In this document: piece by piece, positions 1-38,214 of the stretch | How the letters are laid out: each line of letters opens with the position of its first letter | Position numbering within the stretch: position 1 is the first letter of the stretch | Source: Haloimpatiens lingqiaonensis | GTDB lineage: Bacteria; Bacillota; Clostridia; Clostridiales; Clostridiaceae | DNA length: 38,214 nucleotides | Assembly: GCF_901447495.1 (NCBI RefSeq) | Contig: NZ_CABDWS010000026.1 | Span: forward strand, 1 to 38,214 | Direction of reading: 5' to 3' | Program-made: the position numbers and the translations under genes | The notes under the pieces: generated by a model | Databases searched by the model: none | Seen by the model: the letters and a program-made list of their open reading frames with translations, nothing else | What the model was told of the DNA's origin: nothing

Positions 1-19
1 ATTTAATAGGAGTTTTATT

Positions 20-475
20 ATGGTTGATTTAGAAATTTTAATTGGTTCTATTATTGAATGCTTTTTTGTAATAGGTACTGGATTAAGTTTTTTGGGTATC
101 TATTTAGAGTTTAAAACTCTATTAAAATCAGCTTTAATTAATGGTTTAATTTTGTTTTTTATTAGAATTTTCTATGTAACTAATAAAATTCCTTTAGGCT
201 CTCATACTTTTATAATATTACTATTTATTATATTATATTTAAATTTATTTCTTAAAGTATCATTATTAAAGTCAGTTATTGCTATTTCCATAAGCTTAGT
301 TTTGGTACTTTTAGGTGAAGCTATTTTTATACCAATTTTAAATAACTTTTTACAAAATATATATAAAGTATTTGGTTTAGCTATTATGGCATTTTTCATA
401 TCACATTGCTTTTTAATAGCTGCATTTTTTATAAATTATAGAAATAAGAAAACTATTATAAATTTAGATAAATAA
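20..475 (+). CDS. Small integral membrane protein of unknown function
   Basis: A 151-residue protein made almost entirely of hydrophobic stretches, with about five likely membrane segments (near residues 5-25, 35-52, 62-80, 82-103 and 116-137) and a short basic tail. An AGGAG site lies 7 bases before the ATG. It ends 24 bases before a sensor kinase gene on the same strand, so the two are probably cotranscribed, and it could supply the membrane sensing part for that kinase, which has only two membrane segments of its own. I do not recognise the family. It lacks the Cys/His pair expected of an AgrB peptidase. The true operon start may lie left of the window. Confidence 0.7.
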   Translation: MVDLEILIGSIIECFFVIGTGLSFLGIYLEFKTLLKSALINGLILFFIRIFYVTNKIPLGSHTFIILLFIILYLNLFLKVSLLKSVIAISISLVLVLLGEAIFIPILNNFLQNIYKVFGLAIMAFFISHCFLIAAFFINYRNKKTIINLDK

Positions 476-499
476 CAATAGATTGCGGGGACGATATTT

Positions 500-1339
500 A
501 TGAATTCAAACATTAAAGCTTATATACTTATTGCTTTAATTTTAATACAAAACTTAATAGTGTTATTTGTTGCTAATAATGCAGTATTAATTTGGGAAAA
601 TATCAGCTCCTCGAGTTTTCAATATCCTATAAGCATTTGGCTTATAATGCTTATTTTGAGTATTTCCTCTTTTATATGTCTTTATTTTATAATGAATATA
701 ATAAAAGAAGAAAGAGAATCTGTAAAAGAATTGAATAATTCTAAGGAAGTTATAGAGGCTCTTAGAGGTCAAAAGCATGACTTCCAAAATCATTTAAATG
801 TCATATCTGGATTAATTCAATTGGGCAAAGCTGATAAAGCTTTAGATTACACCTTTAATATTTGTGGAAAAACCAATGAAATATTCTCCATATCTAAGAT
901 TAAAAATGTAGAAGTAGCAGCTCTACTTTATAGAAAATATGCCATAGCAGAAAATAGTGGCATTGCTGTTGAATTAGACATAGATTCCTATCTAGAAGAT
1001 ATAAAAATAAGCTCTTTAGATTTGTGCAAAATCCTATTTAATTTAATAGATAATGCAATATATGAACTGCAAAACTGTAATGCTGAAGAGAAAATTTTAT
1101 CTATAGATATTTCTCAAATAGATAATCAATATATTATATCCATAACAAATTCGTATCCAATTATTTCAGAAGATATACAAAAGAAACTTTTTCAGGTTGG
1201 CTTCTCTACAAAAGATGGAGAAGATCATGGCCATGGACTTCCTATAGTTAAATCTATAGTTCACAAGAATAGTGGTAAAATAACCGTTGAAAGTTACGAA
1301 GGTGTTGGTACTATATTCACTGTATTTTTACCAAAGTAA
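500..1339 (+). CDS. Sensor histidine kinase, SpoOB/CitA-type H-box with GHKL ATPase domain
   Basis: Membrane-bound two-component kinase of 279 residues. Two membrane segments lie near residues 8-28 and 46-67. The phosphoacceptor region is HDFQNHLNVISGLIQLG (His93), the pattern of the SpoOB-alpha domain used by CitA/DcuS and AgrC-like kinases. The GHKL ATPase domain shows the N box NLIDNAIYEL (Asn185 region) and the G2 box GHGLPIVKSIV near residue 245. There is almost no extracellular sensor loop, so signal input probably comes through the membrane or from the membrane protein encoded just upstream. No response regulator follows: a terminator and a divergently read gene come next, so the partner should lie left of the window or elsewhere. 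Confidence 0.88.
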   Translation: MNSNIKAYILIALILIQNLIVLFVANNAVLIWENISSSSFQYPISIWLIMLILSISSFICLYFIMNIIKEERESVKELNNSKEVIEALRGQKHDFQNHLNVISGLIQLGKADKALDYTFNICGKTNEIFSISKIKNVEVAALLYRKYAIAENSGIAVELDIDSYLEDIKISSLDLCKILFNLIDNAIYELQNCNAEEKILSIDISQIDNQYIISITNSYPIISEDIQKKLFQVGFSTKDGEDHGHGLPIVKSIVHKNSGKITVESYEGVGTIFTVFLPK

Positions 1340-1371
1340 AAAGCTTAGTTGCCTAACTTAAGCTTTTTTTT
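1340..1371 (+). terminator. Rho-independent terminator after the sensor kinase
   Basis: Hairpin AAGCTTAGTT / AACTTAAGCTT with a 4-base loop, followed by a run of eight T. It starts right after the kinase stop codon and closes the two-gene unit. Confidence 0.85.
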
Positions 1372-1417
1372 GTAAAACAAAATGTGAATACTTCACCTAT
1401 GGTTCAAGCTAGTGTAT

Positions 1418-1471
1418 AAAAAATTACAGGCAGCAGTTGCCCTAAGGTATCTGCCACCTGTAATTTTTTTT
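1418..1471 (-). terminator. Terminator of the OppA-like gene
   Basis: Long stem AAAAATTACAGG / CCTGTAATTTTT with an inner GGCAG/CTGCC pairing. The A run on the + strand gives a U tract for minus-strand transcription, so it ends the gene that stops at 1478. It could also work on the + strand. Confidence 0.8.
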
Positions 1472-1477
1472 GGATAT

Positions 1478-3160
1478 CTATTTGCTTCTACCGTCTGTAT
1501 AAGTATACTTAAGTTCAGTAGTTCCAAATAGTGGGGTCATTAAATTTTTAACGTATTTATATACATAGGTATTCCTTGTTGGGAATCCTGTAGGGGCAAT
1601 AACTGCATCATCATAAAGTAGTATTTTTTCAGCTTTTTTATAGTTATCAAGTCTCTTAGCTACATCCATGATGTTTTGAGCCTCTGTAGTTAATTTATCG
1701 TATTCTTCATTTTTCCAGAATGTTGGTACATAGGCTGTAGCGGATATAAATCCATCAAAGAAAGTATTAGGGTCGTTGTAGTCTCCAGACATAGACATAC
1801 TCGCTAATTCGAATTTACCCTCATCTGTTTTCTTTTGGAATACTGGCCACTCAACATATTCTGTCTTTAATGTTATGCCCAATGTCTTTTTATACATCTC
1901 TTGTAAGTATTCTGCATAAGTTCTAAACCATTGATCAGTACCTGCTTGTAAAAATGTAACTGTTAGTTTAGATGGATCTGGGTCCATTCCAAGTTCCTTC
2001 AATCCTTTGGATAACAATTCCTTTGGATCTTGATTTTCTTTAATTAAATTTTTAATTGGTTCATCAGCTTCAGCTCTAAATTCCTTGTCATTTACTAAAA
2101 CTGTTGGTGGAACCCAACCATAAGCTGGTTTTTGACGACCTTTAAATATAACATCACATAAATCATCTCTTGTAACACCTATAGAAAAGGCTTTTCTTAC
2201 ATTTGCATTTTTAAATAGCTTATCCTTAGTGTTAAAGAATATATAGCTTGCTCCTGGCTTGTATCCTTGTAAGTTATTGAATTTACCGGTTTTATCAAAC
2301 TTTTCAATCCATTCTTTTTTAGATACTCCACCCAAATCTAAGGATCCGCTGTAAAGTGAATTGTATGCTGCTGATTCATCTTTTATGATTTTCATGTTAA
2401 CCTTTTCTAACTTTACAGATTTTTTATCCCAATATTTATCACTTTTCTCTAATACCATTTCACTATTGTGAGTCCAGCTCTTTATATTAAACGGTCCACA
2501 ATATACCATAGTATCTGGTTCTGCTCCATATTTGTCACCATATTTTTCAACTATATCTTTTCTTTGTGGTACAAAAGTTTTATTATAAGTTATTTGGAAG
2601 AAATATGGACAAGGTGACTCAAGGGTTATTTCTAAAGTTTTCTCATCCAATGCCTTCATACCTAAAGAATCTAAAGGTGCTTTACCTTCGTTTATAGCAG
2701 CTCCATTTTTAATAACATATAATAAATTAGCATATGGTGCTCCTGTCTTAGGATCTAAGGTTCTTTTAACTGAATATATAAAATCTTCAGCAGTTACCTT
2801 TTTGCCATCAGACCAATTATAGTCTCTTAAATAAAATTTCCAAACTGTTCCGTCTTCATTATGTTCCCACTTTTCTGCCCCTGCTGCCTTAACTACGTCC
2901 TTACCATCTTCCTGTTCAAGCCTTGTAAGACCTTCCATAGTTTCTGCCAATATCCACGCTGCATATATATCTGTTCCCTTTGATGGATCCAAGGTTTTTG
3001 GTTCTGCGCCCAAGTTACAGTTTATATACTGCTCCTTGTCCACCTTAGCAGCACTAGTATCTCCGCCCTTATCTCCTGTCTTTTGCCCACATCCCACAAG
3101 AGAGCTGGAAGCCAACAGTGACGCTGCTAAAATACATGATATTAATTTTTTTCTCTTCAT
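1478..3160 (-). CDS. Oligopeptide ABC transporter substrate-binding lipoprotein (SBP_bac_5)
   Basis: A 560-residue solute-binding protein of the OppA/DppA family, which catches peptides outside the cell and passes them to an ABC permease. The signal peptide ends in a lipobox, LVGC, with Cys24 as lipidation site. Family marks include the early segment NLGAEPKTLDPSKGTD and the DFIYSVKRTLDP motif. Length is normal for OppA. A GGGGGGA site lies 6 bases before the ATG. The gene stands alone: no permease or ATPase genes adjoin it, so it probably shares a transporter encoded elsewhere or acts as a peptide receptor. The exact ligand cannot be read from sequence. Its own terminator follows. Confidence 0.92.
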   Translation of the reverse strand: MKRKKLISCILAASLLASSSLVGCGQKTGDKGGDTSAAKVDKEQYINCNLGAEPKTLDPSKGTDIYAAWILAETMEGLTRLEQEDGKDVVKAAGAEKWEHNEDGTVWKFYLRDYNWSDGKKVTAEDFIYSVKRTLDPKTGAPYANLLYVIKNGAAINEGKAPLDSLGMKALDEKTLEITLESPCPYFFQITYNKTFVPQRKDIVEKYGDKYGAEPDTMVYCGPFNIKSWTHNSEMVLEKSDKYWDKKSVKLEKVNMKIIKDESAAYNSLYSGSLDLGGVSKKEWIEKFDKTGKFNNLQGYKPGASYIFFNTKDKLFKNANVRKAFSIGVTRDDLCDVIFKGRQKPAYGWVPPTVLVNDKEFRAEADEPIKNLIKENQDPKELLSKGLKELGMDPDPSKLTVTFLQAGTDQWFRTYAEYLQEMYKKTLGITLKTEYVEWPVFQKKTDEGKFELASMSMSGDYNDPNTFFDGFISATAYVPTFWKNEEYDKLTTEAQNIMDVAKRLDNYKKAEKILLYDDAVIAPTGFPTRNTYVYKYVKNLMTPLFGTTELKYTYTDGRSK

Positions 3161-3652
3161 GAATATCCCCCCAATTTTTAATAATATGAAAACCTACCTT
3201 TTATTCATATATATAATATATGATGTTACACTTAAAATATTCTTCATATATTAAAAAAATCCTCCTCATTTTTTTAAATATTTTTATAATTATGAAAAAT
3301 ATTATCTTTCTATACTTTAAGTCATTTTTTATATATTAAATATTTTTTCACTTATATTAATATACTGTAAAAATAATATTCCTTCCCTCTTACTTAATTG
3401 TCACTTCTTAATTTTTAATTCTTAATTTTTAATTCTTAATTCTTAATTCTTAATTTTTAATTCTTAATTCTTAACTCTTAATTATTAATTCTTAATTCTT
3501 AATTCTTAATTTTAATTCTTAATTCTTAATTCTTAATTTTTATTCTCACTTAATTGTCCATTGTCAATTGTCCACTGTCCATTGTCCACTGTCCATTGTC
3601 CATTGTCAACTGTCCATTGTCCATTGTCATTCCCACTTCCAATCTTTCTCAC
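3161..3652. other. Intergenic gap: upstream region of the OppA-like gene, then low-complexity repeats
   Basis: No gene is supported. 3161-3397 is plain AT-rich DNA that should hold the promoter of the OppA-like gene, but I see no convincing -35/-10 pair. The rest is filled by the tandem short repeats described separately. Confidence 0.6.
3398..3632. repeat. Tandem 9-mer (TTCTTAATT) array followed by a TGTCCATTG array
   Basis: From about 3408 to 3545 the unit TTCTTAATT (and the variant TTTTTAATT) repeats over a dozen times with little interruption. From 3546 to 3632 the pattern changes to TGTCCATTG/TGTCCACTG/TGTCAATTG units. The same vocabulary of units appears in two other gaps of this window (12262-12405 and 21563-21680). 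The open frame that crosses the array is an artefact of its repetitiveness. Confidence 0.85.
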
Positions 3653-3704
3653 AAAAAAAAGCACCCTTGAGCGCCTGTGGAGGTTGGCGTCTCAATGGAT
3701 GCTT
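3653..3704 (-). terminator. Terminator of the first cpsC-cpsD operon
   Basis: On the minus strand AAGCATCCATTGAG pairs with CTCAAGGGTGCTT, with an inner ACGCC/GGCGC stem, followed by eight U. It lies 12 bases after the stop of the CpsD-like kinase. Confidence 0.85.
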
Positions 3705-3716
3705 GGATATATTACA

Positions 3717-4370
3717 TTAATCATATGCATAATAGCCATAGCCTTTGCTATGTTCTGGTTTAACTTTACTTAAAACTGCACCTAAGAAATTGGCGTTTAC
3801 CTTCATAAGTGATTCCTTTGCCTTTAAAGCCATAACCTTTTCCGTTTCTCCTGAGGAAACTACTAAGATAACTCCATCGGATACAGTAGCCAATATTTGT
3901 GCATCTGTCACTGCCATTACTGGTGGACTGTCTATTATTACACAATCAAATTGTTTAGAAACATTTTTTATAAAACTTTTTAATTTATTAGAAGACAGCA
4001 TCTCTGATGGGTTAGGCGGTATTGTACCAGCCGTCATTATAAAAAGCCTATTTTCATACAATGTAGTAGCCTTTTCAAAGGTAACTTCGCCTAAAAGAAA
4101 ATTTGTTATACCTACTTCATTTGATATGGCGAATTTTTTATGTACACTGGGTTTTCTTAAATCACAATCTATAAGAAGTACAGATTTACCCGTTTCTGTC
4201 ATAGAAAGTGCCAAATTAGAAGAAACAGTACTTTTACCCTCACTAGGTCCTGCACTAGTTATCAATATTACTTTCATTTCTTTATCAAAAGATGCATACT
4301 GTATATTTGTTCTTAAAGTCCTAAAAGCCTCTGCTGATATGGACTTAGGATCCTTTTTTATTATAAGCAA
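3717..4370 (-). CDS. CpsD/YwqD-type tyrosine autokinase (BY-kinase), copy 1
   Basis: Cytoplasmic BY-kinase that works with a CpsC/Wzz-like membrane activator to control polysaccharide chain length. It carries Walker A (SAGPSEGKST), Walker A' (VLLIDCDLRKPS) and Walker B (CVIIDSPPV), and ends in a Tyr cluster (GYGYYAYD), the usual autophosphorylation tail. The longest frame opens with GTG at 4379, but that codon touches the AAGGAG site. TTG at 4370, 8 bases downstream, gives MLIIKKDPKSI and matches the start chosen for the copy at 26965-27705. It follows its CpsC partner, the normal order in Gram-positives. Far from glycosyltransferases, this pair may serve a polymer made elsewhere or regulate the main locus. 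Confidence 0.92.
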   Translation of the reverse strand: MLIIKKDPKSISAEAFRTLRTNIQYASFDKEMKVILITSAGPSEGKSTVSSNLALSMTETGKSVLLIDCDLRKPSVHKKFAISNEVGITNFLLGEVTFEKATTLYENRLFIMTAGTIPPNPSEMLSSNKLKSFIKNVSKQFDCVIIDSPPVMAVTDAQILATVSDGVILVVSSGETEKVMALKAKESLMKVNANFLGAVLSKVKPEHSKGYGYYAYD

Positions 4371-4428
4371 GCATATCACTCCTTAGTGTTTAACTATTTC
4401 TTATATATGTACAACTTTATTCTTTTTA

Positions 4429-5115
4429 TTATTTTTCGTGTTCTGGAATTACTCCCACAACAGGCAAGTCCAAAATTTTAGATATATCTTCATCTGTTTT
4501 TATAGTGTTATCCATGTATTCTAATAGGAATGCACTGCCCACCGATACCATAAGTCCTAAGAAAAATGCAATAGCAATATTCAGCTTATTTTTAGGCTTT
4601 ATTGGCTTTTCTGGCACCTGAGCCTTGTCCAAAACTTGAATATTTCCACTAGGTATTGCATCTACAGCTTTTTTAATAAATACTTCTGTAAATATATCAG
4701 TTATTTCCTTAGCTTTGTATGGATCTTTATTCTCCACAGCTAAGTCTAATATTTGAGTATCCGCTTGAGGTGTTACTTTTACAATACCTTGAAAATTTTT
4801 AACACTCATCTGTAGATTTCCTTTTTTTATAACATCCTCTGCCACAGAATCTAATTTTGCAATTTGAGCATAGGTTTTAACTAGCTTTTGATACATCATG
4901 ACCTCATTATAATCATAGTTTTTACTTACACTAGTTGAAGCCTCTCCCTTTCCCACTACTAAACTAACTTTACATTGATATGTAGGTGCTATAAGAAAAA
5001 AACTTATAATTCCTGCAATGATAGTAGCTGCAGCTGTAATACTTATTATCAGCTTAACTCTCTTTTTTAAAATCCAAAATAATTCTCTAAGATCTAAAGT
5101 CATTTCCTCTTCCAT
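4429..5115 (-). CDS. CpsC/YwqC-type chain-length determinant and kinase activator (Wzz family), copy 1
   Basis: Membrane protein of 228 residues with an N-terminal Wzz domain, one membrane segment near residues 18-38, an extracellular part of about 130 residues, the proline-rich stretch VPEKPIKPKNK, and a second membrane segment near 175-195. The cytoplasmic tail (DLPVVGVIPEHEK) would touch the CpsD kinase. An upstream ATG at 5127 lacks a ribosome site, while GGGGGT sits 5 bases before the ATG at 5115, so the shorter start is chosen. The gap to cpsD is 58 bases with no terminator: a two-gene operon. A second pair lies at 26965-28509. Confidence 0.9.
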   Translation of the reverse strand: MEEEMTLDLRELFWILKKRVKLIISITAAATIIAGIISFFLIAPTYQCKVSLVVGKGEASTSVSKNYDYNEVMMYQKLVKTYAQIAKLDSVAEDVIKKGNLQMSVKNFQGIVKVTPQADTQILDLAVENKDPYKAKEITDIFTEVFIKKAVDAIPSGNIQVLDKAQVPEKPIKPKNKLNIAIAFFLGLMVSVGSAFLLEYMDNTIKTDEDISKILDLPVVGVIPEHEK

Positions 5116-5443
5116 ATTTACCCCCATAACTATAACAAATATTTTGCTGTGAACTTCTCTACGATAAAATATATTAGAAAGACGTCACTATATATATCGA
5201 TAGCTTATTTTAAAACTTTTTAGTAAAACTAACTTTTATATTAAATTTTTTGTTAAATTTACGTTAAATTGTACTCTTTAATAATATTTTTAACTTTATG
5301 CATAAAATTTATTCCAATATATGAATAAATGTATAGTTTTTATTATAATATTTATAGACAAAAAAATCAAAAAAAATATGATAAAAAACTAATTAATTGA
5401 CATTTCGACAAAAGCAAATGGTGCAGGCACCTGTATAATACAG
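5116..5443. other. AT-rich intergenic gap upstream of cpsC copy 1
   Basis: No gene. The stretch should hold the promoter of the first cpsC-cpsD operon, but I cannot place it with confidence. Near 5424-5440 a short palindrome (GGTGCAGGCACC) and a CTGTATTATACAG dyad lie just past the stop of the serine hydrolase and might end its transcript, but no clear U tract follows. Confidence 0.5.
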
Positions 5444-6475
5444 TTACCTAACACCACTATTATAATTATATATTATTTCTGATATTTCAGCTATTTTCTC
5501 TGAAGCATTACTTAATCCATCTACATACATAACAAATATATATGGATTGTCCGCAAAAACTATTCCTACATCATTTGTATATGAGCCATAATTTCCTATT
5601 TTATGTGCAACTATGTCACTTGGAATATACTTGTCTATTCTATCGTGAAATACTGTATTTTTCATAACTTCTATCAAATGAGCATTGTATTCTTCATCTC
5701 TGTTATCATATATTTCCTTCAACAATCTAAACTCCATTTCCGGAGTTATCACATTATGCTTTGTATCTATCTGGATTCCTGTAATATCACAAACTTTTCT
5801 TCTAACTGCTTGTACTCCCCCAAGTCTGCGGGATAACATATTAGTAGCTATATTATCTGAATATTTAATTGAATAATCCAATAATTTCTGCACTGAAATG
5901 GGTTTCTTAAGGGTTGTACTCATTTGATTCTGTAAAATACCTGTACCAGATTCATACATGGAAGTTCTATACTTTAATTTTTCATTTACTCCCAGTCTTC
6001 CTTCCCTAATACTGTTGTAAGCTACCATATTCATTCCTACTTTATATGTACTTGCGGCTGTACATATTTTATCCCCGTTAATACTTATTTTTTCACCAGA
6101 ATTCAAATCGTAATATATAAGCCCTACTCTATCTATTCCATTGCCTAAATACTTTTTAATTTTTTCTTCAAGAGATATTCCTTTAATATTGCTCTCTAAA
6201 TTCTTTTGAATTTTTTTATATCCATCAATACTTCCCTCTAGATTTTTATTACCATTTGTGGCTTTTTCTTCTGGAGATTTCTCTTCTTGAATATTTTTTG
6301 AAGTTTCCTGACTTCTATTATTGCTATTAGTTTTTTCTTCCTTTCCTTTGGTCAATAATTTTTCCTCTGTTATATTTAAACTTTTTTGGTCTTTTTTGTA
6401 ACTCACTACCCCAATAGTGATAACGCTACCTATTATAATTAAACAAATAATTATAATAACTATTTTCTTTTTCAT
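5444..6475 (-). CDS. Membrane-anchored serine hydrolase of the class A beta-lactamase/penicillin-recognising fold
   Basis: A 343-residue protein with one N-terminal membrane segment (residues 5-25), a charged linker to about residue 95, and an extracellular penicillin-recognising domain. The three family motifs are present: STYK (Ser142, Lys145), YSDN (206-208), and KIG in AHKIGNYGSY (292-294), where KTG is usual. The class A deacylating Glu is not evident, so a wall-related peptidase/esterase or an inactive sensor is as likely as a drug-hydrolysing enzyme. The frame extends to a TTG at 6511, but AAGGGGAAAA precedes the ATG at 6475, which then opens straight into the membrane helix. Confidence 0.8.
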   Translation of the reverse strand: MKKKIVIIIICLIIIGSVITIGVVSYKKDQKSLNITEEKLLTKGKEEKTNSNNRSQETSKNIQEEKSPEEKATNGNKNLEGSIDGYKKIQKNLESNIKGISLEEKIKKYLGNGIDRVGLIYYDLNSGEKISINGDKICTAASTYKVGMNMVAYNSIREGRLGVNEKLKYRTSMYESGTGILQNQMSTTLKKPISVQKLLDYSIKYSDNIATNMLSRRLGGVQAVRRKVCDITGIQIDTKHNVITPEMEFRLLKEIYDNRDEEYNAHLIEVMKNTVFHDRIDKYIPSDIVAHKIGNYGSYTNDVGIVFADNPYIFVMYVDGLSNASEKIAEISEIIYNYNSGVR

Positions 6476-6657
6476 TTTTCCCCTTTTCCCCCTTAAATTA
6501 ATATCTCCCAAATGAATGTAATTAAAATGATCAAAAATAAAATTTAAAATAAACTTATCCCCTTATATATTATATGCTTGAAAATATTTGTATTATATGT
6601 ATATATTTATATTGTAGCAACATTATATTTCTAAATCAAATATTTCCTTAAAAATCA

Positions 6658-6693
6658 AATGCCAGAACCTATTTTTAAATAGAGTCTGGCATT
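6658..6693 (-). terminator. Terminator after the LPXTG remnant
   Basis: Perfect stem AATGCCAGA / TCTGGCATT around an AT-rich loop, lying just past the end of the LPXTG remnant on the minus strand. Confidence 0.65.
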
Positions 6694-6705
6694 GTTTAAT
6701 AACTT

Positions 6706-7217
6706 TTATCTATTGGTTTTTTTCTGCTTTTTTAGGGTTAATGTTCCTACTGCAAGCATTAAAATTCCTGCTAACAATGGTAAAGCACTAGTACCTGTCT
6801 TAGGTAAAAGATTTGTAATTTCCTGTGAAGTATATTCTCCTGGAACAAGCTCTGCTTCTGCTAATCCATTTTCGTCAGTAGTTATTGTTGTAACCACCTC
6901 TCCCTGAGAGTTTTTAATTTCAAACTGTGTTCCTGGTAAAACTTTCGAATCATCATCCGTATCCGCTCCTAAAATCCAAATTTTTACCTTCAGCTATTGA
7001 TTGAATTTTCCTATTCCATTACTGTCCGTAACTATGTCCTTTAGTACTTCCTCTCTATTTTTGCTGTATTGGAAAACTTAACCTGATTATTCAATACTTT
7101 AACCCTGTATGCTACCCTATACTCCTGCTCACTGCTTACATTGCCAAAATCTATTCGCAAGTTGTTTTTATCATTTACCACAGGAAAGGAATCCCCAGGT
7201 ATATCTTCATAATAATA
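6706..7217 (-). pseudogene. Remnant of a Cna/SpaA-type LPXTG wall-anchored adhesin
   Basis: Three pieces of one surface protein in shifted frames. The first piece (about 7217-7068) reads YYEDIPGDSFPVVNDKN... and includes IDFGNVSSEQEYRV and KFSNTA, typical of the collagen-binding adhesin domain. The second (about 7060-7015) is the short DIVTDSNGIGKFNQ and then a stop. The third (about 6990-6706) is a Cna B-type repeat end (VLPGTQFEIKN) followed by LPKTG, a membrane helix and the tail KKQKKTNR: a complete sortase signal. Stops separate the pieces and most of the protein is missing, so it is a decayed gene with internal deletions. It lies between larA and the serine hydrolase on the same strand. 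Confidence 0.82.
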
Positions 7218-7235
7218 CTAATATTTTGCTTAATT

Positions 7236-8522
7236 TTACTTAAGCTTTGGAAGAGTGTTTGCTCCATTTGGCATAACGTATACCTTGGCATCTTTTCCAC
7301 TTAGCTGGTATGCTATTTCTAACGCTTCATCTACAGTTTTAACCACTTTAATATTGCATTTCTTTAATATTTCTGGATCCATATCTGAAACTAATATCAT
7401 ATTATAAATACTTGCAGCTTCACACATAATGTAACCAATGTGTTTAGCAATGGAATATTCCTCTCTTAGAGATGCTTCTCTTTTAGCATTGTCATCATAA
7501 TTTATCATTATGTCTTCCATCTCTTCATTGCCAAATCCCTCGCTGCATTGGCTCATTATAATAATAGTTCCACCTTTTTTTACTGTTTCTTTCACATTGA
7601 AAAATGTCTTTGAAGTTTGATAAAGATTTATATCCTTAGGATATCCACAAGCTGAACCCACCACTATATCTGCTAGTTCATCTATTGGCGCTGCATCATA
7701 TTCATCCACCATGCCACAGCCCATTTGGAAAGCCTCTATATAATCTCCAGCTACTGCAGCACGTATCTTCCCGTTACTTCCCATTAAAGCATTGAACATG
7801 AAGGTTGGCTTCACAAAAGCTGCTGCCTCCATCATATCAAGATGTACGGGATTGTTTTCTACTGAGCCGCTTTTAACTGTTTTCTTTGTACCTCCACCTA
7901 CTTCTGGGCTTAAAGAAAGAGCATGATTTGTCATTATAGTTTTGTAGCCGCTGATTCCAGGAAGAATTGACTTTCTTCCACCACCCCAGCCTGCTAAAAA
8001 GTGATATATAATTGATCCTGTAAGTACTATATGATCACATGCAAGAGCCAATTTATTTATATGCACTGGAGTTCCAAAAGAAGTAGTTCCTACATACTCC
8101 AAATCCTCTTCATTAGTTGATACGTGATCTATAACCTTAAATCTCTCAGCTAATTTATCTCCCAAAAGCACTCTATGCTCCTCTGGAGTTTGTTTTCTAT
8201 GTGAACCTGTGGCAGATATAAAAATTATATCCTCCTCCTGAACTCCTGCCTCTTCCAATTCTTCTACTATATAAGGAAGATAAACACTCATTCTCTGCCA
8301 AGCTCTTGTGATGTCTGACACCACAATGCAAACTTTTTCTCCCTTTTTAACCATTTCCTTAAGTCTTTTGCTTCCTATAGGATTTTTAAGAGCTTCCTTT
8401 ATGATATCTTCCTCTTCTAATTGGCTAGTTACAGCCTTGCTTTCTAAAACCTTAATTAAATTGCTGTCTGGTACCTTAACTTCAACCTTTTCTCTTCCGT
8501 ATTTCACCTTAATTTCAGCCAT
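7236..8522 (-). CDS. larA: LarA-family nickel-dependent racemase (lactate racemase-like, DUF2088)
   Basis: Cytoplasmic enzyme of 428 residues. LarA interconverts D- and L-2-hydroxyacids with a nickel-pincer nucleotide bound to a lysine. Counting from the ATG at 8522, His108 (ATGSHRKQ), His174 (YHFLAGWGGG), Lys184 (RKSILPG) and His200 (MTNHAL) fall exactly where catalytic and nickel-binding residues are described for Lactobacillus LarA. The frame extends to 8597, but a GAGGGAT site sits just before the ATG at 8522. The cofactor genes larB, larC and larE are not in the window. Family members use several substrates, so lactate is only the default guess. Confidence 0.87.
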   Translation of the reverse strand: MAEIKVKYGREKVEVKVPDSNLIKVLESKAVTSQLEEEDIIKEALKNPIGSKRLKEMVKKGEKVCIVVSDITRAWQRMSVYLPYIVEELEEAGVQEEDIIFISATGSHRKQTPEEHRVLLGDKLAERFKVIDHVSTNEEDLEYVGTTSFGTPVHINKLALACDHIVLTGSIIYHFLAGWGGGRKSILPGISGYKTIMTNHALSLSPEVGGGTKKTVKSGSVENNPVHLDMMEAAAFVKPTFMFNALMGSNGKIRAAVAGDYIEAFQMGCGMVDEYDAAPIDELADIVVGSACGYPKDINLYQTSKTFFNVKETVKKGGTIIIMSQCSEGFGNEEMEDIMINYDDNAKREASLREEYSIAKHIGYIMCEAASIYNMILVSDMDPEILKKCNIKVVKTVDEALEIAYQLSGKDAKVYVMPNGANTLPKLK

Positions 8523-8953
8523 ATCAATCCCTCTTTTCTTATAGTTTATAACTACCCCTGTAAAAATTAACCTTATAACTGCCACTGCAGCTTTCAACTG
8601 CAGATTATAACTTGTGCCTTGCAGTATGCCTCTACAAATTGTAAATTAACACTTAAACATTTGCAGCTGATGAAGGTAAATTTCACAAACATAGCTTCTT
8701 CTCTAGTTTTTTCTAATTATAATAATACCCCCATACAAATAAATTGTACAGAGGTATTATGCAACTTATACTGACATTTAAATTCATATTTCACTATATA
8801 GTTTTTATTTTTCACAAAAATTATTAATTTAGATAATTGCACAATTCATTTTAAAATGGAATTTTATCAATATACCGTGCAGTTAACATTATTTAAATGC
8901 ACTATGTTATTATAATATTTTTGAAAATTTAATTATGCAATTTCCTTAATTAA
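8523..8953. other. Intergenic gap between the GGDEF/EAL gene and larA
   Basis: No gene. An imperfect dyad AATAATACC ... GGTATTAT spans about 8723-8760 and could end the GGDEF/EAL transcript, but it has no clean U tract. The rest is AT-rich and should include the larA promoter. Confidence 0.5.
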
Positions 8954-11854
8954 TTAGCACATTTTTTCAAATTCCTCTTTTGAAATAGGCTTGCTAAAAT
9001 AATAACCCTGGATTTTATCACAATTCATATTCTTCAATATATCCAATTGTTCCTTTGTTTCCACACCCTCTGCTAATACTGTAAGCTCTATTTTATGTGC
9101 AAGCTGAATTATTCCATCTACTATCTCTTTAGAACTTTCGTCGTGCTGAATTTTATCTATAAAAGATTTGTCTATTTTCAATTTATTTATAGGCAATTCC
9201 TTTAAATAACTTAAAGAGGAATACCCTGTTCCAAAATCATCTAAAGAAATATTTACTCCCATAAATCTAATTTCATTTAATATTTTAAGAGTTTCATCTA
9301 ACTCCTCCATAACAACACTTTCAGTTATTTCCAGTTCTAAATACTCAGGCTGCAAATTAGTTTCATGTAAAATTTCTCTTAAATTTTCTAGGAAATTTTC
9401 GTCTTTTAATTGAATTACGGATACATTTACCCCAACTATTTTAGGAGCATATCCTTCATCCATCCACTGCTTATTTATTAAACAAGCTTGCTCTAACACC
9501 CATTTTCCAATAGGAATTATAAGACCAGTTTCTTCAGCTAGCGGAATAAACTCCTCTGGTGATACAAATCCAAACTCATCACTAATCCATCTTAAAAGCA
9601 CTTCCGATGCAACAATTTTTTCTTCATTCAGCTCAACTTGCGGTTGAAAAACAAGCTTTAATTCCCCATTGTCTATTGCCTTTCTAAGTCTCTTTTCCAA
9701 CTCACTTTTTCTCATTAATTCACTGTGCATATTGGAATCATAAAACAAATATCTATTTTTACCCGAATCTTTTGCTTTATTCATAGCAGTATCTACATTT
9801 TTAAAAATAGACTCTTCAGTAATGCCGTCGTCGGGAAATACACTTATTCCTATGCTAACTGTGGTAAAAACTTTCTTATCCTTTATTTTAAATGGCTCTT
9901 GAAAGCATTTAATTATCTCTTCTGCAAAATTTTTTACGGTATTTATATCACTTATTCCCCATTGAATTATTAAAAATTCATCTCCGCCTATTCTACAAAT
10001 GGTCTCTTCATCATTCAAAATACCTTGTATTCGTTTGCCTACCTCCTTTAAAAGCTCATCCCCATAGTTATGTCCTAAAGTGTCATTAATATTTTTGAAA
10101 TTGTCAATATCGAAATAAATAGCAGCACCTTTTTCATTATAAATCTTTGCCTCATTTACCTTTCTTTTTAATATCTCAATGCCAAAACTTCTATTAGGTA
10201 AAGAAGTTAATTCATCATAATACGACAAAAATTGATTTCGCTCTTGTACATCTTTAATATTAGTTATATCCGTTATGGAACCTGCCATCTTTATGGCATT
10301 TCCTCTTTTGTCTCTAAGAACTTTTCCTCTAGTATAAATCCATCTTCGTTCTCCAGAAATTTTGTTTATTCTAAATTCAATATGAAAATAAGGAAAATAT
10401 CCATTTATATGCTCTTGCACTTTAGTGAATACAGCTTCTAAATCTTCATATAATACTACTTTTTTCAAAATATCAACTATGGGTTCCTTTGTGTCCATTG
10501 AATATCCCGTTACATTTTCCCATTTATCCGAAAAGAAAAATTCATTTTTGACCATGTCCCATTCCCATATAACGTCATTTGCCCCATCTACCGCTAGCTT
10601 GTACCTTTCTTGAATATTGTTTACCTCCTGTTCTCTTTCCTGCAATTCTTCATATTGTGCTCTCAATTCTTCCTCGGTGGCTGCTAGTTCTTCATGTACT
10701 GCTGTAAGTTCCTCATAATTTTCCATAAGCTTTCTTTCAGATAAAACCCTCGTTTTTATATTAAACATTAAAATTATTATAAAAAACACCAAAGCACTAA
10801 TAACTAAAATTACATGCCAAATAATTTTTTTATATTCTTTGTAAAAAGAAAAAGGTTCATTAATAATTAAATAGTCCTTAGGTAAATTATCTAAATTGGT
10901 AACATACTTATGTAGTTCATTGTAATTAAACACGTATCTGCTAGGACACTTAGTAACCACCGGTAAATTACTAGCCTTGTGACCTTTAAGTATTTTTAAA
11001 GCTAGCTTAGCGGCAGTTTCTCCTGGGCTATAGCCGCCTATAACCTTTCCCCCTATAAATTTATCACCCACCAAAAAATCCCAGCAGGTATAGATAGGTA
11101 AATCAAACCCTTTTAGTGCCGCTCCAGTCTTTTCATAAGGAATAAATTTGCCCTCCTTATTTCTAAGTTGTGCCACATTTAGTAGTACAGTATCTTTACC
11201 TAGTTTTTCTGCATTTTCCTTAAGCTTATCTACACTTATGTCTCTATAAAAATGGAAATTAACTCTATCTTTAAATTTCTCCGATACAGCCCTAGCATCT
11301 GCCTCATTAATTTTTCCAGTAGTACTGCTATCACAAATAACCACAATATCTTTTGTATTAGGTTGAATTTCAAAAATGCTTTGTATAGTTGATTTTATAT
11401 CAATTTCTTCTACTACCCCAGTTATATTCTTATTATTTGGCAAATTATATTCATCATAATTATTTATTCCGCAAAATATTACTGGAGGATCTTTAAAAAT
11501 CTCTTTTCCGTATTTTAACATAAAATCTAAAGCATCATTGTCTGAACATATCACCAAGTCAAATTTAACTTCTTTATACTTTATTTTATATGTATCATAA
11601 AAAAATTTCATATATTCTTCCATACTGTAGTTTTTTGTATCCATAAATTCATATTGGATTTCTAAATTTTTTTCCTTTTTTAAAATACTATCAATACCGC
11701 TATTTACATCTCTCGTCCATTGAAGCCCTATATCATAGGAATTTAATATCAAAACCCTTTTATTTTCCATGGCCTCCACAGACAAATTCCCTTTTAAAAA
11801 AATAATACCAGCTATAACAATTGATATTAAAACTAATTTAAGCTTTATTTTCAT
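8954..11854 (-). CDS. Periplasmic-sensor PAS-GGDEF-EAL cyclic-di-GMP enzyme
   Basis: A 966-residue membrane protein that should make or break cyclic di-GMP in response to an outside ligand. Order: N-terminal membrane segment (5-25), ABC-type substrate-binding domain outside the membrane (about 30-325), membrane segment (345-368), Glu-rich coiled coil (370-415), PAS (418-540), GGDEF (548-710) and EAL (725-960). The GGDEF motif is intact (CRIGGDEFLI), with no RxxD inhibition site before it. The EAL domain reads EVLLRW but keeps the other catalytic motifs: LEITESV, LDDFGTGYSS and VLAEGVETKE. Both activities are therefore possible. GGAGG lies just before the ATG at 11854, making this start better than the one at 11896. 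Confidence 0.92.
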   Translation of the reverse strand: MKIKLKLVLISIVIAGIIFLKGNLSVEAMENKRVLILNSYDIGLQWTRDVNSGIDSILKKEKNLEIQYEFMDTKNYSMEEYMKFFYDTYKIKYKEVKFDLVICSDNDALDFMLKYGKEIFKDPPVIFCGINNYDEYNLPNNKNITGVVEEIDIKSTIQSIFEIQPNTKDIVVICDSSTTGKINEADARAVSEKFKDRVNFHFYRDISVDKLKENAEKLGKDTVLLNVAQLRNKEGKFIPYEKTGAALKGFDLPIYTCWDFLVGDKFIGGKVIGGYSPGETAAKLALKILKGHKASNLPVVTKCPSRYVFNYNELHKYVTNLDNLPKDYLIINEPFSFYKEYKKIIWHVILVISALVFFIIILMFNIKTRVLSERKLMENYEELTAVHEELAATEEELRAQYEELQEREQEVNNIQERYKLAVDGANDVIWEWDMVKNEFFFSDKWENVTGYSMDTKEPIVDILKKVVLYEDLEAVFTKVQEHINGYFPYFHIEFRINKISGERRWIYTRGKVLRDKRGNAIKMAGSITDITNIKDVQERNQFLSYYDELTSLPNRSFGIEILKRKVNEAKIYNEKGAAIYFDIDNFKNINDTLGHNYGDELLKEVGKRIQGILNDEETICRIGGDEFLIIQWGISDINTVKNFAEEIIKCFQEPFKIKDKKVFTTVSIGISVFPDDGITEESIFKNVDTAMNKAKDSGKNRYLFYDSNMHSELMRKSELEKRLRKAIDNGELKLVFQPQVELNEEKIVASEVLLRWISDEFGFVSPEEFIPLAEETGLIIPIGKWVLEQACLINKQWMDEGYAPKIVGVNVSVIQLKDENFLENLREILHETNLQPEYLELEITESVVMEELDETLKILNEIRFMGVNISLDDFGTGYSSLSYLKELPINKLKIDKSFIDKIQHDESSKEIVDGIIQLAHKIELTVLAEGVETKEQLDILKNMNCDKIQGYYFSKPISKEEFEKMC

Positions 11855-12547
11855 AATATCCTCCGAATTCTCATAAATATCCTTCCTGTATGCCATTTCT
11901 ACATACCATTTCTATATACCATTTTCCCCTATTATTATACATTAAACATTGGCAATATATAATTGATATGCGAATGTTATACCACTTTATCCTATGTTCA
12001 TATATTAAATAATTAGATTTGAATTTAAATATATTTTATAGCATAATTATACTATATTTTCAGAATTTAAGTACTGTTTTTTCAGAATTTTCTACAAAAA
12101 TACCTGTTGAAGCTATGTGCTATACTACTTGCTACAATTACTAAATTCATTAGCTCAAACTCTTCCATATAAATTTTAAGCTCTACATCACATCAATAGC
12201 TCCATAAGCATTCTTAATTTAAAATTTAGAATATAAAATAGTCATCTTCTTAACTCTTATTTAATTCTCAGTTGTTAATTGTAAATTCTTATTTCTTATT
12301 TCTTATTTCTTACTTGCCAATTGTGAATTCTTACTTTTTACTTAATTGTCAATTGTCAATTGTCAATTGTCAATCGTCAATTCTTAATTTTCACTTTTCA
12401 CTTCATAAATTCTAGTAACACTTTTACCTGTTTTTTAATACAATATATTAGGTGGACAAAGTCCTAGTTATCTGCCAGCAATGAATGAGCTCATAGCTTA
12501 TATGCTTTATGATAATAGCGATATTTTCTAGGCAAAGTCCCCTATAT
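11855..12547. other. Long intergenic gap before the CsxC-like genes
   Basis: No gene. The left part is AT-rich and holds the upstream region of the GGDEF/EAL gene. Low-complexity repeats occupy 12262-12405. At 12450-12535 a segment with paired ends (GGACAAAGTCCTAG ... CTAGGCAAAGTCC) and an inner ATGAGCTCAT palindrome looks structured, but I cannot match it to a known RNA. A family 1 repeat follows directly. Confidence 0.55.
12262..12405. repeat. Low-complexity short tandem repeats (TTCTTATT, AATTGTC, CACTTTT units)
   Basis: Runs of TTTCTTAT, then four or more AATTGTC units (about 12341-12372), then CACTTTT/CACTTC units. It uses the same vocabulary as the arrays at 3398-3632 and 21563-21680. 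Confidence 0.8.
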
Positions 12548-12680
12548 AAACAGAGCTCTTAGCTTCAGATGGAATTTTCACTCCATCTGAAGGTTAGAGA
12601 TCCTTATCCAGGGACGTAGCTGCCGTTATCTCACACTTTGTTAAAAGTGGGAGTGTTACGGCAGGTAGTCATGGGATAAA
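12548..12680 (+). repeat. Family 1 REP-like two-hairpin element, copy 1
   Basis: A 133-bp element bounded by AAACAGAG and GGGATAAA. Hairpin I is CTTCAGATGGA / TCCATCTGAAG. A second structure opens with TTATCC, closed by GGATAA, and contains GTAG followed by the stem CTGCCGT / ACGGCAG with an inner stem CTCaCACTTT / AAAGTGGGAG (one mismatch in this copy). Copies 2 and 3 lie at 28568 and 37259. This copy sits 41 bases before a CsxC-like gene and would form part of its leader if transcription starts upstream. Confidence 0.9.
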
Positions 12681-12721
12681 ATTTTATATTTCTTTTAGAA
12701 TATAAGGGAGGTAACTAATAT

Positions 12722-13447
12722 ATGCCAACATGTCAAACCACAGTAATAGATCCTAAAACCTTGTGTAGATGTGATAATACTCCAGTGACTCCAGCTGCTA
12801 TTTCTGGGCCATTAGTGGCTAAAATACCAGTAGTGCTAGCTGAAGTGGAAGTTCAAATAGATACAGAAGCAACTATAGATTTTCAAATACCATTTTCTGA
12901 AATAAAAAGAATTACTAAGGATGCTTATTTAACTCAGTGTAAAATAATACCTGGCACAGGAGTTGTTGAAAACGGTGTTCCAGTTACAGGAAAGCTATTC
13001 TTAAGAGGCTTTGTAAGAAAAAATATTCAATATGTAAGTGCTGATTGTGTAAGTGAAGGAGTGGTAGGCGGAACTCTTAGAGATATAAGCGCAGACGTAC
13101 CTTTCGAATGTGTTACAGAAATAACCTATATAACACCACCAGTATTCTCCTTCTCTAATCCAGAAACTTTACTAGATTTCACTTGTACTAAAAATACTTG
13201 TGAATGTGAAGACCAAACTTTAGGAAGAATACCATGTGAACAAGTATTTAACCAAACAATATTGTTCAATGAAAAGCCTTTCTGCGAGTTAATTAGCGCA
13301 AGAATATACGAATATGATATAAATAGAAATCCAGCTGCAATAAACAACACTTTCCCTGACAGAGTTGAATATGATGCACTAACAGAAAAAATGGTAGTAT
13401 ATCTAACTCTAAAAGTTCTTCAACTTCAACAAGTTAACGTTCTTTAA
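12722..13447 (+). CDS. Cys-rich spore-surface-type protein, CsxC-like
   Basis: A 241-residue soluble protein with 11 cysteines and no signal peptide or membrane segment. The body (ISGPLVAKIPVVLAEVEVQI ... ITKDAYLTQCKIIPGTG ... KLFLRGFVRKNIQYV) is the repeat-like beta domain I associate with the CsxC family of clostridial exosporium proteins. The assignment is from memory and is moderate. Cysteines would fit the disulfide-linked crust of a spore. A GGGAGG site lies 8 bases before the ATG, and a terminator follows the stop. It is followed by a paralogue and a decayed third copy. Expression during sporulation is an inference; I could not identify a sporulation promoter. Confidence 0.6.
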   Translation: MPTCQTTVIDPKTLCRCDNTPVTPAAISGPLVAKIPVVLAEVEVQIDTEATIDFQIPFSEIKRITKDAYLTQCKIIPGTGVVENGVPVTGKLFLRGFVRKNIQYVSADCVSEGVVGGTLRDISADVPFECVTEITYITPPVFSFSNPETLLDFTCTKNTCECEDQTLGRIPCEQVFNQTILFNEKPFCELISARIYEYDINRNPAAINNTFPDRVEYDALTEKMVVYLTLKVLQLQQVNVL

Positions 13448-13464
13448 TTATTTATGTTGCATTC

Positions 13465-13493
13465 AGGCCCAGGTTTAAAACTTGGGCCTTTAT
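13465..13493 (+). terminator. Terminator after the first CsxC-like gene
   Basis: Stem AGGCCCAGG / CTTGGGCCT with a short AT loop, then TTTATT. It separates the first CsxC-like gene from the second. Confidence 0.8.
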
Positions 13494-13521
13494 TAAAGTA
13501 AACTTGAAGGGAGGTTTTTAG

Positions 13522-14427
13522 ATGCTTCTTTTCCTAATTTTAATTGAACTTCTATATTTAATTAACGAAAGCTATAAATATTCTTACATTTATTATATTT
13601 TAATGTACTTTTATATTAATTGTAATAAAGCAAGTAGTGTTAATAAAACTAATAATGATACTACTAATAATACTACTAATAATAATACTACTAATAATAC
13701 TACTTCTATTTCTAATAATACTAATAGCACCACTGCAAATGATATTAATATTAGTAAAATAAAACACCTTGATGAAATGAAAAATATTAATGAAATGGAT
13801 TATACTGATGAAATCAAACATACTAATGAAGTGGATTATACTGATAAAGCTAAACATGCTAAAATACAGAAATCAAATTGTGGTAAGTGGAATAGTAGAG
13901 CAGTAACTACTACTTTTAAAACTAATCATCCTAAAATCCTATGTAATATTCCAGTAATTTTAGGTGAATATATATTAGAAATTCCTCTACAACATAATTT
14001 AGAATTTAAAGAAAAAGTGTTAAAAATAAGGAATATTCAAAATGCAGTTACCATAAGTAACTATAGCATTTTATGGGAGAGTGAAGCAAATTCTAATGCC
14101 CTCTTAAGTAATTGTCATATTTTCATAAATGGAATTTTGACCCGAAACATAGAATATTCTTCTTACGAAGATATAGATACAAATACCTCCTGCATTAAAA
14201 CCTCTATAAAAGAATTAATATGCCAACTTCCTTTTCAAAGCGTCTCATGTGTTCAGTATCCTAAAAATTTAGACGGGAACAGTGGTAGAAAAATTAATTT
14301 ACATCTAAAAAAAGCTATAATTGAAGATATAAACTCCACTACAAACTGCCCCATAAAAAAATTGCAAAGCAAAATTATATTGAAATTGCAAATAGATTTA
14401 TCACAGGATAATTCTATATATGTATAA
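13522..14427 (+). CDS. Second CsxC-like protein with Asn/Thr-rich N-terminal extension
   Basis: A 301-residue paralogue of the preceding gene. The C-terminal 165 residues align with it: ILCNIPVILGEYILEIPLQ for the strand region, NCHIFINGILTRNIEYSS for the GKLFLRG motif, and CQLPFQSVSCVQYP near the end. It has fewer Cys. The N-terminal 130 residues differ: a hydrophobic Tyr/Ile/Leu start, an Asn/Thr tract built from AAT/ACT codons (13650-13735), then two imperfect repeats (MDYTDEIKHTNEVDYTDKAKH). GGGAGG lies 7 bases before the ATG. Probable spore-surface protein; the repeat part may be a spacer or a site of length variation. Confidence 0.6.
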   Translation: MLLFLILIELLYLINESYKYSYIYYILMYFYINCNKASSVNKTNNDTTNNTTNNNTTNNTTSISNNTNSTTANDINISKIKHLDEMKNINEMDYTDEIKHTNEVDYTDKAKHAKIQKSNCGKWNSRAVTTTFKTNHPKILCNIPVILGEYILEIPLQHNLEFKEKVLKIRNIQNAVTISNYSILWESEANSNALLSNCHIFINGILTRNIEYSSYEDIDTNTSCIKTSIKELICQLPFQSVSCVQYPKNLDGNSGRKINLHLKKAIIEDINSTTNCPIKKLQSKIILKLQIDLSQDNSIYV

Positions 14428-14484
14428 GCCCCCATAGGTATAAATTTTTCCAAATGAAAATTTTTAGACCTTTGGGTGGTTTTT
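14427..14484 (+). terminator. Terminator after the second CsxC-like gene
   Basis: Imperfect stem CCCCCATAGGT / GACCTTTGGGTGG with an AT-rich apex, followed by TTTTTATT. Confidence 0.65.
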
Positions 14485-14636
14485 ATTGATTTTCCCCATA
14501 TTTATCTATAACATATAAATGGTACCATTATTTGATACTGCTTATTAAGTAAGCTGCTAACTATGTATTAGGCAACTTATAGTTTACAAGCTTACCAAAT
14601 AACTTCTTAAACAAATAAAAATGAGGTGATCGATTA

Positions 14637-14901
14637 TGAACATTATAAAAAAAATCTCAAAAAGAACATTCTACTAAAATTAATAATTTAAATGAAAAAA
14701 ATGCACCAACTAAAAACTCAACAACAATAGCAACAAACATTAAAAATGATGTTAAAGATAACACTAAGGATAGTTCTAAAGAAAATCCTTTTCCATCAAA
14801 CATACCTCTAAAACACAATGATGAGCATATATTCCATAAAGCGAATAGGCGTATATTCTAATAATGGAATGGATATATTAAGAGGATATTTAAAAAAATA
14901 A
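14637..14901 (+). pseudogene. Frameshifted third CsxC-like small gene
   Basis: AGGTGAT precedes an ATG at 14637. The frame reads MNIIKKISKRTFY and stops. Removing one A from the A8 tract at about 14646-14653 opens a continuous frame, MNIIKKSQKEHSTKINNLNE..., rich in Asn, Lys and Thr like the gene before it, to about 14853. A second shift then leads to NGMDILRGYLKK and a stop at 14899-14901. That last piece resembles the GKLFLRGFVRKN motif of the CsxC-like proteins. Either it is a decaying paralogue or the A tract is a slippage switch; the second shift favours decay. Confidence 0.6.
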
Positions 14902-15069
14902 TGATTTTGAATCATATTAATGTAAAATATACTATTAATATTGTTCAGGTGTTTCTATATTATTTTTAAAAATAGTTATTTATTTTTCACATTCCTAGGA
15001 GTAATTCTACATTATTGTTAAAAATGGTTATTTATCAATTTCTTCACACTTAGTACTTTCATATTATGC

Positions 15070-15075
15070 TATAAT
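15070..15075 (+). promoter_or_regulatory. Probable extended -10 box of the LCP gene
   Basis: TGCTATAAT (TG, one base, TATAAT), 56 bases before the chosen start. No good -35 box lies 17 bases upstream, which suits an extended -10 promoter. Confidence 0.45.
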
Positions 15076-15130
15076 ATTAGTATTTACTGCAGTAGTTTTT
15101 TAAATTTAAAATTTAAAAGAGGTGTTAAAG

Positions 15131-16090
15131 TTGAAAAAAATGAAAAAAAGCACAAAAGTGATAATATCTGTGTTTTCAATTATTGTTGTAATGGTAGTAT
15201 TAGCTGGTGCTTATGGCATGTCCTTACTTAGCAAGGTAAGCAAAGATACTATATCTAAGAACAATGCAGATCTTGGAATATCTGATGAAATTCAAAAGAA
15301 AATAGATGATGTACCAAAAAGCGAGGAAATAGTTAACATAGCACTATTTGGGGTGGACGCTCCTGAAAACCAAGCTGGACGTTCAGATGCCATAATGATT
15401 CTTACCATTGACAATGCTCATGACAAGCTAAAGCTAACCTCCATCATGAGAGACTCTTATGTAAACATAGATGGACATGGAATGGACAAGATTAACCACG
15501 CCTATGCCTTTGGAGGCCCTCAGCTAGCAATAAAGACATTAAATTCAAATTTTGATCTTAATATAAAAGATTATGCCATGGTCAACTTCTCAACCTTACC
15601 AAAAGTAATAGACGCCATGGGTGGAGTTGAAATCAACGTTAAGGATTATGAGGTTAACGAAATTAATAAAGGGTCAGGTAAGTCAACTAAAATATCCTCA
15701 CCTGGTACATACACATTGACTGGAGAGCAAGCACTGGCTTATTCAAGAATAAGATACAAAGGAAACGGGGACTATGAAAGAACTGAAAGACAGCGTGCAG
15801 TTTTAAGTGCATTATTTACTCAGCTGCAAAAACAAGGTGTTAGTAAATATGTGTCTTTAACAAAAACCCTTCTTCCAATGATTAAGACAAGCCTTTCAAA
15901 TGGTGATATAATAAAAACCGGAACCTCCATATTATCTTCAGGTATGAAGAATCTAGAGCAGGAAAGATTTCCTCTAGATGAATTCTCTAAAGGTAAAAAA
16001 ATAAATGGAATATACTACTTAACATTTAATAGCACTGCTACAAAAGAGCAAATTCATAAATATATATTTGAAGATGTAAAAGCAAAGTAG
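15131..16090 (+). CDS. LytR-CpsA-Psr (LCP) family glycopolymer transferase, copy 1
   Basis: LCP enzymes move undecaprenyl-linked polymers such as teichoic acid or capsule onto peptidoglycan, acting outside the membrane. This protein of about 319 residues has one N-terminal membrane segment (about 9-31), then an LCP domain from about residue 62: IALFGVDAPENQAGRSDAIM, SIMRDSYVNI, KINHAYAFGG, and the Arg pair in YSRIRYKGNGDYERTERQR that contacts the lipid phosphates. The start is TTG at 15131, 7 bases after AGAGGT; the upstream GTG at 15122 overlaps that site. It is about 55% identical by eye to the copy at 29231-30190. Its neighbour downstream is another wall enzyme. Confidence 0.92.
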   Translation: MKKMKKSTKVIISVFSIIVVMVVLAGAYGMSLLSKVSKDTISKNNADLGISDEIQKKIDDVPKSEEIVNIALFGVDAPENQAGRSDAIMILTIDNAHDKLKLTSIMRDSYVNIDGHGMDKINHAYAFGGPQLAIKTLNSNFDLNIKDYAMVNFSTLPKVIDAMGGVEINVKDYEVNEINKGSGKSTKISSPGTYTLTGEQALAYSRIRYKGNGDYERTERQRAVLSALFTQLQKQGVSKYVSLTKTLLPMIKTSLSNGDIIKTGTSILSSGMKNLEQERFPLDEFSKGKKINGIYYLTFNSTATKEQIHKYIFEDVKAK

Positions 16091-16102
16091 TTCTAAAAAT
16101 CA

Positions 16103-16150
16103 TACCCCAGGATACACATCCAACTTAGCTGGACGTATATCCTGGGGTAT
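16103..16150. terminator. Strong hairpin after the LCP gene
   Basis: ATACCCCAGGATA pairs with TATCCTGGGGTAT. The U tract is better on the minus strand (ATTTTTAG) than on the + strand, so it is a doubtful + strand terminator, though its position after the LCP stop suggests that role. Confidence 0.6.
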
Positions 16151-16317
16151 CATCTTGAAAGGAGTATTTAGGCGAAAAATGCCTTATACTGTAGCAATAA
16201 CTAACTTTAGATAGAGAATGTTATATAATAATTATTATTGAGGTAATTAATATTAGCATTTAGGCATAAAATGTTATATATTATAATGGTAACTAAAGTT
16301 TAGGAGGCATATTTTCA

Positions 16318-17700
16318 ATGAGAAGACAAAAGCGTAAACGCAAAAGTTTTATTTTGCCTATTAGCATATCAGTAGGCATAATTATAATTTATTTATCTAT
16401 GGCATTATTCTTTAAAAATCATTTTTATTTTAAAACAACCATTAATGGTATTAAGGCCTCGGGGAAAACTGTTGAAGAGGTCATTGGACAAATAGAAGCA
16501 GATGTTAAAAACTATACATTGCAACTTAATGGTAGAAATGGAGTTACAGAAAAAATTTCAGCAAAGGATTTTAGTCTAAAATATAATTCTAATGATGAAA
16601 TAAAGAAATTAAAAGAAACTCAAAATCCTTTAAATCTATTTGGAGGTGTTTTTAAAAAACATCAATATAAAATACCAAAAACTATTTCTTATAATGAAAA
16701 TCAGTTAAAAGAATATGTGGATAAAATGTCTTTTTTTAAGGAAAAAAACATAATAAATCCTAAAAATGCAAGTTTAGAATATACGGATAAAGGCTATAAG
16801 GTTGTAAAGGAAGTTATGGGCACTAAAGTTAACAAAGATGTTCTATATAAAGAAATAAAAGATGCAATAATTAGCAGTACAGATATTATAAATTTAGAAG
16901 AAAGCAATTGTTATATAAATCCAAAGTATACTTCAAAATCAAAGGAAGTTACAGAAGCCCAAAAAACTATGAATAAATATTTACAATCAAAAATAACCTA
17001 TGACATTAGAGGAAATACAGAGGTTCTGGATTCTTCTAGCATAAAGGATTTAATTAGTGTGGATGAAAATTTTAATGTTAGCATAAGCAATAGCAAAATA
17101 TGGCAATACGTAAATAAATTAGCCTACACCTACGATACAGTGGGCAAGCCAAAGGATTTTGTTACTTCATCAGGAGAACATATAAAAGTGAATGGTGGAA
17201 GCTATGGCTGGAAAATCAGCCGTTCAAAAGAAGTGGAAAATCTGGTACAAGCTATAAAGGATGGAAAAGCTATAACTAAAAAACCTGCATATTCTCAAAC
17301 TGTAAACAGCACTGGCCCCAACGAAATAGGTAATTCTTATGTAGAAATTGACCTTACAAAGCAACATTTATGGGTTTACATTAATGGTAGTCCTGTGGTG
17401 GATGGCGATGTGGTTACTGGAAATGTAAGTAAAAATACCCCTACTCCTGAAGGTGTTTATAAATTGAATTATAAAGAAAAAGACTCTGTTTTAAAAGGCG
17501 ATGATTATGAAACTCCAGTTAGTTTTTGGATGCCTTTTAATGGAGGTATAGGAATGCACGATGCTATTTGGAGAAAAGAATTTGGCGGAAAGATATATGA
17601 AAAAAAAGGTTCTCATGGATGTGTAAATTGCCCTTATGATCTGGCAAAAGCCATATTTGAGAATGTTAAAACCGGCACTCCAGTAGTTTGCCATGTTTAA
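16318..17700 (+). CDS. L,D-transpeptidase with YkuD catalytic domain
   Basis: A 460-residue membrane-anchored wall cross-linking enzyme that forms 3-3 links between stem peptides. It has an N-terminal basic stretch and membrane helix (13-32), two PG_binding_4-type modules (about 35-320), and a C-terminal YkuD domain (about 340-460). The catalytic motif is intact: GGIGMHDA and SHGCVNCP, with the nucleophilic Cys in HGCVN. AGGAGG lies 8 bases before the ATG. A TATAAT at 16282-16287 sits 30 bases upstream. The leader contains two diverged copies of a TTTAGGC...AATG...TATA segment (16168 and 16259), perhaps a duplicated promoter. Confidence 0.93.
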   Translation: MRRQKRKRKSFILPISISVGIIIIYLSMALFFKNHFYFKTTINGIKASGKTVEEVIGQIEADVKNYTLQLNGRNGVTEKISAKDFSLKYNSNDEIKKLKETQNPLNLFGGVFKKHQYKIPKTISYNENQLKEYVDKMSFFKEKNIINPKNASLEYTDKGYKVVKEVMGTKVNKDVLYKEIKDAIISSTDIINLEESNCYINPKYTSKSKEVTEAQKTMNKYLQSKITYDIRGNTEVLDSSSIKDLISVDENFNVSISNSKIWQYVNKLAYTYDTVGKPKDFVTSSGEHIKVNGGSYGWKISRSKEVENLVQAIKDGKAITKKPAYSQTVNSTGPNEIGNSYVEIDLTKQHLWVYINGSPVVDGDVVTGNVSKNTPTPEGVYKLNYKEKDSVLKGDDYETPVSFWMPFNGGIGMHDAIWRKEFGGKIYEKKGSHGCVNCPYDLAKAIFENVKTGTPVVCHV

Positions 17701-17713
17701 GTGAATTTAAATG

Positions 17714-17755
17714 GAAAAAAATGCACCCCTCAGGTGCATTTTCTATTTTCTCCTT
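17714..17755. terminator. Bidirectional terminator between the YkuD gene and the polymerase gene
   Basis: Stem ATGCACC / GGTGCAT with a CCTCA loop, flanked by A7 on the left and T-rich DNA on the right, so it works for both converging genes. Confidence 0.85.
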
Positions 17756-17761
17756 TTTAAT

Positions 17762-19051
17762 TTACTTAGTTATTTTTTTGGGGTTGCTAAGTGCTCCAAA
17801 AAAAATCCAAAACATTCGTGCATTATTCAAAGACAATGAAAGAGATCCTATCATTAATATAAGTATGATGTCCCTTAAAATAAGCTTTTGATTATAATTA
17901 TTTTTTTGTTGATTTAGGTCCTTTGAGTGGTCTGAGTCTTTTGAGTAATTTAAAAAAGTATACTTGAATATGAGGTAAAATATATAAAAAAATAAAATTG
18001 AGCCTAATATTAATCCCCATTCAGCAAAAATCTGTAAATAAATATTATGAGCTAATAGTTTAACTCTTTGTAAATTACCCATGATCTCCAAATATGAGCC
18101 AATTCCAACTCCCAATAAGGGTGATACTTTTATAATGTCTAGGGCAGCTGCCCAGGTTACATCTCGACCTGACCCTCCTTCTGATATGGCTGAATTAAAA
18201 TCATAAAATAAAACTGCCACTCTTCTAAAACTCCAATACTTAGTAGATATATACTTGATTATTTTCATCATAAGTGCTGATAAACTTGGTAGAAACACAA
18301 TGATAATTGCAATAATTACAAAATTTCTTATTATCTGTTTTTTATTTTTATTCCATAACATGTTTTTTATAAAAATAGCTATTGTATAACTTATAAAAAC
18401 AAGCATTCCCGTTTTAGAACTAGATATTACAACAGATAAAAAAATCACTAAATAGCTCATAAATAGGGTTATTTTTTTTATATTTTTATTTCTAATAAAA
18501 TATACCAAAGCCGTGCATTGAATTACAGCAAAATAATTTGGATCATTCATTAAACCAATATAACGAGGACCTTGAAAAAAATATTGCCTGGGAAAAATAC
18601 TGATCTTAAAAAAAAACATAAATATTCCTATAATCCCTAATGTAATTGCCCCTAAAGAATACCATCTATAAACCACATATATTAACCTTTCTTTAAACAA
18701 ATTATATCCTAAAAGAAAATATAAAAATGAGGAACACAATTTTATGTAGTTATTAATAATCTCATTAGGATTAGGTACATAATTAAATCTATGCGGAGAA
18801 ATAAAAAATGCAGTACTTAAAGTTATTATTGATACCCCTAAGAAGAAAAAAAAACCCTTTCTAGGTATAACTAGTTTTGCATTAAAAATATAAATCAGCA
18901 CCAATAATATTGCCACAAAATCAGAAATTGATATATTATACCCTAATAATTGCTTTTGTTGATTTAAAAATATTGATAAAACAGCAATAAGAAAAATTAT
19001 TATTTTACATGTTTTTTCCTCTTCACTATTGGCATTAATTTTTTCAATCAA
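17762..19051 (-). CDS. O-antigen/capsule polymerase-like membrane protein (Wzy-type)
   Basis: A protein of 429 residues with about ten membrane segments and a large outside loop that contains GGSGRDVTWAAALDII and SPLLGVGIGSYLE, the pattern of the Wzy_C/O-antigen ligase family. It would join repeat units outside the membrane. The frame runs to 19087, but AAGGAG lies 6 bases before TTG at 19051, giving MIEKINANSEEEK, so that start is preferred. It is the last gene of the polysaccharide operon; the flippase precedes it by 53 bases. Confidence 0.85.
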   Translation of the reverse strand: MIEKINANSEEEKTCKIIIFLIAVLSIFLNQQKQLLGYNISISDFVAILLVLIYIFNAKLVIPRKGFFFFLGVSIITLSTAFFISPHRFNYVPNPNEIINNYIKLCSSFLYFLLGYNLFKERLIYVVYRWYSLGAITLGIIGIFMFFFKISIFPRQYFFQGPRYIGLMNDPNYFAVIQCTALVYFIRNKNIKKITLFMSYLVIFLSVVISSSKTGMLVFISYTIAIFIKNMLWNKNKKQIIRNFVIIAIIIVFLPSLSALMMKIIKYISTKYWSFRRVAVLFYDFNSAISEGGSGRDVTWAAALDIIKVSPLLGVGIGSYLEIMGNLQRVKLLAHNIYLQIFAEWGLILGSILFFYIFYLIFKYTFLNYSKDSDHSKDLNQQKNNYNQKLILRDIILILMIGSLSLSLNNARMFWIFFGALSNPKKITK

Positions 19052-19104
19052 ATTACTTCTCCTTCCCATATATAATTTTACATACAATTATATATATAAT
19101 TCTT

Positions 19105-20649
19105 TTATAATCTTTTTATAATATGAACCAGACGCCTTGCAGCATTAATACTTTTCTTTATTAACTTTTTAACATATTGCTTTTCTTTATTGTTTAACCC
19201 AAATAACATCAAACAAGCCCCATATGTGAAAACAAATAGAATAGTCTTAAGCATAAAATCCATAAAAGTATTTCCAACAAAAGAAGCAAACAACAATGTG
19301 CAAGATGCTGCTAAAATGCTACTAGAAAGAATTCCTTTAAAGATATTCTTATATATTTTAAGCATATTTACTTTTATTGTTTTCTCATAGTATAAATTAA
19401 GCATTATTAAATTTCCTATGATTATAGATATTGCCGTTCCAATGGCAGCACCCATATATCCATAATGCTTTACCAGTATTATTGTCATTATAAAATTAAG
19501 CAACGCTGTAATAATCAAAATAATAGATCTTGCCATTTTCTTTAGCATGGCATCCAAAATAACATTTGCAACACTGGTCACATAAGCCAGCATTGCAGGT
19601 ACTAGCAATATTACAGTAGATAACCACACTTCTGTAAATTCTTTTCCCACCCATAGTTGCAAAAAGTTTTTTCCCAAAACAATAAATCCTAGGAGTATGC
19701 CACACCCAATAATACTTTGAATTCGTCCTGGAGTAATAATTAAACGGGCTAAATTTTCTTCTCCTGCATCATTAACAACAAACTTAGTAGCCTCAGGCAA
19801 ATAAACACCGCTAATAACTTGTAATATAGAAACCATTGTAACCATAATCAGTAGGGCTACAGAATAAATAGCAACCTTCTCTGTATTTACCATAGCTCCC
19901 AATACAACTTTATCTATATTAAAATTAACTTGATTTGTAATCCCTTGAATCATAGAAGCCATAGAAAATGTGAAAATATTCAATAAAAGAACTTTATCTA
20001 AATGATTGTATCGAATTGTAATTTTTAATTTTACAAAAGCAAATGCCATTTCAAACATTAAAAGTACTATAGCTATAAACAAATCTGCCACCACTATGGC
20101 AACTGCATCTTTTCCTAAAAGTAGAAGCACTGTCATTACAGCCACTCTGAGAACTTGTCTAAAAAGTTTTAAACCATTAGTAAAAACAAATTGCTCATAT
20201 CCTACTGAAATGCCAGAAAACAAATTATTCCATACCATAACAGCCATATTAACAACCAAATATGAAAACATATATTTTGCTTTCATAATTTCCTGAGGAT
20301 TTAAAGTACTTTTGTACAAAGGTTCTATGAAAATACCTAATGCTCCACCAGCAACAAGCATAACAATTGAAAGAATTGCAGTAATAACAGTACCCCAGAA
20401 AAGAAGATTATCCAGTTCACTTTTTTTCTTATAAATGCGAAATTTTACTATACTTCTTGACATTATTGTAGCTACTCCAAAATTCATTATGGATAAATTT
20501 GCAGCAAAAGAATTAACCGTTTGATATAATCCAAATTCTCCAGTTCCAAGAGATTTAATTAGAAATGGAGTAAACCCAATATTAATTATAATTTGAAAAA
20601 TAATTGCAGCATAAGCTATTGAAACCCCCAAGACCTTTTGATTTTTCAT
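19105..20649 (-). CDS. Polysaccharide repeat-unit flippase (Wzx/MATE-like)
   Basis: A 514-residue protein with 12-14 predicted membrane segments. The N-terminal part (IGFTPFLIKSLGTGEFGLYQ) is typical of the PST/Wzx family that turns lipid-linked sugar units to the outer face of the membrane. CGAGGA lies before the ATG. It sits directly before the polymerase gene, so flipping and polymerisation are encoded side by side. Substrate cannot be told from sequence. Confidence 0.9.
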   Translation of the reverse strand: MKNQKVLGVSIAYAAIIFQIIINIGFTPFLIKSLGTGEFGLYQTVNSFAANLSIMNFGVATIMSRSIVKFRIYKKKSELDNLLFWGTVITAILSIVMLVAGGALGIFIEPLYKSTLNPQEIMKAKYMFSYLVVNMAVMVWNNLFSGISVGYEQFVFTNGLKLFRQVLRVAVMTVLLLLGKDAVAIVVADLFIAIVLLMFEMAFAFVKLKITIRYNHLDKVLLLNIFTFSMASMIQGITNQVNFNIDKVVLGAMVNTEKVAIYSVALLIMVTMVSILQVISGVYLPEATKFVVNDAGEENLARLIITPGRIQSIIGCGILLGFIVLGKNFLQLWVGKEFTEVWLSTVILLVPAMLAYVTSVANVILDAMLKKMARSIILIITALLNFIMTIILVKHYGYMGAAIGTAISIIIGNLIMLNLYYEKTIKVNMLKIYKNIFKGILSSSILAASCTLLFASFVGNTFMDFMLKTILFVFTYGACLMLFGLNNKEKQYVKKLIKKSINAARRLVHIIKRL

Positions 20650-20755
20650 ATTATTCCTCGCCCACTTATAAACTTTGAATTTTAATACTATTTTTATAAT
20701 TTTTCATTTGGAATTATTCATTATACATTTATAGCTTTTCATTTAAAACCAATGC

Positions 20756-21430
20756 TTATAATTCTTTATTTGATATTATTCTTTCTAATTCTTCATAAGA
20801 CTCTACAATATATCCTTTTCCCTCCAGTAAATATTTCATCAATAAAACATAGTCCTCCTTATGTGCTTTATACAATCTAGTAATTTCTTTCCGTGGCATT
20901 TTATCTATAGGGCAATCACTATTTCGCACAGAAGCCCTCTTAGCAGCTAAATTATAATCAACCTTATAATAAACATAAATAACATCATATTTTTCACACA
21001 ATTTTTTTATTAAGGCTTTAAAAAATCTTGAATCTTTAATTCCTCTTTTATCATTTCTAAAGGATAAAGACCAAAGGTATTGTAAAATTCCTTGATCCAA
21101 TATTATTTTTTCTCCTTTATAAACCAATGCCGTTACATAATCATAAATCACACAGTATCTAACTATTTCCAAGGCCCTTTTTAAAGAATATCCTATAGGA
21201 CGGCAGCACATAAGTGCATATTTAAACAAACTAAAAACCAAGGGAAAATTACATATTAAATATTTAATTGTATCAATGTTCTTTCTCACCCTTGGCATTA
21301 ATTTACTATGGTGATAAAAGTTATCTGCCGTCACCACCTTAAAATTATTTAATTCTAAAGAAGAAAGCATATATGTCTTTCCGCTTCCAGGAAACCCCAC
21401 AAGTTCAATTATTTTTTCCACATCTGCCAT
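20756..21430 (-). CDS. P-loop kinase-like protein of unknown substrate in the polysaccharide operon
   Basis: About 224 residues. The start MADVEKIIELVGFPGSGKTY holds a Walker A motif (GFPGSGKT) and a later IILDQG resembles the Walker B of nucleoside/adenylate kinase folds. The segment KRASVRNSDCPIDK may be the lid. No membrane segment. It is 106 bases after the flippase start and surrounded by glycosyltransferases, so it may phosphorylate a sugar or polymer precursor, but that is a guess. AAAGGTGGG lies directly before the ATG at 21430; a GTG at 21436 overlaps that site. Confidence 0.7.
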   Translation of the reverse strand: MADVEKIIELVGFPGSGKTYMLSSLELNNFKVVTADNFYHHSKLMPRVRKNIDTIKYLICNFPLVFSLFKYALMCCRPIGYSLKRALEIVRYCVIYDYVTALVYKGEKIILDQGILQYLWSLSFRNDKRGIKDSRFFKALIKKLCEKYDVIYVYYKVDYNLAAKRASVRNSDCPIDKMPRKEITRLYKAHKEDYVLLMKYLLEGKGYIVESYEELERIISNKEL

Positions 21431-21562
21431 ACCCACCTTTTAAATACTTTCTTAGTTAACATACTCATATCCTTAACTCAACTTTCATACATAACTTTAA
21501 ATATCTATACTATTTTTTTAAATTTAAAACTTATACTTTTTAACTCCCCCAAAGGATTTTTT

Positions 21563-21680
21563 CTTTAATTATTAATTATCAATTCTTAATTGTTACTTTT
21601 TACTTCTTACCTCTTACCTCTTACTTTTTACTTCTTAATTTTTACTTCTTACTTCTTACCTCTTACTTTTTACTTCCTAC
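21563..21680. repeat. Low-complexity short tandem repeats (CTTACCT, TTACTTTTTACTT units)
   Basis: Pyrimidine-rich units TTCTTACC/TCTTACTT/TTTTTACTT repeat up to the stop codon of the glycosyltransferase, after an ATTCTTAATTGTTAC start like the arrays at 3398 and 12262. It splits two genes of the operon. The open frame reading through it on the + strand is an artefact. Confidence 0.8.
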
Positions 21681-21681
21681 T

Positions 21682-22905
21682 TCATCCCTCATATATTCTA
21701 GAAATTTTCTCCCCTATAGCTCCTACGTCATACCCAGCTTTTATAACTTGCTGGGCTGCACCGGGGGTTCTTAATGATAATGCTCTGCCACCAATTTTTG
21801 TGGTAGCATTATCTAAAGCACTTGGCCTTTCATCCTCTATGTTATTACTTAAAACGCTTATCCTTTCATTTTCTGCAATATTACCTAAGTTACTTAACCT
21901 TTCATTTACTGTATTTACCCATTGATACAATGGGGCATTAGGCGCTATAAAATGAAAGGTATCCAAAATCTTAGATTCAGGCGGTACAATTTCTCTGGGT
22001 ACTATGCAAGACAATCCATTAGCCTGTGCCTCTATTAGTACTATAGCCAAGCCTTCATGTATAGAAGGTAAAAGAAATATATCCATTGCAGAAAGTAAAC
22101 AATGAGTGTCAGCACGGGTTCCCGTAAGAATAACGCTGTCCTGAAGATTTAAATACTTTATTTTTTTCTCTATTTCCCCTCTCAATTCTCCGTCACCAAC
22201 CAAGAGTAAAAGGGTATTTTCATCTTTTTCATGGATTTCTTTAAAAATATCCAATAGAAAGCTATGATTTTTTTGCTTAGCTAAACGTCCAATATGCCCA
22301 ATTACTTTCTTTCCGTTTAAATTAAATTCATCTCTAATACGCTCTCTATCCTGTTGGGAATAAGCAAATTTATTCACAGGAATTGCATTATATAATAAAT
22401 TTCCTCTTTTATAAAAAGCTTCACTACCAAAAACATAATATCCAGCAGAATTGGCACAGGCTAAAAAATCTGTAGAATACCTTAATAACCATCCTTTCAT
22501 AAGCCTATTATAAATTCTCTTTATGAAAGGAAGTTTAACTAAAGATAAATTATCATGTGCATGGGCAATGCGCCTAGGAATCTTCATCCTTGCCGCTGCC
22601 CTCATAATTATTCCAGAATTAAACAAAACATGGGAGTGCACAATATCATAAGGTCCATTATCTTTCATAATTCTACACACAGCCTTATAAAAGGCAAAAT
22701 AACCCTCTCTAGGACTTGGCACTCTCAGCACCCTTCCCCCTAAAGAATGTACTTCTCCTTCGTATTCACCAATATTATCACCATATACTAAGTAATCAAA
22801 ATCATATTTAGTTCTATCAATATATCTAAATAAATTCATAGCTACAGTCTCAACACCACCAACCCTCAAGGTACCTGTCACTTGCAACACTTTTATTTTT
22901 TTCAT
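21682..22905 (-). CDS. Glycosyltransferase family 4 (GT-B) with an unusual C-terminal insert
   Basis: A 407-residue retaining GT-B enzyme that adds a sugar to the growing lipid-linked unit. The start VLQVTGTLRVGGVETVAMNL is the usual GT4 opening. The donor-binding part has IGHIGRLAKQKNHSFLLDIF and the E-x7-E motif in PSIHEGLAIVLIEAQ. Near residues 335-385 lies an extra segment with two imperfect repeats (NERISVLSNN, DERPSALDN) and TKIGGRALSLRTPG before the normal final helix QQVIKAGYDVGAIGEK. AAAGGTGGG lies before the ATG. Confidence 0.9.
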   Translation of the reverse strand: MKKIKVLQVTGTLRVGGVETVAMNLFRYIDRTKYDFDYLVYGDNIGEYEGEVHSLGGRVLRVPSPREGYFAFYKAVCRIMKDNGPYDIVHSHVLFNSGIIMRAAARMKIPRRIAHAHDNLSLVKLPFIKRIYNRLMKGWLLRYSTDFLACANSAGYYVFGSEAFYKRGNLLYNAIPVNKFAYSQQDRERIRDEFNLNGKKVIGHIGRLAKQKNHSFLLDIFKEIHEKDENTLLLLVGDGELRGEIEKKIKYLNLQDSVILTGTRADTHCLLSAMDIFLLPSIHEGLAIVLIEAQANGLSCIVPREIVPPESKILDTFHFIAPNAPLYQWVNTVNERLSNLGNIAENERISVLSNNIEDERPSALDNATTKIGGRALSLRTPGAAQQVIKAGYDVGAIGEKISRIYEG

Positions 22906-23015
22906 GGTAACCCACCTTTATTTTTCATTATATCCTTAATATTAACCAACTTTTACTTTCCACTATTAAACACCCCTATTTTTCATCCATTAATTAAATT
23001 TCTATAATTTCATCA

Positions 23016-24074
23016 CTAACACATTATTTTCAGATACCATTTAAAGCATACATCACCCTTAATTTTTATATAAACTCTTCTAACAATGCCTGCAAATCTG
23101 TATATAAATTTTTCATTTCTACTTTTAATTACATAAAAAAGCACTTTCTCATATATGCCTTTAGGTCTAAACTTTTCAATAGAATCATTAAATTGAGTAT
23201 TATTTATAATCTGTGAAACTACCTGCAATTTCTCTTCATATGTTAAGCTACAATCCTTATGGTAAAGCATCATAAAATGTGCATAAGCTGCTTTTATATA
23301 TAAGAAAGCTATGGCTTCCTTTGATAATCCATTGTTCTCAAGAAATCCTTCTATATTATTTAAAACAAAAATTCTATTTTGAAAAGTATTTGGTTCATAT
23401 CGATTAGACAAATAGTTTTCTGATATAACATATTTATATAGTGGTTTGTCAATGAAAGCACAACTTGTAACATATTGAATATATTTCAAATTAAAAAGAA
23501 AATCCTCTGCCATATTAATATTTTCAATAAACCTAATATTGTTGTCTTTTATAATATTTGCATGATAGATTTTATTCCACAATGTATTAAAACCTTTATT
23601 GTCAAAAAAAGGGTAAAAATCTTTATATAGCTCATCTTTATTCTTATATTCTGCTAATCCATAGGTTATACTTTTTCTACATAGCACTTTATTTTTATTT
23701 AAAATTACACGTTCATAGCCACAAACCACCATATCTACAAACTTTTCAAGCATACACTCTATCATGCTCTTTACAAAATCTTCGTCCACATAATCATCAC
23801 TATCCACAAACATAATATATTTGCCTTTGGCAGCTTTAATTCCAGTATTACGAGCAGCTGAGGCACCCCCATTTTCTTTGTGTATAACTTTAACCCTTTG
23901 ATCTATAGCAGCATAATAGTCACATATTATTGGAGAATTATCCCTAGAGCCATCATCAACTAAAATAACCTCAATATTATGGTAGCTTTGCCCAAGAAGA
24001 CTTTCCAAACAAGCCTTAAGATACTTTTCTACATTATAAACAGGGACAATTATACTGATACAATCATTTGACAT
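23016..24074 (-). CDS. Glycosyltransferase family 2 (GT-A)
   Basis: A 352-residue inverting glycosyltransferase. The N-terminal GT-A fold reads SIIVPVYNVEKYLKACLESL, VILVDDGSRDNSP, GASAARNTGIKAAKG and the metal-binding MFVDSDDYVDEDF, all intact. The C-terminal 150 residues are variable and likely bind the acceptor. It stops 111 bases before the next gene of the operon and starts 12 bases after the previous one. The ATG is preceded by AGGGGGT. Sugar specificity is unknown. Confidence 0.92.
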   Translation of the reverse strand: MSNDCISIIVPVYNVEKYLKACLESLLGQSYHNIEVILVDDGSRDNSPIICDYYAAIDQRVKVIHKENGGASAARNTGIKAAKGKYIMFVDSDDYVDEDFVKSMIECMLEKFVDMVVCGYERVILNKNKVLCRKSITYGLAEYKNKDELYKDFYPFFDNKGFNTLWNKIYHANIIKDNNIRFIENINMAEDFLFNLKYIQYVTSCAFIDKPLYKYVISENYLSNRYEPNTFQNRIFVLNNIEGFLENNGLSKEAIAFLYIKAAYAHFMMLYHKDCSLTYEEKLQVVSQIINNTQFNDSIEKFRPKGIYEKVLFYVIKSRNEKFIYRFAGIVRRVYIKIKGDVCFKWYLKIMC

Positions 24075-24085
24075 AATTTAACCCC

Positions 24086-25222
24086 CTATTTAACTACACC
24101 ATTGATTACATCTTCATATATTTCTGCCATTATTGCTTTCACCTTATCTTTATCATACTTTTTAACTTCTTGAATATTGTAATCACCCATTTTTTTGCGT
24201 ATTTCAGTGTCATTAATTAAATTCTCAATACCCTTTACAAATCCATTTACATCATTAGATTCAACTAAATATCCACCTTTACCATCTTTAATCAAATCAT
24301 TATTTCCTCTTATTTTAGAACAAACGACAGGTAATCCTGTGGACATAGCTTCCATTAAAGCTACGGACAGCCCTTCTCTAGATGAAGGAAACACAAAAAC
24401 ATCTGCTATCCTTATAATCTCAACTATATCCATACGATAACCCAGTAACTTAACTTTTTTCTCTAAACCTAGTTTGTATATTAAATGTTTTAAATAATTT
24501 TCTAAAGCACCTTCACCGCAAATCAAATAATAAACATTTGGATTGTTTAACTGTGCTATAGCATTTATTGAAGTTTCATGATTTTTATTTTTATTAAGCT
24601 CTCCTATGGAAAGTACTACAAAAGCATCCATTGGCACACCTAGCTCATTGCGCTTTGCCCATTTATCCACAATCTTATCTTTAAATTTTTCCGTATCAAC
24701 TCCAACGCCTGGAACATACACAACTTTAACTGACTTAAATTTCTGTGCTATATCATAATCTTCTTTATTTATTGTAATCAGTACATCAGTATATCTTGCC
24801 AACCACAATTCAACAGGATAAAACAATATCCAATTTTTAAGAGGAGCTCCCTTAAAAAAGTGAAAACCATGGGCTGTATATATAACTTTTGTTCCCTTTT
24901 TCCGAGCTTTTTTAGCAGCCATTCTCGTTAGTGCAGCTGCCACAGGTGTATGACAATGGATAATATCGTATTCACCAAAATCTATTATTCTTTTTAACTT
25001 TTTATATGCAGCTATATTGTCTAAATTAAATGGTGTTCTTTCAAATGAAATATCAAAATACTTATGGCAATAGGGAATACTGCAATCTTCCTTATTTTCA
25101 TAATCATTTTTTGCACAAACATGTATCTCATACCCCTTATTTTTAAGCCACTTTAAATAGGGAATATGGAATTCCATTAAATGCATTTTAACTAAGTTTG
25201 CAACAAATAATACTTTTTTCAT
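24086..25222 (-). CDS. Glycosyltransferase family 4, EpsD/CapM-like
   Basis: A 378-residue GT-B enzyme. It begins KKVLFVANLVKMHLMEFHIP and has IIHCHTPVAAALTRMAAKKA and YTAHGFHFFKGAP, which I associate with EpsD/CapM-type polysaccharide glycosyltransferases. The donor domain holds VLSIGELNKNKNHE and FVFPSSREGLSVALMEAM. Being the first complete glycosyltransferase after the sugar transferase, it is a candidate to add the second sugar. GGAGAAG lies before the ATG. Confidence 0.9.
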   Translation of the reverse strand: MKKVLFVANLVKMHLMEFHIPYLKWLKNKGYEIHVCAKNDYENKEDCSIPYCHKYFDISFERTPFNLDNIAAYKKLKRIIDFGEYDIIHCHTPVAAALTRMAAKKARKKGTKVIYTAHGFHFFKGAPLKNWILFYPVELWLARYTDVLITINKEDYDIAQKFKSVKVVYVPGVGVDTEKFKDKIVDKWAKRNELGVPMDAFVVLSIGELNKNKNHETSINAIAQLNNPNVYYLICGEGALENYLKHLIYKLGLEKKVKLLGYRMDIVEIIRIADVFVFPSSREGLSVALMEAMSTGLPVVCSKIRGNNDLIKDGKGGYLVESNDVNGFVKGIENLINDTEIRKKMGDYNIQEVKKYDKDKVKAIMAEIYEDVINGVVK

Positions 25223-25249
25223 AACAACTTCTCCGTTAACCTAATTTCT

Positions 25250-26232
25250 CTAAACGCTCCCATAATATAAACAAGTATTCCTAATCCCCTGCTCTAAATC
25301 ATATTCATTACACCAATTTAAAAATTTCATTGCTTTATCATTGCTAGAATAACTATCTCTTATCTCTCCCGTTCTGTCCTTTTCATGAAAAACTTCTAAA
25401 TCACTGACAAATATGGACTTCATTATGGTAAAAAGCCCATTCACCGTAGTGGGCTTACCAGTACTTATATTGAAAATTTCATTATCCCCCTTGGTCAAAG
25501 CCAGTACATTGGCCTTAGCTACATCATTAACCCATTGTATCTGACTAAATCACCAAATACATCTAACAGTACATTGGCCTTAGCTACATCATTAACATAT
25601 ATAAAATCCCTAGTTTGATTACCATCTCCAAATATTATGGGGCACTGATTATTTAAAAATTTATATATAAATACAGAAACCACGCCACCCTCCCCCTTAG
25701 GATCTTGGCGTATTCCATATACATTTGTATATCTAAAAATTGTATATTTAATATTGTAAAGTTGGGCATAAGCCTTTATATAGTGCTCTGGAACCTGCTT
25801 AGACACCCCGTAAAAAGATATAGGCTTAACTTGATGATTCTCATCTATTGGTAAATACATTGGATTACCGTATACCGCTGCTGAAGATGGATATATTATC
25901 TTTCTAACTTTAAATTCTCTACAACATTCCAGTATATTTACGGTACCCTTAATATTAATATCTGCATCTAAAGCTGGTTTTCTCATAGACATCTGTACAT
26001 CAATTTGAGCCGCATTGTGTATAACTACCTCTGGTTGTTCTTTTGCAAATATTATAAAAAGCTTGTGTGCATCCCTTATATCACATTTATAAAATCTAGC
26101 ATTTTTATTTACATGTTCTATTTTCCCTCTTGAAAGATTATCCACTATGACCACTTCATGGTCTTCTTTTACAAGTAAATCCGCCACATTAGAACCTATA
26201 AATCCTGCCCCACCTGTTATTAAAACCTTCAT
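25250..26232 (-). pseudogene. NAD-dependent nucleotide-sugar epimerase broken by a 65-bp insertion
   Basis: An extended SDR epimerase of the UDP-glucose/UDP-GlcNAc 4-epimerase type: LITGGAGFIGSNVADLLV for NAD binding, PSSAAVYG, and the YGVSK catalytic Tyr/Lys. The frame breaks after FIYVNDVAKANVL. A 30-bp segment is repeated 65 bases later with 35 unrelated bases between, which shifts the frame and brings a stop. Deleting those 65 bases gives an unbroken VNDVAKANVLALTKGDNEI and a normal C-terminal end at 25250. The split yields 237- and 82-residue frames. The function is probably lost here; galE at 32990-33955 might substitute if the substrates agree. Confidence 0.88.
25502..25596. repeat. 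30-bp direct repeats inside the epimerase gene
   Basis: Two identical 30-base segments (25502-25531 and 25567-25596) separated by 35 bases that match nothing else I can see in the window. One repeat plus the spacer accounts for the frame break. Confidence 0.9.
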
Positions 26233-26240
26233 ACTACCCC

Positions 26241-26319
26241 ACCTTATTATTTATCTACTAACCTTATTATTTATCTACTAACCTTACTATTTATCTACCC
26301 AACCTTACTATTTATCTAG
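26241..26319. repeat. Four tandem ~20-bp repeats between the epimerase and sugar transferase genes
   Basis: Units of ACCTTATTATTTATCTACTA: two exact copies, then a 21-bp and a truncated variant (ACCTTACTATTTATCTA). The stop codon of the sugar transferase lies in the last unit. On the minus strand each unit carries AAGGT, and the last merges into the ribosome site of the epimerase. Confidence 0.9.
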
Positions 26320-26968
26320 CACCCTGACCTGTTAACACTATTTTTATTGTTTTTAATATTATTTTAATATCCATTAATAAACTTCTTTTCTCTATATATT
26401 TTAAATCCAGCTGCAATTTTTCCTTAGGCGTTATATCGTATCCACCATTTACTTGGGCATATCCAGTAAGTCCTGGCATTACCTTTAACCTTTCCCTGAA
26501 ATCTGGTATATATTTTGAAAATTCCTCTGTAAAGCATGCTCTTTCTGGTCTTGGCCCAACTATACTCATATCGCCTTTTATTATATTCCATAGCTGTGGA
26601 AGTTCGTCTATTCTAGTTCTTCTGATTATTTTACCCACCCTAGTTACTCTACTATCATTTTTATCTGCCCACCTTGGACCCTCTCTCTCTGCATCTATAT
26701 ACATGGATCTTATTTTAAATACATTAAAGGTCTTTCCAAACCTACCACACCTCTCCTGCTTATATATAGAACTTCCCTTTGACTCTAATCTTACTAAAAT
26801 GCAAGTTACAAAAATTATTGGCACTGCCACAATTGCCACTAATAAACTTAATAAAATATCAAATAATCTCTTTATAATTTCATAAACTGGTTTTTCTTCT
26901 ATGCTCCATTTCGCATCCATTGGAGCATCATCAGTTTTAGGGAATACGTGGTAATTGGTATCTATCAT
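26312..26968 (-). CDS. Initiating sugar-1-phosphate transferase (bacterial sugar transferase family)
   Basis: A 218-residue membrane enzyme that places the first sugar phosphate on undecaprenyl phosphate. One hydrophobic hairpin lies near residues 34-56; the catalytic part follows: KIRSMYIDAE, RVGKIIRRTRIDELPQLWNI, GDMSIVGPRPER and PGLTGYAQVNG, all family motifs in order. The start overlaps the end of the cpsD gene by 4 bases, so the two are translationally coupled. The length fits the short EpsL/CpsE-catalytic type without the long N-terminal membrane domain. Confidence 0.93.
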   Translation of the reverse strand: MIDTNYHVFPKTDDAPMDAKWSIEEKPVYEIIKRLFDILLSLLVAIVAVPIIFVTCILVRLESKGSSIYKQERCGRFGKTFNVFKIRSMYIDAEREGPRWADKNDSRVTRVGKIIRRTRIDELPQLWNIIKGDMSIVGPRPERACFTEEFSKYIPDFRERLKVMPGLTGYAQVNGGYDITPKEKLQLDLKYIEKRSLLMDIKIILKTIKIVLTGQGAR

Positions 26969-27705
26969 ACACCACTACTCCTCTTTCTTGCTCTTGTCTT
27001 ACTTTTTTTCCCTAACTTTTCCCCATCTTTTTCATCTTCATAATACTCTTTATAATACCCGTAGCCATAATCATAACCTTTCCCCTTTGTTTCCTTGAAT
27101 TTGTTTAAAACCACGCCTAGTATTTTAGCATTTACCTTTACTAGTAATTCCTTTGACTTTAGGGCCATTACCTTTTCTGTCTCTCCAGAGGCAACCACTA
27201 AAATTACTCCATCAGCTAATGTAGAAAGTATCTGAGCATCAGTAAATGGTATCACTGGTGGACTATCTATTATAATCATTTGAAATTGCTGCGAAACTTC
27301 ATTTAAAAAATTCTTTAATTTATTAGAAGAAAGCATCTCTGATGGATTGGGAGGTATAGTTCCTGCAGTCATTATAAATAATTTATTTTTATAAATCTTA
27401 ACAGTCTGCTCAAAGCTGGCTTTTCCTAAAAGAAAATCCGTTATCCCTAGCCCATTGGATATATTAAACTTTTTATGCAAACTAGGTCTTCTTAAATCAC
27501 AATCCAATAAAAGTACTGGACTGTCTGTTTCCGCTATAGAAAGAGCCAAATTAGCTGCAGTGGTGGTTTTTCCCTCACCTGGTGTTGCACTGGTTACTAG
27601 CAACATTTTTATTTTTTCATCGAAAGATGTATATTGTATATTGGTTCTTAATGTTCTAAAAGCCTCCGCTTGTATGGATTTAGGATTCTTCTCCATTATG
27701 AGCAA
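26965..27705 (-). CDS. CpsD/YwqD-type tyrosine autokinase (BY-kinase), copy 2
   Basis: A 246-residue BY-kinase with Walker A (SATPGEGKTT), A' (VLLLDCDLRRPS) and B (MIIIDSPPV). The tail has a rich Tyr cluster (GYDYGYGYYKEYYEDE) followed by a basic end (KKSKTRARKRSSG) not present in copy 1. The frame begins with ATG at 27723, but GGGGAG lies 6 bases before TTG at 27705, giving MLIMEKNPKSIQ, parallel to copy 1. Second gene of the main polysaccharide operon, 126 bases after its cpsC activator. Confidence 0.93.
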   Translation of the reverse strand: MLIMEKNPKSIQAEAFRTLRTNIQYTSFDEKIKMLLVTSATPGEGKTTTAANLALSIAETDSPVLLLDCDLRRPSLHKKFNISNGLGITDFLLGKASFEQTVKIYKNKLFIMTAGTIPPNPSEMLSSNKLKNFLNEVSQQFQMIIIDSPPVIPFTDAQILSTLADGVILVVASGETEKVMALKSKELLVKVNAKILGVVLNKFKETKGKGYDYGYGYYKEYYEDEKDGEKLGKKSKTRARKRSSGV

Positions 27706-27831
27706 TTTAAACTCCCCTTCCATATATTTATATTACCAATAAAATTAATTTAAATTTTTATTGCACCTAATAGCATTTTTGTTTCACTTAGTCATTGAAT
27801 TTTATCTCATTTAATCATTCCATTCTTGCCA

Positions 27832-28509
27832 TTAGTATTTTTGTATTACCCCCATAATAGTCATGTCCAAAACTATTGCTACATCGTTATCAGTTTTAAT
27901 GGTGCTATCCAAATATTCTAAAAGTAAAGTAATCCCTATAGACACCATAAGTCCCAAAAAAAATCCTATAGCCATATTTAATTTCTTATTAGGCTTTACA
28001 GGGTTATTTGAAGCTCGGGCCTTGTCTAAAACTTTAACCTCTCCACCGTGCATGGAATCGCTGGATTTTTTTATAAATTCCTCTGTATATATGTCTGCTA
28101 TGATTTTAGCCTTGTTAGGATCTTGACTTTCCGCCACTATGTCCATTATTTGAGTATCTACCTGGGGCATTACCTTTACACTGCTTTTTAACTGTTCTGT
28201 TGTCATATCTAAATTTCCATTTTTAACGGTCTCCTGTGCCACAGATTGAAGTTTTGCAATTTCCGCATAGGTTTTCATAAGCTTTTGGTACATCATAACC
28301 TCATCGTATTTATAATTTGTACCTGTTTCCCCCATATTACCTTTTCCTATAACCACACTTACCTTTGACTGATAAACTGGTGTCAACAAAAAAAAACTTA
28401 CAACTCCTGCAATTATAGTGGCCAAAAGAGTTGTTCCAATTATTAATTTTCTTCTTTTTCTTAGGATCCACAATACTTCTCTTAGACCTAACGTTATATC
28501 TTTTGTCAT
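27832..28509 (-). CDS. CpsC/YwqC-type chain-length determinant and kinase activator (Wzz family), copy 2
   Basis: A 225-residue membrane protein with a Wzz domain, membrane segments near residues 24-44 and 176-197, the Pro-containing ASNNPVKPNKK stretch before the second segment, and a cytoplasmic end (DMTIMGVIQKY) for the kinase. It is closely similar to copy 1 over the whole length. GGAGG lies 6 bases before the ATG. It is the first gene of the operon that runs to 17762. Upstream lies a family 1 repeat, so the promoter is in or beyond that element. Confidence 0.92.
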   Translation of the reverse strand: MTKDITLGLREVLWILRKRRKLIIGTTLLATIIAGVVSFFLLTPVYQSKVSVVIGKGNMGETGTNYKYDEVMMYQKLMKTYAEIAKLQSVAQETVKNGNLDMTTEQLKSSVKVMPQVDTQIMDIVAESQDPNKAKIIADIYTEEFIKKSSDSMHGGEVKVLDKARASNNPVKPNKKLNMAIGFFLGLMVSIGITLLLEYLDSTIKTDNDVAIVLDMTIMGVIQKY

Positions 28510-28567
28510 TTTAATCCTCCGTTCATTTTAGTTTTTGATTTTCCTAGTTTTTTAATATAGAAATTAT

Positions 28568-28700
28568 AAACAGAGCTCTTAGCTTCAGATAGAGTTTTTA
28601 CTCCATCTGAAGGTTAGAGATCGTTATCCAGGTACGTAGCTGCCGTTATCTCCCACTTTGTTAGAAGTGGGAGTGTTACGGCAGGTAGTCATCGGATAAA
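28568..28700 (+). repeat. Family 1 REP-like two-hairpin element, copy 2
   Basis: Same length and borders as copy 1 (AAACAGAG to GGATAAA). GTAG precedes CTGCCGT; the inner stem CTCCCACTT / AAGTGGGAG is perfect here, while hairpin I has one mismatch (ATAGA against TCCAT). It lies 58 bases upstream of the start of the polysaccharide operon, in the opposite orientation to that operon. Confidence 0.9.
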
Positions 28701-28772
28701 TGTCCATGAAGCTTTTTTTATATAATATTGTTTCTTTTTAATAAATATTCCAATATTTTTTATACATTAATG

Positions 28773-28806
28773 CAAAAAAAATAGCACCCTTTGGGTGATA
28801 TTTTTT
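28773..28806 (-). terminator. Terminator hairpin in the gap before cpsC copy 2
   Basis: On the minus strand, ATCACCC AAA GGGTGCTA followed by T8. It closes a decayed PAS fragment, and would also block transcription from the LCP gene region entering the polysaccharide operon. Confidence 0.75.
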
Positions 28807-28975
28807 TCAGCATTAAAATTCTCTATAAGAACCAAATCATTAAACGTATAATTTATATACTTAAAAATATTAGAATTTAGCATTTCTTCTGTATATCCTA
28901 GCATTTCAAAACAATTAAGAGTAACTTCTGTTATTATCCCAAAATTATTTACTACAATTATAAGTTCACGTGATA
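28807..28975 (-). pseudogene. PAS-domain fragment
   Basis: About 55 codons reading LIIVVNNFGIITEVTLNCFE and MLGYTEEMLNSN, typical of a PAS sensor domain. No kinase or GGDEF part follows: the frame runs into the terminator hairpin. Its apparent N-terminus (MPNNACSSLLKS) is the antisense of an unrelated HTH gene fragment, so the open frame of 83 codons is a chance fusion. Confidence 0.6.
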
Positions 28976-28981
28976 TAATAT

Positions 28982-29053
28982 AAGATTTTAGTAAGCTAGA
29001 GCAGGCATTGTTGGGCAATACTTCTTATGAGTATGATGAGACTTTGAAGTAAA
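28982..29053 (+). pseudogene. C-terminal fragment of the HTH_36 gene (second copy at 35275-35345)
   Basis: Reads DFSKLEQALLGNTSYEYDETLK and stops, matching the last 22 residues of the gene at 34824-35345 (DFSKLEQALLGNASYEYDDILK), about 88% identical in DNA. As at the intact gene, TTGAATTATTGGTAAAA follows downstream (29059). It is a break-point relic of a duplication. Confidence 0.85.
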
Positions 29054-29123
29054 TTGCATAGTAAATTGAATTATTGGTAAAATCTGCAGTAGAGAAATCT
29101 GCACCCTGGGATGCTGCACTACT

Positions 29124-29179
29124 TAAAAGGGTCTATGTCATCAGCATATATTTTTATACTAATTACATAGACCCTTTTT
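29124..29179. terminator. Bidirectional terminator after LCP copy 2
   Basis: AAAAGGGTCTATGT pairs with ACATAGACCCTTTTT, with runs of A and T on both sides. It lies past the stop of the LCP gene read on the minus strand. Confidence 0.85.
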
Positions 29180-29230
29180 ATAGTAATCTTCTTTACATGG
29201 TATTTTATTAGTTATTAATTCCATAAAAGG

Positions 29231-30190
29231 TTATTGAAAAATGAAATCTCTTATAACTCTTTTTGTGGCTGGTATGTCTGTAACTAGATACCATATACCA
29301 TTTATCATCTTGCCCTCTGAATGCTCTTCAAAAGGGAATCTTTTTTGTTCCACATAAGTTATATTAGAAGTTATTACTTCAGTAGCTAACTTCATTATTT
29401 CTCCTGTACTCATACTAGTTTGAACCTTTGATGCCATTTCTGGAATTATCCCTAATAAATCTTTTTTGTTCATCTTTAAAGACTTATTTATTATGGCATT
29501 AAGCACTGTTCTCTGTCTTTCAGTTCTTCTATAGTCCCCTCCACTAGTATACCTTATTCTACAATATGCCACAGCTTGAGCCCCGGATAGAGTTTGCTTG
29601 CCTGGGCTTTGTATTTTTTCTACAGGTTTTTTATTTATTCTTTCTACCTCTTTAGAATAACTATTTATAAACTTCACTTCATCACTTTCTACGTTTATTT
29701 CTACTCCGCCTAAGTCATCAATAATGCTTGCTAATTCAAAAAAATCCACAGTTGCAAAATCCTTTATATTAAGATCAAAGTTTTTATTTAAAGTCTTTAT
29801 AGCAAGTGCAGGTCCTCCATAGGCATAAGCGTGATTAAGTTTAGTTTTGCCGTGTCCCTCTATGTCCACATATGTATCCCTCATTATGGAAGAAACTTTT
29901 ATCTTATTATTTTTTCCATCTAAAGTAACAATCATTATGGAATCCGAGCGGCCTGTACCACCTTCTTCTCTAGTATCTATACCGAAAAATGCTATATTTG
30001 TAATGCCCTTAAGCTTAGATTTTCTATCTGCCTCTTCATTTACAGATAGCTGCACTGGATCCTTTACCAAATCAACCTTTTTAACATTCTTTATTCTTGA
30101 ATAAATATATCCAAAAACTCCACCCAAAAATAGCAGAGACACCAAAATTATTGTAGATATTATTTTAAATGCCTTACTTTTCTTTTTCAC
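29231..30190 (-). CDS. LytR-CpsA-Psr (LCP) family glycopolymer transferase, copy 2
   Basis: A protein of about 319 residues: basic start (MKKKSKAFK), membrane segment (about 10-30), LCP domain with IAFFGIDTREEGGTGRSDSI, SIMRDTYVDI, KLNHAYAYGG and YCRIRYTSGGDYRRTERQR. All the residues expected to hold the lipid phosphates are kept. GAGGAG lies 8 bases before GTG at 30190; a longer frame to 30214 would swallow that ribosome site. Given its place beside the polysaccharide operon it is a good candidate for attaching that polymer to the wall. Copy 1 is at 15131. Confidence 0.92.
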   Translation of the reverse strand: MKKKSKAFKIISTIILVSLLFLGGVFGYIYSRIKNVKKVDLVKDPVQLSVNEEADRKSKLKGITNIAFFGIDTREEGGTGRSDSIMIVTLDGKNNKIKVSSIMRDTYVDIEGHGKTKLNHAYAYGGPALAIKTLNKNFDLNIKDFATVDFFELASIIDDLGGVEINVESDEVKFINSYSKEVERINKKPVEKIQSPGKQTLSGAQAVAYCRIRYTSGGDYRRTERQRTVLNAIINKSLKMNKKDLLGIIPEMASKVQTSMSTGEIMKLATEVITSNITYVEQKRFPFEEHSEGKMINGIWYLVTDIPATKRVIRDFIFQ

Positions 30191-30285
30191 ATGTCCATCT
30201 CCTCTCATTGACACTTTCTACTATTCATATTCGTCCAATATTAATTTTTCTTTTAAATTTATTTGAAGTTTTTTTAAAATGCAGT

Positions 30286-30375
30286 AGAGTAAGTCAGAGG
30301 ACCTTCGCCTCTTTCTCCTCATCAAACCGTGCATGCGGTTTTACCGCACACGGCTTTCCGATATTCTTCTTTCCA
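30286..30375 (-). mobile_element. 3' tip of a group II intron (domains V and VI only)
   Basis: On the minus strand AAGCCGTGTGCGGT, loop AAAA, then ACCGCATGCACGGTTT form domain V with the catalytic AGC/bulge pattern (30357-30323). GAGGAGAAAGAGG, CGAAGGT and CCTCTGACTTAC then form domain VI with the branch-point A (30322-30288). No reverse transcriptase gene or 5' intron domains precede it; only about 50 bases upstream look intron-like. A truncated insertion, as left by incomplete reverse transcription or deletion. Confidence 0.8.
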
Positions 30376-30611
30376 AGTCATTCAGTTTTAGTAAGATATT
30401 TGTCCATTTAATCCACTTAATAATTGTTGATTTTCTTTTCTTTATACAGTAACTCTTTAAAACTGTCTAAAATCTTATCCACAAAATTACCCAGTATAAC
30501 TATTATCATTTAACATTAAATTTACTTTAACACAATTAAGAAAATAATTAAATATTTTTTACAATATTTACACTAATATAAAAAGCAGTTATAATTGTTA
30601 ATCCTTAATAT
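30376..30611. other. Gap between the intron tip and a family 2 element
   Basis: AT-rich, no gene, no reverse transcriptase remains that I can read in any frame. Confidence 0.5.
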
Positions 30612-30742
30612 AAAAAACACATAGATTAAAGTTTAATTTACTTTATCCATGTGTTTTTGTTTTTTATTGAATTATTGGTAAAAATTCCCCAGGGGTGCTG
30701 ACAAAAAAATGCTGTAGCGGAGCAGAAGACTTTTTTTGTTTG
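30612..30742 (-). repeat. Family 2 3'-UTR/terminator element, copy A
   Basis: Read on the minus strand: TTAGCAAACAAAAAAAGTCT, a C-rich block CTTCTGCTCCGCTAC, T7, a CCCCTGGGG dyad, TTTTTACCAATAATTCAATA, then the hairpin ACACATGGATAAAGT / ACTTTAATCTATGTGT and U6. It starts 7 bases past the stop of the coiled-coil gene at 30750, so it would be that gene's 3' UTR and terminator. Confidence 0.85.
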
Positions 30743-30749
30743 CTAACAA

Positions 30750-31010
30750 TTATTTTACTGCTTTTAATTTTGATATATCATTCCAATTTTTGGATGTAAT
30801 TATTTCAATTGCATTTAAATCTTCCCTTATCCCTTTTACTTCTCCTTCAACCTTTGAGATAGCAAAATTAACCTTATCTATTTCTGCTTTATGAATTTGA
30901 CTAGAGTGTTCTAAAGCTCTTAATATTTGAGTATGTTCATCAAGCTTTTTTGTATGTTCATCAAGTTTTTTATTAATTGCATTTAATAACTCTAATATTT
31001 GATTTTCCAT
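30750..31010 (-). CDS. Small coiled-coil protein, copy 1
   Basis: An 86-residue charged protein without signal or membrane segment. Heptad repeats (KKLDEHTKKLDEHTQILRAL) predict one long coiled coil. Both ends are conserved with the protein at 37524-37784: MENQILELLN at the start and KNWNDISKLKAVK at the end, with a diverged middle. GGTGGTG precedes the ATG. It lies 83 bases after an Rpn-family fragment on the same strand and before family 2 copy A. Function unknown; the pairing with an Rpn gene suggests a partner or regulator. Confidence 0.7.
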   Translation of the reverse strand: MENQILELLNAINKKLDEHTKKLDEHTQILRALEHSSQIHKAEIDKVNFAISKVEGEVKGIREDLNAIEIITSKNWNDISKLKAVK

Positions 31011-31093
31011 TTTTTCACCACCATAAGATTTTATATTTACATTTTAACATTTGCATTTATCCTGTGCAAGTACAAAATGCTGTAGTCACTGCA

Positions 31094-31491
31094 CTAAAAG
31101 TACTTCTCTACATCTTCAATTTTTTCTATTTCAAAAATATCTGTAGCTATTATGTCTATAGTTTCCTCAGGTAGTTTCTTTATTTTTTCTTTATATTCAT
31201 TAGGTACAGATTTAAATTTTTTAATAAGAAGTTTTATAAGAATATCACTCTTTCCATCTGCTTTGCCTTCTTTTATTCCTTCTTTTATTCCTTCTTTTAT
31301 CCCCTCTTGTATGGCTTCATCTCTTATCATCTTACCTATTTCTGTCATGCTAAAGACCTCCTTAAATTTTCTTTTAGATACTTCATCTCCGAATTTATCA
31401 AATAACGCATATAACAGTGTTATACATTGCGTCTTTTCATTACTTTCTGGTATTGTATCTGCTAATTCTATATTTTTTTATTATAATCCAT
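31094..31491 (-). pseudogene. Rpn-family (PD-(D/E)XK recombination-promoting nuclease/transposase) C-terminal part, nuclease domain missing
   Basis: The readable C-terminal part contains ESNEKTQCITLLYALFDKFG and VFSMTEIGKMIRDEA, the repeated EGIKEGIKEGIKEG, and a helical tail ending in VEKYF. These are typical of Rpn/PDDEXK transposase-like proteins, normally about 280-310 residues. The N-terminal nuclease domain is gone. At 31491 an ATG with a strong GAGGAG site opens MDYNKKI and stops; adding one base to its A7 tract would join it to NIELADTIPES. An in-frame ATG at 31348 after AAGGAGG could still yield an 84-residue peptide. Confidence 0.68.
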
Positions 31492-31526
31492 TTATATCTC
31501 CTCTTTCTAGTTATTTGTCATTACTT

Positions 31527-31663
31527 ATTATTTCCAACTAGAAAAAGTTTATACAAACATTTGTTCATTATTTTTAAATTAATGTTATTAACCTAATTTT
31601 TGATAACCAGATACCAAGTGTCCTACAGATTAGTAAGTACTTTTTTAAGTAATATCAGAAGCA
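31527..31663 (-). repeat. Duplicated upstream flank, copy 1 (second copy 37869-38009)
   Basis: About 140 bases, roughly 88% identical to 37869-38009, from CTTATTATTTCCAACTAG to the border of a family 2 element. Each copy lies just upstream of the 5' end of a minus-strand unit (Rpn fragment or coiled-coil gene), so it probably carries the promoter of an ancestral Rpn-coiled-coil cassette. Confidence 0.8.
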
Positions 31664-31800
31664 TAAAAAAACATAGATTAAAGTTTAATTTACTTTATCT
31701 ATGTTTTTGTTTTTTATTGAATTACTGGTAAAAATTACACTTAAGGGATACTTACAAAAAAAGGATGTAGCGGAGCGGAAGACTTTTTTTTGTTTGCTAA
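31664..31800 (-). repeat. Family 2 3'-UTR/terminator element, copy B
   Basis: Complete: TTAGCAAACAAAAAAAAGTC, CTTCCGCTCCGCTACATCC, TTTTTACCAGTAATTCAATA, and hairpin ACATAGATAAAGT / ACTTTAATCTATGT with a U7 tract on the minus strand. It abuts the broken end of a comM fragment at 31801. Confidence 0.88.
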
Positions 31801-31801
31801 T

Positions 31802-31915
31802 CCTACAATAGAAACAACTGGTTTACCGTAAATAGTGTCCGTTTCTATTTTAACTGTATATGCATCTATTCCACTTATGGCAAAACTATTTACAACTGAA
31901 GCCAAAATATTTCAT
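31802..31915 (-). pseudogene. comM 5' fragment (about 38 codons), frameshifted
   Basis: Matches the start of the gene at 35416-36534 ([20 protein letters not shown], then DTIYGKPVVSIVG). One extra base right after the second codon (ATGAAATATTTTGG against ATGAAATCTTTGG) breaks the frame, and the gene is cut at 31802 where family 2 copy B begins. It is part of the 839-bp duplication with RAYT copy 1. Confidence 0.88.
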
Positions 31916-31961
31916 CTCCTTTTCTTTAAATTAAACTATCATCAATTTCATAATGCATTTA

Positions 31962-32528
31962 TCATGCATCAATTTTAACTTTTATACCACTTTCCACAAA
32001 GTTCTTATATAACGCTCTTTTACCTGCATCCTTGAAATAACAAAGAATCTTGTCTGAGCATATAATTTTTTCTTTCCTTTCACCTATATACATGCTATAG
32101 CTGCTCCACTGATACTCCTCTGGTTTTTCAACCATATTAGCTTTCACTGGATTCAAGTGAATATATCTGCTAGCCTCAAGCATCTGGGCATCTGTTTCTA
32201 TAAACTGTGGATGATATCTATCTTGGAATAAGTGGCCTATGTAATTATATTTTTTATTAAAATATTTTGCATACATAGCGTTTACTCTCCCTATAAATTT
32301 ACCTGGTGGTTTATCCTTCGTTTCTATTAATATGTGCACATGGTTATCCATCAAACAATAGCAAATTATATTGTATTCATCGTATTTAAAGTGGTCCAAC
32401 GCTTCTTCTATCAATATTAAATAGTATTGAAAATCCTCTCCATCTCTAAATATATCATTTCTATGGTTGCCTCTTGCAGTTATATGACAGCTGCTTCCGG
32501 GAAACCAAGGTACTTTTAGTGTAGGCAA
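31962..32528 (-). CDS. REP-associated tyrosine transposase (RAYT, Y1/IS200-like HUH), copy 1
   Basis: A 188-residue single-strand transposase. HUH motif in CYCLMDNHVHILIE; catalytic Tyr in SRYIHLNPVKANMV; the N-terminal ITARGNHRNDIF and QDRYHPQFIE are typical of the RAYT family rather than IS200 TnpA. RAYTs cut and move short hairpin REP sequences and are usually single-copy domesticated genes. Here there are two copies, and family 1 hairpins lie near. AAGGAGGG stands 8 bases before TTG at 32528 (MPTLKVPWFPG); the frame to 32552 would include that site. No IS ends or target duplications surround the gene. Confidence 0.92.
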   Translation of the reverse strand: MPTLKVPWFPGSSCHITARGNHRNDIFRDGEDFQYYLILIEEALDHFKYDEYNIICYCLMDNHVHILIETKDKPPGKFIGRVNAMYAKYFNKKYNYIGHLFQDRYHPQFIETDAQMLEASRYIHLNPVKANMVEKPEEYQWSSYSMYIGERKEKIICSDKILCYFKDAGKRALYKNFVESGIKVKIDA

Positions 32529-32639
32529 AACAGCACCCTCCTTTTTTATCACTATTCTTGATTATGACCATTTCTATAAATTTTACACATTAATTTGCTT
32601 TATTTTTTATGAAAATTTAAATGAAGGAAAATTAGCATA

Positions 32640-32778
32640 AAAAAATACATAGATTAAAGTTTAGTTTACTTTATCTATGCATTTTTGTTTTTTATTGAAT
32701 TATTGGTAAAAATTACACCTCAGGGGTGCTGCCAGAAAAAGGATGGAGTGAAACGGAAGACTTTTTTTGTTTGCTAAA
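32640..32778 (-). repeat. Family 2 3'-UTR/terminator element, copy C
   Basis: Complete element; hairpin ATGCATAGATAAAGT / ACTTTAATCTATGTAT has changed bases (C to T at one arm) against copies A and D. The C-rich block is diverged (CTTCCGTTTCACTCCATCC). It follows galE by about 210 bases on the minus strand and may serve as its distant terminator. Confidence 0.85.
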
Positions 32779-32964
32779 AACTGCACTCCTGGCAGGTTGT
32801 GCGAAAATCAAATTTGCTTGCAAGTTTTTAGTTTGGCATTTTATTTTTAATAAAAAAATCAAAAATATGCCTTTAAAATAGTTTTAAAAAGCCTTATTTT
32901 ATTGATTTAATATAAAACATAAGTTATTTTTGAAAGCTAATTATCAAAATATTGCATTAAAAAT

Positions 32965-32988
32965 AATTTACGCACAATCTGCTGGGGT
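32965..32988 (+). repeat. Left arm of a perfect 24-bp inverted repeat (right arm 38088-38111)
   Basis: Begins AATTTACGCACAATC and ends one base before the galE stop codon; its exact reverse complement is at 38088-38111. A related direct-orientation segment (CCTGGCAGGTTGTGCG) is at 32789-32804. The arms enclose 5.1 kb. Confidence 0.9.
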
Positions 32989-32989
32989 A

Positions 32990-33955
32990 CTATTTTTTGT
33001 GCCAGCGCCAGGCGTCGGCTATAATTTTCTCCAGTGAATCGAACTGTGGGTTCCAGCCTAGGACGCTTTTTGCCTTTTGGGAAGAAGCTATTAGGACGGC
33101 TGGGTCTCCGGATCTTCTTTCTTTTACTTCTGCTGGGATTTGGTGTGAGGTTACCTTTCTAGCAGTTTCGATAACTTCTTTTACTGAGTAGCCGTTGCCG
33201 TTACCTAGATTGAAAATATTACTAGAGTTTCCCTTTCTCAAATACTCTAGGGCTAGGTAATGGGCTGAAGCTAGGTCCATTACGTGAATGTAGTCTCTTA
33301 CGCAAGTGCCGTCCTCTGTTGGGTAGTCATTGCCAAACATATAGATCTTGTGGCGTTTGCCTAGAGGTACCTGTAAAATCAATGGAATTAGGTGAGTTTC
33401 CGGGTTGTGATTTTCACCAATTGTTCCGCTTTCATGGGCACCGGCAGCATTAAAATATCTTAGGGAAACATATTTGGTGCCGTAAGCATTATCAAACCAC
33501 TTCATCATTTTTTCCATGGCAAGTTTTGTTTCACCGTATGTATTTGTAGGGGTTGTTTCATCTTCCTCTAAGATAGGAATGCTCTTTGGCTCGCCATAGG
33601 TGGCAGCGGTGGATGAAAACACAATTTTATTCACATTGTTTTCTTGCATTACATGAAGAAGAGAAAGCATGCCATAAACATTATTATGATAATATTCATA
33701 AGGCTTTTCCATGCTCTCTCCTACTAATGAGTTAGCTGCAAAATGAATTACTGCCTCTATTTTATGAGCCTTAAATACCTTGTCCAAAGCTTCTTTATCC
33801 CTAATATCGATATTGTAGAAATTTTCCACATTTACTGATTCCCTATGCCCACTTTGTAAATTGTCTACAACGATAACCTCTTCCTTCTGTTCTTGAAAAT
33901 ATTTCACGGTATGAGAACCTATGTAGCCTGCTCCTCCGGTTATTAGTATTGACAT
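32990..33955 (-). CDS. galE: UDP-glucose 4-epimerase
   Basis: A 321-residue extended SDR enzyme that interconverts UDP-glucose and UDP-galactose (or the GlcNAc pair). Motifs: LITGGAGYIGSHTVKYF for NAD, HFAANSLVGESMEKP, FSSTAATYGEP, catalytic YGETK, and RYFNAAGAHESG, all GalE-typical. GGGAGG lies 8 bases before the ATG at 33955; the extra 27 codons in the longest frame do not look like GalE. Its base composition is clearly richer in G+C than its neighbours, which may point to separate origin or stronger expression. It could feed the polysaccharide operon, whose own epimerase is broken. Confidence 0.93.
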   Translation of the reverse strand: MSILITGGAGYIGSHTVKYFQEQKEEVIVVDNLQSGHRESVNVENFYNIDIRDKEALDKVFKAHKIEAVIHFAANSLVGESMEKPYEYYHNNVYGMLSLLHVMQENNVNKIVFSSTAATYGEPKSIPILEEDETTPTNTYGETKLAMEKMMKWFDNAYGTKYVSLRYFNAAGAHESGTIGENHNPETHLIPLILQVPLGKRHKIYMFGNDYPTEDGTCVRDYIHVMDLASAHYLALEYLRKGNSSNIFNLGNGNGYSVKEVIETARKVTSHQIPAEVKERRSGDPAVLIASSQKAKSVLGWNPQFDSLEKIIADAWRWHKK

Positions 33956-34639
33956 GATTTTGCCCTCCCTATAATTAAAATGTTTGGATGTACAGTGTAA
34001 TTGGTGCAATTTAGCTCTTGCTTTTGAAATGCCCACATAGTATGAAGCACCCTCACTAGTACACTCAATTTATTTACATCTTTATTGAATGAATTGATTT
34101 TTACTGGTTAAATTCCATAATTTTCACCGCTGGGGTGCTAGTATACATTTTACCTTAATTGTACATTAATGCATTTTTATTTACAAGATAACTTATATAT
34201 TGAATTAAAAAATGCACTACTGGGGTGGTAATCAGTCTTTGTCGCATCTAATACGACATGCCCCGTCTTCTACAATGCGACATCTGCGTTCACCATAATA
34301 AATATAAGAGAATAAATAAAAAATAAAATATATTTATACTAGTTTTTGCTCAATAATTTTAATAGATATTTTTAAGTAATTGGCTACTAAAATGAACTGC
34401 CATTAATGAAATCAAAGTTAGCAATTCATCTAGAAGATAAAAATATAAGGGTTTCTATTGTACTTTCATGCAACAAGTAAATTGTTTAACTCTACTTTTA
34501 TATGGCAACGCAGAGAGTTTTCTTTCACTAAAGATAAAAAACTTAAAAATTTAAGTGGAATTTTATTTTAAAGTGCATATCTAGTTATTAGAAGGACAAG
34601 CCACGAACTTATATTATACCCAGCTTTTACGTCCCTAGG
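33956..34639. other. Long intergenic gap between galE and the iteron-like repeats
   Basis: No gene. Two degenerate pieces of the family 2 middle part (CTGGGGTGCT near 34130 and CTGGGGTGGT near 34220) are visible. An inverted repeat TGTCGCAT (34240-34247) / ATGCGACA (34275-34282) encloses a GC-rich segment of unknown role. The rest is plain AT-rich DNA. Confidence 0.5.
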
Positions 34640-34765
34640 GTGTAACCCATGTTATGAAACATTTAAAACTATCATGTGAATATTTTACATATGGGTCGAT
34701 GTCAGTGTAACCCATGTTATGAAACATTTAAAACCCTAAAAAGTATAACCTATGTCATGGGGCAT
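34640..34765 (+). promoter_or_regulatory. Iteron- or operator-like direct repeats upstream of the HTH_36 gene
   Basis: Two identical 30-base repeats at 34640-34669 and 34705-34734 start GTGTAACCCATGTTATGAAA; each contains the dyad ATGTT-ATGA-AACAT. A third, degenerate copy (AGTATAACCTATGTCATGGG) starts at 34742. They end about 60 bases before the start codon, so they could bind the encoded protein for autoregulation or replication. Confidence 0.7.
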
Positions 34766-34823
34766 GCCGCTTAAGCTTTTACTTTTAACTTAAAGTTTAA
34801 TAAAATAACTGGAGGTAATTACT

Positions 34824-35345
34824 ATGAGCTTTATATCAATTGATTCTGAAATCTTAAATACTAATATAGATGGACAGGCTTTAAAACTATACTGCCTACT
34901 AGAAAGCTACTGCTATGGAGATAAAAATGATTGTTTTCCATCTCAAAATACTCTAGCTGCTAGAATGAAGAAAAGCATAAGAACAATACAAAGATACCTA
35001 AAAACACTAAAAGATCTAGGACTTGTTATAATAAAAAGACGTGGTTCTACCAGCAATCTGTACATATTGCCAAAGAAACTTAATAAAAAAGTGCAAGAAA
35101 CTGCTCAAAAAATACAAGAAAAATGCAGTGCTTTTAAGGCTACATTAAAAACTAAAAAAAGTGCTGATTCTAATAAAACCAACACTAGCAATGATAACTA
35201 TAACTATAAAAACCACAAAAACTACAAAAGAAGCTATAAATCCAATACCTTCAACGACTATACTCAAAGAACATATGATTTTAGTAAGCTAGAGCAGGCT
35301 TTATTGGGCAATGCTTCTTATGAGTATGATGATATTTTGAAGTAG
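34824..35345 (+). CDS. Winged-helix HTH_36 protein, replication-initiator-like
   Basis: A 173-residue protein. Residues 1-85 form a winged helix of the HTH_36 type (FPSQNTLAARMKKSIRTIQR, then YLKTLKDLGLVIIKRRGS), found in plasmid and phage replication initiators and related regulators. Residues 90-150 are a Lys/Asn-rich linker; the end is DFSKLEQALLGNASYEYD. GGAGG lies 8 bases before the ATG. Iteron-like repeats stand directly upstream. It is the only + strand gene in the last 20 kb, converging with the comM remnant. The tail is duplicated at 28982. No plasmid genes accompany it, so a domesticated or orphan regulator is as likely as an initiator. Confidence 0.78.
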   Translation: MSFISIDSEILNTNIDGQALKLYCLLESYCYGDKNDCFPSQNTLAARMKKSIRTIQRYLKTLKDLGLVIIKRRGSTSNLYILPKKLNKKVQETAQKIQEKCSAFKATLKTKKSADSNKTNTSNDNYNYKNHKNYKRSYKSNTFNDYTQRTYDFSKLEQALLGNASYEYDDILK

Positions 35346-35346
35346 T

Positions 35347-35405
35347 TTGAATTATTGGTAAAAATTACACCTCTGGGGTCGTTACAGAAAAAGGATGCAC
35401 CTAGG
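35347..35405 (-). repeat. Partial family 2 element (middle part only)
   Basis: Carries TTGAATTATTGGTAAAAATT, the CACCTCTGGGG segment and ACAGAAAAAGGATG but lacks both the terminator hairpin and the TTAGCAAAC end. It joins the broken 3' end of comM on one side and the HTH gene stop on the other. Confidence 0.75.
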
Positions 35406-35415
35406 GCTCATTACA

Positions 35416-36534
35416 CTATAACACCTCATAATCAGTACAATGACACCTATCTTCCCCATAATAACCACAGGGACATGGGTTCATTGCAGAAACCAACATA
35501 AAATTTGCTGGATAAGTATTTGTAAACCTAACCCTAGAAATAGTAACCTTATTATCCTCCAGCGGCTGTCTTAAAGCATCTAAAGTGCCTTTATTGAACT
35601 CTGCTATTTCATCTAAAAAAAGCACTCCATTGTGAGCAAGAGATATTTCACCTGGCATGGCATTATTGCCTCCCCCTATAAGAGAATTAGTTGAAGCATT
35701 ATGATGCGGTGCTCTAAAGGGTCTTTCTGTTATAAGTCTGCCTCTGTTTTTTAAAAGCCCTGCTACACTATAAATTTTAGTTACTTCTAAAGCCTCTTCT
35801 TCTGTCATAGCCGGCAATATAGTTGGAATTCGCTTTGCAATCATAGATTTACCACATCCCGGTGAACCAGAAAGCAGTATATTATGCCCTCCTGCTGCAG
35901 CTACGGTTATAAATTCTATGGCTTCATCCTGCCCTTGAACATCCTCAAAATCAATAAGATATTTCCTTCTAACTAAGTGATCATCTTTAAAATCTTCTAC
36001 ATTTTTATAAGTATTAGTTCCTTCAATAAAATCTACTACTTCCTTCAAATTTTCAAATCCAAATATATTTATGCCATTTACAAGGGAAGCCTCCCTTAGA
36101 TTTCTCCTTGGTACTATTAGATTATTGATTCCTCTTTTCTTTGCCTCAATAACCATAGGCAGTACACCACTGCATGGCCTTAAGTCTGCATTCAATGATA
36201 ATTCTCCTATAAATCCAAAGGTGGACAAATCCCCTGCGCACAACTGTTTAGATTGTATGAGAAGACCTACAGCCATACCTAAATCAAAGTGTGAACCGCT
36301 TTTTTTAACATCACAGGGCGAAAGATTCACCACTATTTTCATTTTAGGGAATTCATATTTAGAATGAACAACAGCTGCTTCTAATCTTTCCCTCGCTTCT
36401 TTTATGGCAGTGTCACCTAAGCCTACAATAGAAACAGCTGGTTTACCGTAAATAGTGTCCGTTTCTATTTTAACTGTATATGCATCTATTCCACTTATGG
36501 CAAAACTATTTACAACTGAAGCCAAAGATTTCAT
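35416..36534 (-). pseudogene. comM: comM/yifB (Mg-chelatase-like ATPase) lacking its 3' end
   Basis: ComM is a AAA+ hexameric helicase that aids branch migration of DNA taken up in transformation. The start is normal ([20 protein letters not shown]), with the Lon-like domain, Walker A ([16 protein letters not shown]), Walker B ([11 protein letters not shown]) and the Cys motif [15 protein letters not shown]. The frame then ends after DYEVL at residue 372, whereas the family runs to about 505-510; the arginine-finger and C-terminal part are absent. Family 2 related sequence begins right after. Probably non-functional here. dprA, its frequent neighbour, is not present. Confidence 0.88.
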
Positions 36535-37260
36535 CTCCTTTTCCTTAAAATTAAACTATGATCAATTTCATAATGCATCCATCATGCATCAATTTTAACT
36601 TTTATACCACTTTCCACAAAGTTCTTATATAACTCTCTTTTATCTGCTTCCTTGTAATAACAAAGAATTTTGTCAGAACATATAATTTTTTCTTTTCTTT
36701 CACCTATGTACATGCTATAGCTGCTCCACTGATACTCCTCTGGTTTTTCAACCATATTAGCTTTCACTGGATTTAAATGAATATATCTGCTAGCCTCAAG
36801 CATTTGGGCATCTGTTTCTATAAACTGTGGATGATACCTGTCTTGAAATAAGTGGCCTATGTAATTATATTTTTTATTAAAATATTTTGCATACATGGCA
36901 TTTACCCTCCCTATAAATTTACCTGGTGGTTTATCCTTTGTTTCTATTAATATGTGTACATGGTTATCCATCAAACAATAGCAAATTATCTTATATCTAT
37001 CATATTTAAAGTGGTCTAATGCCTCTTCTATCAATATTAAATAGTATTGAAAATCTTCTCCATCTCTAAATATATCATTTCTATGGTTGCCTCTTGCAGT
37101 TATATGGCAGCTGCTTCCGGGAAACCAAGGTACTTTTGGTGTAGGCAAAACAACATCCTCCTTTTTCATCACTATTCTTGATTATGACCATTTCTATAAA
37201 TTTTACACATTAATTTGCTTTATTTTTTATGGAAATTTGAATGAAGGAAAATTAGCATAA
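36422..37260 (-). repeat. 839-bp duplication (comM start plus RAYT), copy 2
   Basis: Matches 31802-32640 at equal length. On its right border a family 1 repeat separates it from family 2 copy D; in copy 1 the family 2 element follows directly. Confidence 0.9.
36582..37148 (-). CDS. REP-associated tyrosine transposase (RAYT, Y1/IS200-like HUH), copy 2
   Basis: A 188-residue protein, about 94% identical to copy 1, with the same HUH (NHVHILIE) and Tyr (SRYIHLNP) motifs intact. Changes are mostly near the ends (CYYKEADKRELY for CYFKDAGKRALY). AAGGAGGA stands 8 bases before TTG at 37148 (MPTPKVPWFPG). It lies 47 bases upstream of comM and 111 bases downstream of a family 1 repeat, the element it may recognise. 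Confidence 0.92.
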   Translation of the reverse strand: MPTPKVPWFPGSSCHITARGNHRNDIFRDGEDFQYYLILIEEALDHFKYDRYKIICYCLMDNHVHILIETKDKPPGKFIGRVNAMYAKYFNKKYNYIGHLFQDRYHPQFIETDAQMLEASRYIHLNPVKANMVEKPEEYQWSSYSMYIGERKEKIICSDKILCYYKEADKRELYKNFVESGIKVKIDA

Positions 37261-37390
37261 ACAGATCTCTAACCTTCAGATGGAGTTTTTACTCCAACTG
37301 AAGGTTAGAGATCGTTATCCAGGGACGTAGCTGCCGTTATCTCCCACTTTATTAAAAGTGGGAGTGTTACGGCAGGTAAGTCTCTGGATA
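37259..37390 (+). repeat. Family 1 REP-like two-hairpin element, copy 3, with visible insertion site
   Basis: Hairpin I arms are perfectly paired at the base (GATCTCTAACCTTCAG / CTGAAGGTTAGAGATC). GTAG precedes CTGCCGT / ACGGCAG, with the inner stem CTCCCACTTT / AAAGTGGGAG; the 3' flank is GTAA where the others have GTAG. Compared with the empty site at 32640, about 130 bp have been inserted into a run of A after GCATAA. The exact ends are uncertain within the A run. Confidence 0.92.
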
Positions 37391-37520
37391 AAAAAACACA
37401 TAGATTAAAGTTTAGTTTACTTTATCTATGTGTTTTGTTTTTTATTGAATTATTGATAAAAATTACAACCCGAGTGATGACAAAAAAGTATATAGCAGAG
37501 TGGAAGAGTTTTTTGTTTGA
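37391..37520 (-). repeat. Family 2 3'-UTR/terminator element, copy D
   Basis: Complete but diverged in the tail (GTTTGATAAC, GCAGAGTGGAAGAG). The hairpin ACACATAGATAAAGT / ACTTTAATCTATGTGT has one bulged base. It begins 3 bases past the stop of the coiled-coil gene at 37524. Confidence 0.85.
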
Positions 37521-37523
37521 TAA

Positions 37524-37784
37524 CTATTTCACTGCTTTTAATTTTGCAATATCTTTCCAGTTACTTGCTGTTATTACTTCAACATTATTTAAGTTATCTT
37601 TAATATCTTGAAGTTCATTAATTGATTTATTTTTAAAATCTTTCATCTCAGTTCTAAATTCTGTTAAGTCAGCAGTTTGATCTATGACTGAATCTATCTT
37701 ACTTTCTATTTTATCTAATCTGTCATTTATTTTATTTTGACCATCTACTAATTGATTAAGTAACCCTAGTATTTTATTTTCCAA
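37524..37784 (-). CDS. Small coiled-coil protein, copy 2
   Basis: An 86-residue protein of the same length as that at 30750-31010. The ends match (MENKILGLLN; SNWKDIAKLKAVK) and the middle is a different coiled coil (NKINDRLDKIESKIDSVID). The start is TTG with AAGGAG 8 bases before. The upstream DNA matches the flank that precedes the Rpn fragment at 31094, so an Rpn gene may once have stood between flank and coiled-coil gene here and been lost. Confidence 0.7.
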   Translation of the reverse strand: MENKILGLLNQLVDGQNKINDRLDKIESKIDSVIDQTADLTEFRTEMKDFKNKSINELQDIKDNLNNVEVITASNWKDIAKLKAVK

Positions 37785-37868
37785 AATAACAACTCCTTAT
37801 AATCTCTTTATCCTATTATATATTTATATTTTAACATTTATATATTCTGGCTTCAACTTAAATATATT

Positions 37869-38009
37869 ACTTATTATTTCCAACTAGAAAGAATTTATAC
37901 AAACATTCGTTCCTTATTATTAAATTAATGTTATTAACCTAATTTTGCATAACCAGATACCATTATCCTACAGATTAGCAAGTATTTTTTCAAGTAATAT
38001 CAATAGCAT
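37869..38009 (-). repeat. Duplicated upstream flank, copy 2
   Basis: Matches 31527-31663 (AACCTAATTT, CAGATACC, CCTACAGATTAG and ATAGCATA blocks in the same order) and likewise ends at a family 2 element on its right. Confidence 0.8.
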
Positions 38010-38111
38010 AAAAAAACACATAGATTAAAAGTTTAGTTTACTTTATCTATGCGTTTTGTTTTTTATTGAATTATTGGTAAAAATTACACCCCAGCAGATT
38101 GTGCGTAAATT
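38010..38111 (-). repeat. Family 2 element, copy E (cut short), ending in the right arm of the 24-bp inverted repeat
   Basis: Hairpin with U6 on the minus strand and TTGAATTATTGGTAAAAATT are intact, but after ACACCCC the sequence leaves the family consensus and becomes the inverted-repeat arm (38088-38111). The break may be a recombination point. Confidence 0.85.
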
Positions 38112-38118
38112 AACTTTA

Positions 38119-38176
38119 TAAAAAGATTACTTAGAAACTTTATTTCCTTTTTTAAGCGACTATAGTAATCTTTTTG
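38119..38176. terminator. Terminator at the right edge of the window
   Basis: AAAAAGATTACT pairs with AGTAATCTTTTT around a 30-base loop; it has A and T runs on both sides. It may serve a minus-strand gene outside the window. Confidence 0.65.
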
Positions 38177-38214
38177 TTCTTTCTCAGAAAATATATATAA
38201 ATATTAGCAAGAAG

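What the first reader, a model, noticed from the sequence alone, without database searches (positions are those of the whole stretch)
25502..25596. Epimerase disrupted by a 65-bp insertion: 30-bp direct repeat plus 35 bases of filler
Seen: removal of one repeat and the filler restores a perfect reading frame through VNDVAKANVLALTKGDN. A simple tandem duplication would not create 35 bases of new sequence, so the event looks like a templated or two-step insertion. It breaks a gene inside an otherwise intact polysaccharide operon and could revert by repeat recombination, so it may switch the polymer's sugar content.
Basis: partly seen in the sequence, partly recalled or inferred. Interest (0 to 1): 0.58.

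Follow-up and report, generated by a model that had tools for sequence, protein, structure and literature searches.

The report
Stray CRISPR-style phage insert breaking epimerase
A sugar-epimerase gene is broken by a 35-base scrap of phage DNA flanked by a duplicated 30-base stretch, the shape left when a CRISPR system files a new memory, and a second insertion of the same shape sits 9 kb away, so CRISPR integrases may sometimes mutate their own host genome.

Summary
Window 25502-25596 is 30 + 35 + 30 bases with identical 30-mers, inside a galE-like gene; relatives that align across the site lack the extra 65 bases. The 35 bases are a near copy (32/35) of a phage terminase large-subunit gene in Clostridium cadaveris, so the insertion is templated by phage DNA. 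The same window holds a second insertion of the same dimensions (34640-34734), with single-copy empty sites elsewhere in this genome and in a congener. No third 30 + 35 was found in 2.29 of 3.29 Mb scanned. Spacer-sized foreign DNA and a duplicated, repeat-sized target point to off-target integration by a CRISPR Cas1-Cas2 integrase, twice. The genome has one type I-B system whose spacer length and TTA/TTG-type motif roughly fit. But its repeats are 37 bases, not 30; two congeners have 29- and 30-base repeats. Which integrase acted is unsettled. The proposed sugar-content switch has no support. Off-array integration is known from laboratory work; these look like natural, gene-breaking cases, though the key paper (Nivala 2018, recalled) was not held.

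The parts
25502..25531 (+). 30-bp target duplication, copy A
   Evidence: identical to copy B; single copy in relative G022
25532..25566 (-). 35-bp insert, spacer-like; minus strand reads as phage terminase peptide LDVFGDLVRYNG
   Evidence: 32/35 to terminase genes in G009 (C. cadaveris prophage region) and G105, 31/35 in IMG/VR L025
25567..25596 (+). 30-bp target duplication, copy B
25519..26232 (-). galE-like SDR epimerase gene, 5' part (237 aa, truncated)
   Evidence: Pfam PF01370 8.7e-61; NCBIfam galE 5.1e-52, below its equivalog cut-off
25250..25498 (-). galE-like tail of the same gene, out of frame after the insert
   Evidence: NCBIfam galE 1.9e-6 at model positions 248-320; no Pfam match
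34640..34669 (+). second structure: 30-bp target duplication, copy A
34670..34704 (.). second structure: 35-bp insert, source not found
   Evidence: absent from single-copy sites in own paralog G000:C108 and congener G002:C13; no source
34705..34734 (+). second structure: 30-bp target duplication, copy B, about 90 bp upstream of an HTH_36 gene (34824-35345)

Best explanation
A CRISPR Cas1-Cas2 integrase captured a 35-bp piece of a phage terminase gene and, instead of placing it at the leader end of an array, inserted it into the epimerase gene. Staggered attack on the two strands at the ends of a 30-bp target, followed by fill-in, duplicated that target on both sides, giving a solitary repeat-spacer-repeat. 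The 65-bp gain shifts the frame and breaks the gene. The same happened independently at 34640-34734. Shown: geometry, phage relationship of insert 1, empty sites, presence of a type I-B system. Inferred: that Cas1-Cas2 did it. Unsettled: which Cas1-Cas2, the resident one (37-bp repeats) or a 29-30-bp-repeat I-B system not found in this genome.
For: (1) Insert 35 bp, inside the resident array's spacer lengths: of 115 intervals 51 are 36, 36 are 35, 21 are 37. (2) Phage source: 3 of 206 family genomes match at 3 mismatches or fewer, own site included; the reversed-pattern control is 0 in all rows. Against the 34 loci fetched for terminase by then, the best match has 3 mismatches; 200 shuffles reach 10 at best and 200 random own 35-mers reach 9. 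(3) In one search the match covers exactly the 35 filler bases, and on the flanks of the sources found no shared base extends the repeat (read by eye). (4) A second insertion of exactly 30 + 35, with single-copy sites in a paralogous stretch of this genome and in congener G002. (5) Resident cas genes: cas1, cas2, cas4, cas8b, cas7, cas5, cas3, cas6; cas8b, cas7 and cas5 are I-B by NCBIfam. (6) Motif: the 4 foreign protospacers of array spacers found at 1 mismatch or fewer have 5' flanks TTA, TTA, TTA, TTG; of 10 distinct terminase sequences within 8 mismatches of the insert (14 rows of 61 loci compared), 8 have TTA and 2 TTT at that place. (7) The two held congeners carry 29-bp (G002) and 30-bp (G001) repeats with periods mostly 64-67.
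Against: Resident repeats are 37 bp, so a 30-bp duplication does not copy them, and G002's are 29, not 30. The closest terminase sequences (3 rows, 2 distinct) have TTT, not TTA. An own-genome perfect match to one array spacer has flank GGA, a 3-mismatch match (L172) ATG; flanks of the many weaker matches were not examined. The source of insert 2 was not found. Neither 30-mer clearly resembles the resident repeat beyond its AAC end. Both insertions lie within 9.1 kb with none elsewhere in the sample, which random off-target integration would not predict (about 1%, my estimate). No reads were available to exclude an assembly fault.
Confidence: 0.84

Rival explanations
1. Sub-reading A of the best explanation: the resident type I-B Cas1-Cas2 (37-bp repeats) did it; off target, without the ruler motifs of its repeat, its two attacks fall 30 bp apart.
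For: It is the only cas1 and the only cas2 that the family searches found in the assembly; insert length and 5' TTN-type flank agree with its spacers; in that orientation both 30-mers end in AAC like the resident repeat. Second-site choice depends on elements inside the repeat in other systems (PMC6895254, passages).
Against: Two of two duplications are 30 bp, not 37.
Confidence: 0.44
2. Sub-reading B: a second I-B system with 29-30-bp repeats, like those of the congeners, acted and was later lost or acted from a mobile element; the duplication length is its fossil.
For: Congener G001 has 30-bp and G002 29-bp repeats, periods mostly 64-67; G002's Cas1 passes the HMARI (I-B) model, the resident Cas1 does not (PADLOC calls both Cas1b, different models). 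On the minus strand both 30-mers begin GTT, and insert 2's junction GG|GTTTTA equals the GTT-side end of G002's array over 8 bases (that this end is the leader side is assumed).
Against: No second cas1 in the assembly; no match to a G002-type array (one type tested, no positive control). In this orientation terminase flanks are mixed. G002's repeat is one base short of 30.
Confidence: 0.39
3. Template switching during replication or repair copied 35 bp from a phage genome and resumed 30 bp upstream.
For: Would give the same product once, with phage DNA as template.
Against: Two separate events with identical 30 and 35 lengths; no microhomology seen on the flanks of the sources found.
Confidence: 0.07
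4. One reading: a revertible repeat that switches the polymer's sugar content.
For: Direct 30-bp repeats could recombine; the gene sits among polysaccharide genes.
Against: A structure of the same dimensions lies outside any gene; no variant could be looked for.
Confidence: 0.04

Closest known systems
Non-canonical (off-target) spacer integration by Cas1-Cas2 (Nivala, Shipman and Church 2018; recalled, paper not held; cited in a passage of PMC11788318)
   Same: Spacer-sized DNA inserted in a non-array chromosomal site; the target duplication is recalled, not read
   Different: Here in a genome as deposited, rather than under Cas1-Cas2 overexpression (as the PMC11788318 passage puts it); breaks a gene; the duplication (30 bp) differs from the resident array repeat (37 bp)
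Ectopic spacer acquisition inside arrays (Streptococcus thermophilus, PMC7999890: listing with start of abstract; passage of PMC8047081)
   Same: Spacer added away from the leader end
   Different: Those events stay inside the array; these lie in a gene and in an intergenic stretch
Off-target integration in vitro by type II-A Cas1-Cas2 (PMC6895254, passages)
   Same: Non-array sites that resemble a leader-repeat junction
   Different: Likely half-site events on plasmids in vitro

Membership tests
Off-target Cas1-Cas2 spacer integration | Insert of the length of a spacer | tested here: met
   35 bp; 36 of 115 array intervals are 35
Off-target Cas1-Cas2 spacer integration | Insert from a phage or other foreign DNA | tested here: met
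   Insert 1 only: terminase. Insert 2: source not found
Off-target Cas1-Cas2 spacer integration | Single-copy empty site in relatives | tested here: met
   insert 1: (clearest in G022); insert 2:
Off-target Cas1-Cas2 spacer integration | Target duplication as long as the repeat of the responsible system (criterion recalled) | tested here: inconclusive
   30 bp: not equal to resident 37; congeners 30 (G001) and 29 (G002); responsible system unknown
Off-target Cas1-Cas2 spacer integration | Protospacer-adjacent motif of the system | tested here: inconclusive
   Resident: TTA x3, TTG x1 of 4 foreign; terminase: TTA in 8 of 10 distinct sequences, TTT in the 2 closest
Off-target Cas1-Cas2 spacer integration | Dependence on cas1 and cas2 | not testable with these tools
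   needs an experiment
Ordinary CRISPR array | Repeats shared with an array, leader, several spacers | tested here: not met
   two copies of a coding-gene 30-mer and one insert; the 37-bp resident repeat differs
Insertion sequence or MITE | Terminal inverted repeats | tested here: not met
   none of the 4 inverted pairs found in 24600-26600 lies at the site
Phase-variation switch | Length variants in a population | not testable with these tools
   no reads or strain set

The most novel reading that the evidence does not exclude
CRISPR adaptation modules act as natural insertional mutagens: genomes collect solitary repeat-spacer-repeat scars in genes and promoters, and the length of the duplicated target is a fossil that names which CRISPR system acted, even one since lost from the genome.
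Probability: 0.37. Interest if true: 0.8.

Novelty: new variant of a known kind. Interest (0 to 1): 0.66.

Why it matters
If right, CRISPR immunity carries a mutational cost that can be read in ordinary genome sequences. A scan for exact 28-37-bp duplications spaced by one spacer length would give the rate, site preference and duplication length of off-target integration across CRISPR-bearing species. Two scars in one 38-kb contig, one of them breaking a surface-polysaccharide gene, suggest that the effect may not be negligible.

Tried and rejected
Rejected: filler from elsewhere in the own genome (only the site itself); filler as a degraded copy of the epimerase (a short likeness to the gene's own FGDG stretch, seen by eye, is outdone by the full-length terminase alignment); a mobile element with inverted ends; a G002-type array in the own genome (none, and without a positive control an empty answer shows little); resident array against phages by blastn (7,991 of about 8,500 array bases, no match at E 0.05); source of insert 2 (none; only partial matches at E about 4); a decayed third scar at period 65 (L207:3775, 25 of 30; several other periods have as many such pairs). 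One search, a generic I-B repeat pattern with 2 mismatches, gave 30 matches against 25 for its reversed control. Literature: searches, seen as listings, showed no report of a natural gene-breaking off-array spacer; a passage of PMC11687729 does name potG as an off-target integration site, and the library lacks most subscription papers, so this absence is weak. Cas1 comparison: one search used wrong frames for the congener loci and one search's tblastn printed nothing; one search replaces both (50 of 200 positions identical). My note still says 30 for both.

Full report
Observation. On the plus strand, 25502-25531 and 25567-25596 are the same 30 bases, with 35 bases between. They lie in a minus-strand gene of the SDR epimerase family (PF01370 8.7e-61; best NCBIfam model galE, below its equivalog cut-off) among polysaccharide genes: a sugar transferase, a glycosyltransferase, a Wzy_C-type and a Polysacc_synt-type membrane protein (other neighbours not scanned). 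The gene is split: a 237-aa frame from 26232 that runs through the insert and stops in the next 30-mer, and a separate tail at 25250-25498. Of 58 genomes searched with the gene, 28 (own included) had some match; G022, G012 and G023 align on both sides of the site and skip the 65 extra bases exactly (G022) or nearly. Uninterrupted copies therefore exist in relatives.

Origin of the filler. In one search one match covered exactly the 35 filler bases, in G009 (91%). It lies inside a 461-aa terminase large-subunit gene (PHROG 10250, 8.5e-17) next to a terminase small subunit and a portal gene; the place is in the C. cadaveris IFB3C5 chromosome (L209). At 3 mismatches or fewer, 3 of 206 family genomes match: the own site, G009 and G105; the G105 place translates as the same kind of protein. 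An IMG/VR contig found through the back-translated peptide has 31/35. As controls, 200 shuffles of the filler reach no better than 10 mismatches on the 34 loci used, and 200 random own 35-mers no better than 9, against 3 for the filler. The broken epimerase frame reads the insert in the terminase frame (LDVFGDLVRYNG).

A second structure. The same window has a second exact 30 + 35 + 30 at 34640-34734, in an intergenic stretch about 90 bp upstream of an HTH_36 gene. A paralogous stretch in the own genome (C108) and one in congener G002 align up to the end of the first 30-mer (one base beyond, by chance) and resume at the second, with a single copy that differs by 1 and 2 bases from the window's. 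So it too is a 65-bp insertion. Its source was not found. In 2,291,447 of 3,294,006 bases scanned, no third exact 30 + 35 appeared (one search used a complexity filter that hid the second structure). A 36 + 45 case at L030:10766 and a 25 + 34 case at L104:14534 were left aside unexamined.

The resident CRISPR system. Family searches of the whole assembly give one cas1 (C48, contig end), one cas2 and one cas7 (C93). C93 reads cas2, cas4, cas8b, cas7, cas5, cas3, cas6. NCBIfam calls cas8b, cas7 and cas5 type I-B and names cas2, cas4 and cas3 by general models; cas6 has no NCBIfam match but a PADLOC Cas6 one; PADLOC's best models for cas1 and cas2 are Cas1b and Cas2b. That C48 and C93 join is likely but not shown: the ends do not overlap. 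Next to cas1 is an array of 116 exact 37-bp repeats with intervals of 34-38 bases, apart from one of 40 and one of 66. The 115 intervals were compared with the loci held (up to 6 mismatches, two intervals... the 66-base one left out, up to 5 mismatches, later fetches only, the 66-base interval cut to its ends). Four foreign protospacers with 1 mismatch or fewer have 5' flanks TTA (L169), TTA (L171), TTA and TTG (both L189); the TTG one is the first 36 bases of the 66-base interval. A self match has GGA, a 3-mismatch match ATG, and one 6-mismatch match is low-complexity. Weaker matches listed were not examined. At the corresponding place the terminase sequences within 8 mismatches of the insert have TTA in 8 of 10 distinct sequences and TTT in the two closest (14 rows of 61 loci, identical ones merged).

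The misfit and two sub-readings. The duplications are 30 bp while the resident repeat is 37. Of the two held congeners, G001 has 30-bp and G002 29-bp repeats, with periods mostly 64-67. G002's Cas1 passes the HMARI model; the resident Cas1 scores below that cut-off and is 25% identical to it over 200 aa. On the minus strand both 30-mers start with GTT, and insert 2's junction GG|GTTTTA equals the GTT-side end of G002's array over 8 bases (leader side assumed). On the plus strand both end with AAC, as the resident repeat does, and for insert 1 that orientation gives the TTN-type flank. The acting integrase is left open: the resident system off its ruler, or a 29-30-bp-repeat system not found here. 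That repeats carry ruler elements for the second attack is stated for I-E and I-B and shown for II-A (PMC6895254, passages).

Comparison with the known. PMC11788318 (passage) cites Nivala et al. 2018 for Cas1-Cas2 overexpression causing spacer integration in non-array regions; the paper itself is not held. PMC9456107 (passages) discusses a factor that restrains Cas1 outside arrays. PMC8047081 (passage) notes in vitro integration at repeat-like sequences outside arrays. The structures here work like such events. Membership stays conditional on the duplication-length test, which is inconclusive because the responsible system is unknown.

Verdict. Observation confirmed; templated insertion supported and a phage relative of the template found; switch not supported. 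Most likely two natural off-target CRISPR integrations. The clustering of both within 9.1 kb is unexplained.

Noticed in passing
L012:7174 (own array) and G000:C12 (L097): One array spacer matches the own genome perfectly outside the array; flank GGA, not TTA or TTG.
   Followed up: partly
L012:10524-10589: One 66-base interval in the own array holds an about 11-base remnant of the repeat, a deletion scar or a mis-integration inside the array.
   Followed up: no
G000:C48:15285-15317 and 17608-17640: Two array stretches are reverse complements over 33 bases, as if one protospacer was taken twice on opposite strands.
   Followed up: no
window 31962-32552 and 36582-37172: Two near-identical genes with the look of REP-type small transposases (name recalled, not searched), in 94-98% identical surroundings.
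   Followed up: no
window 30284-30358, minus strand: Rfam match to a group II intron catalytic domain (RF00029, 54.1 bits).
   Followed up: no
window 26240-26318: Four imperfect tandem units spaced 20-21 bp just upstream of the broken epimerase's start.
   Followed up: no
own genome, 9 contigs (C7, C11, C33, C38, C79, C89, C119, C121, C141): The 31-mer GTTTTCTTCATAGCCCTACGGGCATAGAAAC occurs identically in nine places, at least six of them within 400 bases of a contig end (lengths).
   Followed up: no
G001:C2:8733-9571: cas1 of this congener is split into two overlapping matches, so probably two frames.
   Followed up: no
L030:10766: Exact 36-bp repeat with a 45-bp gap in the own genome, not of the 30 + 35 kind.
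   Followed up: no
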